In this document: one piece after another, positions 1-64,000 of the stretch
Position numbering within the stretch: position 1 is the first letter of the stretch
Layout of the letters: each line of letters starts with the position of its first letter
DNA from: Bacteroidia bacterium
GTDB taxonomy: Bacteria; Bacteroidota; Bacteroidia; NS11-12g; UBA9320
DNA length: 64,000 nucleotides
Direction: 5' to 3'
Assembly: GCA_018402155.1 (NCBI GenBank)
Contig: JAGYJG010000001.1
Span: forward strand, 2,314,501 to 2,378,500
Program-made: the position numbers and the translations under genes
Notes under the pieces: model-generated
The model's input: the letters and a program-made list of their open reading frames with translations, nothing else
Database searches by the model: none
Told to the model about the DNA's origin: nothing

Positions 1-72
1 AACTGGCTTGTTTTCGCAAGCGCTAAAGGCAAATAGTATTAGGCAGCTAAGATAGCTAAGTACTTTTTTCAC
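1..72 (-). CDS. Lipoprotein, N-terminal 24 residues only (cut by window edge)
   Basis: The reverse strand reads from a GTG at 72-70 into a classic lipoprotein signal: two lysines after the start, a hydrophobic stretch, then FSAC with the cysteine at residue 19 as the lipidation site, followed by ENKPV. The mature protein lies outside the window, so no function can be given. Just upstream on the same strand is TATCTTTA, one base off the phylum's -7 element, which would give a very short leader. The frame is open to the window edge and the signal is well formed. Bases 73-397, between this start and the end of the next gene, show no coding pattern on either strand. Confidence 0.6.
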   Translation of the reverse strand, partial: MKKVLSYLSCLILFAFSACENKPV

Positions 73-397
73 AGAGTAAAGATATGCTGTTTTGAAAAGT
101 TTACAACTGTAAATAATGTGCTATCTAATTTTTGACAAATAGATGATAAACTGGAAATAATGGAAGCGTGAATTTTACGGGTAGGGTAAACCGCGGCGTT
201 ATATACTTACTTTATAACTGTCGGCTGGGCTACAAACTTGTTTGAACTACTGAGCATACTGAGACACTGATATTGATTTTAATGGTTGAAACCATGTATG
301 TAGTTTTTTGATTCAGACAAATAAGTTTGATTTACAGTTTTAAAAAAACATTTTAGTACGCTTTAAAAGCTGTATTTATAACGGAACTTTTATAAAC

Positions 398-1936
398 TTA
401 GGCACCCCAATTTTCCCTATCCAAGCTTCTGTAGTGTATGGCTTCTGCCAGATGCTCTATGGCTATGTCTTGGCTTCCATCTAGGTCTGCTATAGTGCGG
501 CTCACCTTTAGTATACGATCATAGGCACGGGCAGATAAATTAAGTTTGGCCATAGCATTCTTTAGTAAAAGAGCACCTTTGCTGTCTATTTCGCAGTACG
601 TGCGTATTAGATTACTTTCCATTTGAGCATTACTGTATAGCGGCATATTTGTAAAACGTTCATGTTGTAGTTCACGTGCCTTTATGACTCTATCTCGTAT
701 TGTATTACTCTTCTCCTCGTTACCTCCTTTTTGGTTTAGTTCTTCAAAGTTTACAGGTGTTACCTCTATATGAATATCTATGCGGTCTAGCAGTGGTCCG
801 CTTATTTTACTCAGGTATTTTTGAACTACACCTGGGGCGCAGACACATTCCTTTTCTGGGTGGTTAAAATACCCGCACGGACAAGGGTTCATGCTAGCTA
901 CCAACATCATGGAGCATGGGTAGTCTACTGTAAATTTTGCTCTAGATATCGTGATGCGCCGGTCTTCCAATGGTTGTCTAAGAACTTCCAAAACTGTTCG
1001 TTTAAATTCCGGTAACTCATCCAAAAATAGCACTCCATTGTGAGCTAAACTTATCTCTCCTGGTTGAGGATGATTACCTCCGCCAACCAGTGCTACATCA
1101 CTAATTGTATGATGAGGACTACGAAACGGTCGTTGAGCCATTAGTGTAGCATTACTGCCAAGCCTGCCAGCGACAGAGTGTATTTTGGTGGTTTCCAAAG
1201 CCTCGTGTAAATTCATAGGAGGTAGTATTGTATTGAGCCTTTTGGCTAGCATTGTTTTACCTGCACCTGGTGGGCCTATCAAGATAATATTGTGACCACC
1301 GGCGGCGGCTATCTCCATAGCTCTTTTTATATTTTCTTGTCCTTTTACATCGCTAAAATCAAAAATTAACTTTGTAATACTCTCAGCAAATTCATCTCTA
1401 GGATTTACCGTTGTGCGTTCAAATTCCTTGGAACCCTCCAGTAATGCAATTACATCTTTCAAGTTGTCCATTCCGTATACTTCCAAATCTTTTACGATAG
1501 CGGCCTCGCGTGCGTTTTCTTTTGGAACTATTAGTTTTTTATACCCGTCTTTTTGGGCTTGTATAGCTATAGGTAGTGCACCTTTTATGGGTAGTATACT
1601 GCCATCTAGGCTCAGCTCACCCATTATTATTGTTTCTTCTAGCATGTCTGCAGCCATCAGTTCTCCTGCGGCCATCACACCTATGGCTATCGTAAGATCG
1701 TAAGCAGACCCTTCTTTGCGTATATCCGCAGGAGCCATATTTATAACTACCCCTTTTCTAGGGTAGGTATATCCACAGTTTTTCATAGCCGCATTTACTC
1801 GTGGTTGACTTTCTTTTACAGCATTGTCTGGCAGCCCTATTATTTGAGTTTTTGCACCTTGGCCTACATCTACTTCTACGGTGATCAGTTGTGCAGCTAT
1901 TCCATACACGGCACTGCCGTAGGTTTTTATAAGCAT
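398..1936 (-). CDS. comM: ComM/YifB-type Mg-chelatase-like AAA+ ATPase
   Basis: 512-residue AAA+ ATPase of the YifB/ComM family. In naturally competent bacteria ComM is a helicase that drives branch migration during integration of transformed DNA; the role in this organism is inferred. The N-terminal Lon-protease-like domain (about 1-170) starts with the family signature [11 protein letters not shown] Walker A (GPPGAGKT, about 220-227), Walker B (LFLDELPEF, about 300) and the C-terminal chelatase domain with [19 protein letters not shown] follow; four cysteines near 350-365 (NPCPCGY, ECVC) are typical. ATG at 1936 is preferred to the in-frame TTG at 1945 because family members begin at MLIKTYG. 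Length is normal. It stands alone. Confidence 0.93.
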
Positions 1937-1942
1937 ATATGG

Positions 1943-1950
1943 CAAATATA
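1943..1950 (-). promoter_or_regulatory. Bacteroidota -7 element (TATATTTG) for the ComM-type gene
   Basis: On the minus strand TATATTTG matches TAnnTTTG perfectly and ends 6 bases before the ATG at 1936, implying an almost leaderless mRNA. No clear -33 TTG is seen 19 bp further upstream, so the call rests on the -7 box and its position alone. Confidence 0.4.
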
Positions 1951-2214
1951 GTTGGAACGTTTCATATGTGGTGACTCTAACGTAGTATTCAACTAAATCA
2001 TACTTTGAATCAGCAATAATAGCTGTGTCGTTTCATCTTCCTTGTTCTACTGTTTGTAGTTGTAAATTGCCTCAGCAGGTGAAGCAGCCATAATTCTGAG
2101 TAATTTTAATCGGGATTTTTTAACTAGACTATTTTATTTTGCGTTTCCCTTTAGTTCCTTTTTTAAGTTTCGATTTAGCTGCAATCATTTTTGTCCTATA
2201 ATTGTTATTAAAGA

Positions 2215-2820
2215 ATGGATCCGCAAGCACTATTTGACCAAAAAGAATATACTGCCGTAATAAAACAATTGAAAAATAGTGAACCTAGTCCGCTATTGGC
2301 ATTTGCTTACCAAAAGAATAAACAATGGGAAGATGCAATGCAAGTGTGGACTTTGTTAATAGTAAAATACCCCGATGCTGCAGAATACTTTGTAGAACGT
2401 GGTGTATGTAAATTTAATCTCAGGTTTAAACACGCTATCCAGGATTTTGATGTGGCTATAGAGATGGAACCTACCAATGCATATTTTTATAGCTGTAGAG
2501 CCTATATAAAAGACAAAACAGGAGATACAGAAGGAAGTGTAGAAGACTATACACGTGCGCTAGAACTAGACCCTGAAGACGCCATTGTACTGAATAATCT
2601 TGGACTTGCCGAACAAAAATTAGGATTTACAGCAAAAGCAAGAGAACGATTTAAATATAGCGATGATCTCCTTGGTATAAAAACTATAGATTCTCGCGAA
2701 CCGCAAGAATACCGAAAAATAGATACTACCCCTCCATCGAAATCCTCCTTGTGGCTCGAGTTTAAAAAAATGCTCACAAAAGACGGTTTTAAGGCGTTTT
2801 GGAAAGAACTTAAAGGGTAG
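2215..2820 (+). CDS. TPR-repeat protein
   Basis: 201-residue protein with no signal peptide and no membrane segment. Residues about 55-155 hold three clear tetratricopeptide repeats, with the G/A/Y/P pattern seen in 'FVERGVCKFNLRFKHAIQDFDVAIEMEP' (split here only as family pattern), then a second ending ALELDPEDA and a third with NNLGLAEQKLG. The basic C-terminus (about 165-201) has no recognisable fold. TPRs mediate protein binding; the partner cannot be inferred from the neighbours, which are divergent (ComM-type gene) or separated by 350 bp. TATAATTG at 2197-2204 is a near-match to the -7 element just upstream. Start ATG fits that promoter. Confidence 0.8.
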   Translation: MDPQALFDQKEYTAVIKQLKNSEPSPLLAFAYQKNKQWEDAMQVWTLLIVKYPDAAEYFVERGVCKFNLRFKHAIQDFDVAIEMEPTNAYFYSCRAYIKDKTGDTEGSVEDYTRALELDPEDAIVLNNLGLAEQKLGFTAKARERFKYSDDLLGIKTIDSREPQEYRKIDTTPPSKSSLWLEFKKMLTKDGFKAFWKELKG

Positions 2821-3171
2821 TTTTACTTTTTTGTTAAAAGTATCGTACTTGAATAAAACCATTCTACCTCTGATTTCGATTAGGACTTTTTGTGCCAAGA
2901 ATTAGTGAAGGTAAACCGCTGAATATTCATCTTTTTTGATGACGGTGCTTGCCTTCTGATTTGCACCGTATAGTAAGTCTAAAAAGAATACAATTTAATA
3001 GCATTTCAATATTAAGGCTACTAAAGACACAGTAGGCTGTTTGGCATTAAACCTGGTATTTGAATGCTGCGACGAAATACTCACTCTCCCACAATAACTG
3101 AGGCAATTTAATTTTTGCTTCAGTTTTTCCGGTATTTTGTGTATAATGTGGTCTGATAATTAGATAATAAT
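2821..3171. other. Intergenic region, 351 bp
   Basis: No open frame with coding character on either strand and no hairpin followed by a T-run. TATAAT occurs at about 3142, some 30 bp before the next ATG, and may belong to its promoter, but it is not the phylum's usual box. Confidence 0.4.
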
Positions 3172-4239
3172 ATGATCATACCTAAAAATGTAAGAGGCCG
3201 TGGAGCTTTTCTAAATACACAAAACCCACACTACAAAAATGAAAGCATAGATATTTGGGACGGAACCTATTTTAATAAAGATTTTTTTGGGAATGACAAT
3301 TCCACACGATTTACCGAAGTATACCCCAAAAATATACTCAATAAATTTAGCAGTTCAGACATACCTGGTATGTGGAGTATGAATCCTTATCAAGGCTGCG
3401 AGCATGGCTGCACCTATTGCTATGCACGCATCACCCACGAGTATTGGGGGTATAATGCTGGTACTGATTTCGAAAAGAATATTTTAGTAAAAAAAAATGC
3501 CCCTGACCTTCTTCGAAAAAAATTAAACAGCCGCACGTGGACGGGAGAAACTATTATGTTAAGCGGCAATACCGACTGCTATCAACCCGCCGAAAAAGAG
3601 TATAAAATAACACAACAGCTGCTCCAAATCTGCCTAGAGTATAACCAGCCTGTAAGTATTTTCACCAAAAATGCATTGATATGCAGAGACTTGGGTATCT
3701 TAACTCAACTGGCCGCTAAAAATTTAGTGCATGTTTACATATCTATAACCACACTAAACGAAGAACTGCGTGTTGCTATGGAACCCAAAACATCGTCGGT
3801 TGCCAATCGCCTGAAAACAATACAGAAACTTAGTCAATTTGGCGTACCTACCCACGTGATGCTAGCACCTATTATCCCCGGACTAAATAGCGACGAGATT
3901 TTTGATCTATGCCAAGCTGTGAGTGAGGCTGGAGCGCTTTCACTTAGCCACTCTATGGTGAGACTCAATGGAGCTATTGCACTACTTTTTGAAGACTGGA
4001 TACGAGCTACTTTTCCATTAAAAGCTACTCGCGTGATGCATCTGATAGCTGAGGCGCAAGGTGGCACTCTTGATAATATTACTTTTGGTGAAAGAATAGC
4101 TGGCGTGAGCGTTTTAGCAGAAAGCATAAATCAACAGGTACGATTAGCTACGCGGAAATATAATTTGACTACTATACCTAATCTTTTAAAAGTATCTACA
4201 CACAGAGGAAATATCGCTACTCAGTTACACTTATTTTAG
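3172..4239 (+). CDS. Radical SAM protein, PA0069 / Rv2578c-like family (spore photoproduct lyase-related)
   Basis: 355-residue radical SAM enzyme. The [4Fe-4S]-binding cluster motif CEHGCTYCYAR lies at about residues 76-86 (CxxxCxxC), directly after NPYQG, which is the signature of the PA0069/Rv2578c group. The fold is related to spore photoproduct lyase and cytosolic; the substrate of this group is not established, so no reaction is assigned. Supporting family segments are SGNTDCYQPAEK (about 130) and TKNALICRDL (about 165). Length matches the family. The gene is monocistronic, with about 320 bp of non-coding DNA on each side. Confidence 0.9.
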   Translation: MIIPKNVRGRGAFLNTQNPHYKNESIDIWDGTYFNKDFFGNDNSTRFTEVYPKNILNKFSSSDIPGMWSMNPYQGCEHGCTYCYARITHEYWGYNAGTDFEKNILVKKNAPDLLRKKLNSRTWTGETIMLSGNTDCYQPAEKEYKITQQLLQICLEYNQPVSIFTKNALICRDLGILTQLAAKNLVHVYISITTLNEELRVAMEPKTSSVANRLKTIQKLSQFGVPTHVMLAPIIPGLNSDEIFDLCQAVSEAGALSLSHSMVRLNGAIALLFEDWIRATFPLKATRVMHLIAEAQGGTLDNITFGERIAGVSVLAESINQQVRLATRKYNLTTIPNLLKVSTHRGNIATQLHLF

Positions 4240-4559
4240 TATTATCGTCTTGGTTTATTTCAGCCAGACCTGATTTTCACAAAACTTGGAGTCAACTCAA
4301 TAAATGCAACTTTTTGAGGATACTTTAAAAAGGCAGTGAAGAATATGTTGGTCCTTGCTCACAGTATTCGTCTAAATTAATAGAAATATAAAACGGCAGA
4401 TTAATTTTTCCATATTCTTTAGCATATTACCCAAAATAGAATTTTCGTACATAGTTATGGAGCCAAATTATGTAAGACGAAACCGGAAAGAAACCTCCTT
4501 GAGTTCAAGAGTGTAGATAGATATTCGTTTTTGGATAGACCTTTACATATCTTTGCCTT
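4240..4559. other. Intergenic region, 320 bp, with promoter for the next gene at its end
   Basis: No coding character. It ends with a perfect -7 element, TATCTTTG at 4548-4555, only 5 bases before the ATG of the zinc-ribbon gene. A TTTTTG run at 4528-4533 is the best -33 candidate but its 14-bp spacing is short of the usual 19. Confidence 0.45.
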
Positions 4560-4931
4560 ATGGAGCCTAAGGAATGTTTACATTGCCTAAAGAGAATACA
4601 GGGAAGATCAGACAAAAAATTTTGTGACAATCAATGTCGCAATGCGTTTAATAACACGCAAAACGGAGTTTCTAATAACTACATACGTAAGTTGAATCGT
4701 ATCATAAAAAAGAACCGCGGTATTTTAGAAGAACTTTGCCCCACAGATAAATCAGTAAAGGTTCACAGGAAAGAACTGACAAAACAGGGTTTTAGTTTTG
4801 AGTATTTTACCAATATCTATACAACTAAAGCAGCTAAAACATACTACTTTTGCTACGAGTTTGGTTACTTAGACTTAGGAGCTGATTACTTTGCTCTAGT
4901 AGTTAATAAAAAGGCATTAAAAGAGTTGTAA
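4560..4931 (+). CDS. Small zinc-ribbon protein of unknown function
   Basis: 123 residues. The N-terminus has four metal-ligand-type cysteines: CLHC at 6-9 and CDNQC at about 23-27, separated by a basic stretch, then RNAFNN. This Cys arrangement with 'KKFC...QCRNA' is a common Bacteroidota small-protein zinc ribbon; its role is unknown. Residues 70-115 form a tyrosine- and phenylalanine-rich domain with no family I can name. It is translationally coupled to the downstream MscS channel gene (TAATG, one-base overlap), so the two probably work or are regulated together. Confidence 0.7.
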   Translation: MEPKECLHCLKRIQGRSDKKFCDNQCRNAFNNTQNGVSNNYIRKLNRIIKKNRGILEELCPTDKSVKVHRKELTKQGFSFEYFTNIYTTKAAKTYYFCYEFGYLDLGADYFALVVNKKALKEL

Positions 4932-5767
4932 TGAGAGACATATTAAAGATGGAACTGTGGTCGCTCGGTGGTGGTGCTGAAATAACTATTAGCGCTATTC
5001 TCTACATATTTGTCTCCGCGTTTGTCATTTGGTTCGTTTACCGATGGACCTTAAAATTGACTCGAGTAGCTACCAAAGCAGGTAGACTAGATAGCGGTCG
5101 AGCATTTGCCATTTCACGTATCAGTAAATATCTACTATTTATCATTTTCATAAGCATTGTACTAGTATCTCTCAAAATAAATCAGGCAGCATTTAGTTTG
5201 CTTGCACCATTGCTTATTGGTATTGGTCTAGGGTTGCAGCAAGTTGCCAAAGATGTGATCTCTGGTATAATTCTTTTGATAGAACCGTCTATACGTATTA
5301 ATGATATTGTAGAAGTAGACAATATAGTAGCGCGTGTGAAGGAAATAGGTCTGCGTACCTCCAAGGTAGAATCTCGCGATGGCATCACTATGATAATACC
5401 GAACCATAGTCTTGTAAGCGAAAAATTGACCAACTGGAGCGCCAATGACACAGTAACGCGGTTTGCCATAAAAGTTGGAGTGGCCTATGGCTCTGATGTC
5501 CAAAAAGTAGAAAAACTCCTCATAGAAACTGCATGGAAGCACAATAAGGTGATTACTAATCCTTCACCGTTGGTGCTTTTTACGGATTTTGGAGACTCTA
5601 GTCTCAACTTTGAACTGATTTTTTGGAGCAATCAGCTATTTCCAATTGAAGTAGTGAAAAGTGACCTGCGCTTTATGATAGACGAAGCATTTAGAGCTAA
5701 TAATATAGAAATTCCATTTCCGCAACGAGATCTTCATATAAAATCCGGATTTAATTCTGAAAGGTAA
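4931..5767 (+). CDS. MscS-family mechanosensitive channel
   Basis: 278-residue small-conductance mechanosensitive channel, an inner-membrane homo-heptamer that releases solutes on osmotic downshock. Three transmembrane helices are visible (about 18-38, 65-85, 88-112). The pore-lining TM3 carries the glycine-rich LIGIGLGLQQVAKDVISG at about 100-117. The cytoplasmic beta domain follows (NDIVEVDN, then PNHSLVSEKLTNWS) and then the alpha/beta cage. Length fits a minimal MscS. Start is ATG inside the TAATG junction with the zinc-ribbon gene. Confidence 0.92.
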   Translation: MRDILKMELWSLGGGAEITISAILYIFVSAFVIWFVYRWTLKLTRVATKAGRLDSGRAFAISRISKYLLFIIFISIVLVSLKINQAAFSLLAPLLIGIGLGLQQVAKDVISGIILLIEPSIRINDIVEVDNIVARVKEIGLRTSKVESRDGITMIIPNHSLVSEKLTNWSANDTVTRFAIKVGVAYGSDVQKVEKLLIETAWKHNKVITNPSPLVLFTDFGDSSLNFELIFWSNQLFPIEVVKSDLRFMIDEAFRANNIEIPFPQRDLHIKSGFNSER

Positions 5768-5966
5768 TTCAATAATAAATCTACTTATAGATAATTGCAT
5801 ACTATATTTTCCCATCACAGAAGGTACCTTACAAACCACTTTTGCACATAGTTTTGGGTGGAACGTGGATGCAATAAATATTCTGCATGCCAATCTTGAA
5901 ACTAAAGGAACACGAGCCTTTATTGTACTCAAAAACCGAAAAATTGAAGTAGAAAAAGCTGAATAA
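5742..5966 (+). pseudogene. Short open frame with coding character but no start codon; likely gene remnant
   Basis: Directly after mscS, and in another frame overlapping its last codons, the plus strand stays open for 74 codons to TAA at 5964-5966. The readable part runs ITEGTLQTTFAHSFGWNVD, then AINILHANLETKGTRAF, then IVLKNRKIEVEKAE, with natural amino-acid composition. There is no ATG, GTG or TTG before the coding-looking part. I do not recognise the family. It may be the C-terminal end of a decayed gene, or a gene that lost its start to an indel. Confidence 0.35.
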
Positions 5967-6199
5967 TAGGGTTATCTAAGTTCATCATATCCTACGGTTA
6001 AATAATCTGATGAGTAATGGACTAGCCTACTCAAAGAACAAGAAAATAGCATATTTGGTGTGGTATCAACTAACTATTATCTCTAGCCTAAATAAGCCCA
6101 TTGGCGACGGCCTCATTCAATTTGCCAGAAATAGATGTTTTTATACTCTTTTCTAAAAAAGGAAGAAGTCTTATCTTAGAGCTTATATAACTCACCAAA

Positions 6200-6802
6200 T
6201 TATCTACTTAGGTTGAAAACTAATCCAAGTGTAAACAACCGATTTCGCCAGCCGGCGTTACCAATAACGGTAGCGCTTTGTATTATTAGCTTTTGGTCTC
6301 TAATAGTGGTAATGGACATGGAATGACGAAGATCTATGCCCACCTTTGGGGTGATAAAGTAAGTTCCACCGAGTATAAAGCTAGTTTCCATGGGCCTTAA
6401 AGCGCTTTCTTCCGTTCGAATACTGTTTTCATCTCGTTCATTGAATACATTTACTCCAATCGCCAAACCAGCATACGGGGTTATTTTGTCATATTTGGTG
6501 TACTTGGCCAGCAGAGGCACCTCTAGGTAGTGGTAGCTGAGTTTCAAATCTGGTGTGGGAAAGTCAGGGTCTAGTACTTTTTTGGCTCCTTTCATGCTAA
6601 AGCGTATTTCGAAGGCACCTTCCCAGTCGTTATTTATTTTCCGGTTGATTTGCAATCCGGCATTCATTCCAAGCTTATTATACCCTGCAAGATGATCGCC
6701 GTCTACTTGGCTAAAATTTGCTCCTAGAGCCAATGACGCGCCAAAATCTTGAGCGGAGCATACTCCTGCTATAGCGCAAAAAAGAAATGTAAATATTCGC
6801 AT
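6200..6802 (-). CDS. PorT-like outer-membrane beta-barrel protein
   Basis: 200 residues. A Sec signal peptide (about 1-17, ending CSAQ) is followed by alternating amphipathic strands typical of the Bacteroidota 'outer membrane protein beta-barrel' family: GASLALGANFSQVDG, GMNAGLQINRKI, YHYLEVPLLAKY, TPYAGLAIGVN, TLGLVFNLSR. The segment LEVPLLAKY is characteristic of PorT-like barrels, and the protein ends in an aromatic/hydrophobic strand. The family is widespread and the specific function of this member is unknown. It is a single gene. Confidence 0.8.
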   Translation of the reverse strand: MRIFTFLFCAIAGVCSAQDFGASLALGANFSQVDGDHLAGYNKLGMNAGLQINRKINNDWEGAFEIRFSMKGAKKVLDPDFPTPDLKLSYHYLEVPLLAKYTKYDKITPYAGLAIGVNVFNERDENSIRTEESALRPMETSFILGGTYFITPKVGIDLRHSMSITTIRDQKLIIQSATVIGNAGWRNRLFTLGLVFNLSR

Positions 6803-6945
6803 ACCTAGTAATTAGAACTCAGGTTACAAAGTAAAGCTATTTCTTCTTACAATTTATTCTTGTCAAAATTTGAATGTTTTGGGACAATTATATGGCACAA
6901 AAGCGAATAAATAAAAGTACACTTGCATACCGATAAATTAGATCA

Positions 6946-7296
6946 ATGAATAGAAGGAATAAAGATATTGCAGGTTTTCAAATTTTAAATATTTTGGCTG
7001 AAATAGATGGTGATTTTGATCCAAAAGAAGGCAAAGTAATAATAGATTATGTTTCAAAAAACTTTCCATTAGGTGGAAATTTAGAAGACGCCCTACAACA
7101 ACTAAGTACCACACCAAACAATGAATATCCGCTCCTTTTGCAAAAATGTGCAGAGGACTTTTATGCAGACTCTACCGAAAAAGAACGTCTAGAACTGCTA
7201 GATTTTGCTTTGAGATTAATAAAAGCAGATGATAATATAGCGTTGGAAGAAAATACTTTAGTAAATAAATTGTACCAATATTGGGATATTGGGTAG
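6946..7296 (+). CDS. TerB-like small helical protein
   Basis: 116 residues, acidic, all-helical, no signal or membrane segment. The N-terminal ILAEIDGDFDPKEGKVIIDYV and the C-terminal LIKADDNIALEENTLVNKL are the two EF-hand-like acidic helix pairs seen in TerB-like domains (named after the tellurite-resistance protein). In most such proteins the role is unknown; no tellurite genes are nearby. The gene is followed by the convergent aldehyde dehydrogenase after only 30 bases. Confidence 0.6.
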   Translation: MNRRNKDIAGFQILNILAEIDGDFDPKEGKVIIDYVSKNFPLGGNLEDALQQLSTTPNNEYPLLLQKCAEDFYADSTEKERLELLDFALRLIKADDNIALEENTLVNKLYQYWDIG

Positions 7297-7326
7297 CATT
7301 TTTTGGGTTTACATTTTAACGGTATT

Positions 7327-8867
7327 TTAAAAATCAAATTTGATGCCTTGTGCTAATGGCAATGATTTGCCATAATTGATGGTAGTAGTTTGTCTACGCA
7401 TGTAGACTTTCCATGCGTCAGATCCGCTTTCTCGTCCTCCGCCGGTTTCTTTTTCGCCGCCAAATGCTCCGCCAATTTCGGCACCGCTTGTTCCTATATT
7501 TACGTTTGCAATTCCGCAATCGCTACCAGCCGCACTCAGAAATTTTTCTGCCTCTTGTAGGCTATCGGTAAATATAGCAGAACTCAGCCCTTGCTTTACA
7601 TCATTTTGCATAAGTATAGCCTCATCTATTGTTTTGAAAGGAATAAGGTAGACAATAGGTGCAAAAGTCTCTTGCTGCACTATTTCAAAGTGATTTTGGG
7701 CTTGAGCTATGGCGGGTGTTACGTAGCATCCACTTTCATACCCTGGGCCAGATAGAACTTCACCTCCAGTCAGTAGTTGGCCGCCCTCTTCTTCTACGGT
7801 GCGAACTGCGTGTACAAAAGCTGCTACTGCATCTTTATCTATCAGTGGTCCTACGTGGTTGTTTTCATCTAGTGGATCTCCTATGTGCAATTGCGCGTAG
7901 GCATTTACCAGTTTTGTTTTAAATTCTTCAAAAACTGACTCCTGAATTAGGAGTCTACGTGTGCTAGTACACCGTTGACCAGCGGTGCCCACACATCCAA
8001 ATACTGCTGCCACCAATGCATTTTCCAGATTAGCTTTTTCTGAAATAATTACTGCGTTATTTCCACCCAATTCGAGTAAAGATTTTCCCAATCTAGCGCC
8101 AACTATTTGGCTCACTCTGCGTCCCATTCGTGTACTACCTGTAGCACTAATGAGCGGCAAACGGCTATCTTTTGCCATTGCTTCGCCAATTTGGTAATCT
8201 CCTATTACTAAATTAAAAAGTCCTTCGGGAAGGTCATTTTCTATAATTATATCTTGCATTAAATTATGGCAAGCTATAGCCGTAAGCGGTGTTTTTTCAC
8301 TGGGTTTCCAAATGGTGACATCACCACATACTGCAGCTATCATACTATTCCATGCCCACACTGCCACAGGAAAATTGAATGCGGAGATGACACCTACCAA
8401 GCCTATGGGGTGCCACTGCTCATACATACGGTGCTCAGGCCGCTCGCTGTGCATAGTGAGGCCGTATAGCTGGCGGCTAAGTCCTACGGCAAAATCGCAG
8501 ATATCTATCATTTCTTGTACTTCACCCAGACCTTCTTGGTAGCTTTTTCCCATTTCTATGCTCACTAGCTTACCAAGGTCATGCTTGCGTAGCCTCAGTT
8601 TGTCTCCATATTTGCGTATGATATCGCCACGTTGCGGGGCAGGTACTGTTTTCCAATATGCTGCTGCTTCTTGCGCTTTTTTATAACATGCTCGTATTCA
8701 CTTTGGCTAGCATACACCACTTGAGCTAGCTTTTCTCCGGTTACCGGAGTTACTACATCTTTGATTTCTGTACCTAACGAGGTGATCCATTCTCTTCCAG
8801 TGCATATACTTTCATTTTTTGCCTTTATCCCAAGGTCTTGTAGTAATTTTGAAATAGATTTTACCAT
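7327..8867 (-). pseudogene. amaB: ALDH7-type aldehyde dehydrogenase (alpha-aminoadipic semialdehyde / piperideine-6-carboxylate dehydrogenase) with one frameshift
   Basis: NAD-dependent aldehyde dehydrogenase closest to the ALDH7/antiquitin-AmaB group, which oxidises alpha-aminoadipic semialdehyde in lysine breakdown. Key residues are intact: ELGGNNAV with the general-base Glu and GQRCTSTRR with the catalytic Cys. The reading is broken once: after EHVIK at about 8683-8690 the frame must change to read [11 protein letters not shown] and onwards. The break lies in a run of six A (coding strand) where seven restore the frame. The full product would be about 513 residues from ATG 8867, normal for the family; an upstream in-frame ATG lies at 8921. 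Because everything else is conserved, a homopolymer sequencing error is as likely as a true mutation. Confidence 0.85.
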
Positions 8868-9403
8868 ATTTTCTTCGTTGAGTTGCGAAGGTACGAAATT
8901 CATTTTCCTAAGCGTAATCATTCTTCAAACTAGAAGTATATACATGACGAAATATACTGGACTGTCTTAAAATATGGCTGAAACGAAAATCATATTTGTA
9001 CTGAAAGAATGCCTTACAAAGAGACATACTATATTAATAAATTGAATGAAATGGAGGAAAGACAATTTGGAGAGCCGAAACAACGAAGTACATTAACTGA
9101 AACCCGCAAATCTGGAAACATATTATACTAATAATTGGAGCGATTTTGGACTTAATAAATCTGAGATTTTTATGAATTAACCTCTTTAATCTTTCATAAA
9201 GCCATAGAAAGTGTCAAACTTCAAGACCAATGTATCAACTAAAATATTTTTATGCATTTTGCTCAAAAATAAAAACTAGGTCAATGACTACTCTAGTAAA
9301 CGCTATTTTGTAGCTTTGCTACTTATTAGTGCGTTTAACCTAGATTTTTTGCCTAAAAAAAGCAAAGTAGTAGAAACAAATAGAATAGTAAACCAAGTAA
9401 CTT
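8868..9403. other. Intergenic region with a possible 40-codon ORF and a -7 promoter box
   Basis: The plus strand has an ATG-initiated 40-codon frame at 9009-9131, rich in charged residues (NEMEERQFGEPKQ), with no recognisable family; it may be a small gene or chance. A perfect -7 element TAGCTTTG lies at 9311-9318, about 85 bases before the Xaa-Pro aminopeptidase start. Nothing else is seen. Confidence 0.3.
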
Positions 9404-10699
9404 ATGAAATACCCAAGACAGAACAAGCAATTGTTTATTGAAAACAGAAAACGTTTTATCGCTGAGATGGAGCCTAATAGTATGGCTATATTTCATAGCA
9501 ACTATCAATATAGTTGGAATGGAGATGCCATGTATAAATTCAAACAAAACTCAGACATCTATTGGATGTGTGGCATAGACCAAGAAGACAGTGTTTTGGT
9601 GCTCTATCCTGATTGCCCTATTTTGGAGTACCGCGAGTGCCTCTTTTTAACCGAAACAAACGAAAAAATTGCGATTTGGGATGGCTACAAATACTCTAAA
9701 GTAGATGCTACGGCCACAAGTGGTGTGCCTCATATCTACTGGAATAACAACTATATGCAGCAGCTACGCCCGGTTATTAATATGGCAGAAACAGTTTATC
9801 TACCACTCAATGAAAATGATAGAGCAAATCCTGCATCGCCTATGAAACAACTGGATTTTGCCAAAGAAATGCAAGCCATGTATCCACTGCATACCTATAA
9901 ACGTGCCGGTGTTATTTTACAACGCCTCAGAAGTATAAAAACAGCTTTCGAATTGGAGGTAATGCGTCAAGCGGTAGATATTTCCAAAAAAGGGTGGATG
10001 CGTATATTAAAAAGTACTAAGCCAGGTATAGGCGAATTTGAGATAGAAGCAGAACTTGCTCATGAGTTTTTGAGCAATAGGGCCAATGGCTTTAGTTTTG
10101 ACCCTATAGTTGCTAGTGGCAAAAATGCTTGTACTCTGCACTATGTAGAAAATAAATGTACCGTGGCAGACGGAGATCTTATTTTGGTAGATTGCGGTGT
10201 AGATTATGCCAACTATGCTAGCGATATGACCCGCTGTCTGCCGGCTAATGGTACGTTTAGTCCACGGCAAAAAGATGTGTACAATGCTACCCTGAGGGTT
10301 ATGAAACAAGCACGCCAAAAACTAGTACCTGGCACTATGCTTATGGACTACCAAAAAGAGGTAGAGGGCATAATGACCGAAGAACTTATAGGACTAGGCC
10401 TACTAACAAAACAGGATGTCAAAAACCAAGACCCCAACTGGCCAGCAGTAAAAAAATATTTTATGCACGGCACTAGTCACTTTTTGGGTGTAGATGTACA
10501 TGATAGCGGCATGCGCTATGAACCCATGCAAGTGGGTATGGCTTTTAGTTGTGAACCGGGCATCTACATCGCGGAAGAGGGTATAGGTGTACGCATAGAA
10601 AACCAAATATTAATTACCGAAAATGGTCCTATTGATATGATGGATGAAGCCGGAATACCCATAGAGGTGGAAGAGATAGAGGCACTGATGAAGCGGTAG
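9404..10699 (+). CDS. pepP: Xaa-Pro aminopeptidase (M24B)
   Basis: 431-residue metallopeptidase that removes the N-terminal residue of peptides with proline in position two. An N-terminal creatinase-like AMP_N domain (about 1-150) precedes the pita-bread catalytic domain (about 180-425). The five metal ligands of M24 enzymes can be seen: Asp in LVDCGVDYANYASDMTR (two Asp, about 265 and 276), His in HGTSHFLGVDVHD (about 350), Glu in SCEPGIYI (about 384), Glu in RIENQIL (about 398). No signal peptide, so cytosolic. Length is typical. Single gene. Confidence 0.93.
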   Translation: MKYPRQNKQLFIENRKRFIAEMEPNSMAIFHSNYQYSWNGDAMYKFKQNSDIYWMCGIDQEDSVLVLYPDCPILEYRECLFLTETNEKIAIWDGYKYSKVDATATSGVPHIYWNNNYMQQLRPVINMAETVYLPLNENDRANPASPMKQLDFAKEMQAMYPLHTYKRAGVILQRLRSIKTAFELEVMRQAVDISKKGWMRILKSTKPGIGEFEIEAELAHEFLSNRANGFSFDPIVASGKNACTLHYVENKCTVADGDLILVDCGVDYANYASDMTRCLPANGTFSPRQKDVYNATLRVMKQARQKLVPGTMLMDYQKEVEGIMTEELIGLGLLTKQDVKNQDPNWPAVKKYFMHGTSHFLGVDVHDSGMRYEPMQVGMAFSCEPGIYIAEEGIGVRIENQILITENGPIDMMDEAGIPIEVEEIEALMKR

Positions 10700-10906
10700 T
10701 TGCCGCCTGTAAATGTTTTGTGCTCCAAACGGCCTACATGTGCTATTATCGCTCCGTTGGGTTTATTACGGTTTTAATGCCAACCTACTTTTGTGTTTTG
10801 GGAAATACTGAATATCCATTGATGGTCAACCTAAAAGAGTATATCTTTATTCTTCATATCTAGTTTCAAAAGTAATTTAGAATGCGCTGTTTTACGATAA
10901 TTTAGT

Positions 10907-11335
10907 ATGCCACATCCTAATAATAAAATACCGCCTACCTTTGTACCAATGCAATTGATTACTACGCACATCTGTATGGTGAAAGACATCGGAGTTCATG
11001 GCAACCTTTTTGGGGGTATCATGATGGCTTGGATAGATGAGGCGGCTAGCGCTATGGCTGTCAGTATTTGCCATACTCCAAATATGGTTACCGTAAAAGT
11101 GGACGAACTTGTATTTAAAAAGAAGGTGAAAGAAGGTTTTGTGATTCGAATTTATGGGGCTGTTGCTAAAATGGGAAACACTTCTGTTACCTTTAAAATT
11201 GAAGCACGCAAGGTGAGTGTATACACGGGTGAAGAAGATGTAGTAGTTACTACTAATACCACTTTTGTACGAATAGATGAAGAGGGTAAGCCCACTCCTA
11301 TACCTACTATTGTAAAAGAAAAATATAAGAACTAA
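10907..11335 (+). CDS. Acyl-CoA thioesterase, hotdog fold (YciA/BACH-like)
   Basis: 142-residue hotdog-fold thioesterase, expected to hydrolyse acyl-CoA to free acid and CoA in the cytosol. The signature HGNLFGGIMMAWIDEAASAMA (about 31-51) carries the conserved Gly-Gly and the catalytic Asp in WIDEA. The later strands VKVDELVFKKKVKEG and TSVTFKIEA complete one hotdog domain, so this is a single-domain YciA-like enzyme rather than the two-domain form. Chain-length preference cannot be read from the sequence. About 1.1 kb of non-coding DNA follows. Confidence 0.88.
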   Translation: MPHPNNKIPPTFVPMQLITTHICMVKDIGVHGNLFGGIMMAWIDEAASAMAVSICHTPNMVTVKVDELVFKKKVKEGFVIRIYGAVAKMGNTSVTFKIEARKVSVYTGEEDVVVTTNTTFVRIDEEGKPTPIPTIVKEKYKN

Positions 11336-12431
11336 AAGTAACTAAAGACTGGAGTTCGGCAGGAGATTGACTACTCCTTAGCTGTTTAAACACCTTTTTT
11401 ATAACACTAGGTCTTTTGGTTTATTCTGATGCAGAAATACCAGCGTGTATTACGTCACTTTATAGTTTATAAGTACCTGTAAATGAATTTTCTAGTGTGC
11501 AATCAAAAAAAGATAAATCCAATTAATCACTTTGAAATTTGTTGAGTTGGAACCCATTTTCCAACTACATGGTATTAATTTTATGCTCAAAATGCAGTGT
11601 AAAATAAAACTGTCAGAGTAGCTTGATTCTTTTGAAGGCCCTTTCGTAGAATAGGTGTACAGATCGGGGCAGGTGGAAGATTTGTAGTATATCTGGGAAT
11701 ATATTTGTCTAACATAGTACACACTTCTGTAGACCAAATGCTGGAATTTCAATAAGGGCAGAAAGCCCCTATTAATTTGATACTATAAAATTTTAACATA
11801 CAACAGTCGGTTTATAAATTCGGCTTATAAGTAAGATTAAATTTGATGTTTACAGTAGAAAGAAGCAAGGAATTTGTAGATATTATTATACTTAATTATT
11901 CAAGTTTACGCGTTGGTTTCAATATATAATTAGTGCGAGGCTAATTCAAATCTTCTATTTGAAACCTTGATTGTGTGGAGGTAAAAATTAGCTATTCCGC
12001 CTATGTAAACCGATATCTATCTCACTTTGAAAATTTGTGGTATGATAATGGAAGTACAGTGTTTATATTCGGTAATAAAGTTTTCATATACTTTAATTTT
12101 AGTTGAAAAGAGAGTCTTCGGACTCTCTTTTATTGTTTAGATATTCTAAAAAATTGTGGCTGTTAGGTGAGTAAGGTGGTCAAAGAGGTTAATAAGCAGT
12201 CATTCAGCACTATTACATATAATGAAAGGGATGCCTATACTGCGAATGAATGTAAGATGAACCCTTTGAGCGCACAAGCACGAGTCTAATGCAGCAATGG
12301 GAAAATATGTAGTGATTGTATGGTTAATTTTGGTGTAAAAATATGGGGTATAATATATGATGACGTATATTCATATACCGAAGTGAAAATTATGGTACTC
12401 AGCATAGCGTTCGAGAATGTAAAATTGTTGG
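11336..12431. other. Long non-coding region, 1.1 kb
   Basis: Between the thioesterase and the end of feoB no frame shows coding character. The only strong element is the hairpin at 12106-12131. An unknown small RNA ending at that hairpin is possible but unsupported: I see no convincing promoter, although TTTGAAAATTTGTGGTATGATAATGG near 12026-12051 would be the place to look. Kept as non-coding. Confidence 0.4.
12106..12131 (+). terminator. Perfect 11-bp hairpin with UUCG tetraloop
   Basis: AAAAGAGAGTC and GACTCTCTTTT pair perfectly around a TTCG loop, the most stable RNA tetraloop class. The 3' arm ends in T-rich sequence (TTTTATTGTTT), so a rho-independent terminator is likely; the A-run on the other arm makes it usable in both directions. 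On the minus strand it lies 300 bp past feoB. On the plus strand there is no known gene for 770 bp upstream. Confidence 0.7.
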
Positions 12432-14285
12432 TTAGCTAAAAAGAGCAAATACAACCCAGCTAGACACGTATGCTAATGCAGTCATATAAACGAACTGAAG
12501 TGTAGGCCATTTCCATGATTTTGTTTCTTTGTAGACCACAGCCAGCGTACCCATACACTGCATAGCAAAAGCATAAAACACCATAAGCGAGAGTACTACT
12601 GCTAAGGAGTATACGGGAGCACCAGAAGGTGTGGTATCGTTATTCATTTTGGTGCGTATCTGTTCAAAATTTTCCTCATCATCTACGCTATAAATAGTGC
12701 TCATAGTGCCCACAAATACTTCGCGAGCAGCAAAAGATGTGATAAGCGAAATGCCAATTTTCCAATTGAACCCAATAGGTGCAATGGCAGGTTCTATAGC
12801 TTTTCCGAAATGACCTGCATAGCTTTGTTCTAGTTCTTCAGATTCTTGTATAGAAAATGGTGTAGTTGGTTTTGGGCCATAACTAGCCAAAAACCAGAGG
12901 ACCATAGAAACAATGAGAATAACTTTGCCTGCTTCAGTGACGAAGCTACGAGATTTTTGCCACATATTGAGCCAAATATTGCTCCAACGAGGAGCATGAT
13001 ATATAGGCAGTTCCATTATAAAATATGAGGGAATTTCATATTTTATAAACCATTTAAATACAACTGCTGCTACTAATGCGGCCAATGTTCCTAGTACATA
13101 CATAGCTAACATAACCAAAGCTTGCAAACTTACTACACCCAAAAACTTGTCGCTAGGTATGGCAAGACTAATGAGTAGGGTATAAACAGGTAATCTAGCC
13201 GAGCAACTCATTAGGGGTGTCACCATAATGGTAATTAGCCTATCTTTCCAGTTTTCGATATTGCGGGTGCTCATAATGGCAGGTATAGCACAAGCAGCAC
13301 CGCTCAATAGTGGCACAACAGATTTTCCACTGAGTCCTAAGCTGCGCAGCATTTTATCCATAATGAAGCTGACCCGAGCCATATAACCGGTATCTTCTAG
13401 TAAGCCCATGAAGAAGAATAATATGGCTATTTGGGGTACAAATACAACAACACCCGCTACACCAGCAAGTAGTCCATTTATTGTCAATCGTTTTAGCCAT
13501 CCTTCTGCTAGAGTTTTGCTCAAAAACTCACTCAGCCAGCCAAAGCCTTGCTCTATCCAATCCATGGGGTAGGCTGCGATTGTAAATACACTTTGAAAAA
13601 TAACTAAAAGCACTATCAAAAACAGAAGATACCCTAGAATGGGGTGGGTAGCCCAAGCATCGATTTTACCACTTACTAGTTCGCGTTTTGACTTCAGTTT
13701 TGTAGTTTTGTTTAGTAGTTTAGCTATAGAGTCATAATGGCTTTCGTGGGTATGATCATCATCGCCTCCAAAGGCATAATGTGGCACAAATTGGTCCTCT
13801 TTTAAGGCTTGTTTTAGGTTTTTTATACCCTCTCCAAGTCTTGCATTTATTTTAAATACCCGGATGCCTAATTCTTTTTCTAGCCTGTCTATATCTATTT
13901 CAAAACCTTTGAAACTTGCGATGTCTAGCATATTGAGAACAAGTACCATAGGTGTACCTTGCTGCGCCAGTTGGCTGAAGTAAAAAAAATTTCTTTTAAG
14001 ATTGGCGGCATCTGCTACATAGACAATTGCATCAGGCGCGGGATCTTCAAAATAGACTTTTACAGCTTCTCTTTCATCCAAGCTTTTAGGATTGAAGGAG
14101 TAGGTGCCAGGGGTATCTATAAGGTGTATTTCTTGTCCATCTACTATCAATTTTCCTACTTTATTTTCTATAGTAGTTCCGGGTATGTTGGTTATTTTCT
14201 GTTTTAGACCTGTGAGCTGGTTAAACAGAGATGACTTACCACAATTTGGGTTTCCGGCGAGAACTATTTTTTTGTAGCTACTCAT
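12432..14285 (-). CDS. feoB: Ferrous iron transporter FeoB
   Basis: 617-residue polytopic inner-membrane Fe(II) transporter with an N-terminal GTPase. G motifs: GNPNCGKSSLFN (G1, about 8-19), NIPGTT (G2), DTPGTYS (G3, about 57-63), NMLD (G4, about 119). The membrane part starts near 215 and contains the two Gate motifs: CAIPAIMSTRNIENW after LLSGAACA (first), and FAAREVFVGTM (second). At 617 residues it is shorter than the enterobacterial protein (773) but complete at both ends, so it is a compact form rather than truncated. It overlaps feoA by one base (TAATG), an arrangement that couples translation. Confidence 0.95.
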   Translation of the reverse strand: MSSYKKIVLAGNPNCGKSSLFNQLTGLKQKITNIPGTTIENKVGKLIVDGQEIHLIDTPGTYSFNPKSLDEREAVKVYFEDPAPDAIVYVADAANLKRNFFYFSQLAQQGTPMVLVLNMLDIASFKGFEIDIDRLEKELGIRVFKINARLGEGIKNLKQALKEDQFVPHYAFGGDDDHTHESHYDSIAKLLNKTTKLKSKRELVSGKIDAWATHPILGYLLFLIVLLVIFQSVFTIAAYPMDWIEQGFGWLSEFLSKTLAEGWLKRLTINGLLAGVAGVVVFVPQIAILFFFMGLLEDTGYMARVSFIMDKMLRSLGLSGKSVVPLLSGAACAIPAIMSTRNIENWKDRLITIMVTPLMSCSARLPVYTLLISLAIPSDKFLGVVSLQALVMLAMYVLGTLAALVAAVVFKWFIKYEIPSYFIMELPIYHAPRWSNIWLNMWQKSRSFVTEAGKVILIVSMVLWFLASYGPKPTTPFSIQESEELEQSYAGHFGKAIEPAIAPIGFNWKIGISLITSFAAREVFVGTMSTIYSVDDEENFEQIRTKMNNDTTPSGAPVYSLAVVLSLMVFYAFAMQCMGTLAVVYKETKSWKWPTLQFVYMTALAYVSSWVVFALFS

Positions 14286-14539
14286 TAATTTTGATAGAAC
14301 AACGGATCTAGCAGTTTTACGTTGACACTTTGAGCTTCTGTTTTGCGCATACTGAGGGTATATTCTTCGAGGTCGAAGGCGATGGGATCACCAAAGGGAG
14401 CCTTAAAAATTGGTTTGATGAGTGCACCTTGAATGCATCCCATTTCCTGTAACTTTTCTTTATACGGTGATTCTTCTACCGAGGTTACTCGAGCTATTTG
14501 GCCTATTTGTAGTTCTGTAAGCTTCACTTTCTGCCGCAA
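14285..14539 (-). CDS. feoA: FeoA, SH3-like regulator of FeoB
   Basis: 84 residues from the TTG at 14539, or 80 from the GTG at 14527. The GTG start gives MKLTELQIGQIARV, the usual FeoA beginning, and is preferred by similarity. FeoA is a small cytosolic SH3-like protein needed for FeoB activity. Core features are the N-terminal L.ELQIGQ, the central QEMGCIQGALIKP and DPIAFDLEEYTLSMRKTEA near the C-terminus. CATATTTG (near-match to TAnnTTTG) directly precedes the start, so the mRNA is nearly leaderless. No Fur box is obvious to me. Confidence 0.9.
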   Translation of the reverse strand: MRQKVKLTELQIGQIARVTSVEESPYKEKLQEMGCIQGALIKPIFKAPFGDPIAFDLEEYTLSMRKTEAQSVNVKLLDPLFYQN

Positions 14540-14584
14540 ATATGTATTTTTATTTGGATTAATTAAAGATAGCGGCCAGAAAAC

Positions 14585-16561
14585 TCACCAATTTAATAGT
14601 TTCTCCACCACATTCTTTAGCCTGCTTTCACCCATAAAATTATTTTCTAATGCGGCATTAAATGGAATTGGAGTATCTAAGCCTCCTACTCGCATTACCG
14701 GTGCATCCAAGGAGGTAAAACAATGCTCACCTACCCAGGCTGCTATTTCGGCACCTATGCCTCCGGTAAGGGTATCCTCATGTACTACTAGTACTTTTCC
14801 TGTGGCAATTACCGCCTCTTTTACCGCTTGTTTATCCCAAGGCAGTAAGGTTCTGAGGTCCAGCAAGGTTGCGTTTAGGTTGAATTCAGCTATACAATCT
14901 TCACACCACTTTACAGCCAGTCCGTAGGTTATAAAAGTTATATCATCTCCTCTTTGTACCCATCTAGCTTCACCTATTTTTGTGGTAAACTCTGCTGTGT
15001 TCACCTCTTGCCTCAAACTTCTGTACAGCGCTTTGTGTTCAAAATAGAGAACTGGGTTTGGGTCTTCAAAGGCTGCAAGTAGTAATCCTTTGGCATCGGC
15101 GGGTGTGCTTGGGTATACTATTTTAAGTCCTGGAATGTGAAAAAACCAGGCCTCAGTACTTTGGCTATGAAATGGACCAGCGGCTGTTCCACCTCCTGTT
15201 GGCATGCGTATAACTACATCACTATTTTGTCCCCAACGGTAGTATGTTTTTGCCAAATTATTGGCTATCTGGTTAAAACCGCAACTTACAAAATCGGCAA
15301 ACTGCATTTCAACCATCGATTTTTTGCCAGCTATAGTAAGTCCTAAGGCTACGCCTAATGGTGCGGCTTCGGATATTGGCGTATTGCGCACACGTTCGTG
15401 CCCAAACTCAGCCACAAAACCTTCTGTGATTTTGAATACTCCGCCATAATCTCCAATATCTTGACCCATTAGCACAAGATTGTCATACTTATTCATGGCC
15501 AGTTTTAGCCCATCTTGAATAGCGTCTATAAAACGCATTTCTGTTGTTTTTCCTTGTTTTTTGAGAACAACAGGTGTGTATGGCATGTATACATCGGCCA
15601 GCTCATGTTTAGTGTCTACAAGTATGGTATCGTGGTATTTTAAAATTGGTACGGCATCATTTATTTCATTGGTAATGGCATCTTTTATGGCAATTATTTC
15701 GCTAGAAGTAATGTGTTTAGTGAGAAGTAGATATTTCTCAAATGTATCAATCGGGTCTTTTTTTGCCCATTCCTCCATCAACTTCTTTGGTACATACTTG
15801 GTGCCGCTTGCCTCTTCGTGCCCGCGCATTCTAAAGGTTTTACACTCCAATAAAAAAGGTCTTGGATTTTGACGCAGTTCGTTGGCTATAGCGGAAACCT
15901 CCGTGTACACTTCTAGAATATTATTTCCATCTATGGTTTTACTTTCTATACCGTATCCTACTCCTTTGTCTGCTATGTTTAGGCACCTAAACTGGTCTTC
16001 TGAAGGAGTGGATAAACCATACCCATTGTTTTCTACCAAAAAAATGATGGGAAGATCCCAAACTGCGGCTAAATTCAAGGCTTCGTGAAACTCTCCTTCG
16101 CTGGTGCCGCCGTCTCCACTAAAGGCTACAGTTACCTTCTGCTTATTATCTAGCTTATTGGCTAAAGCCACACCAGCTGCCACACTTAGCATAGCACCAA
16201 GGTGAGAAATCATTCCTGCAATGTGGTACTCGTTTGTGCCAAAGTGAAAAGAGCGATCTCTACCTTTGGTAAAACCCTGGGCATTACCTTGCCATTGATG
16301 GAGTAATTTTTTTATTGAAATACCTCGAGTGGTAAAAACCCCTAAGTTGCGGTGTAGTGGCATTATATACTCATCTGTGTGCAGGGCAAGAGCAGTCCCC
16401 ACTGAAATAGCCTCTTGTCCTATGCCGCTAAACCATTTGCTTACTTGCCCTTGACGGAGTAGTTTGAGCATTTTTTCTTCTATCATTCGTGGCTTTAGTA
16501 AAGCAGCATAGAGTTCTTTTAGCTTGCTAGTGTCATAGGTATTATGCAAATCAAAATTCAT
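14585..16561 (-). CDS. Fused 2-oxoacid dehydrogenase E1 (alpha-beta), branched-chain type
   Basis: 658 residues from ATG 16561 (an in-frame upstream ATG at 16585 would add MYLFRILL). It joins E1-alpha and E1-beta in one chain, common in Bacteroidota. The alpha half (about 1-320) holds the thiamine-diphosphate motif GDGGTSEGEFHEALNLAAVWDLPIIF and the RGHEEA loop; the beta half (about 335-658) starts MRFIDAIQDGL and includes MGQDIGDYGGVFK and MPTGGGTAAGPFHSQS. The enzyme decarboxylates branched-chain 2-oxoacids and acylates the lipoyl group of E2. No E2 or E3 gene is adjacent, so the partners are encoded elsewhere. Confidence 0.9.
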   Translation of the reverse strand: MNFDLHNTYDTSKLKELYAALLKPRMIEEKMLKLLRQGQVSKWFSGIGQEAISVGTALALHTDEYIMPLHRNLGVFTTRGISIKKLLHQWQGNAQGFTKGRDRSFHFGTNEYHIAGMISHLGAMLSVAAGVALANKLDNKQKVTVAFSGDGGTSEGEFHEALNLAAVWDLPIIFLVENNGYGLSTPSEDQFRCLNIADKGVGYGIESKTIDGNNILEVYTEVSAIANELRQNPRPFLLECKTFRMRGHEEASGTKYVPKKLMEEWAKKDPIDTFEKYLLLTKHITSSEIIAIKDAITNEINDAVPILKYHDTILVDTKHELADVYMPYTPVVLKKQGKTTEMRFIDAIQDGLKLAMNKYDNLVLMGQDIGDYGGVFKITEGFVAEFGHERVRNTPISEAAPLGVALGLTIAGKKSMVEMQFADFVSCGFNQIANNLAKTYYRWGQNSDVVIRMPTGGGTAAGPFHSQSTEAWFFHIPGLKIVYPSTPADAKGLLLAAFEDPNPVLYFEHKALYRSLRQEVNTAEFTTKIGEARWVQRGDDITFITYGLAVKWCEDCIAEFNLNATLLDLRTLLPWDKQAVKEAVIATGKVLVVHEDTLTGGIGAEIAAWVGEHCFTSLDAPVMRVGGLDTPIPFNAALENNFMGESRLKNVVEKLLNW

Positions 16562-16627
16562 AAGGAGAATACGAAATAAATACAATATTTCGAAGCGTCT
16601 GCTTAATTAGCAGCGTATTTTTGTACT

Positions 16628-17218
16628 GTGTTACTTTTGCTAGATAATTACGATTCATTCACCTATAACTTATATGACTATTTCGTGCGGTGTGGTGCGG
16701 TGATAGAGGTAGTGAGAAACGATGCTATAAATATAGATACAATCGGCAGTAAGTATACTGGCATTGTGCTTTCTCCCGGACCTGGAGAGCCTATCAATTC
16801 AGGTAAAATGATGGATATTATACACCGTTATCATGGAAAATTACCATTTTTTGGTGTGTGTTTAGGTATGCAAGCTATCGGATTATATTTTGGTGCTGAA
16901 CTTGTAAAAGCAAATTATCCTATGCATGGAAAAACAAGTAAATTGAATTTTTTTGAAAATCATCCGCTATTCAAAGATATGCAAAAGCCCCTACACGTTT
17001 GCAGATATCACTCACTAGTTTTACAAAATATAGAGCATACAGATTTAGAGATTTTAGCACGTACCGAGCAAAATGAACCAATGGCTTTAACGCATAAATT
17101 TTTACCAATATGGGCAGTGCAGTTTCATCCTGAAGCAATTTTAACATTACAAGGACTTAAAATGATAGAAAATTGGCTTACTTGTTTTAATTTGCACACG
17201 AAACAGTCGGACTTTTAG
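16628..17218 (+). CDS. Class I glutamine amidotransferase, PabA/TrpG family
   Basis: 196 residues from a GTG start; the text MLLLLDNYDSFTYNLYDYF is the family's N-terminus. It supplies ammonia from glutamine to an aminodeoxychorismate or anthranilate synthase. The catalytic Cys is in GVCLGMQAIG (about 77-86), and the His-Glu pair in QFHPEAI (about 165). The oxyanion strand LSPGPGEP is present. No pabB or trpE neighbour exists, so folate versus tryptophan use cannot be decided. It opens a co-directional run with the CBS protein, the BamA-like protein and NAD kinase. Confidence 0.88.
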   Translation: MLLLLDNYDSFTYNLYDYFVRCGAVIEVVRNDAINIDTIGSKYTGIVLSPGPGEPINSGKMMDIIHRYHGKLPFFGVCLGMQAIGLYFGAELVKANYPMHGKTSKLNFFENHPLFKDMQKPLHVCRYHSLVLQNIEHTDLEILARTEQNEPMALTHKFLPIWAVQFHPEAILTLQGLKMIENWLTCFNLHTKQSDF

Positions 17219-17235
17219 GTTGTTTCTTTGATACA

Positions 17236-17886
17236 ATGACCGTAGCTGAATATATACTACCTGTTTTGCCTATTGATTTGCACTCTTTGCGAGAAGAGTG
17301 TATAGCGCAAATGATAGATAATTTATGTTATGAATTACCTGTTTTTAATGATCAGCAACCCTATGGAACCGTCCAGTTAGAGAAGTGCATACACAGCACA
17401 GAAAAAACGATAAAAAGCTTAGTAGAACCCGGATATGCAAGTGTTCATTTTCGTGCTCATCTTATAGATGTATTGCATGTATTTCAAGAATCGAAGGCTA
17501 ATGTGTGTTGTGTACTAGATGACAACCGACAATGGTGTGGCATCATTACAAAAACAGCAGTACTTGAGGGTCTGGCTCAGTCACTCACTGTATCGCAAGA
17601 AGGAGCTATACTGCTTGTGGAGGTAGCTTCTCATCAATACAGCAGCAGTGAAGTGACTAGAATTATAGAGGGAGAAGGGGCGCAATTATTGGGATTGTGG
17701 CTGACTAATTTGTCAGATAGTGGTCGTATACGAGCTAGTTTAAAACTGAACACACAAAACGCAGAACGCATCATAAGTGGACTGCAACGTTACGGCTACG
17801 ACGTGATAGCAGCATTTGGAGACAACGACTACAAAGAAAATGTAGAAAAGCGTTTCCAATCATTTATGAAGTACATAGATGTATAA
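17236..17886 (+). CDS. CBS-domain protein
   Basis: 216 residues. A tandem CBS pair occupies about 1-125; the second copy is clear, with AHLIDVLHVFQESKANVCCVLDDNRQWCGIITKTAVL. The C-terminal part (about 130-216) alternates strand and helix like the ACT-like tail of Bacteroidota AcuB-type CBS proteins. CBS pairs sense adenosine nucleotides; the target is unknown. It begins 17 bp after the amidotransferase and overlaps the BamA-like gene by 8 bp. A CBS gene beside NAD kinase is a familiar Bacteroidota arrangement. Confidence 0.8.
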   Translation: MTVAEYILPVLPIDLHSLREECIAQMIDNLCYELPVFNDQQPYGTVQLEKCIHSTEKTIKSLVEPGYASVHFRAHLIDVLHVFQESKANVCCVLDDNRQWCGIITKTAVLEGLAQSLTVSQEGAILLVEVASHQYSSSEVTRIIEGEGAQLLGLWLTNLSDSGRIRASLKLNTQNAERIISGLQRYGYDVIAAFGDNDYKENVEKRFQSFMKYIDV

Positions 17887-19267
17887 GTTTGCGGTACTTA
17901 TTCTAGTTCTTATTTCATCAGCTAAGCAGAACGAAGCTGCATCTTTTCCTGTTCAGCGTATCACTATAATTGGCAATGCTCACACAAAAGACTTTGTTAT
18001 TTTAAGGGAAATGTTGGTGCAAGTTGACTCTATGTATTCTGAAACGGGAGAAAATAATATTGTACAACAAATCCAGTTGTCTTCCCAGCGTATTTTAAAT
18101 TTAAACCTTTTTAATGATGTTGACATCACATACCAATTGGAGGAAACCGAGCGAGGATATGGATACACCATAGCGGTAGAGGTAGTTGAAAAATGGTTTA
18201 TTTGGCCAATACCTTTTGTAGAGTTTAGTGACAGGAATTTCAATGTATGGAGCAATTTTAGTTTTGATCCTGAACGTACAAACTACGGTTTTTATGTGTT
18301 TAGTTATAATTTATTTGGTAGAAATCATACCATGAAAACCAAGTTAAAAACGGGTTACAATACCAAAATAGGAATAGAATACTGTATTCCATTTCTTTCT
18401 AAGCGCACAAACTGGGGGCTAAACGCGCTAGTAGAGCATGCAACACAAAATGAGGTGTGGTATGAAACACGAAATGACAGTTTACGATTTTTCAGAAACA
18501 AAAGTAAAGACCTAGTGCAAAGTACCCAAGCAAGGCTTGAACTCACCAAGCGAATCACTCCATTTACTCGGGTCTATTATGGTGTAAATTTTGAGTATGG
18601 CCAATTGGATACATCTGTACCCATCAATGATTATTTCATAAATAATCTGAGATTTCAGCGTAAATTTGGATTGTATTTTGGTATAGACTACGACAAACGA
18701 AATAATATATACTATCCTACAGATGGAGACTATGGCTCCTTTACTTTGCAGGCCAGTCAGTGGCAAAATAACGGACAACTAACCAATGTTTCAGCTGAAA
18801 CACGCTTGCAACGGTTTAGCCAATTGTCTGGCAAATGGTCATCTGCACTTTCTCTGTATGTGCAGTATAACACCAATGACTTAGCTCCATATGCTGACCG
18901 AAAACTTCTAGGCTACGGAGAAATAGTACGCGGTTACGAGCACTACGTGATAGATGGTACTATGGGCTGGAAAACCAATGCCGCCCTGCGGTACCACTTG
19001 GTAGAGAAAGTGCTAAATATGAATTTTATACCCATTGAGAATTACGTAAAGTTGCCTTTAAATGTCTATTTAGAGGGCTATATAGACGGCGGATACGCGC
19101 ACTATACCAGCAGCCACCAAAGCAATGCGCTAAATGGGCAACCATTGTATGCAGTAGGTATGGGTATTAATACTCTTTTTTATAACGACAGGCTGCTTCG
19201 ATTAGAGTATAGTTTGAACAGTTTGGCAGAAGGTGGTTTCTTTGTACACTTAAAAAAAGCAATATAG
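17879..19267 (+). CDS. BamA/TamA-like outer-membrane protein (POTRA plus barrel)
   Basis: 462 residues with a signal peptide (about 1-20, ending NEA). A single POTRA-like domain follows (about 23-105: PVQRITIIGNAHTKDFVILREM, then VQQIQLSSQRILNLNLFNDV, the typical 'new segment, helix, LxxLxLF' layout). Residues about 110-462 form a 16-strand-type barrel with the BamA/Omp85 'surface antigen' pattern (YDKRNNIYYPTDGDYGSFTLQ). It ends HLKKAI, not aromatic. It is much shorter than true BamA, so it is probably an accessory Omp85 member; its cargo is unknown. Confidence 0.82.
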   Translation: MYKFAVLILVLISSAKQNEAASFPVQRITIIGNAHTKDFVILREMLVQVDSMYSETGENNIVQQIQLSSQRILNLNLFNDVDITYQLEETERGYGYTIAVEVVEKWFIWPIPFVEFSDRNFNVWSNFSFDPERTNYGFYVFSYNLFGRNHTMKTKLKTGYNTKIGIEYCIPFLSKRTNWGLNALVEHATQNEVWYETRNDSLRFFRNKSKDLVQSTQARLELTKRITPFTRVYYGVNFEYGQLDTSVPINDYFINNLRFQRKFGLYFGIDYDKRNNIYYPTDGDYGSFTLQASQWQNNGQLTNVSAETRLQRFSQLSGKWSSALSLYVQYNTNDLAPYADRKLLGYGEIVRGYEHYVIDGTMGWKTNAALRYHLVEKVLNMNFIPIENYVKLPLNVYLEGYIDGGYAHYTSSHQSNALNGQPLYAVGMGINTLFYNDRLLRLEYSLNSLAEGGFFVHLKKAI

Positions 19268-19268
19268 T

Positions 19269-20150
19269 ATGAAAGTAGCACTCTATGGCAGACATATAAA
19301 ATCCAAAAATTTCAAAGCATTTTATGAAAAATTTACGGCAATACTCACACGGTATGATATAGCCTATGAGGTGGGTATAGGTTATGGTGCGTTTTTAGCT
19401 GAAGCTTATGGGATACACTGCAATGCGTGCAAAGATACCCCACTAACTCCAGAAAATTTCGCTTGTCTTATAAGTATGGGAGGCGATGGTACGGCGCTAG
19501 ACACCTTGTCGCTGGTAAAAGATTCAGGCTTGCCGGTGATGGGCGTTAATCTAGGTAGACTTGGATTTTTGGCTACCATAAAAATGGACGAAGTAGAAAA
19601 GGCTATTATAGCACTCAAAAATGGCCAAACCATCATAGAAAAAAGAGCGTTGATACATATAGAAAGTACTCTAGAAGAAATCAATCAATTTCCCTATGCG
19701 CTCAATGATTTTGTGGTGCAAAAGAGAGATACCTCTGCAATGATTACCGTAAAAGCTAGCTTAAATAAGTCGTTTTTGAACAATTATTGGGCAGATGGAT
19801 TGATTGTAGCTACTCCAACTGGGTCATCGGGTTACAGTCTAAGTTGTGGAGGGCCGCTCATTTTTCCGGGAAGTAAGTCATTTGTAATAACGCCTATAGC
19901 TGCACACAATCTTACGGTGAGACCTGTGGTGATACCAGACACACACGAGCTTGAGATAGAGGTAAGTGCACGAGCAGAGACAGTTCTTATTACGCTAGAT
20001 TCGCGTTCGTTTATAGTGCCAAATAACACCAAGCTAACTATTCGCAGAGCGCCATTTCATTTCAATATGATACACCCAAGTAGTACCACATATATGGATA
20101 CCATACGCAATAAGCTGCTTTGGGGAGCCGACAAAAGAGATGAAAACTGA
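19269..20150 (+). CDS. nadK: NAD kinase
   Basis: 293 residues; phosphorylates NAD to NADP in the cytosol. The GGDG motif is in SMGGDGTALDTLSL (about 72-85), followed by GVNLGRLGFLATI (about 93-105). The NAD-binding NDFVVQKRD (about 146) and ATPTGSSGYSLSCGGPL (about 178-194) are complete. It begins one base after the BamA-like stop, as the last gene of the run. Length is typical of PpnK/NadK. Downstream to 20437 there is no gene. Confidence 0.95.
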   Translation: MKVALYGRHIKSKNFKAFYEKFTAILTRYDIAYEVGIGYGAFLAEAYGIHCNACKDTPLTPENFACLISMGGDGTALDTLSLVKDSGLPVMGVNLGRLGFLATIKMDEVEKAIIALKNGQTIIEKRALIHIESTLEEINQFPYALNDFVVQKRDTSAMITVKASLNKSFLNNYWADGLIVATPTGSSGYSLSCGGPLIFPGSKSFVITPIAAHNLTVRPVVIPDTHELEIEVSARAETVLITLDSRSFIVPNNTKLTIRRAPFHFNMIHPSSTTYMDTIRNKLLWGADKRDEN

Positions 20151-20425
20151 TTTTGATTTTGAGCCACATACATACTTTAAAGGATAAAAAACTCACTTCA
20201 ATTTCATAAAAATATTTTGCGGGTTTCAATGTGTAGCCTCTCTTAGGCTACTGTTTAACTTTTAGTAGGACTATTGAAATATAGTTTAAAAATTTCGAGT
20301 TAAATTACTTAATACCAATACTATATATAGTAGAACATCATATAAATTACAGATCATTTTCTAGATCACTGATACATTGTTTGACCTAATTTTTTTTGGG
20401 TAAATAAAACATCGAGCTAAACTAA

Positions 20426-20433
20426 TATATTTG
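20426..20433 (+). promoter_or_regulatory. -7 element TATATTTG for the BspA-like lipoprotein
   Basis: A perfect TAnnTTTG match ends five bases before the ATG, implying a nearly leaderless transcript as at several other genes here. No TTG sits at the ideal distance; the nearest TTTG run (20395-20399) is too far upstream. Confidence 0.4.
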
Positions 20434-20437
20434 AAGG

Positions 20438-21520
20438 ATGTTAAGATTACTTACAGCACTAGTAGTAATGGGTTCAATCCTAAATGGCTGCAAGAAAGAG
20501 GCAGCTGTCACAACTGCGCAGGACCTGCCTCAGGCTATTACCTCAAACGCCATAGTGACTGACAGTACCGTAATATTGACCGGGGAAGTTACTTTCACTG
20601 GAGGTGACAATACTACATCTAGAGGTATCTGTTGGAGTGAAAGCCCCAACCCCACTACGAATGACCAGTTTTACCTCGATAATACGAGAGGTCTGGGAGC
20701 TTTTAGTATTGATGTATTTGCGGACGTTAAACCAAATACAACGTATTATGCAAGAGCATTTGCTGAAAACTCGGTTGGAAAAATATATGTAAACGAGATT
20801 AGTTTTATTACTGGATATTTTAATCCAAACGGTGCATTTATAAACTCAAGAGGTTGTCTCGAATGCGACAATTATCGAGTTGGAGATCGCTTTGAGTTAG
20901 GAGGAACAGAGTATATTGTTGCAGATAGGGAGATGCTTGATAATGCAATAGCCAATGGTATAGACGTAACAAAATACTGTACCTCCAAGGTTACTGATAT
21001 GCAAAATATGTTTAGTAGTAACAATGGATTTAACCAAGACATCAGCAATTGGGACGTTAGTAGTGTAAATCTTATGAATGGAATGTTTTATGAAGCTAGC
21101 GCGTTTAACCAAAATATTGGCAATTGGGACGTCAGTAGTGTGACCAATATGGCCTACATGTTTACAAGTGTTCGAACTTTCAACCAAGATATTAGTGATT
21201 GGGACGTGAGTAAGGTTATTAATATGGCTTGGATGTTTGGTGACGCTAATGCTTTTAATCAAAATATTGGTAACTGGGATGTAAGTAAGGTTACCAATAT
21301 GCAATATATGTTTAGTTACGCTATTTCTTTTAACCAAGATATTAGTAGATGGGATGTAAGTATGGTTACAGATATGGATGGCATGTTTAATTACACTCCA
21401 ACTTTTAACCAAGATTTGACCCAGTGGTGTGTGACTAAGATTGATAAAGAACCTAGTAGTTTCTCTTTCGAAAGCGGACTTTTATCTGCAAATCGTCCTG
21501 TTTGGGGCACTTGTCCGTGA
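20438..21520 (+). CDS. BspA-like surface lipoprotein with DUF285 repeats
   Basis: 360 residues. A lipoprotein signal ends in LNGC (Cys about 20). Residues about 30-130 form a fibronectin-like domain with SRGICWSESPNPTTND. From about 185 to 345 come six tandem repeats of 24-25 residues with the DUF285 consensus NWDVSSVTNM..MF....FNQDI; the same units are visible in the DNA as repeats of about 72-75 bp between 20990 and 21420. BspA-like repeats form surface solenoids and often mediate adhesion in the phylum; the ligand is unknown. It is the last intact gene before the degraded island. Confidence 0.88.
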   Translation: MLRLLTALVVMGSILNGCKKEAAVTTAQDLPQAITSNAIVTDSTVILTGEVTFTGGDNTTSRGICWSESPNPTTNDQFYLDNTRGLGAFSIDVFADVKPNTTYYARAFAENSVGKIYVNEISFITGYFNPNGAFINSRGCLECDNYRVGDRFELGGTEYIVADREMLDNAIANGIDVTKYCTSKVTDMQNMFSSNNGFNQDISNWDVSSVNLMNGMFYEASAFNQNIGNWDVSSVTNMAYMFTSVRTFNQDISDWDVSKVINMAWMFGDANAFNQNIGNWDVSKVTNMQYMFSYAISFNQDISRWDVSMVTDMDGMFNYTPTFNQDLTQWCVTKIDKEPSSFSFESGLLSANRPVWGTCP

Positions 21521-21867
21521 GGGCCGATCATTGGAAATAGTTATTACGCTTCCTCTTTATTAGGTGATTTTCTATGCTATTTGTTGCGGTTTTGTAGGAC
21601 AAGTTTTGGTTATACTATCATTCTAGGCAAAGTCTTTGAATTATAAAATGCGTATTGAGCAAAGAATAGCAAGGTTATAAGACAATAAAGTGGCGCATAA
21701 TTGTTGCCAATGTTTGTTTAGACGGTAAAGAAATTCAGATTTTAGATTAAACAACCAATTTCTAAGATTATTATCGAAATGTCAAGGCTTTACAAAACAG
21801 CCAATATTTTTACAAAACCAAAAGAACGATCTATACTGACTATAAAAATCCAAAAATTATACTAATT
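21521..21867. other. Left junction of the degraded island
   Basis: No gene. It contains the left copy of the island repeat (21608-21716) and ends with a perfect -7 box TAATTTTG at 21863-21870 before the next reading frame. Intact reading frames stop at 21520 and broken ones start at 21875. Confidence 0.5.
21608..21716 (+). repeat. Island repeat, copy A (left edge)
   Basis: Runs from GGTTATACTATCATTC through TGAGCAAAGAATAGCAAGG to CATAATTGTTGCCAATGTTTG. Copy B (23325-23434) matches over the whole length with a few substitutions, and copy C (45270-45337) matches the 3' two thirds with one 4-base insertion. All three are in the same orientation. Function unknown. Confidence 0.85.
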
Positions 21868-21874
21868 TTGATTT

Positions 21875-22305
21875 ATGCAATTTCTAAGATTATCATTATT
21901 TATATTTGCTTTCTCTCTTTCTCTAGCTTCTTTTGTCAAATTACCTCAAAGAGCCAATCGATACAAATCATTGGCGACAGCACAACCAAAGATAAAATAG
22001 TTTCCGCATTTGTTCAGAATGACTACTCAATCAATAATGTTTCCGATTACGTTATTAAGACCGAATTTAAAAAATCAAATCTTGGGATTTTGATATTATA
22101 GTTTCCATTGTTGGGGATAAGTATGTGTTTAAAATTTATTGGAATAGCAGCATATCTGTAAATTATGGTTACGGAATTTCTTCTGGACCACAACGGAATA
22201 AATGTGTCTATAAAGGAACAAACGGAGGAGCCAACAAAATAGGATTTGTGGAATTAGACAATATCGTCAATAGTTTAGGTTATCCCGTTACTTATCTTTT
22301 GTAGT
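21875..22305 (+). pseudogene. Exported hypothetical protein, two frameshifts
   Basis: From ATG 21875 a signal peptide is read (MQFLRLSLFIFAFSLSLASF), after which the frame must shift at about 21933 to read CQITSKSQSIQIIGDSTT and again at about 22088 to read WDFDIIVSIVGDKYVF, ending LGYPVTYLL at the TAG before 22306. The reconstructed product is about 143 residues, exported, with no family I recognise. An alternative start at 21868 lies in the second frame. The two shifts are single-base. Confidence 0.55.
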
Positions 22306-22521
22306 GGGATAAGGTAAAAAAGATTATTTTTAAGCAATGGCATACGCTTGTAGTGTTTTTTACAGATTTACAAGTTTGACTACACAGACAAAAAGTAACA
22401 CCTTACCTAATTTTGGTACCATTAACAAACCATAGACTTAAGTCGTATTTCTGAGTATCGGATATTGTAAAGTCAGGACAGAAATCTATAACCTGGTTTA
22501 ATAATCCTTACTTTTGAAACT

Positions 22522-23311
22522 ATGATTATGATTGTTGCAGTAATATTAATAGGGCTGACGATATTCTTTTTGGAATTATTTCTCGCAAAGAGAATGAGCT
22601 GGTTGAAAACAAGAAAGATACACAAAGAAAAGTAGTAATACTAAAAGTGGTGAAGTCACTTATATGCAAGGGATTAAAATACTTTGATATAAATGGCATT
22701 TTTCAGCCGGTCTCAATAAAGAAGAATACGGGAAGGGCAAAAGATTTTATGGAGTAGCCATACCTCAAAATAACAAACATGACAAATATGCGGTGGCGAT
22801 ATATGATGTAGAAAAGACTCACTTAGGCTTTGTCCTAAAGGTAATAAAAGGTTAAACAATTCTATCAGTAAATGGCACAATGGCGTTGCTTTAGCATATG
22901 GGCATATTTACTATGAAAAGTATCACGACGATTGGATTGGCTCAGTTCATATTCCAATTGGTTTCAGTGATGATGAGTATCAAATCAGATAAACGATATA
23001 CTAGTTCTAGACTTTGATAACCAAGAAAATTTTAAAATTAAAGAACATACAATTGAAAAGTGCTTTGAGATTTTGGAAAATTGGAAAGAGGTTAAGACGC
23101 TAATATCTGAAATTGGTGACTTTGAATACCAGCCATCATTTCCTAAAAATATAATTCCTAGGATTTCTAAAAAATTGGAAAAGAAAAACAATGGGATAGA
23201 TTGGTTGAGCTTGAAAAATATTCTGACCTGATTAATGTCTTGTCAAAAACATATGTTGATGCTACTCTAAGAAGAATCGAATTAGCAAAAAAGAACTTAA
23301 ATAACCTCTAA
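22522..23311 (+). pseudogene. HIRAN-domain protein, several breaks
   Basis: An N-terminal membrane helix (MIMIVAVILIGLTIFFLEL) is followed, across frame changes and one TGA near 22684, by a HIRAN-type domain: GLNKEEYGKGKRFYGVAIP, NNKHDKYAVAIYDVEK, LGFVPKGNKRLNNSISKWHNG, then WIGSVHIPIGFS. After another shift near 22993 the product continues through DILVLDFDNQENF and a helical tail (KNIIPRISKKLEKK) to TAA at 23311. HIRAN domains bind the 3' end of DNA in helicases and occur alone in bacterial mobile and defence regions. The role here is inferred only from that. Breaks are mostly single-base deletions. Confidence 0.65.
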
Positions 23312-23324
23312 TCCCAAACCATAA

Positions 23325-23456
23325 GGTTATACTATCATTCTAGGCAAAGTCTTTGAATTATAAAATGGGTATTGAGCAAAGAATAGCAATGGTTATAGGA
23401 CAATAAAGTGGCGCATAATTGTTGCCAATGTTTGCAGTAGAGTATAAAAAAAGGCC
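23325..23456 (+). repeat. Island repeat, copy B (inside left part)
   Basis: Matches copy A for 110 bp and then shares AGAGTATAAAAAAAGGCC with copy C, so it links both edges. It starts 13 bp after the HIRAN pseudogene and is followed by the IS3 remnant. Confidence 0.85.
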
Positions 23457-23567
23457 TTACGATTTACAAATACGTATGACATTTGGTAACGTAGATGTGT
23501 GTAAGCTTCCCCCAAAATAGCACCGTTATAAATTAGAAAAAGGTAACTAAATTTAACAGCACAAAAA

Positions 23568-23631
23568 ATGAGCAAGAGTAAGTTTACACCGCATCAGATT
23601 GCGAAGATTTTAAAGTAGTTTGAAGCTGGTA
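23568..23631 (+). mobile_element. IS3-family transposase OrfA remnant
   Basis: From ATG 23568 the text MSKSKFTPHQIAKILK is followed by TAG where the family has Glu, then FEAGK. This is the helix-turn-helix start of an IS3-family OrfA. The preceding 80 bases (GATGTGTGTAAGCTTCCCCC, then AAATTAGAAAAAGGTAACT) are probably the left end of the element. After 21 codons the sequence switches abruptly to a piece of the WYL regulator gene (23632), so the rest of the IS, including OrfB, is gone. Not functional. Confidence 0.7.
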
Positions 23632-23704
23632 AGTGTCCAGTACTTCCACACCAGACATTCGTTCAATAGTAAAGTACTTATTTAGCTGTGTGCTCACCTC
23701 AAAT
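23632..23704 (+). repeat. 73-bp duplicate of part of the WYL regulator gene
   Basis: Identical to 36702-36774 apart from one base (T for C). At the right-hand location it is coding sequence of the WYL regulator (minus strand, around TQLNKYFTVERMSGVEVLD). Here it is an isolated fragment fused to the IS3 remnant. Direct orientation. Confidence 0.9.
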
Positions 23705-23799
23705 AAGTATCAGCTATTCTAATCAATGAAATGACGTACGAAAATTTAGAAAAGGCATACAAAAGAGTTAATTTGTAATGAAAAAACGAAAACGCATAG

Positions 23800-23849
23800 T
23801 AACCATCAATTGGTTATGTATGTCAAGTTTTTACATAAAAAACTTGACA
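23800..23849 (+). promoter_or_regulatory. Two inverted repeats upstream of abiEi: candidate AbiEi operator
   Basis: IR1 is TAACCA-(5)-TGGTTA at 23800-23816. IR2 is TGTCAAGTTTTT-(5)-AAAAACTTGACA at 23821-23849, a perfect 12-bp palindrome. Both have a 5-base spacer. They lie about 85-135 bp before the ATG. In characterised AbiE systems the antitoxin AbiEi represses its own promoter by binding two inverted repeats, so this layout fits. A promoter would follow, with TTG inside IR2 (23845-23847 region) and a CCTTTG box near 23868-23873. Confidence 0.6.
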
Positions 23850-23933
23850 TTTGAATTTAAATAACCACCTTTGTAATAAGAAACGGAGCTTTAGCGTAGT
23901 TCCATACTACCAATACAAAATAGAAACGCACGA

Positions 23934-24657
23934 ATGAAAGTAGCAGCGCAAATACGAAATACCATTGAACGCATTCCTGAAAGTCAACCTTTTGGCTATG
24001 CTGATTTGGGAATAGAAGCGAATGATTTTTATAGTGCTGCTAAGGCTTTGGAGCGTTTACAAAGAATGGGACTATAAAAAGGTATCTAAAGGTGTATTTT
24101 ATATTCCACGTAAAACCATATTTGGAGAGTTGGGCCCAGATAGCAATGGTATATTGGAAAGGTACTTATTTGAAGATGGTAAACGAGTAGCGTATGAAAC
24201 AGGCTTTTCTTTATACAATAGAATGGGATTAACAACACAAATGGCTTTTAAAATAAAGATTGCCACAAAGAAAAATCCCATCAACATAAATCAAGGTACA
24301 CTGCAAGTAAGTTCGGTGAAAAGTTATGTTGATATAACAGAGAAAAAACTATCAACTGTTAGGTTATTTGGATGCTTTGAAAGACATCAGAAGAATCCCC
24401 GATTGCTCAGTTATACAGGCAATAAAGCGAATGAGTTTTTACTAAAAAGCGTTAACCTCAAAGGAGCAAAAGAACTCATTCAATATGCATTGTTTTATCC
24501 AGCTAGAGTAAGATCATTGCTTGGAGCAATTTTAGAAAATCTAAATGTAACCATACAACTGGAAGAATTAAAAAGCAGTCTTAATCCATTGACGAAAATT
24601 AACATAAGCATAAAAGCAACAGAACTGCCAACTGTCAAAAACTGGAATATTGAATGA
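23934..24657 (+). pseudogene. AbiEi-like antitoxin / DUF6088 protein, one frameshift
   Basis: From ATG 23934 an N-terminal winged-helix domain (KVAAQIRNTIERIPESQPFGYADL, ALERLQRMG) is read, then a shift at about 24075 leads into KKVSKGVFYIPRKTIFGELGPD and the rest of a DUF6088/AbiEi-type protein to TGA at 24657. About 240 residues. AbiEi is the transcriptional autorepressor and antitoxin of the type IV toxin-antitoxin system AbiE, which can abort phage infection. It overlaps the downstream toxin gene by 4 bp (ATGA), the standard AbiE arrangement. Only one shift separates it from an intact gene. Confidence 0.75.
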
Positions 24658-25505
24658 TACTGCACAAGGATGATATTATTTTTAAAGATTTGTTGCTCAG
24701 TGCTTCTTTGCATTTAAACATCCCATTGTCCTTTGTCGAAAAAGATTATTGGATAACATGGGTGTTAAGTGGATTGGCAAAAAGTAAATATGTTAATGAG
24801 TCTGTTTTTAAAGGAGGCACATCGCTTTCAAAAGGATACCATCTGATAGAGCGATTTTCGGAGGATGTAGATATTGCCATTATCAACGATAAGGGTAAAA
24901 CAGGTAATGAGATAAAAACCATCATCCGCACAATTGAAAAGAAATCACACGCGATTTAAAAGAGTTACAATTGGACGGTGTAACAAGTAAAGGTTCAAGA
25001 TTCAGAAAATCTGTTTTCAGATATGTTACCACCGAAAAAGGCAACACAAACAACAAACTCATTGTGGAGGTAAACTCGTTTGCCAATCCTTTCCCTTTTC
25101 AACGACTTACCATTCAGAGTATGGTATTTGACTTTTTGATGCAAACAAGCAATGAAAAGTACATTGAGCAATACAATCTAAACTCCTTTGAAGTAAACGT
25201 ATTGAGCAAAAGAACAAACGCTATTGGAAAAGATGGTGTCATTAATTCGATTTTCATATAAGGAAAATACTGTTCAAAGTATCTCCGAAAAGATAAGACA
25301 CTTTTATGATTTGTATTACTTAGTTCAACATCCTGAGTGCATTGCATTTGTGGCATCCGATTCGTTTAAGGCACAATTTGACACCATTCTGCAACACGAT
25401 AGAGCTATGTTTGAAGAGCCGACTGGTTGGCAAACTAAAGTGATTTCGGAATCTCCGTTGGTAATTGATTTTACAAAAGTTTGGCAACAACTCAAAGAAA
25501 TATAA
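24654..25505 (+). pseudogene. AbiEii-like nucleotidyltransferase toxin, two frameshifts
   Basis: Nucleotidyltransferase of the AbiEii/PF08843 type, the toxin of AbiE. The catalytic motif is intact: FKGGTSLSKGYHLIERFSEDVDIAI (Gly-Gly, Ser, then Asp-x-Asp-like acidic pair). N-terminal helix VEKDYWITWVL is typical. Frames shift at about 24948 (an A run; restoring one A gives TRDLKELQLDGVTSKG) and at about 25222 (giving LLEKMVSLIRFSYKE). It ends PLVIDFTKVWQQLKEI. About 283 residues when restored, a normal length. Confidence 0.8.
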
Positions 25506-26046
25506 AACTGAACTTTCAGCATTAGCGTACAGACCCATACCTAAAAGAAAATGACGTGGCAAAATGTTTTGAAGAGCTGATAAAAGGGTTAATGATACAT
25601 GATGAATGAGATGTGAGAGAATGTAGTTAAAAATATGAGTTTCGCATTTGCGGTGAGGGTTGTGAAACTTTATCCGTTTTGAGCACGCAGAAAAACCTTA
25701 AGATAAACAATCCATAACTCATAAAATTCAGGATCCGAATACCGTCAACTAACTCATTTCTGCAGCAATAAGATAGCTCTTAAAATTAATGCACGGGGGG
25801 TACCTAATGTGCGGGAAATAGGTGGGGAGCCGTATAATATGAGGGGAGAGAGGGATGAATACGTTTATTCAGAGTTACCTTTAGCGAATCCATAGCTATA
25901 AATAAAATGACCGTAATTGGTTAGAAACCGAATTCGACGTAAGCAAAAGTTATTGGTTCGACTACCTTAAAAAGCAAACTAAATTTTACGAAATACTAAA
26001 AGATGATGAAGGGGTGATTCTAATAGAGCAGTGTGAAGATATGTAA
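25506..26046 (+). pseudogene. Unrecognised coding remnants between abiE and hsdR
   Basis: Two patches look coding. Around 25618-25680 the text NVVKNMSFAFAVRVVKLYPFL resembles the first helix of the small four-helix-bundle proteins ('23S rRNA intervening-sequence' type), but it then degrades. From about 25909 to TAA at 26046 a 46-codon frame without start reads NDRNWLETEFDVSKSYWFDY and on to EGVILIEQCEDM. I cannot name the second. Both are broken and low confidence. Confidence 0.3.
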
Positions 26047-26110
26047 AGAAACGAGAGGGGGATAGAATAATATAAATTCTATTTGCACCGTTCATATACG
26101 TTTACATAGT

Positions 26111-26139
26111 TTGACTGTATTTGGCAGAATATTTCTTTG
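26111..26139 (+). promoter_or_regulatory. Likely promoter of the hsd operon
   Basis: TTG at 26111-26113, an 18-bp spacer and TTTCTTTG at 26132-26139 approximate the Bacteroidota -33/-7 pair, 150 bp before the hsdR ATG. Confidence 0.4.
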
Positions 26140-26289
26140 ATAAATGTACAAATACAGCAAGTTAATTTCCGAACTGCCAAACTTGTTTAAATTTGAAAAA
26201 ATTTGAGTCCACAAAATTTGAAAAAAGAATTAAGAAAGCGAGGAACCGATTATGCATGTGGCATAACAAACGTATATCAAACAAACTAA

Positions 26290-29200
26290 ATGACCTTTAA
26301 CGAAGACTCACGTGTTAAAATCCCTACCCTTCTTCACTTCCACGAGATAGGATATACCTACATGTCCTTGAGAAGGCTAAATGGGATGATGACTTTGAAC
26401 ATCTTTACAGACATTTTTATCGATAGTATCTGCAAGATAAATGAAGACGTAGACCGAGACGATGCCGCAAGACTGCTAAGCGAAATAACACTGATGCTAG
26501 ACAATGAAGATTTAGGCAAGGCGTTTTACAAAAAGACTGGTAGACCAAAGCGGTAACAGACTTATAGACTTTGACAATTTTGATAACAATACATTCAATG
26601 TTGTTACGGAGCTTACATACAAAAGGATGATGAAAGAGTTTCCTTAGATATAATCCTGCTTATCAATGGGATGCCTCTTTCCTTCATAGAAGTCAAAAAA
26701 CCGCATAGCCTTGACGGTATACAAGCTGAGAACACAAACGTATGGAGAGGCGAAATACCAATAAGAAGTTTCTAAAATTCATCAACATCACTCAAATCAT
26801 GGCATTCTCAACAATATGGGTGACAATGACTCACATACGCAACTGCAAGGTGCTTTCTACGCTGCTCCCTCTTATGGCAAGCCCCGTATTCAATATTTTC
26901 GTGAGGAGAGAGAGTTTGATGAATCCATTTGTTGCAACTAGATTCTGATACAGAAGATTATATTCAGACATAACCTCTTAACCATTAAAGGTTCTAGCAG
27001 AGATACCGTATAAATAACCAACCCTCCACACCTACCAATAGAATCTGTACTTCCTTATTTATTAGAGATCGGTTAGCTTTCTCTGCAATATGCAGTAGCT
27101 TACGTAAAAAGCAGGATTACAAAAACACCTGATGCGGTATCCGCAAATCTTTGCTACAAAGGCAATAAAGGCCAAACTAGATGATGGTATCCGCAAAGGA
27201 ATCGTCTGGCATACCCAAGGAAGTGGAGAAAACTGCATGGCCCCTAACCCACAATGTAAACACCTCACTAACTATTTCAGAGTCCAAAGGAATAATACCA
27301 AAATTCTATTTCATCGTAGATAGGCTAGACTTATTGATACAAGCTGGAAAAGAGTTTAGAGCGAGACCTTGTAGTGCATAATGTGCAGTCGAGTCTGAAT
27401 TTGCTACTACCATAAGAGCAATAAAGCCATAGAAAATGATAAAGGCGAGGCTGAAATTACTGTAGTCCAACATACACAATTTCAGAATGATGACCGTGTA
27501 GCTGCTCCTACAGATTACAACCTGGGCATACAGCGGATTTACTTTCTAGACGAAGTACACCGTAGCTACAATCCCAAAGGTAGTTTTCTGGCTAACCTGA
27601 GAGAGTCTGACCCTAATTCTATAAAAATAGGACTCACAGAACTCCCCTTCTAGGTACGGATGTCAACTCCAAAATGCTCTTTGGTGGCTACATACACAAG
27701 TACTATTACAACCAAGTATAGCAGACAACTATACGCTTCGCGCCTCATTCATTGAGGAAGCTAGAAACATTCTACAAGGTATCTATCAACAAGATTTTAG
27801 CGGGCTACAAATAAAAAACAAGGCGTGCCGACCGCAAGTACATCTACTCCACACACGGTTTGTGGAGCCAATGCTCGACTATATAGTCAAAAACCTAGAA
27901 GATGGCCGTATCTCATTGGGAGATGAGACTATCAGTGGTATGGTGATTTGGAAATAGCTCTGAACAGGCTAAGGAAATGCAGACCATTTTCAAGGCAAAG
28001 TATGCCAATAAGGAAACTTCTGCGATGCTTAACGGACCAAATGTTATATCTATGGCAGCAGGCCTAATCTAGCTATGGTAGTCAAAAGCAACAGAGCGTA
28101 AAGGTAAACTCCTCAGCTATTATTTTGGATGGTGTCGGAACAAAAGATGACAGAGCGAAGTGGGTTCAAAATTCAAAGATGGCCAAATAGACATCCTCTT
28201 TTGTATACAATATGCTTCTCACAGGTTTTGATGCGAAGCGACTCAAAAAACTGTACATAGGCCGTGTTATAAAGCCCACAACCTACTGCAAGCTCTTACT
28301 CGTGTAAACAGAACCTACAAAAACCACCGCTTTGGCTATGTGGTAGACTTTGCAGATATTACTAAAGAATTTGATAAGACCAACAAAGATTACTTCGACG
28401 AACTCCAAATGAACTGGGTGACGAGATGGAAGCTACTCCAACCTTTTCCCTGAGTCAGAAGTTAACACCAAAATAGGCCGAGAATCCAGTACCTTATTCA
28501 AAATTTGATACGGCCAATGCGGGATATTTAGTAATCAAGTAGCCGAAATAGGCGACCGTAAAACTATGCTGCAACTTACCAAAGCACTCAATGAAGCGAA
28601 GAGCCTATATAACCTCATTCGCCTATCGGGCAATTATGATTTATTAGAAACTAGACTTTAAAAAACTAGGCATATTGAGTAGAGGTAGCACAAGATCGCC
28701 TTAACTTGATAAATGCGAAGGAGGAACCTGAGAAATTGCCAATAACTCTGAGAATATACTAAACGTAGCTCTGGAGAAGTGTTTTTGCTTTACCAAGGTG
28801 AAAGAAGAGGAAATGCAGCTGGCAGAACCTCAGATGCACTCCGTAGAACACGCGAAATGCTCGGTGGCAATTTTATTTCTAAGTCCGGTATTCATTAGCC
28901 TAAAGTCAGAACTGGAACGCCTCTTCCAAAAGAAAAAACTGAGTGAGGTGACCAAGAAAATATGAAACCATACTATCCCTAGACAGTATCTATGCCAGAG
29001 CTAAGGAACTGGAGCGAGAGAATAAAGCTGCTCAATGAGAAGTACGAGGGTACGATGCCAGGTATGCTCGACTGCATAAGCGTATGATGGAGCGTGAGCT
29101 ACTGAACGGTAAAGAGCAACTCATTTTGGTGTGCTCAATAAACTAAGAGAAGAAGCAGAGATTACTGATAGGTAAAATTCTAAAATGCTGGATAACAGCT

Positions 29201-29343
29201 TTGTAAACAAGATGATAGGCAGACTGATAGCCCAACAAGTAAGGCAAACCGATGGGCTTAGCCTAAGCCTCCCCGAAATGCAAGAGATAAACCACCTAGT
29301 GGTAAAAGAATATATGAACGAATACCACGGTAGAACAGCCTAA
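26290..29343 (+). pseudogene. hsdR: Type I restriction endonuclease subunit HsdR, many frameshifts
   Basis: Start MTFNEDSRVKIPTLLHFHE and end EYMNEYHGRTA are intact; between them the frame changes roughly every 50-200 bp. Recognisable parts in order: nuclease-domain strand LLINGMPLSFIEVKKPHSLDGI (about 26660-26730, Asp...Glu-x-Lys-like), FINITQIMAFS, the Walker A zone IVWHTQGSG...KTA at about 27205-27237 where one extra base disrupts the P-loop, YFLDEVHRSYNP (DEAD-box-like DEVH, about 27541-27575), then ESDPNSIKIGLT, FGGYIHKYYYNQ, and the C-terminal KMLDNSFVNKMIGRLIAQQV. The subunit would be about 1,020 residues. It translocates and cleaves DNA in complex with HsdM and HsdS. Not translatable as it stands. 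Confidence 0.85.
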
Positions 29344-30955
29344 TGACAAAAGATCGACACTTTATATCACAAACCGAAAGCACTGATAGACGACCTCAGA
29401 AGCGTATGTGCAGCCTACGGACGCTAGGCAATGATGGCAACGAGTTTAAAATCATCACGCAGATATTCCTATACAAGTTTCTCAATGATAAGTTCGCTTA
29501 CGAAGTAAAGCTACTGGAGCCCAAATTATCCATTGATGGGGACGAAGACCCTGAAAAGGTATAGCACAGATGACTACGCTATGCTTACTATGGGTAAACA
29601 GAAGGAACAGCCACTCTAAAGCTGGCCCGAGCACTTCATAGACACCCTCTATCACCAACAAAACGAAAATGAGTTTGCCAAACTGCTGGACGATACGCTC
29701 ATAGAAATCGCTAAAAGATGAATACGGATGTATTCTCCGCAATCACAGATGAAGGTAGTAGGTTATACTCTTTGAAGGAGTGACTAAATATGTGACGAAT
29801 TAAGAAGATGCCTTTGCAAAAGCCATAATCAATAAACTGGTCAACTTAGTTTTGAGGAGACTTTTACCGAAGTACGACTTCTTTTGCGACAATATTTGAG
29901 TATCTGATGTCGGACTATAACAATGATAGCGGGGGCAAGTGCTTTGCCCGAATATACACCACACGCCGTAGCTCGCATAATGGCGGCTTGTCTTGTACCA
30001 GCGGGGCAGAAGTAGTAACGTGACGTGCTACGACCCTAGTGCAGGCTCAGGAACACTGCTCATGAGTCTAGCACATGCAATAAGAGCGAAAGTAAATGCA
30101 CTCTACAGTCAAGATATACCAGAAGAGTTCTAATTCTTCCGACTAAACCTGTTACTAAATAACCTCATTACACAGTATACCCAATATAGTACAGAACGCT
30201 ATGAGCCTATCACCGCGAGACGACGGCACGCTTACAAGTTTGACTACATCGTGAGTAATCCTCCGTTTAAACTCGTTTTAGCGACTACAGTACAGATCAG
30301 CAAGCAAAGCCAATACGGACCGTTTCTTTGCAGGCATACCAAATGTGCCGCCAAAATCTAAGGACAAAATGGCCATCTATCCGCTATTTATACAGCATCA
30401 TGCATACGCATAGCAAACGAGGCAAAGCGGCCGTGGTAGTGCCTACAGGGTTCATCACAGCACAGAGCGGTATAGAAAAACGCATACACGTCAAAAGATG
30501 GTAGAAGATAAAATGCTAGCAGGTGTAGTCAGTATGCCGAGTAATATCTTTTTGCTACTACGGGTACAAACGTATCCTTTGTTTTTGGATAAAGCCAATA
30601 CCAAAGGCGACATTGTACTAATGGATGCCTCTAAATTAGAGTACAACCGTTAAGGAAGGTAAAAATCAAAAAACATTACTTTCTCTGAAGAACAGCATCA
30701 TCAACACCTTTAACAATCACAGGCTGTTGAAGATTTTACGGTAGTAGTTAGCTACGAGCAAATAAAAGATAAAAATTACAGCTTTAGTGCAGGGCAATAT
30801 TTTGAGGTAAAGATAGAATATACCGACATAACAGCAGCTGAATTTGATGCTAAAATGAAAGCCTTTCAATCAATTTAGACAGTCTTTTTGCCGAATCGAA
30901 AATCTTAGAAAATGAAATTCAGAAACAATTAAATGGATTGAAGTATGGAAACTAA
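29343..30955 (+). pseudogene. hsdM: Type I DNA methyltransferase subunit HsdM, many frameshifts
   Basis: ATG overlaps the hsdR stop (TAATG). Across frames the text gives KPKALIDDLRSVCAAYG, GNDGNEFKIITQIFLYKFL, ENEFAKLLDDTLIEIAK, then the methyltransferase core: YDPSAGSGTLLMSLAHAI (motif I, about 30029-30085) and IVSNPPFK (motif IV NPPF, about 30249-30273), KMAIYPLF, GKAAVVVPTGFITAQSGIEKR, and the end EIQKQLNGLKYGN at TAA 30955. N6-adenine methylation is implied by NPPF. About 535 residues restored. At least ten frame changes. Confidence 0.85.
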
Positions 30956-32191
30956 ATTACTTGGAAGTTTTAAATGTCTATATTAATGACGGAAATTATG
31001 GTGAAATTTATCCAGATAAGGAACTTTTCTTGGATTCTGGAATACCATTTATTTCAGCTACAGACTTCAGAGGTAGAATTTTCAATTATGAAGGGATAAA
31101 ATTTGTAAGTGAAGATTTACATTTAAAATTCTTAAAAAAGGTCAATTAAAATTAAATGATATTCTCATAGTTGTTCAGGAGCCCAACGGAATTGGCAAAG
31201 TTGGCTTCTTCAAAGACACAACATTGGTGAATGTAACATAAATGCACAACTTGCTTTTATAAGGTGTAATCCTGAAGAGTTAAATCCCTTTATCTATATT
31301 ATTTACTCTCAAGTAGAGGTATCTCAGTATAATAAAAGGTTTGGGGTGGTTCAGCCCAACCACAATTACCAATAAATAGATTAAAGTTAGTTCAATAAAC
31401 TATCCAAATTTACCAACCCAACAAAAAATCGCTTCCGTCCTTTCCGCCTTAGACTCCAAAATCAGACTCAACAATCGCATCAATGCCGAGTTGAAGCGAT
31501 GGCAAAGCGCTATACGATTATTGGTTTGTGCAGTTTGATTTCCCCTGATAAAAATGGCAAGCCTTACAAAACCAGTGGTGGCAAAATGGGTTGGAATGAT
31601 GAGTTAGAAGCGAGAGATTCCTGAGGGGTGGGAAGAAATTGGAACATTGTTAGATATTGCAAATTATGAAAATGGATTGCCTTGTCAGAAATTCCGACCA
31701 AATGGAGCAGGGTTTTTTGAGGGTTATTAAGATTCGAGAAATGAACGAAGGTTTTTCTTCTAACACAGAGTTAGTAAGAACTGACATTCCTGCGAAAGCA
31801 ATTATTGAAGAAAATGGAATGTTTTATTCTCTTGGTCAGCGTCTTTAGACGTAAAAATATGGACTGGTGGAAAAGGTGCATTAAATCAACATATATTTAA
31901 GGTCGCCAAATGGTATCCAAAATCTTTTACTTCTATCAATTACTAAATTATTTACAGCATTTTAAAATGATGGCTGAAAATCGTAAAACGACAATGGGAC
32001 ATATTACACAAGAGCATTTAAAGCAAAGCAGGATTGCAATACCACCAATTCAATTTACTCTTAATCTAGAAAATATAATAGCACCACTATTTTCGAAGAA
32101 AGTAATTAATGAAATCGAAAATCAAAAACTCACCAACCTGCGAGATTGGCTATTGCCAATGTTGATGAATGGGCAAGTGAAGGTTAATTAA
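30945..32191 (+). pseudogene. hsdS: Type I specificity subunit HsdS, several frameshifts
   Basis: ATG at 30945 overlaps the end of hsdM by 11 bp. Two target-recognition domains with conserved linkers are visible: the first with NVYINDGNYGEIYPDKELFLDSGIPFISATDF and ending LPTQQKIASVLSALDSKIRLNN (central coiled-coil spacer), the second from GWEEIGTLLDIANYENG to IENQKLTNLRDWLLPMLMNGQVKVN at TAA 32191. The central and C-terminal helices set the spacing between the two half-sites. The recognition sequence cannot be predicted. Breaks are fewer than in hsdR and hsdM. Confidence 0.82.
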
Positions 32192-32212
32192 AAATAAATT
32201 CATAAATAGGGA

Positions 32213-34996
32213 ATGAGTATGAAAAATTAAATGAAAAAGCGCTGGTATATGAGCTGCCACAAGATGAACTGCAAGAACGCGAAGTCATCGTTTATCCTTT
32301 ATCGAGAAATTTCCTTTAGCGCAGTTAGGTCATTTATCTATAGATCGATATGCACAAAGGTACAGATGAGAATAGTTTTTTTGTTATTGGTTGGAGTTTA
32401 AAGAAAATAGGTTTTTGGAATAGGAGGTGGCAATGCTTCTAAATTCGGCATTTACAAAACCAAAACAGATAGTGCCAGTGCTATGCCATAGGATATGGAA
32501 AAAACAAAACACTTCTTGAGCAACAAGAGGCGCAGGTGTTTTTAAAACACTTATTTCAAGGAAACATCATCGCAGCGCTCAATTATACAAAATGGTAAAT
32601 AGATAAGATTCGTGCGCTTGACATTCCTATGGCTGAATATGGTTATTCAAAAGATTTTGACGATGTATTATCCTGATAATTTTTTAACTATCGGGTCATC
32701 CGGATGTTTTACTTAAATGTGCAAATGAACTTAAATTAGAAGGTATAGAACTTACCTCAGAAAATTCATACAGGTTAATTATGCTTGTAAGAAAGCACTA
32801 GATACCTCACCAGCAATGAAAAACTGGTCTTATGAAAAAACGGGTACTTTTATTTGGGTTTTACAATGGCGAAGAACTAAAGAAATCCTTAAAAACATGA
32901 CTAAATATTGGCTCTATGCCCCTGGCGAAGATGCAACAAATGGGATGAATTTTATGCCTCCAGGGAATTATGGGCAGGTTTGGGACGCTATAGGTATTAA
33001 ATCTGCTCACAGACCGCGAGAGTATCAAAAATGAGCTAAAGTCAAAATACAATTACAAACAAAATCCATCTAATTCACTGGCTAATTTTGAATTCAGAGA
33101 TGTAATTTCTATTGGTGATATAGTTATCACTTAAAGGAAGGCAAAGAATATTTAGGCTATGGGATAGTTACGTCTGTGACTATTTTTATGGTGTGAAATC
33201 GTGATACCTATCAAAAGTGTCGTAAAGTAGATTGGAAAACAATGGCATTTAGTTGATAACGACGGTGAAATTGTTCTGAGAACTTGTTAACTGACATTAC
33301 TAAATACCCATCATACGTCACACGCCTCGTGAAACTCCTTGGTATAGAAGATAATACTATTGAAGAAAAAACCTAAAACTCCTAATGGCTGGCAAAAGTA
33401 TCCCCGCTAAATACCATACTTTACGGCCCCTAGCTGGTAAGACGTACCATTCGATTATGGTGCAGCTGAAATAATTGAAAATAGAACCATAGCATCTTCA
33501 GCGAAGCCCTTGCCATTTTTAAAGCGAATCTTCGCGACAGGATTGAGTTTATTACATTTCATCAAAACTACAGTTACAGTTTTATTCAAGGTTTAATCCC
33601 AATACTGAAAACGAGGGACAGCTTACCTTTAAGAAAATAGATGGCGTATTTAAAAGAATAGCTGATGGACTAAAGGCGATACTGATTTAATTGAAAGAAT
33701 AAGCCAAAAATGAGGAGAGCGTAGTGCCTCAATATTGTGAATATGTCAATCCTGAAATAATTTCAGATGAGCTCAAAAATCTAATATTCATTTAGGCGAG
33801 ATAGCATCTAAACTTGACAATAACTGCAAAGAAATTCTCCGGGCTCAGAAGCTTCTTGCAAGATATATAGAGCTAGAAGAATTTGAAAACGTCATACAAT
33901 GAAAAATACCTAATAAGGATTAATAAATACTAGCAGTAAAAGAGAAATTTCAACAGAATAACATCAAAATGAATTTAAGAGTGCGCTAGAAAAAAATGAA
34001 TTGAGAATTTTCAGTTGCATTAAGTCAATTCATTGATTTTTGTAAAAGGTGGTAATAAGTAGTGCAGCCATTAAATGATAAAGTATCTATAACTGGAGTA
34101 GATGCAGATGGGTTTAGATACAACGGGGATGCGTGGACTTCTAAAACATCAGATTTTACTATGAATTAGTGATTTGACAGAATTTTTGCTAGCGATGTGA
34201 AAAAGAAAGATATCAAGACTCTTGAAAATATATCAGGGTTAGCAAACAACATGCTACCTATTACTTCAGGCCTACACTCATATCCTTGACTATTTACCTG
34301 AAAAAAAATAGAATTATATTGGCAAGTGGATGAAGAATATCGGCTGAGAATTATCTGAGTTTTCTTATCCACGGGACATTTTACCAATATCTTCGAAAAA
34401 AATTAGTCAAGCGTTGAAGAGACGATAGCAAGGGTGATGTGATTAATCTGCCAAATAAGATTGACAACCAACACGATAAAAGTACGTCATAATAATAGAT
34501 GAGATAAATAGAGCTAAATATTTCGCGTGTTTTGGGAGCTTATTACCCTTATAGAGCCGGACAAAAAGGTCGTAGCCTCTATTCCATTGGAGGTAAAATT
34601 ACCTTCCGGCGATAAATTTGCGGTACCTTCAAACTTGTATATAATCCGGCACAATGAACACCGCTGACAAGTCTATTGCACTCTTGGATATAGCGCTTCG
34701 AAGACGATTTGAGTTTGAGCCCATGTATCCTAAATATAAAATAGATGGGAGAGAAATACCTAATGCTAAGGTATTAAGAGCAATTGAACACACTAAAATA
34801 ATAGAAACAAAGGTCACGATTTTCAAATCGGTCATGCTTATTTTATGGATGAAAGCACTACGCTTGAACAGCGTATGAATAAAAGGTAATACCTCTTCTT
34901 TTAAGAGTATTATATGAATGATGAGAAGGAAGTCAAATTCTGAACTATGCAGGTCTCAAAACAATAGACAACTCGTGGCCTCTTAGAATCGAATAG
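32213..34996 (+). pseudogene. mcrB: McrB-like AAA+ GTPase with N-terminal modification-reader region, many frameshifts
   Basis: Starts at or near ATG 32213 (EYEKLNEKALVYELPQDEL). An N-terminal region reads FIEKFPLAQLGHLSIDRY and ENSFCYWLEFK; a second region KYWLYAPGEDA...WDEF at about 32905-33000 resembles EVE/PUA-like modified-base readers. The motor then appears: Walker A zone GPLAGKTYHSI (about 33424-33456), FITFHQNYSYEDFIQGLIP (about 33540-33600), Walker B DEINRAKY-like text at about 34497-34520, then [31 protein letters not shown] (sensor/arginine finger, intact at 34630-34740) and the end LRIE at TAG 34996. McrB with McrC cleaves DNA carrying modified cytosine. Confidence 0.8.
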
Positions 34997-34997
34997 T

Positions 34998-36368
34998 ATG
35001 ATTAACCTATTCGAATATCAAAATAAAGTAAGTGTTGAAAGATTCTCTAGGACAATTTAGAGGTTTTCTTAGACGATATTTGGAATAGTAGAGAGAAACT
35101 CTTTTTACAGCGATACAAATGATGATAAAATTGAGTCGCAACGGTTTATTCCAGTTTTATTCATAAAAACAATGAATTAAATCAAATAAGTATGTAGGTG
35201 CTATACATTTTGAGGGTAAGAATATCAATTTACTTCCCAAAATATTTTACGATGGCGAGAGAAAGATTACTCTGGTGAAGTGGGGCAGATTCAAAATCAC
35301 ATCCTTTGGTGGATTTAAGCTATTGTAGAAAATAAAGTTCCCCAATTATCAAACCTCATTAGGGAGCAACAAAAATGATTTTTTAGGGTACTTATTTATC
35401 TTTTTGCCAAGTACACTCGGGAACTCTTAAATAACTCAATTTATCAGCAATACGAGGAGATAAATAAAGAATTGTCTTTATAAAGGACGTTTGAAATATA
35501 AACAGTATATCACTGATAATCTCAGTAAAAATTAGATGGCATATGTTAAATTGTACATATGATGCGTTTGTATTTGACAATGAGTTTAATCGCATAATAA
35601 AATATGTAACTAACTTACTTTTTTAACGTTACAGCCAGTGCTGAATCAAAAAAGAATCTAAGGGATATATTGTTTATTCTTGACGAGGTTTCGATGTTCG
35701 AGCAACTGCTGAACAATGTGCTAGAATTTCATTCAATCCGATGTTTGGCGAATTTGAAACTGTTCAGTTACTGTCACTTATTTTAAATAACAGTATCTAT
35801 TGACCACCAAAAACAACCTAAAACTCTTTGCTTTTCTATTGCCTATGGAGTATGTGTTTGAAGATTTTATATTTGGTTTTATAGATAGGGAATTAAAAGA
35901 TATTACGGCAAAATCACAACGGGCGACATTTATTTGGATGAATCAAAGGCGTTCAACCTAAAGCCGGACCTTTTTCTAACAACAGGGAACTAATCTTATA
36001 GCGGACTAAAATACAAGATTGTTTATTCGGATGAACATGACCCAAAGAAAGGCATTTCACAAAAATGACTATATCAAATGTTAGCGTATGCCGTAAGATT
36101 CAAGGTAAAGAAATTGTTCTTTTATCCCAATACCGTTACTCAATACCAACAAAAAAGTGGCCGAGCTAGTCATTAAGGACGACTTAGCCGGCGGCGAGGG
36201 CATTCATATAAAAGCGTTTCAGTTACCTATTTTAAACAGGAATTACTCACCCAGCCGCTCGATAGCACTATGCGCCTAGATAGTTTATTTGATTCCACAC
36301 GTTTGGCTCTTATATCTCAAATTAACGAGATATTAAAAATGAAATTCGGATTTCGCAAAACAGTATAA
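34998..36368 (+). pseudogene. mcrC: McrC-like nuclease subunit, many frameshifts
   Basis: ATG 34998, one base after the mcrB stop, opens MINLFEYQNKVSVE. Across frames follow KYVGAIHFEGKNINLLPKIF, TRELLNNSIYQQYEEINKEL, FVFDNEFNRIIKYVTN, KLFAFLLPMEYVFEDFIFGFI and, for the C-terminal PD-(D/E)xK nuclease, DIYLDESKAFNLKPDLFL, YKIVYSDEHDPKKGIS and LAYAVRFKVKEIVL, ending FGFRKTV at TAA 36368. This is the endonuclease partner of McrB. About 440 residues if restored. It converges on the WYL regulator 23 bp downstream. Confidence 0.8.
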
Positions 36369-36391
36369 CAGTTCCTACTCCCTAAAATCAC

Positions 36392-37285
36392 TCACGATTT
36401 CTCCTTCACCAATTGCTCCATATAGGCTATAAACTCGGGAGAACCTAATACCTCAATTTCATGCACAAAGCCCATCACAAAGCGTCCGGGTGCTTTAAAG
36501 CTTTGGTACCTGGGTTTTAAAGATATAGGTATTCGCATTGGCTTCTCCTTTATAAATAGCGTACTCATAGGGTATTCTTCTTTTAGTACCAAGTAGGCAC
36601 GCATAGACAAGCGCAGTTCTATTTGCTTTACCATGTTATCCCCCTGAAATCCAAAAACATCCGGCTTATAGAAATTCATGCAATGCTTCGTGTGCCATGG
36701 GAGTGTCCAGTACTTCCACACCAGACATTCGTTCAACAGTAAAGTACTTATTTAGCTGTGTGCTCACCTCAAATGCGCTTACCGAGTCGTAGTTATCGGT
36801 AAAGCATACGGGCTCTACTAGACGGTCAGTAATGCTCTGGCTATTGGCCGAGCTGTATCCCTTTTATCAAGAGTTGTTTTCCTTCTACAATTGCTACAGC
36901 TATTTTTTCTACGTGTTGTGCAAGGTGTGCTTTAAATACGCTTTCAGCAGCCACCTCTAGCTCACTGGACTGCCTTACCTTGTTCAATATACTTTGGGCG
37001 AGTTTGCTACTCTTGCCCGCGCTCCTAACGAGTTTATTGAGGTAATCTGCTTCTTGTGGGGTAAAGGGTATTCGGTCTACTTCATCGGCTCCGGTAATAA
37101 AAAGTTTGTTATGTGTATCTCTTTTCAACGCTAAATCCTAGGTCTTTCAACAACTCCACATAGCGATACACTGTTCTTTCTGAGGTATTCAAGTAATTTA
37201 TAATACTCTGAATAGATTTAGCGGGACGTGATTTTAGGTAATTTATAAGCTGAAAAAGTCTGTATATTCTATTTTGATTGAACAT
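36392..37285 (-). pseudogene. WYL-domain transcriptional regulator, three frames
   Basis: ATG 37285 gives an N-terminal HTH_11-type helix-turn-helix (RIYRLFQLINYLKSRP, NTSERTVYRYVELLKDLGF). A shift at about 37122 leads to THNKLFITGADEVDRIPFT and QEADYLNKLVRSAGKSSKL, then the WYL-domain text QSITDRLVEPVCFTDNYDSVSAF, TQLNKYFTVERMSGVEVLD, a shift near 36675, and the C-terminal WCX-like part NMVKQIELRLSMRAYLVLKEEYP ending MEQLVKEKS. About 297 residues. WYL regulators often control defence loci and may sense nucleic-acid ligands; here it converges with mcrC. Only two breaks. Confidence 0.8.
36702..36774 (+). repeat. 73-bp segment of the WYL gene, duplicated at 23632-23704
   Basis: Parent copy of the direct repeat; it is in frame within the WYL domain here. 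72 of 73 bases agree with the left fragment. Confidence 0.9.
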
Positions 37286-37299
37286 GTGGAAAAGAATTG

Positions 37300-37360
37300 A
37301 GACAAATAAAGTCAATACAAACAAGTTAAAAGAATCATTGACCTCACTTGGCAGAAACAT
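37300..37360 (+). repeat. About 60-bp segment upstream of the WYL gene, duplicated at 44860-44919
   Basis: GACAAATAAAGTCAATAC through GTTAAAAGAATCATTGACC to GGCAGAAACAT. The second copy differs by one substitution and two homopolymer indels. It begins 15 bp upstream of the WYL ATG (on its promoter side). Confidence 0.85.
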
Positions 37361-37554
37361 CTGGTTTCCTTCTGTGCTAGAAATGAGAAAAATCCCTAAA
37401 ATGAAAAAAAGAAAGACATTAATCATGTGCATGGTTGGCATATATGTGCCATATCTGAGTACAAACACAAACTGCAGTAAAAGAAAAGGAGCAAAGCAAC
37501 GCTGAAGCATTTTCTGCAACTTCCTGGCACGTTAATTCAAAAGAATTCATTGAG

Positions 37555-37950
37555 ATGGAACTCTTAAAAAGTCAGTTCAAGTTTTATATTTTACAGATTT
37601 AATTTCCAATGTTAAGAAGAGTGCCTTAAATTTCAACTAGATGTTGTTTCTAGTTATGCTACCGATTCCAAAGTGGCTATTCTTGATGTTGACGAAATTG
37701 AAGGACTTATGAAATCAATCAAGTTGATTCAAGAAAAAGTTTAGTCTCAGTCCCTACTAACTACCGAAGTGTATTATCGAAGTCGTGGAGGTTTTGAAGC
37801 GGGATGCTTTACCAAATAGGGTGCTTGGTCTTGCTATTTGGTAGAGAAATATGACAGCAAAGTTATGTTTGGCTTGAAACTGAAGACCTAGCCACTTTGT
37901 ATAATTTACTTGAAGTAGCAAAGCAAAAATGTGATTATGAAACAAAACAC
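37555..37950 (+). pseudogene. Small conserved hypothetical protein, several frameshifts
   Basis: ATG 37555. Across three frames: MELLKSQFKFYIL, TDLISNVKKSALNF, then DVVSSYATDSKVAILDVDE and IEGLMKSIKLIQEKV, then TEVYYRSRGGFEAGCFT, GAWSCYLVEKYDSK and VWLETEDLATLYNLLEVAKQK. About 130 residues. The SYRSRGGFEAGCF-like core is familiar from uncharacterised Bacteroidota proteins; I know no function. Confidence 0.5.
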
Positions 37951-38336
37951 CATCTTTCTTCTTGTAATCTGTTTATTTTTTGTGGTTCTCGCGGGTTTGT
38001 TCCGTAGAATCTATGCAATCTTCTTATAAATACGAAGTGAGTGGCACGGCAGGCAATTACAACATTACGTGCAGAAAGGTGCTCCCAGCAGTACTGTCCA
38101 ATATTCCAATGTGGGCAGCGGTTGGGCCCTACACCTGGAACCAAAGCAGTACTCGCTGGTTATACATGTCACCTCAAAATAACACGAATAGTGGGACAGC
38201 GACTTCAAGCTAAAATAATAAGTGACGGAAAAGTACTTGCGCAACAAACCAGCAGTGGCGCATACGTCGTGCCACTGTGAGTGGAACCCATTAAACCGAG
38301 CAGGTAAACTTCACTACACTACCTTATTTAAAATAG
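37937..38336 (+). pseudogene. Small lipoprotein, several frameshifts
   Basis: ATG 37937 gives MKQNTIFLLVICLFFVVLAG, then (after a shift) CSVESMQSSYKYEVSGTAGN, a lipobox and the start of an all-beta domain. Later frames give QYSNVGSGWALHLEPKQYSL, SDGKVLAQQTSSGAYVV and VNFTTLPYLK at TAG 38336. The YKYEVSGTA...SSGAYV pattern is shared by small uncharacterised Bacteroidota lipoproteins. About 130 residues restored. Confidence 0.5.
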
Positions 38337-38589
38337 TAGTTGTGGACCAATGAGATTAACTCCTAATGCAAAATAAAAAACCTCCACAAAGCAAAGAGAA
38401 AGGTAAAAAATGATGAGTTTTTATACTCCTGTAACCAACCGATATAGAGAGAAAGAGAGTTAAAACACTATAGACAACATTTTAAAGATAAAAGTTGCTG
38501 GTCGTGAATGTGACGAAGTCCGAGAGTTGGTAACTTCTTCATCATTACTTCTCTTTAACTTTTGAAAAATTTAGGATTCAAAGAGCACT
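38337..38589. other. Unassigned, probably decayed coding DNA
   Basis: No frame stays open for more than about 20 codons and no family is visible. It probably holds the missing N-terminal part of the following remnant. Confidence 0.3.
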
Positions 38590-38935
38590 ATAACAACTTG
38601 CTACAGGTAACAAAAGTGCCGATTTATTTAGTCAAAATGATAGTGAAAGAGCGCTTACTAAAATTGCCAATTCCCTTTAGCCGTGTACTTGCTAGGCGAT
38701 ATTAGTTTTGACGGAACTCAAATTGCCGTAAAAACAGACCGTATTATTTATTATTGGAAACGTTCCATAGGCGAATCGGTGTTACGATGCGTTACGCAAA
38801 AATCCCGCAAAATTGCCATACTGGTAGAACCATAAGGCGAAATATTTGCTTGCACTCTAGATGGTAATGGTTATTTTAACACCGCGAAAAGTCAGGAGTA
38901 GTATGGCCTAAGTTGTATTTTTATCAGCGTAAGTA
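38590..38935 (+). pseudogene. C-terminal remnant of a beta-propeller-like protein
   Basis: Across frames: NKSADLFSQNDSERALTKIA, then DISFDGTQIAVKTDRIIYYWKR, then (past a TAA where Gln is expected) GEIFACTLDGNGYFNTAKSQE. The alternation 'DIS.DG..IAVKT...I.YW' is that of bacterial WD40/PQQ-like propellers. No start or signal survives. Stops and shifts prevent translation. Confidence 0.45.
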
Positions 38936-39181
38936 ACGCAAAGCTCAATTTTGAAAAGCGATGACTCGGTATTGTAAAAGCCACAATCTATTTCTTAAAA
39001 CATGTAGTTTTCTATATAATCCGGCTCTCTGTTTATATGAAATAGCAAACATTAATATCATTAGCAAATTTAAGCCTGATACTAAGTTCATGCAAATACC
39101 AACATAATAGTAACCACAAGTTAAAACAAGATTAACATGCTTGGGTGAATATTGTTTCAAACAAAATTGAAAGAATAAAAA

Positions 39182-41367
39182 ATGAAAAAATTTACAGGTA
39201 TTTTAACCCTGGTTATGGGTTCTGTTGCACATTCGCAACAATTGGTGCATTATTGGGATTTTAATGATAATGCCACCATTCAAGAAATGTTAACGCCGAG
39301 TTTTCGGAGATAACAGGTGCAGAAATCATACACAATCAGGGTGGTATGATGTGATGGTTGTGGGTACAGGGCAAGGTTCTTGATTTGGAGAACCTTAACA
39401 GCAAAAATGGAGCAATTGCAGGTTCGCATCTAAGGTTAAACGACCCAATTGGCGCGAGTTTAGTTTTTAAAATGCCAACCACTAATTATACCAATATAGT
39501 GGTAAGTTTTGCAACAAGACGTTCTGGTTCTGGTGCGGGAACACAATATTGGTCTTATACTACAGATAGCATTAATTTTATGTTGTTTGATTCAATTTTC
39601 CCAAGTGATGCTGGTCCTGCACTTAAAATATTGAATTTTACTGGATTGGCAGATGTGGCAGACAATGAAAATTTTGCACTGAGCGTTGGGTTTTGAGCAA
39701 GGACAAGGTGGATTGGTAGGCAATAATAGGTTTGATAATTTTGCGCTGAAGGCGATGAATTGGTTTCGTTGTTGCATTACTGGAATTTTAACGATATTTC
39801 TTCTTATGCAAGCCTTGTAGCCCCTAGTTTTACAAGGTTTGTGGAGCGCAACTTGATACCCTTCAATTTGAAGGAGGAAATGCTGAAATAATATTTGATG
39901 GCGGTACAAACGCTGATTTAGCTCAAATTTAAACGCAAGATTAGGCGCAGATGCAGGAACTCATTTGAGATTTAATAATCCTGTTTTTGGTGCCCTTGTT
40001 TTGAGTGTTCCTTCGGTAAACAAAGAAAATATAGTGGTTCAATATGCAACTGTGCGCTCGGGTTCTGGTGCGTATTTGCAATTTGTTGAATATAGCACAG
40101 ATGGGATAAATTATGTGGCTTATGATACCTTTGAAATTAATACAAGAACCGGACAACAAGTTGTGATGATTGATTTAAGAGCAGTACAAGCCGCTAATAA
40201 CAACCCGGATTTAAAGATTAAAATTAGGTTTGGTCAAGTGGTGGCGGTTTGGCTGAAACAACCGTATAGACAATTTTACTCAGGAAGCAATAGCCCCAGA
40301 TTTGTCTGGCAAAGTGACTTCGGATTACTGTCGATCCCAAACTAAGTATCTTGTTCATTCAAGAAACAACGCAATTAGTAGCAACAATTAGCCCTGCATG
40401 CGGTAAATAAGGATGTTGTTTGGTCAAGTTCTGACGTAGCAATTGCATCTGTAAGCATAGGGGGCTTGTAACTGCTGTTTCAGAAGGTACTTGTAGTAAT
40501 ATGCAGTTTCTGTAGATGGTGGATACACAGATTCTTGTGTGGTAACTGTTTTGCCCGCCCCAACTGCTGATTTATTATACTACTGGCATTTTAATGATTT
40601 TGATCCTCCTGCCGATGTTACACAAATTGATGCTGATTTTAATATTTTACAAAATGTAAAGGCTAAATTAACCTATACAGAGCCCGCAAGCAGAAAGGAA
40701 GGACAACGTGATATTGACCGTTTTAGCTCTGGAACAGTACTCATATCCAGCCAGCAACAATTGCAGGTGGGTCTGCAAGGTGCGTAACCCTGCTATCGGA
40801 AGGTCGCTGGTTTTTGATATGCCTACGAATGGGCTAAGCGGACATCGTGTTTGCTTACGCAGTTCAACGCTCTGGAAGCGTGGTATGCAGCTGAATGGCT
40901 TTATTGAATATAGCATTGATGGCACTACCTTTATTGCCACAAGCTTGGCCGATAATTCACAAGAAGTGATTGGCGCAGAAGAATGGCAAGTGTTTAGCTT
41001 CGACTTTTCTAATATACCTGCGGTGAATGACAATGGAAACTTTAAAATTAGAATAACTTGGGACGGAAATAATGATACGGATAATGGAAATAATAGATAC
41101 GATAACATAACCCTAATGGGTAATGGAAGTAATGCCACTGTTACTGCGGTATTGCCAGAGACTATCAAATTATATCCAAATCCTGCCAATGGTTTTTAAA
41201 CGTTTCTAGCAAGACCATGTGCAGTCTATGGTTTTAATTGACATGCAAGGCCGTGTTGGCAGAAGGTAGCGGCAGCAAACTAGATGTTAATCATTGCAAG
41301 CCAGGTGTTTACGTTTTGCTTTAACTACAATGGTACTAACTACACCCAGCGTGTAGTTCTTCATTAA
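39182..41367 (+). pseudogene. Secreted multi-domain protein with Big2 domain and T9SS C-terminal signal, many frameshifts
   Basis: Signal peptide MKKFTGILTLVMGSVAHSQQ, then three homologous lectin-like beta-sandwich units each opening with a 'LLHYWNFND' segment (near 39245, 39765, 40575) and containing RSGSGAG..YW or similar (39520, 40050, 40860). Between the second and third is a Big2 domain (NKDVVWSSSDVAIASVS then LVTAVSEGTCS, 40405-40500). The end reads IKLYPNPANGFLNVSSK, then LAEGSGSKLDVNHCKPGVYVL and YTQRVVLH at TAA 41367: the Por/type IX secretion sorting domain. A cell-surface or secreted protein; the ligand is unknown. A terminator follows at 41409. Confidence 0.75.
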
Positions 41368-41408
41368 GATAGTAATAGCTCTTCATATGCTACATATTTC
41401 TACTCAAT

Positions 41409-41430
41409 GCCCCGTTCAGCGGGGCTTTTT
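41409..41430 (+). terminator. Rho-independent terminator after the T9SS protein
   Basis: GCCCCG-TTCAG-CGGGGC followed by TTTTT: a 6-bp GC-only stem and T-run, 42 bp after the TAA. The stem is perfect. Confidence 0.85.
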
Positions 41431-41739
41431 GCGCCTAGTAATTCATATAATGTTGTTTTAGGGCAACGGTTTTTATCGGGATAAAAATGCCTTAAGTTGT
41501 TATAATATTAGGAACAGATTTTTTATGAGTAGTGACACCTCTATTTAAAGAAAGGGTGTTTAATTATTGGGCGTTACCTTGTCGAATTTAAAACTTTATT
41601 AATTCCAATATAGGGGTCGGGATGGGGTCGGTTCAGCCTTTTATTGATTTAGTATCTTATTTAACCTTATTTTACTAAAAACAACTATCAATATAGCATT
41701 TATTGGCAAGAACAGTTAAATAATCCTAATTAGAATAAG

Positions 41740-42021
41740 TATATGTTAGCCCCTACAGGCAATACAATTCCAACAACAACCTAGAAAGCAAAACAGATAT
41801 TTACTCTGAAGGTATTTAAGAGCCATCTTAGAAGACTCCTCGGAAGTTATAGCTGATTATAATAAACTATAGCGCTTGACCCTAAAAGTGCAAGGGCTTT
41901 CTTCAATAGAGGAGTTGCTAAACTTAAATTAGGCCAAAACAGCGGATGTTTAGATTTATCTAAAGCCGGTGGGCTTGGGTATGAAAAAGCTTATGATTCG
42001 ATTAGGGAATTTTGTTATTAA
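41740..42021 (+). pseudogene. TPR-repeat remnant
   Basis: The last 50 codons are clean: ALDPKSARAFFNRGVAKLKLGQ then NSGCLDLSKAGGLGYEKAYDSI to TAA 42021, a TPR followed by the 'GCxDLSKAxxLGYxxA' ending typical of Bacteroidota TPR proteins. The part before about 41865 is too broken to read. Confidence 0.55.
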
Positions 42022-42047
42022 CCAATTTTATCAAATAGTCAGATAAA

Positions 42048-42716
42048 TCAATCCTTGATACAACGGACAGAAAAGCCGAAGGCCTTATTGACGCTGTAAG
42101 CGCCTACGCCTGTCTGAGCTGCTGCTCACAGTAGCGGCCCTGGTGAATAATATTGCTGGGCACTGACAAGGACCACCAGACGCCGTCCGACCGGCGAAAG
42201 TTGAACGTGCCATTGGTTGGGCGGTAGCCGCCCGGAAGAGCTGAGAAACCACTTTCGTTAGTTCCATTGTCCGATTCGCCATTAATACTAACCCAAAAGT
42301 CCGTAGATTTCATTTTTATTCCTGCTATACTGTCTCCACCTAAAAAGTCTGTCAAACGACTCCAATCCTCATCAGATGGTACTTTCCAACCTTCGGGCGC
42401 TAATCCTCTAGTGTCATTCACAGCATACCAATTGTATAGCTTGCCGTATTTCGCTCCATTCGCTGGGTCATTGTCGTAATAACACCATGCTGGTTCTTTA
42501 TTGTCTCTTGCTTTTTTCCATTCTTCATCTGTTTTTGCTTCAGGTATGGGGTCCCCATTTCGGAAGGTATCTACATTCAGGTTTTTAGTCATCCATACTT
42601 GTGTACCGATGGTTACTTCGTTAGTTTTATTGGGTTCGACAGAATCGTCGTCACCACAAGAGCTTAGAATTATTGCCGTCATCAAAACTGCACTTTAAAT
42701 TAAACTTATTTTTCAT
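42048..42716 (-). pseudogene. FISUMP-domain lipoprotein, frameshifted at both ends
   Basis: Start ATG 42716 (MKNKFN), a shift, then MTAIILSSCGDDDSVEPNK with a lipobox Cys. The Fibrobacter succinogenes major paralogous (FISUMP) domain is complete for about 150 residues: IGTQVWMTKNLNVDTFRNGD, WCYYDNDPANGAKYGKLYNW, GWKVPSDEDWSRLTDFLGG, GFSALPGGYR, then WWS. Near 42110 a shift is needed to reach the canonical end NKAFGFSVRCIKD (TGA 42050-42048). Function of FISUMP proteins is unknown. The last 150 bp are noticeably richer in G+C than the surroundings. Confidence 0.75.
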
Positions 42717-42900
42717 TTATAAATTGTTCCCTACTCTGATAGTTAAAAGACTTTCGGTTCTCTTTATGAAAATATGTTGTTTTTTTAAAAACTGTTGCGA
42801 ATCACTACAATATTTTTAATGATTTTTCAGTTTTATTATAATGAAAAGAAAGTTAGTCTTTTGAACCTACATATTTCCCAATAACTTCCGGTAGATAAAT

Positions 42901-43632
42901 TCAAAAATGTATTAAACTCGCTGTGTTAGAGCTTGCCAGACTGCTTTTAAAAGCACCACTATATGATGAACCATCATAATCATAGGTTGAAAACCTTCAT
43001 ATTCACTAACAAATCCAACAAAAGAATCATCTACAATATCAAAAGAAAACCATCTTTGGATTCGATAATTTTTCACCTTCAAAATTTCACCATCATAAAA
43101 TCCCCCATATATACTCTATAAATATGGTGGAATTGCTCACCCTTTAAAAACTTCGAATGGCTGACTAATAGTTGTTATTTCATCAAATGAAAAACTATAA
43201 ATAGTTATTTTACCGTTCGAATAGGTGCCTACTGATGCATCTCTAACATCATCTGGGTCTGGTGTTATTATTAACGTAAGTTCTAAATCTGTACCTGCAA
43301 CAATTTGAACCTGTCCCTGAGCGTAATAATCATCACTTCCTATTTCAGTATAACCGTCAAAGTAATAATTACCGGGATTTAATTGACCAAAATTTACTTG
43401 TCCATTAGCATCGGTAACTTTATCTTGAAGATAAACTGAATTATCTAAATTTTCAAGCGACGTAAAAAGCCCAACATCTACTCCTTTTTGATAGTCAGTA
43501 GAACCAGCTAATTGAACCTTAATGACTAAACCACCTGTTGTGGGAGTTGGGATTGGGTCATCTTTTTTACAACCACTAAATGCAACCGTTAATCCTAGTA
43601 AAAAATTGCGAAAAAATATTTTTGTTTTTCAT
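42901..43632 (-). pseudogene. Lipoprotein with carboxypeptidase-regulatory/SdrD-like domain, frameshifted
   Basis: ATG 43632; after a shift in the signal peptide the text GLTVAFSGCKKDDPIPTPTTGG shows a lipobox. Then a prealbumin-like domain: LVIKVQLAGSTDYQKGVDVGL, VTDANGQVNFGQLNPGNYYFDG (the G.a.F..l.pG.Y pattern). A stop (TGA at 43139-43137) or shift interrupts before the C-terminal part (NYRIQRWFSFDIVDDSFVGFVSEY, then YDYDGSSYSGAF) ending at 42901. About 240 residues restored. Exported; function unknown. Confidence 0.6.
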
Positions 43633-43897
43633 GTTTATATATAATTTGTTTAATTTATTTGATACTCGAAAACAAAAACCCTGTTTTCGAAAATATAATC
43701 CCTTTTTATTTTTGTTTTAAATGCCTCTTACCAACATATAATTTTAATTGGCCGTAATTCGTGCTTTCAGCTTTCTTCCCATGACTAATTTGATGTCTAT
43801 TTATGAAATGATAATTAGATGTTTTAGTTGGCATAAGTTATAAATAACAACGAGCTAGTGCAAAAATTAATTAGTTATTGGTTAATGTTAAGAAACT

Positions 43898-44722
43898 TTA
43901 GAACTGAAATTGTATACCCCCATTTAAAATACCTTTTCTACCGAAGCCTAACTGAGAATAAACCCCAAAGTTTTTCGTGATGTAATACTCAGCTCCAACT
44001 AAAGTTAAATGTAACGATGTATTGAATATTCTCTCCGTCATCTGAGTAGCTGGTAGTACTCTCAGTTAGTGTCCTATTTCCAGTAATAAATCCACGCCGA
44101 TACCTGAGTAAAAGGACGATTTCTTACTAAAAGCGTAGTGAACATAACACTCACTTAGAAGAGCCAATCCTTTTGCTTGCTCATCGAATTACCAAAAAAG
44201 ATTTGGCCATTAAATTCTAAACCGTCAATATTTTCACTTATTACATTAAAAGGGGATAATGTTAAAGAAGAAGACCAACGCTTTTTGGCATTAAAAAAGA
44301 GTATTTATTTCGATAGTAGAAGTATTATTTTAGTGTGCAGTACCATCGAGTTACCAGAATAGTATTAAATACATTACCTCTACTTAGACCCAATCGAATT
44401 GAACCCGTTCTTTCTGGGAGATTATCGTTTGTTTCTGCTACATCCACCTTGGTGTAATAGGTTCTTTCGGACTATCTGCAATAGCTGTTTTCTCAAAAAC
44501 ATCCTTTTGCCCATTTTCATACTTAATCATAAAAATATCAACTTTATTGATATTATACACTGGGCCATCTAAGTTCGAGAAGTTCTTGTATTTTACTCAG
44601 GTATCTTCTATTTCTACTATCTTACATTCAATTTCTTCAGTGTTGGTCTTGATGATTACATCTTGCGCATTAAGCTCTAAACCAAGTGTAATAAAGCCGT
44701 AGATGAATAGTATTTTTTCCAT
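43898..44722 (-). pseudogene. Outer-membrane beta-barrel protein, frameshifted
   Basis: ATG 44722: MEKILFIYGFITLGLELNAQ is a signal peptide. The N-terminal domain DVIIKTNTEEIECKIVEIED, YKNFSNLDGPVYNINKVDIFMIKYENGQ is a widespread Bacteroidota 'DGPxYxIxKxDIFMIKYENG' module; a TGA interrupts it. After several shifts come barrel strands ending GAEYYITKNFGVYSQLGFG and KGILNGGIQFQF at TAA 43898. About 260 residues restored. Probably an envelope protein with no known substrate. Confidence 0.6.
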
Positions 44723-44859
44723 GGTATGTTTTATTTTATGTATGTTCTAAATTAAGAGGATAGATGTGGCTATGGATATATTTTGTATCTTAGACATCTC
44801 GAATGTATATTTCCTGAAGATTTATCTTTGTTTTTTCATTAAATTGGTGAAAATACTTT

Positions 44860-44919
44860 GACAAATAAGGTCAATACAACAAGTTAAAAGAATCATTGAC
44901 CTCACTTTGGCAGAAACAT
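44860..44919 (+). repeat. Copy of the WYL upstream segment (parent 37300-37360)
   Basis: About 60 bp in direct orientation; isolated from any WYL gene here. The differences from the parent include one A and one T homopolymer length change. Confidence 0.85.
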
Positions 44920-45109
44920 TTTGAGGTAAGCTTGGAAATTACTGTGGAATGAAGTTACCACAAAAGAAGCCCACGACCGCAGTAACTGCCCTATGGACGA
45001 AATAGAAAACCCGTTATGGCAGCTGGATGAGATGAGGTGATAGTGTGAGGGTGCAGATAAAACAAACTAAAATAAAAATGTTTCCCCTTTTGTTTCCCCC
45101 AATATAAAA

Positions 45110-45142
45110 AACCGCTACAATCAGCTGATTTATAGCGGTTTA
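45110..45142 (-). terminator. Terminator downstream of the tRNA-Met-like gene
   Basis: On the minus strand AACCGCTA pairs with TAGCGGTT followed by TTTTAT; the loop contains the self-complementary AATCAGCTGATT, which can extend the stem. It lies 14 bp past the tRNA 3' end. Confidence 0.7.
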
Positions 45143-45155
45143 AATGTTTAATATG

Positions 45156-45230
45156 TGTGCCCACCTGGACTCGAACCAGGTACCTACTTAATATGAGTCA
45201 GTTGCTCTAACCGAATGAGCTATTGATTAC
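45156..45230 (-). pseudogene. tRNA-Met(CAT)-like gene with damaged acceptor and anticodon stems
   Basis: The D arm (GCTCATTCGGTTAGAGC), the anticodon loop CTCATAT with anticodon CAT, the T arm (CCTGG-TTCGAGT-CCAGG) and the 3' acceptor strand TGGGCAC plus A are all present. The 5' acceptor strand should read GTGCCCA but is GTAATCA, and there is an extra base before the D stem; the anticodon stem ACTGA/TAAGT has a G-A mismatch. With two or more unpaired acceptor positions it is unlikely to function. CAT could also be an Ile2-type tRNA. Confidence 0.65.
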
Positions 45231-45269
45231 GAGTGTTTTACGACGTAAAAAAAGTTAACTGTCTTAGAG

Positions 45270-45360
45270 GTATTGAGCAAAGAATAGCAAGGTTATAAGA
45301 CAATAAAGTGGCGCATAATTGTTTGTTGCCAATGTTTGTACTAGAGTATAAAAAAAGGCC
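45270..45360 (+). repeat. Island repeat, copy C (right edge)
   Basis: Matches copy A from GTATTGAGCAAAG to CCAATGTTTG, with a 4-base insertion (TGTT) in the GTTGCC region, then shares AGAGTATAAAAAAAGGCC with copy B. It lies between the damaged tRNA-Met and tRNA-Glu, and its last bases belong to the tRNA-Glu terminator. Confidence 0.85.
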
Positions 45361-45394
45361 GTAACTGCCAGTTAATTAGCGTGTTACGACCTTT
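45351..45394 (-). terminator. Terminator of tRNA-Glu
   Basis: Minus strand: GGTCGTAAC ... GTTACGGCC followed by a run of seven T. The 9-bp stem includes one G-T pair. It begins 6 bp after the tRNA. Confidence 0.75.
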
Positions 45395-45399
45395 AAATG

Positions 45400-45471
45400 T
45401 AGCCCGTAGGGGAATCGAACCCCTCTTACCAGGATGAAAACCTGGCGTCCTAGCCGATAGACGAACGGGCC
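45400..45471 (-). tRNA. tRNA-Glu (anticodon TTC)
   Basis: 72-nt cloverleaf: acceptor GGCCCGT/ACGGGCT (7 bp with one G-U), D arm GTCTATCGGCTAGGAC, anticodon stem CCAGG/CCTGG around TTTTCAT (anticodon TTC), T arm GGGGT-TCGATTC-CCCTA with the usual final pair, discriminator A. All stems are intact, unlike the neighbour at 45156. Leader of about 115 nt from the promoter at 45594-45623. Confidence 0.95.
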
Positions 45472-46752
<1,281 letters not shown>

Positions 46753-46810
46753 GTACAATAAGTACCGAAAAACATAAAAAAGAGTCGTAAACTCTGATTC
46801 TTTTGACAAT

Positions 46811-46866
46811 AATACGGGATTTTAGCGATGGTAAATGACTATCGGTAAAATCCCGTATTTTTTTTT
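46811..46866 (+). terminator. Strong terminator after gap
   Basis: ATACGGGATTTTA (46812-46824) pairs perfectly with TAAAATCCCGTAT (46846-46858), a further CGAT/ATCG pair lies in the loop, and a run of T follows. A weaker hairpin (AAAGAGTC / GATTCTTT, one mismatch) lies just upstream at about 46779-46804. Confidence 0.9.
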
Positions 46867-47098
46867 ACAATACTGCAGAGGTGGATTTTTTTTATGATGA
46901 TTCAGGCTTGCTAAAACCCTGAGTTTGTCGCTACGAAAAATGAGATTATCAGCTCAAGGAAAACGTATTTATACTGTATTACTACATTTCTTCAGACATT
47001 AATAGGATTAATAGTACATTCGAAGTCTTAATGTAGATTAAATGCAATTCAATGTGTCTTTGGTAGCACATACCAATAACCTCGAAATAAAATAAGGC

Positions 47099-47686
47099 AT
47101 GTTTATAGAACCAAAATATAACAAAGGATGGATAGAAGTGATTTGCGGATCTATGTTCTCCGGAAAAACTGAGGAGCTCATTCGTCGCATAAAACGAGCC
47201 AAAATTGCCAACTTGAATGTACGCATTTTTAAGCCAAAAATGGAAACCCGCTATGATAATGTGAAAGTTGTTTCGCATGATTCAAATTCTATAGACTCCT
47301 TTCCTGTAGATCATTCTCTTGAAATACTTCAATGGATAGATGAAGTAGAAGTAGTAGGCATAGATGAGGCACAGTTTTTTGATGAGGGACTGCCGGAAGT
47401 ATGCGATAAGCTCGCTAATATGGGAAAACGTGTAGTAATTGCTGGTCTAGATATGGATTACTTGGCAAAACCATTTGGCAGAATGCCAGACTTGATGGCC
47501 ATGGCTGAATATGTAACTAAGGTACATGCTATCTGCATGTGCTGTGGAGATGTAGCTCAATACTCCTATCGGTTTACCAAAAGTGGGGGTCAAGTTGTAT
47601 TAGGAGAAAAAGACCAATATGAGCCGCGCTGCCGTACGTGTTATACTAAAGGAATGGCAACGCAGCAAGCGGGTAAACGTAGATAA
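47099..47686 (+). CDS. tdk: Thymidine kinase (type II)
   Basis: 195 residues. Phosphorylates thymidine to dTMP in the salvage pathway. P-loop [15 protein letters not shown] (about 15-29), DEAQFF (about 94-99, lid/catalytic Asp-Glu), and the C-terminal zinc site CMCC ... CRTC (about 150-181). YEPRCRTCY matches the family's end. Its last 41 bases overlap the 3' end of the convergent UbiA-like gene. Confidence 0.95.
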
Positions 47687-48503
47687 GGTCTCCATAAAAT
47701 CTGTAACGTTCTTCGGATCTGAAGTAAATCGGGAATAAAAAAATAATACAAAGTGTTAGCTGCATGGCTAGTAACGTGGCAAATGCTGCAGTTTGAAGCG
47801 TACCAGTGCTATAGAGCGCCACACTACACCCAAACGAAAATAATAAGTTGATATATACCAATAAACCTGTAGTACGCAAGCCATAAATAGAGGCTATCGA
47901 AAGAGTTTTAGTTTGTTGGTCTCCATCTCTGTCATACCACGAAAAAAGCATAAGATTTGAAGCATTGAGTGTAAAAACTATAATTGCATAATAAAAAAAA
48001 TTTTGTGGCAAGCTAAAGGGGATAGCTCCAGCCAAGGGAAGACCCACAAAGCCAAGCATTACCACCAGCGCAACAAATGCTTCTTTCAAAAAAAAATGTT
48101 TTTTGATGCGCGAACTCACCATAAAATTAATCATAAAATGAATTGTTGTGGCAAAGAATAGTACACCTATGGCAGGGTAGTACACCGCAGGAATATGCAC
48201 AGAAAGATAGGCTAATATAACAAGTGATATCAGTAAAATATAAACCAACGGTTTCTTGTAGTTGAAATGAAGAAAATGTCGTTTTGCAGCGAGCTCGTTT
48301 TGTAAAATATATCCATCGAGCAAGTGGTCTAAGGTGTAAACAATCCATATGGCTAGAGCTAAAGCAATTGCTACCCAATAATTAGGCGTTAACTGAAAAA
48401 CGCGGCTGAAAAAGATGAAGGTGCTAAACGAGCCCAAGACTACCCAAATACTGTATGTATTTGCAAAGTGAATACAAAATGTATGAAAAGATTTTCGTTG
48501 CAT
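47646..48503 (-). CDS. UbiA-superfamily prenyltransferase-like membrane protein
   Basis: 285 residues, about eight membrane helices. Two Asp-rich motifs of UbiA-type intramembrane prenyltransferases are in the right places: [10 protein letters not shown] (about 56-65) and [12 protein letters not shown] (about 188-199). The first is DHLLD instead of NDxxD, so the substrate pair cannot be inferred and it may be a divergent member. Inner membrane. The 3' end overlaps tdk on the opposite strand. Upstream is the Nfu gene, with a 15-bp gap in the same direction, so they may be co-transcribed. Confidence 0.7.
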
Positions 48504-48518
48504 AAACGAAAGCCAAAA

Positions 48519-48749
48519 CTACTCTACTGCTACTACAGACAATACTTCGGGAAGTAATTTTTTTATACTTTCCTCCACACCAGCTTTCATAGTGAGGTGA
48601 CTTATGCTACATGTACTACACGCACCCAACAATTTTAATGTTACTATTTTTTTTTCGTAGGAAATAAAAGCTACATCCCCGCCATCTTTTTGTAAAAAAG
48701 GTCTAATACTTTCTAGAGCTTCTTCAATTTTTAGTATTTCAGCTGTCAT
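48519..48749 (-). CDS. NifU-like (Nfu) Fe-S scaffold protein
   Basis: 76 residues, a stand-alone Nfu domain. The Fe-S ligand pair is in LGACSTCSIS (CxxC, about 38-47), preceded by RPFLQKDGGDVAFISYE and followed by MKAGVEESIKKLLPEV. Such proteins carry [4Fe-4S] clusters to target proteins. It begins 21 bp after the Mrp gene in the same direction, a common Bacteroidota pair: Mrp and Nfu act in the same Fe-S carrier pathway. Confidence 0.92.
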   Translation of the reverse strand: MTAEILKIEEALESIRPFLQKDGGDVAFISYEKKIVTLKLLGACSTCSISHLTMKAGVEESIKKLLPEVLSVVAVE

Positions 48750-48770
48750 TTGCGTGGTGTCAAAGTTACT

Positions 48771-49784
48771 TTATATTTGTTTACTAGCGGCAATTACACT
48801 TAGTTTTTGTACTAATTTACCTACTATAGGTACATAGCTGTTGTACAAACTTTCAAAACTCTTATCTTCTTTTATTGGAATTTCTCCGAGTAAGTCTAGG
48901 GAACATTCGTCGCAGAGTTGTTTACCACCGTCTTTTCCAAAGAGATAGTACTTCTTACCGTCTATATCTGGCTCAAAGTAGCTCATATTTTCAACCACAC
49001 CCAATATGTTTTGTTTGAGATGTGGGTTTGTAAACATGTCGATAGCTTTTCGGGTATCCGCTACAGCTACATTTTCTGGTGTGGTTACTATAACTACACC
49101 ACTCAGCGGTATGTGCTGAATTATGCTTAGGTGAGCATCTCCTGTACCAGGTGGCAAATCTACAAACAGGTAGTCTAACTCCCCCCATAGCACGTCTGTA
49201 CAAAACTGACTGATTGCTTTGCTCAGCATAGGACCACGCCATACTAGTGCTTGTTTGCTCTCCACTAAATAGCCAATGCTCATTGTTTTTAGCCCATCTT
49301 TTTCTATGGGTATCATTAAATTTCCTTGCATTTCTGGCTTTTTAAGTACTGTATCTAGCAGTGTAGGTATAGATGGCCCGTGTATGTCTGCGTCTAATAA
49401 TCCTACTCTTGCACCTGCTTTACTAAGTGTTCTGGCCAGATTTAATGCCACTGTACTTTTGCCCACACCCCCTTTGCCCGAGGCTACTGCTACTATATTT
49501 TTTACACCTCCTAGCACGGTATTATTTGCTCTGCTTACCTGCACATTACTAGTTATGTTGATAATTACCTCTGCACTAGCGCTCACCATGGTACTGATAG
49601 CGGTACGGCAAGCGTTAGCTATACTATCTTTCATAGGGCATGCAGGTGTAGTTAACACAAGATCAAAAGAAATTTTATTGTCCTCTATGACAAGTTTCTG
49701 TATCATATTCAATGATACTAGATCTTTGTTCAAATCAGGATCGTCAACGTAGCTGAGAGCTTTTAGGACTTGTTCTTGGGTCAT
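48771..49784 (-). CDS. mrp: Mrp/ApbC-type Fe-S carrier P-loop ATPase
   Basis: 337 residues. An N-terminal MIP18/DUF59 domain (about 1-75: QVLKALSYVDDPDLNKDLVS, TTPACPMKDSI) is fused to the Mrp ATPase with the deviant Walker A SGKGGVGKSTVALNLA (about 102-117) and DLPPGTGDAHLS (about 211). The Cys pair that binds the bridging cluster is QLCDEC (about 285-290). Transfers [4Fe-4S] clusters in the cytosol. Start ATG 49784 lies directly against the DUF6787-like gene. Confidence 0.93.
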   Translation of the reverse strand: MTQEQVLKALSYVDDPDLNKDLVSLNMIQKLVIEDNKISFDLVLTTPACPMKDSIANACRTAISTMVSASAEVIINITSNVQVSRANNTVLGGVKNIVAVASGKGGVGKSTVALNLARTLSKAGARVGLLDADIHGPSIPTLLDTVLKKPEMQGNLMIPIEKDGLKTMSIGYLVESKQALVWRGPMLSKAISQFCTDVLWGELDYLFVDLPPGTGDAHLSIIQHIPLSGVVIVTTPENVAVADTRKAIDMFTNPHLKQNILGVVENMSYFEPDIDGKKYYLFGKDGGKQLCDECSLDLLGEIPIKEDKSFESLYNSYVPIVGKLVQKLSVIAASKQI

Positions 49785-49785
49785 T

Positions 49786-50103
49786 TTATTTTTTTTTTAA
49801 AAACGGGAAAATCTGTTTGTTCATTTTTATTAGAAACCACTTTACAAATCGGTATTCGCCAAGTAAACTTCCAATAGCAAATAAAAATAGTTGATAAACA
49901 AAATAGATAAGAATAAAGGTCAAAATAAATTCATACCAATGCAGCTCACCGTAGGTTGATTTATCAAAAATCCATTCAGTAATAGGCTTGCGTACTTGGG
50001 TAATGCTAGAGCCAGTAATGGCAAAAATCACAAAAATCCAAGCCATTCTCTTGTCAGATTCTATATTCCACTTCACCTTCAATTTTTCCCAAAATACTTT
50101 CAT
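49786..50103 (-). CDS. DUF6787-like small membrane protein
   Basis: 105 residues with two membrane helices (about 20-38 and 58-82). The order WNIESDKRMAWIFVIFAITG, VRKPITEWIF, a short extracytoplasmic loop, then FLFAIGSLLGEYRFVKWF agrees with the uncharacterised Bacteroidota DUF6787 family. It is the first gene of the Mrp-Nfu-UbiA-like run, with a one-base gap to mrp. Function unknown. Confidence 0.6.
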   Translation of the reverse strand: MKVFWEKLKVKWNIESDKRMAWIFVIFAITGSSITQVRKPITEWIFDKSTYGELHWYEFILTFILIYFVYQLFLFAIGSLLGEYRFVKWFLIKMNKQIFPFLKKK

Positions 50104-50543
50104 TTGTTTTACACCTAAATCGCTACAAAGCTATTCACTAAAAGGGTAACCCGCATCTATAATAGATAGTTTTATACGGGTATTTCTTGCTCCATACAAA
50201 ACTTTACTACTTGGTGACGAAAACCCTAGTCTTGTGAGGCATTTGGTCTTTCAAGTTTATGATTAAAAGCAATTTTTTTTGAATCAAACGTCACATTATT
50301 TGTTGCTGTGTTCACGTTTATATTTACCAAATTATAACCTAAGGTACACGTGACATTTTCTGTTATTTCACCCACTTCTTTCTAGTATTCTATGTTGTCT
50401 AATTTGGTCCTATGTATAGTAAGACAACATTTTTTTGATAGGTGGTTGAAGATTTCAAATTCTCTTGGAAACGCATTTATTTAGGGATATATTTCGGTAA
50501 GGTTTATTGACTACTTTGGCATTGTAAAAGTGGCGGAGAAACA
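50104..50543. other. Intergenic region with a short coding-like remnant
   Basis: The minus strand is open from 50381 to TAG at 50228-50226 and reads KEVGEITENVTCTLGYNLVNI then TATNNVTFDSKKIAFNHKLE, with no start (a GTG is possible at about 50375). It may be the remains of a small exported protein. Otherwise nothing is seen. Confidence 0.3.
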
Positions 50544-50654
50544 GTGGTAGAATTGAAGCCGAAAAAAAAAGAACAGAATTCAAAAAAAGTAGTTTCATTT
50601 TCCAATTTGCTACACAATCTTTGTATATACGAAACAACTAATACATTGAATCAA

Positions 50655-51008
50655 ATGAAACGGGTGATTACATCTTTCAAAAATGCAAACAAAGATTTGC
50701 TACGGGCCATTTCAGAAGAATACCCTAAGGGAGTAGACGATGAAGCATTGATAAATTTTCCAAAAGCTGGTGGTGGCAGCATACGTGCTTTGGAGATTAT
50801 AATGGATGACTGTATGTATTTAGTAAAAATGGAAAATCAAGAATATTTTGAAAAATACCTTGCGTTAGACGATGATGACGAAGATAACGATATGGCGGAT
50901 GATGACCTAATAGAAGAGGAGTTGGACGAAGATATAGACGAAGATTTGGACGAAGATATAGACGAAGATTTGGAGGCTACAGAAGACCTAGACATGGAGG
51001 ATGATTAG
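50655..51008 (+). CDS. Conserved small protein with acidic repeat tail
   Basis: 117 residues from ATG 50655; the longer frame back to 50544 is rejected because its extra 37 residues look non-coding and MKRVITSFKNANKDLLRAI is a natural start. The globular part (1-70) includes EEYPKGVDDEALINFPKAG and IRALEIIMDDCMYLVKM, a pattern I associate with uncharacterised Bacteroidota proteins. Residues 75-117 are almost all Asp, Glu and Leu. Two 24-bp tandem units at 50922-50969 encode LDEDIDED twice. Function unknown. Confidence 0.65.
   Translation: MKRVITSFKNANKDLLRAISEEYPKGVDDEALINFPKAGGGSIRALEIIMDDCMYLVKMENQEYFEKYLALDDDDEDNDMADDDLIEEELDEDIDEDLDEDIDEDLEATEDLDMEDD
50922..50969 (+). repeat. Two 24-bp tandem units in the acidic tail
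   Basis: TTGGACGAAGATATAGACGA-AGAT occurs twice without change, followed by a partial third (TTGGA). In-frame, so length change would not break the gene. Confidence 0.8.
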
Positions 51009-51436
51009 TTGGGGCAATTTCTTTATCAAAGAATTGCTAAATTGCTAAAATCGTAGCCTAATTTTGACGGTTGTGTCCTGAAACCTTATTTAACTTTAAG
51101 GATACGGAACAAGGTATTATTTTCTTTTTACATGGATTTTTTTTGCTGAGATACTTTTTCAAATGATGTAACATAGCGTTGTGCAGCGCCAATGGAAATC
51201 ATTTTTCATAGCGGAATTACGTATATAGAATCAACGTGTATGTGAACTCCTAGTTGTTTTACTATCTAAAATGTGATTATGCATCTTCGTGGGCTTTTAT
51301 ACATCACGCTGCGCTATCAAACATCTAAAGAAGTTTGAATTTGGGTAATTACCTAAAAAGTATGTTTGTGGACTACCGTATTTTAGCACACATCAGTGAG
51401 GTGTATGTAGGATGATACCAAAAATGAATACCATAA
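51009..51436. other. Intergenic region, about 430 bp, nothing recognised
   Basis: No coding pattern on either strand and no tRNA or clear promoter. It separates convergent genes, with the OmpA-family terminator at its right end. Confidence 0.4.
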
Positions 51437-51464
51437 AAAAAGGGAAGCTAATGCTTCCCTTTTC
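51437..51464 (-). terminator. Terminator of the OmpA-family gene
   Basis: AAAAGGGAAGC and GCTTCCCTTTT (11 bp) around a 4-base loop, with a run of T on the minus strand after the stem, 26 bp past the stop codon. Confidence 0.85.
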
Positions 51465-51489
51465 TATTTTAGTTTTTGGTTAAAAAAAG

Positions 51490-53001
51490 TTAATATTCAA
51501 GTTTAAAGTAAACCCTTCTGTTCATTGCTCTGCCTTCTGCAGTACTATTGTCAGCTTGGGGTTGTGTCTCACCGTAGCCTATAGCGGTCATTCGGCTATC
51601 TTCTACACCGTTTGCTGCTAGGTATTCTTTTACGGCATTTGCCCTGTTTTGAGATAATGTAAGATTGGCAGCATCATCACCTTTGTCATCTGTATGTCCC
51701 TCAATGGTAACCCTTGCTTCGCTGTATTCGTTCAGGATTTCAGCTAATTTATTAAGGTTTACAAAAGATTCCGCTTTCAGAATATTCTTACCACTTTCAA
51801 AATAAATACCTCTAGCTGCTAATTTGATTTGCTCTTGCACCTCTTGTTTAATCTCTGGACAACCTTTGTTGGAAGCTAATCCCGGGGTAGCAGGGCACAC
51901 ATCTAGATGGTCATATACACCGTCACCATCACTGTCTGGGCATCCTTCACCTTCTACAGTGCCTGGTAGTAGTGGGCATTTGTCTTCACTGTCTTGTATT
52001 CCATCTTTATCAGAGTCAGGACAGCCGTCAAATTCTTTGATACCTGGCACATCAGGGCATTTATCTTCAGAATCTGCTATACCATCTCCATCTTTATCAT
52101 CTAGGGGACATCCATTATTATTTGCAGGGCCCTTCTGTTTAGGACATTTATCTTCTTCATTTACTACACCGTCTCCATCATCGTCTAGTGGGCATCCGTC
52201 AGCATCTACTTCGTATCCTTCTGGGGTTTTTGGACAAGCATCAAATTCGTCGTTTATGCCATCACCGTCAGAATCTTTAATTTTATAGGAAGATCTTCCA
52301 TTTTCACCAAAATTGAATGCGAAACCTATTGAGTGATATAAGAAAATATCGTGCAGTGGTTTGTTTCCTTCTTGGGCATTATTCAATCTTGCGCCTGCTG
52401 GTGCATATGGTGAAGCGTCCATATTATCGTCAAAGGTGTAGTTGAACTGTTGGCTCACTACTAAATCTAGTGCATCAGTGAACGCAAATTTAAAACCAAG
52501 ACCAGCGTTCCAAGCCGATGAAAACCACGTTCTATTTTGTGGATGTCTTACAGGAACAGTATATTCTGTGAATTTAGAGATGGATTGAGTAACACCCCAG
52601 CCTGCTCTCAAAAATGGCTTAAATCGAGCATCTTCATCCATAATATAACCGTTGGCAAACTTGTAAGTTACACCTAGCATGCCTTGCGTAACTCTCGATC
52701 TGAAACCAACACGAACATCCATGAGCAATCCCTCGTCGTACTGTTGCTTATAGAAACCGACATCTCCAGTAGATCCAAAAATACTTGCATCAAATGACGG
52801 ATTTAAATAAATACTAAAAGCACCACCAACTCCTTGATAGTCTGGGCTTTTCTGAAAATACAAAGCAGAGCCTAAGTCTCCGTGATATTCTTTCAATCCG
52901 CCATTTATTTCAAAGCCGAATTTTTTGTCGTATGACTGGGCATACAGTGTACCTCCGAAAATAAATAAGCTTAAAACGAGTGTGAGTATTTTTTTATTCA
53001 T
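51490..53001 (-). CDS. OmpA-family outer-membrane protein with TSP type-3 repeats
   Basis: 503 residues. Signal peptide (about 1-21, TLYAQ), a beta-barrel (about 25-240), then calcium-binding thrombospondin type-3 repeats (about 245-375: DSDGDGINDEFDACP, DDDGDGVVNEEDKCP and four more of the same kind), and a C-terminal OmpA peptidoglycan-binding domain (about 390-503: EARVTIEGHTDDKGDDAAN, SQNRANAVKEYL, GYGETQP, NRRVYFKLEY). It links outer membrane to cell wall; TSP3 linkers stiffen with calcium. Bacteroidota usually have several. Single gene with its own terminator. Confidence 0.93.
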   Translation of the reverse strand: MNKKILTLVLSLFIFGGTLYAQSYDKKFGFEINGGLKEYHGDLGSALYFQKSPDYQGVGGAFSIYLNPSFDASIFGSTGDVGFYKQQYDEGLLMDVRVGFRSRVTQGMLGVTYKFANGYIMDEDARFKPFLRAGWGVTQSISKFTEYTVPVRHPQNRTWFSSAWNAGLGFKFAFTDALDLVVSQQFNYTFDDNMDASPYAPAGARLNNAQEGNKPLHDIFLYHSIGFAFNFGENGRSSYKIKDSDGDGINDEFDACPKTPEGYEVDADGCPLDDDGDGVVNEEDKCPKQKGPANNNGCPLDDKDGDGIADSEDKCPDVPGIKEFDGCPDSDKDGIQDSEDKCPLLPGTVEGEGCPDSDGDGVYDHLDVCPATPGLASNKGCPEIKQEVQEQIKLAARGIYFESGKNILKAESFVNLNKLAEILNEYSEARVTIEGHTDDKGDDAANLTLSQNRANAVKEYLAANGVEDSRMTAIGYGETQPQADNSTAEGRAMNRRVYFKLEY

Positions 53002-53083
53002 AAGTGTTATTTAGTTATAATTAATTTTAAAAAGTAAGCAATATTACATTAAATTGACAGAACTTAAAAATATTTTTCAAAAT

Positions 53084-54109
53084 CTAATTCCAAATTTTAG
53101 TGCCCTCACTGCAATTTTTACATATATCGATGTTGCTACGGCTCTTTAATATCAGTCTTCTAAAGCGATTGTACTCTTCTCCATGCCATATTTTCATAAA
53201 TGTCATATTTTGCATTTCACCTAGTCTATATGTAGCATCTTTATCAAAACAGCAAGGTACCACCTTCCCATCCCACGTGATGACACATCCTTGCCACATC
53301 CGCCAGCAGTGACTCAGTAGACCGTTTTTTATTTTGTAAGTCAAGCCACTCTTTTCGTATCGAGCGTACTTGGGGTTTTTGGGAAGTAGATCACTTCCGC
53401 TTTCAAAATTATATATCTGAGCTGTTTTTAACGCTAGATGATCTACGCCTACTTCTTTTGCTAGTAATTGTATTTCCTCTATTTCACCTTCATTGTGTCC
53501 AAAAACAATAAACTGCCAGATAATGAAAGGTGTCTTACTTTTCATTTTCTTCTTCCATTGTACTATATTCTTGGTTCCTGTTATTACTTTATCCAAGCTG
53601 CCACCTATGCGGTATTTTCCGTAGCTCTCCTGCTTTACCCCATCTATTGAAATTATCAATCTGCTTAATCCACTTTCTATTGTTTTTTTGCAATTTTCGT
53701 CGGTAAGGTAGTGCGCATTTGTACTGGTGGCGGTGTATATGCGGTGTTTGGTGGCGTAGCTAACCATATCTGTAAAATGCTGATTTAAATAAGGTTCTCC
53801 CTGAAAATAATAGGTAATATAAGTCAGTTGTTTATGTAGTTGGTCTATCACCATTTTGTTGAGCTCTGGTTGCAGCATGCCTATGGGTCGGCTAAAAGAC
53901 CGAAGGCCGCTTGGGCATTCTGGGCATCTAAGATTGCAGCTAGTAGTTGGCTCCAGCGATAATGACACGGGTAAACCTCTGTGGTAGTTTTTTTTGCTTA
54001 TTTTACTAATATGATACGATAAAAAAAGTTGTATAGCATTCCAAAGACGGTGGGGCCTGAGTGTGGAGAGATAAATCTGTGCATCTTGTATTTGGGCTAT
54101 ACTTGGCAT
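53084..54109 (-). CDS. Radical SAM protein with SPASM domain
   Basis: 341 residues. The radical-SAM cluster motif is CNLRCPEC (about 58-65), after SLEPTTS. The SPASM region has further cysteines: HCWRMWQGC (about 265), VPCCFDK (about 285), and CKNCSEG at the C-terminus, enough for auxiliary clusters. The N-terminal 50 residues have a helical, basic part (HRLWNAIQLFLSYHISK) often seen in cell-wall or glycosyl-related SPASM proteins. Substrate unknown; no precursor peptide gene is seen nearby, so a RiPP role is not supported. Confidence 0.85.
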   Translation of the reverse strand: MPSIAQIQDAQIYLSTLRPHRLWNAIQLFLSYHISKISKKNYHRGLPVSLSLEPTTSCNLRCPECPSGLRSFSRPIGMLQPELNKMVIDQLHKQLTYITYYFQGEPYLNQHFTDMVSYATKHRIYTATSTNAHYLTDENCKKTIESGLSRLIISIDGVKQESYGKYRIGGSLDKVITGTKNIVQWKKKMKSKTPFIIWQFIVFGHNEGEIEEIQLLAKEVGVDHLALKTAQIYNFESGSDLLPKNPKYARYEKSGLTYKIKNGLLSHCWRMWQGCVITWDGKVVPCCFDKDATYRLGEMQNMTFMKIWHGEEYNRFRRLILKSRSNIDICKNCSEGTKIWN

Positions 54110-54113
54110 ACAA

Positions 54114-54590
54114 TCAGATAAAACTCCTTCTTTTTTTGTATATGAAAAAGCTCACTACTAGTGTATATACAAAAGGAAACGTGGCCATAGACCATCCACT
54201 GATGCTTGCTCCGTGCCAGTAAAATACCCCTCCAATGCCAAATACCATGCCTGCTAAAAAAAGATGAATGCCAAGTTTGGATTTTCTGCGAAGAAAAATG
54301 GATCCTAGTAATGCAATGAGCCCTCCCACTGTTTTTAGTAATGAGCTCGCTTTGTACTTATACTCGGTAAGGCGCGTTTCTATATCATTGCTGAAAGTGC
54401 GAAACACAGAAGCCATTTCTGTGTTTTCTAGCGTCTCCTGTTGTATTTCTATGGCTTGAAGTAGTGATTCTTTTAGTAAACTCACCTCCTCGGGGTTTTG
54501 GTAAGCGGTATAGTTGCTCACTACCCAAAATGCTGTAAAAAAGGTAAGTAAAAATCCCCCGAAGCGATATAATCTACTAACTGGATGCAT
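54114..54590 (-). CDS. Hypothetical membrane protein
   Basis: 158 residues from ATG 54590; the longer frame to 54641 has an unlikely extra 17 residues (WCYYERTTFLYF). Four membrane segments: about 8-25, a cytoplasmic or periplasmic helical region (NPEEVSLLKESLLQAIEIQQ), then about 83-97, 105-123 and 130-148. KKRRS at the end. I do not recognise the family. Four bases separate it from the SPASM radical SAM gene downstream, so they are probably co-transcribed. Confidence 0.6.
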   Translation of the reverse strand: MHPVSRLYRFGGFLLTFFTAFWVVSNYTAYQNPEEVSLLKESLLQAIEIQQETLENTEMASVFRTFSNDIETRLTEYKYKASSLLKTVGGLIALLGSIFLRRKSKLGIHLFLAGMVFGIGGVFYWHGASISGWSMATFPFVYTLVVSFFIYKKRRSFI

Positions 54591-54641
54591 CGCGCAAAGA
54601 AAGTATAAAAAAGTTGTTCGTTCGTAATAACACCAAAACAA

Positions 54642-54964
54642 CTACACAATTTGTAGAGACAAAATAAAGCGTATTATCTTTTGGGGTCTTAATCTTTTCA
54701 GGCTACCTTTACACGTGATTTCGATTATTAGTTTTTGCTCAAACGCGACATTAAATAGTCCTCTGTGGCACTCTGTTTGTTTTTGGAATAGTAAAATGCT
54801 CTTTTATGTAATTAACCAGAAAAGGCGACTTGGTTTTAGTGTGCTACATTAAGCCAGACCAACCCAGTAAACTGTTGTATAAAAACGAAACCTAAATAGA
54901 ATAATCGGACTCAGGTTTTATAGATACATTTTTTTAACCCATTATCAATTCATAGTTCATTAAT
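54642..54964. other. Intergenic region, about 320 bp, nothing recognised
   Basis: Divergent promoters are expected here for the membrane protein and the next gene. No coding pattern, hairpin with T-run or clear TAnnTTTG box was found. Confidence 0.35.
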
Positions 54965-55273
54965 ATGCTAAAAGATTTTACCACAAATACAGAGTTCGCA
55001 TTGACTGATATCATAGCTCAAATGGAAAAAGAACTGCAAATGAGCGGCGAGAATCACATTTTTTCGGCTACCACCCCTAGTAGTTTGATACATGAGCTAG
55101 CAGATTATCTCGACGGAATGCAAAGTGGTGTAAGGATTTCCAACCTTTTCTATCGTATTGACGTAAATCCTAATGAAGCAAAAGCAAATCTGCCATACTA
55201 CAATGCATTGGCCGAATTGGCTTGGAATCGAGTTTTTAAAAAAATATGGATCAAAAAAAGATACCGTAGCTAA
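54965..55273 (+). CDS. Small hypothetical protein
   Basis: 102 residues, soluble, no signal. LTDIIAQMEKELQM and TPSSLIHELADYLDGMQSGVRIS are helical; VDVNPNEAKANLPYYNALAELAWNRVFKKIWIKKRY ends in a basic tail. The composition is natural and the frame is the only one open. I know no family function. It converges on the MBOAT gene (23 bp apart). Confidence 0.55.
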   Translation: MLKDFTTNTEFALTDIIAQMEKELQMSGENHIFSATTPSSLIHELADYLDGMQSGVRISNLFYRIDVNPNEAKANLPYYNALAELAWNRVFKKIWIKKRYRS

Positions 55274-55296
55274 AAAGTACCGCTTGTGCCCCTAGA

Positions 55297-56805
55297 TTAG
55301 AATTGAAAGTATATAAAGGGTTGTAACTCTGCAGAAGTAGCTTGGTAAATGATGAAAACTACGACAACAAAACTTACTATTTTGACGTATAGTGGAGTTT
55401 CAGTAAACCATGATATTATACGATCTTTTAGTTTACTTGGTGCTAAATGAGTCACAAACCCTAAAAGAATTAACGCAAAAACTTTCCAATAACCTACTAT
55501 GCGTGAAAGAATGCCATAGCTATCAAAGTTTGTGAATATATTTTCGAGCATTAGGCCTACAGTTGCCATATCATTTGCTCTAAAATACAGCCAGCAAAAT
55601 GTAACAAAGTGAAAGGTGAGAAGCTGGGCAAAAACTTTTCCGACTGTGGTGCTTGACATATTAAAATATTTGGACCAAAAGCGATGTACTGCTAAACCAA
55701 TTCCATGGAGTGCACCCCATACAATAAATTTGATTGCAGCACCGTGCCATAAACCGCCTAGCACCATGGTAATCAGCAGGTTGAAATAAGTTCTGATTTT
55801 ACCTCTTTTATTGCCACCAAGCGAGATGTATAAATAATCTCTAAGCCAAGTGCTGAGTGAAATGTGCCATCGTCTCCAAAAATCAGTTAGGCTCTGTGCT
55901 TTATATGGACTGTTAAAATTTATAGGCAATTTGAAACCAAGCAGAGCAGCCAAACCTATAGCAATGTCAGAATAACCAGAAAAGTCGCAATATATCTGGA
56001 TACTGTATCCGTAGACAGCCATAAGGTTCATAAAACCACTGTAGACTTCCGGAGTTTCAAAAACACGATCAACAAAGTTTACGGAGATATAATCGCTAAT
56101 AACCACTTTCTTGAAAAGACCTGCAATGATCAAAAAAACGGCATGACCAAAATCGTTTCGACTGAGGTAATACGGCCGTTTTATCTGCGGCAAAAAATCT
56201 GAAGCTCTTACAATAGGTCCTGCAACTAGCTGCGGAAAAAAACTGACAAAAAAAGCAAAGTCGAAAATATTGCGGCACGGTTTTATGCTTCCTCTATACA
56301 AGTCTATGCTGTAGCTCAACGTCTGAAAGGTGTAAAATGAAATGCCCACAGGCAATACAATGTCATATACATCAAACGTAGCTCCGAAGGTACCATTGGC
56401 AAATGCTGCTAAAAAATTTACAGCTTTAAAACTTGTACCAAACCATCCATTAATGCTTTCCACTAAAAAGAATGAGTACTTAAAAAATGCAAGTAAACCT
56501 AGATTAGTGAGCAGGCTTATTCCAAGATAAAGCCGCTTTTGCCATGCGTGCTTAGATTGATGTATTCCGATACCTACTGCATAGTCTATAGCAGTACTAA
56601 AAAGCAATAAAAAAAAATACAGCCCGCTACACTTGTAGTAAAAAAAGAGACTAAATAAAAGTAGATAGATATTGCGTACGCGCAGGTGCTTGTGAAGTAA
56701 AGTGTATCCCACAAACATGATACTAAACAAAAACAAAAAGAAATACTGATTGAATAATAGCGGTTGCTTATCAGAGAATTCTAGTATGTGCTTCCAGCTC
56801 TGCAT
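55297..56805 (-). CDS. MBOAT-family O-acyltransferase (AlgI/DltB-like)
   Basis: 502 residues with about 11 membrane helices. Transfers acyl (usually acetyl) groups across the membrane onto an extracytoplasmic polysaccharide. Family landmarks: GISFYTFQTLSYSIDLYRG (about 150-168), FFPQLVAGPIVRA, YCDFSGYSDIAIGLA (about 270), FNSPYKAQSLTDFWRRWHISLSTWLRDYLYISLGG (about 300-335, spans given only as landmarks) and the active-site His in GGLWHGAA (about 352-359). It is the last gene of the kpsF-manC-SGNH-MBOAT operon, three bases after the SGNH gene. Confidence 0.92.
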   Translation of the reverse strand: MQSWKHILEFSDKQPLLFNQYFFLFLFSIMFVGYTLLHKHLRVRNIYLLLFSLFFYYKCSGLYFFLLLFSTAIDYAVGIGIHQSKHAWQKRLYLGISLLTNLGLLAFFKYSFFLVESINGWFGTSFKAVNFLAAFANGTFGATFDVYDIVLPVGISFYTFQTLSYSIDLYRGSIKPCRNIFDFAFFVSFFPQLVAGPIVRASDFLPQIKRPYYLSRNDFGHAVFLIIAGLFKKVVISDYISVNFVDRVFETPEVYSGFMNLMAVYGYSIQIYCDFSGYSDIAIGLAALLGFKLPINFNSPYKAQSLTDFWRRWHISLSTWLRDYLYISLGGNKRGKIRTYFNLLITMVLGGLWHGAAIKFIVWGALHGIGLAVHRFWSKYFNMSSTTVGKVFAQLLTFHFVTFCWLYFRANDMATVGLMLENIFTNFDSYGILSRIVGYWKVFALILLGFVTHLAPSKLKDRIISWFTETPLYVKIVSFVVVVFIIYQATSAELQPFIYFQF

Positions 56806-56808
56806 ATC

Positions 56809-57960
56809 TCATTCGTATTTAGGGTATCCTTGCATCAGTGCTTGGTATAGCATATCTCCCTGCTTTATATAACCAGGTATTGTAAAATGAATCAAATCAG
56901 CGTGTGCTAAGTTTTCTTTTTTCCATTGGAGAATGGAGTTTTTTCCACCCATCGCCTCATACAAATCCCATACGGCTACATCAAGTTCTATAGCCAATTG
57001 TAGCATAGCTTGGCGGAGGGGTGCCACATTCTTATTGTGATATTTTCTCCGGTAATGGTGATCTGGTGGAGTGGTAAGTAAAATGGCCACATTTGGATTC
57101 AATCGTCGGATTCTTGCTATGAGGTTGCGATAGTCATCTGTGAGGCAACTAGCGCAAAACGAGGACGTACTGCTGTAGCTGTCATTGGTGCCAAAACTCA
57201 CTATAACGAGTGAAGTGTTTAGCGCTGCTATTTGATTTTCAAAACGAGTACTCCGCAAGTATTGCGCTACAGTGCTACCGTTAATACCCAAAGCGTGGTA
57301 CAAAATACCCGGGTGGTCATTCTCTAAGACAAGCCCCTGCAAGGCTGGAATATTGCCGTTTGTTGGAGCCGGCACAAAGGTGACACGGTCTTGCGATTTT
57401 TCAAATAAGATAACCCTATTTTCTTGCTCTTTATGCAAGAAAAAATGACCAGAAATATTTTGGGGTAAAAAACTGCTACTAGTGTCTAAAAAAGTTATTT
57501 TGGTGAAAGAGGCCTCGGTTTGGGCTTTGGTAGCCACGTCTATGGTAAATGATGAATTTTCACTAGGAATCACCGTAAAACCAGCTAAACCAGTGGTACA
57601 ATCGGCGTAGTTTTTTTTAATTTGGCAAGCCTGCCAAGATCCTGTATGGCTAAATAATACATCAAGCGCACCGCCACTGCCAGCTATCTCATACGGAAAA
57701 ACAAATCCTCTTCCCGCATTGCCAAAGGTATGCTGCATTTTTTTGCGAACTTCCCCAGAAAAGAAGTCAGACTGAATATGCGAATCACCTATATGCACAA
57801 TTGAAACCCTGCTAGTATCCTTTTGTATAGCGCTTAGTTGCGTATAAAAAGAATGTAAAGCAGCTATATTATAGATGGCGTTTTGATTAGAAGGCACAAA
57901 TTCTCGCGGCGAGAAACCGAACAAGAAAAAGAGCAGTATAGGCACAAAAGCCTTTTTCAT
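56809..57960 (-). CDS. SGNH/GDSL-family hydrolase, exported
   Basis: 383 residues with a signal peptide (about 1-18). The catalytic blocks of the SGNH fold are present: block I IVHIGDSHIQSD (Ser about 60), block III FGTNDSYSS (Asn about 253) and block V HADLIHFTIPGY (Asp and His about 355-361). Immediately before an MBOAT gene, such a protein is likely the periplasmic transferase or esterase partner that moves acetyl onto the sugar (as AlgX/AlgJ or DltD do). It abuts manC with no gap, so it belongs to the operon. Confidence 0.8.
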   Translation of the reverse strand: MKKAFVPILLFFLFGFSPREFVPSNQNAIYNIAALHSFYTQLSAIQKDTSRVSIVHIGDSHIQSDFFSGEVRKKMQHTFGNAGRGFVFPYEIAGSGGALDVLFSHTGSWQACQIKKNYADCTTGLAGFTVIPSENSSFTIDVATKAQTEASFTKITFLDTSSSFLPQNISGHFFLHKEQENRVILFEKSQDRVTFVPAPTNGNIPALQGLVLENDHPGILYHALGINGSTVAQYLRSTRFENQIAALNTSLVIVSFGTNDSYSSTSSFCASCLTDDYRNLIARIRRLNPNVAILLTTPPDHHYRRKYHNKNVAPLRQAMLQLAIELDVAVWDLYEAMGGKNSILQWKKENLAHADLIHFTIPGYIKQGDMLYQALMQGYPKYE

Positions 57961-59052
57961 TTAGCTATACTTATTGGTATATTTTTTGGCTATATCAGAG
58001 GCTATTTTTTTAACCTCTTGCTCTTGGTCCACTTTGCAAATGAGCAAAGCGTCTTCTGTATCTACTACAAAATAACCATCCAAATCTTTGATAACTACTA
58101 GTTTCTTTTTGTCGCTCACCACCAAGTTATTCTGTGCATTTATAGCTTCCAAATCTACATTCAAGGTTGTATTGTTTGTATCAGCTTCTGTCGTCAGTTC
58201 TTCGTGTACACTTTTCCACGTACCTAGGTCACTCCACCCAAACTCCGATGGTAGCACATACACATTATCTGCTTTTTCTAGCAGACCATTATCTATGCTA
58301 ATACTTTGTATTTGTGTGTAAATACGCTCTATGTGTTGCTTTTCTATGGCAGTATTATATGCGCCTTTACCTTCTCCAAAAGTAAGATTGAGCTCAGGCA
58401 AATGTTCGTTTAAGGCTTTTAAAATACTTCTGGCACTCCATACAAACATGCCGCTATTCCATAAAAAGTCGCCACTTTCTAAAAATTTCTCAGCCAGATC
58501 TATAGGAGGTTTTTCAGTGAAGGTTTTTACTTTATTGATACCTTTGGCTACTTCTTTTTCCTCAAATTGGATATAGCCATATCCCGTATCTGGTCGATGT
58601 GGTTTTAAACCTAAAGTGATGAGGGCATCATTCTCTTTGGCATATAGGTGTGCTTTATGCATTTGCTCAATAAAAATAGCTGTTTCTTTAATGAGATGAT
58701 CGCTAGGAGCTACTATAATGACAGCGTCTTCGTTTAGCTCGGCTATTTTGTGAGCGGCATATGCAACGCAAGCAGCCGTATTTTTTCCCATGGGTTCTCC
58801 CAATAGTTGGTTTGGCCCAATTTCTGGCAATTGATTGCTTACTAGGCTTCTGTAATCTTCATTAGCTATAATGTAAATATTCTCTTTGGGCACTATTTTC
58901 GTGTAGCGCTCGTATGCCTCTTGTATTAGAGTCTTGCCAGTTCCCAAAATATCGATGAACTGCTTTGGCTTGTTTGTTCGGCTTACAGGCCAAAACCTGC
59001 TGCCTATACCGCCAGCTAGTATTACTGCGTATGTATCTTTTAGTACTGTCAT
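57961..59052 (-). CDS. manC: Mannose-1-phosphate guanylyltransferase
   Basis: 363 residues, nucleotidyltransferase without the C-terminal isomerase domain found in bifunctional AlgA-type enzymes. Makes GDP-mannose from mannose 1-phosphate and GTP. The N-terminal AVILAGGIGSRFWPVSRTNKPKQF (signature and Lys), then PSDHLI (about 119), GYGYIQF, FTEKP and FLWNSGMFVW are diagnostic. Asp in SDLGTWKS near 265. It overlaps kpsF by 4 bp (ATGA). GDP-mannose would feed the polysaccharide decorated by the downstream pair. Confidence 0.92.
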   Translation of the reverse strand: MTVLKDTYAVILAGGIGSRFWPVSRTNKPKQFIDILGTGKTLIQEAYERYTKIVPKENIYIIANEDYRSLVSNQLPEIGPNQLLGEPMGKNTAACVAYAAHKIAELNEDAVIIVAPSDHLIKETAIFIEQMHKAHLYAKENDALITLGLKPHRPDTGYGYIQFEEKEVAKGINKVKTFTEKPPIDLAEKFLESGDFLWNSGMFVWSARSILKALNEHLPELNLTFGEGKGAYNTAIEKQHIERIYTQIQSISIDNGLLEKADNVYVLPSEFGWSDLGTWKSVHEELTTEADTNNTTLNVDLEAINAQNNLVVSDKKKLVVIKDLDGYFVVDTEDALLICKVDQEQEVKKIASDIAKKYTNKYS

Positions 59053-60017
59053 ATTAACCCTTCTCGTATTAAATCTTGTATGTGTATCACACCCATTGGT
59101 TTCGTATGTTCTGCCAATATGATGTGGTTTATTTTATGGTTTTTTATAAATGTTACACCGTCTATAGCCAGTGTGTCAGGAGGTATAGTTTTGGGATTTG
59201 CAGTCATAATGCTCTCCGCTGTAAAATTTCGTATATCTGTGTGCTTGGAAAGCATTCTTCTTAGATCACCGTCAGTAATTATTCCTTGCAGCGTTTGGTT
59301 TTTGTCTACTACTAGTACTGCACCCATTCTTCCTTTGGTCATGGCCATAATGCATTCTGCAATTTTAGCTTTAGTCTCTATTAGCGGCATTTCATTTTGT
59401 GCGGCAATATCTGCTACGGTGAGGTACAATCTTTTGCCAAGCGCTCCGCCGGGGTGGTACTTTGCAAAGTCGTTGGATTTAAATTCCCTACATTTTATTA
59501 ATGCTACGGCAAGCGCATCTCCCATGGCCATTTGAGCAGTAGTACTAGTAGTAGGTGCTAGGTTGTTGGGGCAGGCTTCAGTTTCTACGGTCGTGTCTAG
59601 CATATAATTGCAATGCTCAGCAAGGTAAGAATGTACATTGCCAGTTATAGCAACTAGCGTATTGTCTCCCCTCAAAATAAGCGGTACTAGCGCTTTTATT
59701 TCTGGGCTATTACCACTTTTGGATATACAAATAACGGTGTCGCCTTTTTGTACCATGCCCAAATCGCCGTGTATGGCATCTGCAGCGTGCATAAAAAGAG
59801 CTGGAGTGCCAGTACTATTGAAAGTAGCGACTATTTTCTGCCCAATAATGGCGCTTTTACCTATGCCTGTAACGACCACTCTACCGTTTGAGTCCAAAAT
59901 AGTGTGAATGATATGTACAAAACTGTCTGTTAATAAATGAGTTAGCCTTTTAAGGCTTTCGCTTTCTAGCAAAAGAGTATCTTTTGCAACTTTTAGTATT
60001 TCGGTAGAATTTAACAC
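59049..60017 (-). CDS. kdsD: Arabinose-5-phosphate isomerase (KpsF/GutQ/KdsD family)
   Basis: 322 residues. An SIS sugar-isomerase domain (about 35-170: VVVTGIGKSAIIGQKIVATFNSTGT, AIHGDLGMVQKGD, ISKSGNSPE, PTTSTTAQMAMGDALAVAL) is followed by two CBS domains (about 205-322: GRMGAVLVVDKNQTLQGIITDGDLRRML, AIDGVTFIKNHKINHIILAE). Interconverts ribulose 5-phosphate and arabinose 5-phosphate, the first step to Kdo for LPS or capsule. First gene of the operon; promoter upstream is only weakly visible (TTAATTTG at about 60030). Confidence 0.9.
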   Translation of the reverse strand: MLNSTEILKVAKDTLLLESESLKRLTHLLTDSFVHIIHTILDSNGRVVVTGIGKSAIIGQKIVATFNSTGTPALFMHAADAIHGDLGMVQKGDTVICISKSGNSPEIKALVPLILRGDNTLVAITGNVHSYLAEHCNYMLDTTVETEACPNNLAPTTSTTAQMAMGDALAVALIKCREFKSNDFAKYHPGGALGKRLYLTVADIAAQNEMPLIETKAKIAECIMAMTKGRMGAVLVVDKNQTLQGIITDGDLRRMLSKHTDIRNFTAESIMTANPKTIPPDTLAIDGVTFIKNHKINHIILAEHTKPMGVIHIQDLIREGLI

Positions 60018-60116
60018 GATATTTGCCGCAAATTAAAAAATTTATTTCTTCAAGTGGTAAAAAGAGTACTATATTAGTCACTTATTTAGAAGATTATTAG
60101 AATACAGTAAAAAAAA

Positions 60117-62309
60117 ATGGCAGCAGACGGCATAGATTTAAAGAAAAGTTTAAAAGAATTTTTCGGATTTTCCGCATTCAAAGGAATGCAGGAGGAAGTC
60201 ATCTCAACAATTATGAGAGGCGAAGATTGTTTTGTAATAATGCCTACTGGTGCAGGCAAGTCACTGTGTTATCAACTTCCTGCATTGATAAGTGACGGGA
60301 CCGCAATTATCATATCACCTCTCATCGCGTTGATGAAAAACCAAGTAGATGCTATACGCGGATTTGGAGATAGTGACGATGTTGCACATTTTTTAAATTC
60401 ATCTTTAACAAAACTGCAAACCGAGCGTGTAAAAAAAGATGTGGCAGAAGGCCGAACTAAAATGCTTTACGTAGCTCCCGAAACATTAAAAAAAGATGAA
60501 ACAATTGACTTTTTTAGATCAGTAAAGGTAAGTTTTGTGGCCGTAGACGAGGCGCATTGTATATCCGAGTGGGGGCATGATTTCAGGCCGGAATATCGCC
60601 GTATAAAACAAATTGTAAAAGAAATAGATGATGTACCCATGGTAGCTCTTACGGCTACAGCCACACCAAAGGTGCAAATGGACATTCAAAAGAGTTTAAA
60701 TATGCAAGACTCTCAGGTTTTCAAATCATCTTTTAATCGAGGTAACCTTTACTATGAAGTGATGCCAAAGGGCAGTAAAGCACAGACTATGAAGGATTTG
60801 ATTTCTTTTGTAAACAAGCGCAAAGGACAAAGCGGTATCATCTACTGCTTGAGTAGAAAAAAGACCGAAGATGTAGCAGAAATATTGAGAGCAAACGGTA
60901 TCAATGCGTTGCCTTACCATGCAGGTTTAGATGCAAAAACTCGTGCCGGAAATCAAGACGCTTTTTTGATGGAAGATTGCGATGTGATTTGTGCCACCAT
61001 AGCCTTTGGTATGGGTATAGACAAACCAGACGTACGCTTTGTAATACATTACGATGTTCCAAAATCTCTTGAAGGATATTATCAAGAAACAGGAAGAGCA
61101 GGAAGAGATGGTCTAGATGGGGATTGTATACTTTTTTATAACCCTAAAGACACAGAAAAACTTGAGAGTTTTTTGAAAGATAAACCCGTTGCAGAACGTG
61201 AAATAGGAACACAACTTATCTCTGAAATGGCATTCTTTGCCGAGTCGTCTCAGTGCCGTAGAAAATCACTTTTACACTATTTTGGTGAAAAGTTTGACTC
61301 AGATAATTGCAATCAGATGTGCGATAATTGTAGACATCCACGCGACACTACAGAAGCCACAAAACAACTTATAATAGCTCTAAAAACAATACAATATACC
61401 GAAGGACGAGTAGCCTTAAAGCATGTAGTAGATATTATTACTGGCGTTGCTTCTCCAGAAATAAAAGCATACAAACACAGCACTTTCGAACTTTTTGGAA
61501 AGGGAAAAGAAGAGGGAGAGAATTATTGGAAAACACTGATTCGGTTTGGACAAATTAATAACCTGATTATAAAAAATATTGAGCGATACGGCCTACTAAG
61601 TATTAGTGACGAGGGTATCGCCTATCTAGCTAACCCTACACGTGTAGACATAGCTCCAGACAAAGAGTTTGAGCCAATAAGTGATGCGGATTTTGATAAC
61701 ATACAGATAGAAGCCGTATATGATGAAAAACTTTTTGCCATCCTGAAAGAATTACAAAAAGAAGTAGCCGACGAAATGGGACTACCTCCGTATGTTATTT
61801 TTCAGCAGCCCTCACTAGAAGATATGGCTTATAAATATCCTCTAACCATGGATGAGATGGAAAACATAATGGGTGTAGGTAAAAATAAAGCCAAAAAATT
61901 TGGAAAGCCATTTTTGGAACTCATTGCTCAGTATGTAGAGGAAAATAACATCGAACGACCAGATGACTTAGTGCTCAAATCAGTGGTCAACAAAAGTGCA
62001 AAAAAAATCCATATCATTCAAAATATCGATAAGAAAGTCCCATTAGATGATATCGCAAAAGGCCAAGGAATGGAGTTTACGGAATTCCTCGAAGAACTAG
62101 AAGCAATTGTTTATAGCGGAACGTCCGTAGATTTAGAGTATTATATTGACGAAATAATAGATCCTGAAGGGGCAGAAGAAATTTATGATTTTTTTAAAAC
62201 AGAACAAACAGGAAATATTGATAGTGCCGTACGAGAGTTTGACGGTGAATTTACTCATGAAGAAATGAAAGTTTTTCAGATACAATTTATGAGTGATGTT
62301 GCAAATTAA
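60117..62309 (+). CDS. recQ: ATP-dependent DNA helicase RecQ
   Basis: 730 residues. 3'-5' helicase for recombination and repair. SF2 motifs: IMPTGAGKSLCYQLP (about 40-54), DEAHCISEWGHDFRPEY (DEAH, about 137-153), TATATPKVQ, CATIAFGMGIDKPDVRFVIHYD and QETGRAGRDG (about 320-330). The zinc-binding RQC Cys set is CRRKSLLHYFG...CNQMCDNC (about 378-405). An HRDC domain follows (about 540-620: FAILKELQKEVADEMGLPPYVI). A further 110 acidic residues after HRDC (SVVNKSAKKIHIIQNIDKK...) are typical of the Bacteroidota form. It begins MAADG; the spacing from kdsD (99 bp, divergent) leaves room for two promoters. Confidence 0.95.
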   Translation: MAADGIDLKKSLKEFFGFSAFKGMQEEVISTIMRGEDCFVIMPTGAGKSLCYQLPALISDGTAIIISPLIALMKNQVDAIRGFGDSDDVAHFLNSSLTKLQTERVKKDVAEGRTKMLYVAPETLKKDETIDFFRSVKVSFVAVDEAHCISEWGHDFRPEYRRIKQIVKEIDDVPMVALTATATPKVQMDIQKSLNMQDSQVFKSSFNRGNLYYEVMPKGSKAQTMKDLISFVNKRKGQSGIIYCLSRKKTEDVAEILRANGINALPYHAGLDAKTRAGNQDAFLMEDCDVICATIAFGMGIDKPDVRFVIHYDVPKSLEGYYQETGRAGRDGLDGDCILFYNPKDTEKLESFLKDKPVAEREIGTQLISEMAFFAESSQCRRKSLLHYFGEKFDSDNCNQMCDNCRHPRDTTEATKQLIIALKTIQYTEGRVALKHVVDIITGVASPEIKAYKHSTFELFGKGKEEGENYWKTLIRFGQINNLIIKNIERYGLLSISDEGIAYLANPTRVDIAPDKEFEPISDADFDNIQIEAVYDEKLFAILKELQKEVADEMGLPPYVIFQQPSLEDMAYKYPLTMDEMENIMGVGKNKAKKFGKPFLELIAQYVEENNIERPDDLVLKSVVNKSAKKIHIIQNIDKKVPLDDIAKGQGMEFTEFLEELEAIVYSGTSVDLEYYIDEIIDPEGAEEIYDFFKTEQTGNIDSAVREFDGEFTHEEMKVFQIQFMSDVAN

Positions 62310-62328
62310 AAAAAGTAGTTTACCTTTG
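62299..62328 (+). promoter_or_regulatory. Promoter of tRNA-Gln, overlapping the end of recQ
   Basis: TTG at 62299-62301, exactly 19 bp, then TACCTTTG at 62321-62328: a perfect Bacteroidota -33/-7 pair. The -33 lies inside the last codons of recQ and the -7 box ends 10 bp before the tRNA. Confidence 0.85.
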
Positions 62329-62338
62329 CAGACCAAAA

Positions 62339-62411
62339 TGGCTGATGGTGTAACTGGCAACACGTCTGTTTTTGGTACAGAAGAGTCCAGGTTCGAGCCC
62401 TGGTCGGCCAA
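62339..62411 (+). tRNA. tRNA-Gln (anticodon TTG)
   Basis: 73-nt cloverleaf: acceptor TGGCTGA/TCGGCCA (7 bp with one G-U), D arm GGTGTAACTGGCAACACG region, anticodon stem TCTGT/ACAGA around TTTTGGT (anticodon TTG), T arm CCAGG-TTCGAGC-CCTGG, discriminator A. Confidence 0.95.
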
Positions 62412-62423
62412 CTAAAAAAAGTG

Positions 62424-62454
62424 ATAAGAGGTCTCACATAGACCTCTTATTTTA
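62424..62454 (+). terminator. Terminator of tRNA-Gln
   Basis: ATAAGAGGTCT and AGACCTCTTAT pair perfectly (11 bp) around CACAT, followed by TTTTAT, 12 bp after the tRNA. Confidence 0.9.
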
Positions 62455-62473
62455 TATAACATATTGTAACAAT

Positions 62474-62490
62474 GGACATTTTTTATGTCC
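62474..62490. promoter_or_regulatory. Small inverted repeat before prs
   Basis: GGACAT-(5)-ATGTCC, immediately preceded by ATTGT-A-ACAAT (62463-62473). Together they sit 50-77 bp before the prs start, where an operator or leader hairpin would be; no function is known. Confidence 0.3.
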
Positions 62491-62539
62491 TGCGTTTATG
62501 ATAATTCCTCCTCGGAGTAGAGTGAAAGTAAAACGATAT

Positions 62540-63511
62540 ATGCCATCCTTCATAAATAAAGTAAAAATCTTTGCTGGCTCTGGTTCTAAACCACTAGCCA
62601 AAAAAATTGCGCAAGCATACGGCCAAAACTTAGGGTCCGTCACCTTGAATGTTTTTAGCGATGGAGAATTTCAACCGTGCATAGATGAAACCGTACGTGG
62701 ATGCGACGTATTCATTATACAAAGTACTATGCCCCCTGCCGATAATCTTATGGAACTGCTGATGTTAGTAGATGCCGCTAAGCGGGCTTCTGCTCACAAA
62801 GTAGTAGCCGTGATCCCTTATTTTGGCTTGGCTAGGCAGGATAGAAAAGATAAGCCTAGAGTGCCTATAAGCTCTAAAATGGTAGCTAATATCCTCACAG
62901 CCGCAGGAGCAGATAGGATAATGACCATGGATTTGCACGCCCCACAAATTCAAGGATTTTTTGACATTCCGGTCGACCATCTTGACTCTACTGTAATTTT
63001 CATCCCGTACATAAAAAGTTTGCAAACGGAAGATCTTGTCTTGGCTGCACCAGATGTAGGCGCTACCAAACGAGTGAGAGAGTTTGCCAAGTTCTTGGGA
63101 GCAGAAATGGTGATCTGTGACAAAGCCAGAAAGCGAGCCAACGAAATAGCTAGTATGACGGTGATAGGAGAAGTAGAAGGCAAAGATGTAGTACTTATAG
63201 ACGACATCTGCGATACAGCAAACACCTTGTGCAAAGCGGCTGCGCTACTGAAAGAAAAAGGTGCTAAATCTGTGCGTGCAGTATGTACACACCCTGTTTT
63301 AAGCGGTAAAGCATACGAAAACTTGGAAAATTCGGTTTTGGAAGAAATTATTCTGTGCGATACTATTCCATTAAAACCCGGAAGCTATACTAAAATAAAA
63401 GTACTGAGTGTAGACCATCTCTTTGCAAACGCTATACGAAACGTTAGCGAATTTGGTTCTATTAGCTCACTATTTAACATTTCAGACTCCTATCAAACGG
63501 AGTTAATTTAA
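62540..63511 (+). CDS. prs: Ribose-phosphate pyrophosphokinase (PRPP synthetase)
   Basis: 323 residues from ATG 62540 (MPSFINKVKIFAGS); the frame is open further upstream, through tRNA-Gln, but that part cannot be coding. Makes PRPP from ribose 5-phosphate and ATP. Motifs: FSDGEFQPCIDETVRGCDVFIIQS (about 31-54), PYFGLARQDRKDKPR (flexible loop with ATP-binding residues, about 92-106), MDLHAPQIQGFFDIPVDHL (about 128-146), PDVGATKRVREFAK, and the PRPP-binding VVLIDDICDTANTL (about 216-229). It precedes the L25 gene by 31 bp, as in many bacteria. Confidence 0.95.
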   Translation: MPSFINKVKIFAGSGSKPLAKKIAQAYGQNLGSVTLNVFSDGEFQPCIDETVRGCDVFIIQSTMPPADNLMELLMLVDAAKRASAHKVVAVIPYFGLARQDRKDKPRVPISSKMVANILTAAGADRIMTMDLHAPQIQGFFDIPVDHLDSTVIFIPYIKSLQTEDLVLAAPDVGATKRVREFAKFLGAEMVICDKARKRANEIASMTVIGEVEGKDVVLIDDICDTANTLCKAAALLKEKGAKSVRAVCTHPVLSGKAYENLENSVLEEIILCDTIPLKPGSYTKIKVLSVDHLFANAIRNVSEFGSISSLFNISDSYQTELI

Positions 63512-63542
63512 TCACATAAATAAATAAATTTTTAAGAATAAC

Positions 63543-64000
63543 ATGAAAGTAATTGCATTAAAAGGTGCGTTAAGAAGCGGACTAGGAAAGTCTGCCAACA
63601 AGCAAATCAGAAAAGAAGGAAAAGTACCTTGCGTGGTATACGGAAAAGGTGAAAATATTCATTTTTCAGTATATCAAGCAGATTTCAAAAATCTGGTATA
63701 CACGCCAAATACGTACTTGGTACAGCTCAATATAGATGGAGCGGTGAAACTTGCTAAAGTTCAAGAATTACAATATCACCCTACGTCGGAAGATATTGTA
63801 CACGCAGATTTTTACGAGGTTTCTGCTGACAGCCCAATTTCTATACCAGTACCCGTTAAAGTGGTTGGAAATTCGCCAGGTGTGCGCGCTGGGGGTAAAC
63901 TACAGCTGAAAATTAAAAAACTTAATGTTTTAGCTCTTATCGCCGATTTACCAGAATACATAGAGGTAAATATAGATAATTTGCAAATAGGTAAAAGTGT
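63543..64000 (+). CDS. rplY: 50S ribosomal protein L25/general stress protein Ctc (cut by window edge)
   Basis: The first 152 codons of the L25/Ctc family: MKVIALKGALRSGLGKSANKQ, then RKEGKVPCVVYGKGENIHF (5S-rRNA-binding domain, 1-90), HPTSEDIVHADFYEV, then the C-terminal TL5-like domain (PISIPVPVKVVGNSPGVRAGG, LPEYIEVNIDNLQIGKS). The frame is open at base 64000, so the C-terminus is outside. The prs-ctc order is shared with many bacteria. Confidence 0.93.
   Translation, partial: MKVIALKGALRSGLGKSANKQIRKEGKVPCVVYGKGENIHFSVYQADFKNLVYTPNTYLVQLNIDGAVKLAKVQELQYHPTSEDIVHADFYEVSADSPISIPVPVKVVGNSPGVRAGGKLQLKIKKLNVLALIADLPEYIEVNIDNLQIGKS

Follow-up and report, generated by a model that had tools for sequence, protein, structure and literature searches.

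Do the inverted repeats that lie ahead of a broken abiE operon in a genome of the Bacteroidia form an operator for the antitoxin AbiEi, and could such an operator still be at work? The AbiEi proteins studied in Streptococcus agalactiae, S. suis and Mycobacterium tuberculosis repress their own operon by binding repeats over its promoter (PMC3985639, PMC7319586, PMC11062541), except for Rv1044, which reportedly did not bind its own upstream region. The literature on AbiEi autoregulation that we found concerns, in its accessible parts, Streptococcus and Mycobacterium operons. In the literature searched, which leaves most subscription papers outside, we found no AbiEi operator of this kind in Bacteroidota, and the name DUF6088 was mentioned in passing only. 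The AbiE system is known; the operator rule for DUF6088 proteins described below did not turn up in that literature.

A single palindrome ahead of abiEi

Two inverted repeats are present, as the first-pass annotation had reported, ahead of abiEi in the window (that is, the whole stretch of 64,000 nucleotides that was analysed; Table 1), and the reported stretch maps to 2,338,300-2,338,349 of contig 1 in a genome of 2.49 Mb and 10 contigs. The long repeat, ATGTCAAGTTTTT-N5-AAAAACTTGACAT, is perfect and has arms of 13 bp rather than the 12 bp initially given, and the short one, TAACCA-tcaat-TGGTTA, has 6-bp arms and also a 5-bp spacer. The long repeat exceeds chance, while repeats like the 6-bp one are common: the window holds two inverted repeats with arms of at least 13 bp and spacers of 3-10 versus one in 20 whole-window shuffles combined, and 33 with arms of at least 6 bp and a spacer of exactly 5 versus 16-23 per shuffle (five shuffles). 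The 401 nt around the short repeat hold two of the latter kind, the long one counted, versus a shuffle mean of 0.07, and the nearness of the short repeat to the long one is mildly out of the ordinary.

A same-genus relative (L006) keeps the long repeat with a 6-bp spacer, and its counterpart of the 6-bp repeat is broken by substitutions. The 6-bp repeat was considered as a second operator and rejected, being of a frequent type and lost in this relative; it is probably due to chance and no part of the operator. The equal 5-bp spacers look like coincidence, and the proposed layout, with a 6-bp and a 12-bp repeat as an operator pair, does not hold. It was likened to the two inverted repeats bound by AbiEi in studied systems; since the published IR1 and IR2 of Streptococcus are the two arms of a single palindrome (PMC3985639), the earlier reading had paired the wrong elements. 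In its own genome the long repeat is a single copy, even with up to three mismatches allowed, and the leader motif is likewise found in that one copy and nowhere else.

Table 1. Positions of the features discussed in the text (in the window unless a genome and contig are given).
Feature	Position	Strand	Remark
Long inverted repeat	23820-23850		arms 23820-23832 and 23838-23850, spacer 5
Core half-sites of the long repeat	TGTCAAG 23821-23827; CTTGACA 23843-23849	.	15 bp between them (16 in relatives)
Short inverted repeat TAACCA-N5-TGGTTA	23800-23816	.	6-bp arms; outside the operator
Second inverted repeat with arms of at least 13 bp	13016-13048
Predicted -33 region (contains TTG), within the right half-site	23842-23849	+	placed from box position -12 to -5 and offset 23
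Degenerate -7 box CACCTTTG (consensus TAnnTTTG)	23866-23873	+	23 bp from right half-site start
Leader, predicted transcription start to abiEi	23878-23933	+	56 bp
abiEi (DUF6088 antitoxin/autorepressor)	23934-24657	+	frameshifted when compared with L006, an intact copy from the same genus
abiEii (AbiEii nucleotidyltransferase toxin family)	24654-25505	+	at least three open pieces
NAD kinase-like gene, flanking the island	19269-20150		named by eye
Decayed island	21521-45768
N-terminal end of an IS3-type transposase ORF, with stop	about 23568-23650		by eye
Right island edge, matching G030	44958-45040		90% match to DNA shortly upstream of abiE in G030 (L003)
GAPDH-like gene, flanking the island	45769-46752		named by eye
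Motif copies with no abiE seen nearby (L183-L185)	G411:C69:5130-5159; G137:C71:133-162; G208:C25:3911-3940

The operon and its surroundings are decayed

The palindrome is followed by an antitoxin gene and then an AbiEii gene, both split across several frames. The intact same-genus copy of the antitoxin gene (L003/L006, genome G030) is 96% identical at the DNA level over 1067 columns and matches DUF6088 (PF19570), and the first piece of the window's abiEii matches PF08843 and has an intact homologue in L004 (blastn to L004). The description of the region as full of indels was borne out well beyond the operon: the 24-kb stretch around it contains one open reading frame of at least 200 aa versus 24 in the rest of the window, and is a decayed island flanked by intact genes (Table 1). 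The long, intact reading frames on both sides of the island argue against assembly error as an explanation for all of the indels; the 15-bp spacer itself could still be such an error. The right edge of the island matches DNA near abiE in G030, which possibly reflects a shared insertion neighbourhood.

The proteins of the relatives match the PADLOC models PDLC02226 (AbiEi) and PDLC02292 (AbiEii), and DUF6088 (PF19570) was found in all 43 of the 43 aligned members. NCBIfam returned nothing for L021, L004 and L101, and the short protein L142 matches TAA_AbiEi far below the cut-off; a sequence-profile search of the PDB gave no matches. An AlphaFold2 model of the L021 AbiEi (pLDDT 89.2) has as its top Foldseek matches 6y8q_A (E 2.4e-4, TMq 0.41), which is S. 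agalactiae AbiEi, and 1zel_A (E 2.5e-4, TMq 0.53), which is Rv2827c; these TM-scores are modest and computed over the query chain. VIA gave the same two structures (1zel_B, Z 9.5, rmsd 5.6 over 223; 6y8q_A, Z 8.4, rmsd 5.0 over 178). The predicted structure shows an AbiEi-like fold, an N-terminal winged helix followed by a C-terminal antitoxicity domain.

The palindrome is conserved upstream of intact relatives

Loci were found with a 10-protein alignment, and the best-scoring 80 of at least 474, which lean to the window's own subgroup, were fetched from named genomes. In their upstream regions (200 nt), TGTCAAG-N16-CTTGACA is perfect in 68 of these best 80 of at least 474, and at least 12 of 14 positions are matched in 78, versus about 0.35 of 80 in dinucleotide shuffles, the scan being motif-seeded with a tie-break that favours spacer 16. 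Conservation among the same 80 extends to the outer letters TGTCAAG/CTTGACA and the N16 spacing, with variable inner letters, and several order-level relatives retain both the outer letters and the fixed spacing.

From all loci we compiled 145 non-redundant AbiEi genes (166 before redundancy removal; genes shorter than 150 aa or lacking a start codon near the expected place had been dropped beforehand, and L119 is not among the rows kept). An AbiEii match lies downstream in 127 of the 145 loci, and some of the other 18 are at contig ends. The set consists of 104 long proteins (group A, to which the window belongs, and group B) and 41 short ones (group C); in the sample of the class, group B makes up about two thirds of the long AbiEi. 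A later scan, which has neither motif seed nor tie-break, counted perfect 7-bp arms within the 95 nt nearest the gene and misses operators beyond that distance. At spacer 16 it found such arms in 65 of 88 group-A upstreams (2.0 in shuffles; this row includes some distant proteins) and in 14 of 18 in group B (0.6), two 'KSLNR' loci standing in both rows (88 + 18 versus 104 proteins), and at spacer 15 in 15 of 41 in group C (1.2). Neighbouring even spacers are also high because the arms extend inwards. The odd spacers of group A hold 0-2 loci each, and spacer 15 occurs in 0 of 88, so the N15 of the window is out of register with its group. Between the 7-bp cores, the spacing is N16 in groups A and B and N14-N16 in group C.

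With six consensus/spacer sets, 22 of the 145 loci score below 12/14, 8 of 104 long (L018, L061, L092, L123, L181, L182, L186 and L187) and 14 of 41 short; the best of the six was taken per locus, which inflates low scores, and a single good arm can suffice for a score of 12 (L011 and L121 are examples).

Fourteen plasmid loci obtained by protein search, which had not been used in deriving the motif, were scored for inverted repeats of any sequence with a spacer of 14-16, TGTC earning a bonus. Eleven reach at least 12/15, every one at spacer 16, against 1.2% of shuffles. TGTCAAG is found in Emticicia, in three Pontibacter and in two of five Hymenobacter copies, while the remaining three from Hymenobacter have an imperfect TGTAATG...CTTTACA; the Pontibacter and Hymenobacter copies are close relatives. 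The Runella AbiEi, a group-B protein ('KALNR'), has TGTCCAG, matching the prediction of the group rule, and the Prevotella copy has TGTTGTG-N16-CACAACA. The Deferribacter, Selenomonas and P. distasonis plasmid loci fall below this threshold. NCBI annotates the plasmid copies as 'DUF6088 family protein', except that the Prevotella record has no annotation there. The proposed reading of the TGTCAAG palindrome as an AbiEi-type operator element, conserved upstream of DUF6088-AbiEii pairs across Bacteroidota, is supported; the alignment of such upstream regions, which could have revealed no conservation of either repeat, shows this palindrome retained.

Some loci carry tandem operators. Three A-type genes (L063, L066 and L068) have a B-type operator 55-76 bp upstream of the A-type one, and two B-type genes (L104 and L113) have an A-like or hybrid operator about 41 bp upstream of the B-type one, with a weaker trace in L107. 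Outside Bacteroidota, group-A AbiEi with a matching operator were seen in Pelistega suis (L056, Pseudomonadota; operator letters AGTCAAG...CTTGACT), in a Thioglobus MAG (L096) and in Ignavibacteriota MAGs (L027 and L064), and these copies would reflect horizontal transfer or, for the MAGs, misbinning. Among viral contigs the exact motif was not found, and a protein search gave 16 pattern matches and no relatives.

The probable operator lies at a defined position on the predicted promoter

Promoters of Bacteroidota have a -7 box, TAnnTTTG, and a TTTG near -33 (PMC7366714), the latter reported there as not found in Flavobacterium johnsoniae; in F. psychrophilum the -7 box spans -12 to -5 relative to the start (PMC9723704). 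The inverted-repeat operator overlaps the operon promoter so predicted. The right half-site of group A begins 22-24 bp ahead of the box in 59 of the 61 loci that have an exact one (15 of 76 group-A operators lack an exact TAnnTTTG box); judged from sequence, it would begin at about -35 of the predicted promoter and cover the -33 element. The 23-bp distance in the window is the usual one for its AbiEi group, and the same degenerate box is also found in L006. In group B the right half-site starts 13-14 bp before the box in 16 of 17 loci, and of 27 good-match group-C loci, 20 have it beginning 6 bp, and 4 have it beginning 8 bp, downstream of the first base of the box, which places the operator on the -7 box itself. 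It is suggestive that these shifts between groups, about 9-10 and 20 bp, would correspond to roughly one and two helical turns, a reading that takes the offsets as 22-24, 13-14 and -6.

The box of group A ends 4 nt before the ATG in 40 of 61 loci, and in 58 of 61 the distance is 3-7 nt; the leader of the abiE mRNA is accordingly predicted to be about 0-3 nt, that is, a leaderless antitoxin mRNA. Only a smaller share of the mRNAs of this phylum is of this sort: leaderless messages amount to 5.5% in F. psychrophilum (PMC9723704), and about 3.7% of leaders in B. thetaiotaomicron are shorter than 10 nt (PMC7366714). A leader of about 56 nt is common to the window, to L006 and, in diverged form, to L049 and L057; most boxed group-A relatives have none. 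A conserved 19-codon upstream reading frame in the leader of L006 was considered and rejected, the leaders of L049 and L057 having in-frame stops.

Half-site letters follow the AbiEi clade

The correspondence between operator and protein was analysed on perfectly symmetric half-site loci only (102 of 145). Seven half-site classes, distributed over 71 proteins below 80% identity, require 8 changes on the tree, the minimum being 6 and the shuffled mean 28.0, and none of 200 shuffles was as low as 8. The TGTCCAG-type class corresponds to one side of a single branch (support 99/98), and the TGTAACA-type class takes three changes; the small TGTCACA-type class is without clear clustering (29 of 500 shuffles as low). 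For the larger classes, the half-site follows the AbiEi clade, and two other AbiEi groups use other half-sites.

In a set of 47 proteins below 70% identity, residues 36 and 40 stand out as the N-terminal columns that tell most about half-site bases 4-6, in an analysis confounded by ancestry and in which L063 is labelled by its extra B operator (a label put right for the tree and for the pairing counts below). Both residues lie in helix 29-44 of the predicted structure, which by homology is the predicted recognition helix. Over the 102 symmetric loci, residue 40 and base 5 pair in group C as Glu-G (7 of 7), Leu-C (2 of 2), Ser-A (6 of 6), His-A (3), Phe-A (2), Asn-A (1) and Thr-A (1), 22 of 22 in all, in group A as Glu-A (66) and Ser-A (1), and in group B as Asn-C (13 of 13). 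The pairing is exact within a group and different across groups, ancestry and cause not being separated.

A probable relic operator and its alternatives

Taken together, the 13-bp repeat is very probably the relic operator of a type IV toxin-antitoxin operon, abiEi-abiEii, in whose intact relatives AbiEi would sit on both half-sites and block the -33 element. The observations on which this rests are the conservation of the palindrome, its strict spacing, its place relative to the promoter box, its linkage to abiEi-abiEii, the half-site that follows the clade and the AbiEi-like fold, and from them we infer that AbiEi binds with a monomer on each arm, that it represses the operon, and where transcription starts. 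Each TGTCAAG half-site of an intact relative would be occupied by one AbiEi winged-helix domain, two molecules in the N16 register, the 13-bp repeat supplying both arms by itself. The downstream half-site would cover the -33 element of a sigma-A-type Bacteroidota promoter, and bound AbiEi would block RNA polymerase and turn its own operon down. In most boxed relatives, transcription would begin on the abiEi start codon or no more than about 3 nt from it. The operon of the window is dead, neither of its frameshifted genes encoding an intact product as read, and with its 15-bp spacer and degenerate -7 box the palindrome probably no longer works as a switch; N16 with an intact cognate AbiEi is not found there.

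It is improbable that another DNA-binding protein, a regulator of the host or of an element, rather than AbiEi controls abiE promoters through this site. Such a protein could account for copies of the motif away from abiE. Exact TGTCAAG-N16-CTTGACA occurs in 7 of 395 genomes of the class (a reversed control pattern in 3 of 395); four have it at abiEi (G180, G195, G350 and G455), and in the other three no abiE was seen nearby (Table 1). One of these sites comes right after an integrase-like gene and has the same 30 letters as the operator of L063/L066; the other two adjoin HipB-like HTH genes, all these neighbours being named by eye from ORFs. The solitary sites may be relics, extra AbiEi sites on mobile elements or, in part, chance. 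Against a foreign regulator speak the change of the half-site with the AbiEi clade and, among the N-terminal columns, above all with residues 36 and 40, which lie in the predicted recognition helix, the Runella plasmid protein with its predicted TGTCCAG, and the binding of studied AbiEi, Rv1044 apart, to their own promoters (PMC3985639, PMC7319586, PMC11062541). A perfect 13-bp stem could also fold in RNA, yet a terminator or hairpin of a neighbouring gene is very improbable: the palindrome of group A lies upstream of the predicted abiE start (about -58 to -29), its stem is not G+C-rich, its outer letters and N16 are kept while inner letters vary, and the neighbouring genes differ among the loci looked at.

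Whether the relic remains under selection or in use here, say by an AbiEi from another locus of the genome, bears on the hint of recent function that the first-pass annotation saw in the intact palindrome. Compared with L006, the arms are indeed unchanged (0 of 26 sites versus 18 of 127 in the flanks; Fisher p = 0.044, or 0.079 counting substitutions only and 0.20 with a gap included that lies where the left arm borders the spacer), which is a weak sign of late selection or recent function, with a single relative compared. The spacer is nevertheless off register by one base and the operon broken, the integrity of the arms may predate the breakage of the genes, and AbiEi matches in the genome itself are pieces of the broken gene only, the DUF6088 model finding none; continued use is quite improbable. 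The surroundings are decayed and, by eye, rich in element remains, as would suit the terminal inverted repeat of a small transposable element, a reading that the single genome copy and the fixed distance from abiEi in tens of genomes already contradict and that we hold to be next to impossible.

The earlier finding is, with the relic operator as the preferred reading, real in its main part, its layout was misread, and the element is a relic in this genome. Beyond the window, one rule predicts the operator, the blocked promoter element and the mRNA start for much of DUF6088 in a phylum with unusual promoters, helps to annotate DUF6088 proteins as AbiEi autorepressors, and offers a case of recognition-helix residues and operator letters changing together. 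We tentatively suggest, while holding it somewhat doubtful, that a single operator grammar may serve the DUF6088 AbiEi of Bacteroidota, with outliers in other phyla: half-sites led by TGT in a fixed register, inner letters read by residue 40 and its neighbours, and an operator shifted along the promoter in steps of about one and two helical turns between clades (at -33, between the boxes, on -7), the window's clade being leaderless. If so, a leaderless antitoxin mRNA would let antitoxin synthesis use a separate translation route when the toxin acts.

Comparison with known AbiEi systems

The PADLOC AbiEi and AbiEii models and PF19570 match the same proteins as those considered here; they cover the protein only and are silent on operators. 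The closest parallel is with S. agalactiae abiE, likewise an autoregulatory AbiEi-AbiEii operon with one palindrome, whose arms have a TGT start and a T-rich flank and one of which lies over -35 (PMC3985639). There, IR1 and IR2 are the arms of TGTTGCTTTTA-N27-TAAAAGCAACA, and one monomer per arm was proposed (Dy et al., 2014, PMC3985639); the arm spacing is wider (N27, 11-bp arms), so the equivalence of arm and monomer is an assumption on our part. The outer span is 49 bp in S. agalactiae versus 30 bp here, IR1 holds the -35 element whereas in the window's group it is the downstream arm that would lie over -33, and the start was mapped 26 bp before the ATG whereas leaderless transcripts are predicted here; the half-site letters differ as well (PMC3985639). 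The palindrome described here is thus not an operator of the S. agalactiae type, with N27 and arms that extend to 23 bp with 3 bp between them. The operator of Rv2827c in M. tuberculosis resembles it in that an antitoxin of AbiEi fold binds inverted repeats over the promoter (Beck et al., 2020, PMC7319586), but comprises four repeats in two pairs, bound with negative cooperativity, as opposed to the one palindrome of most loci here (PMC7319586).
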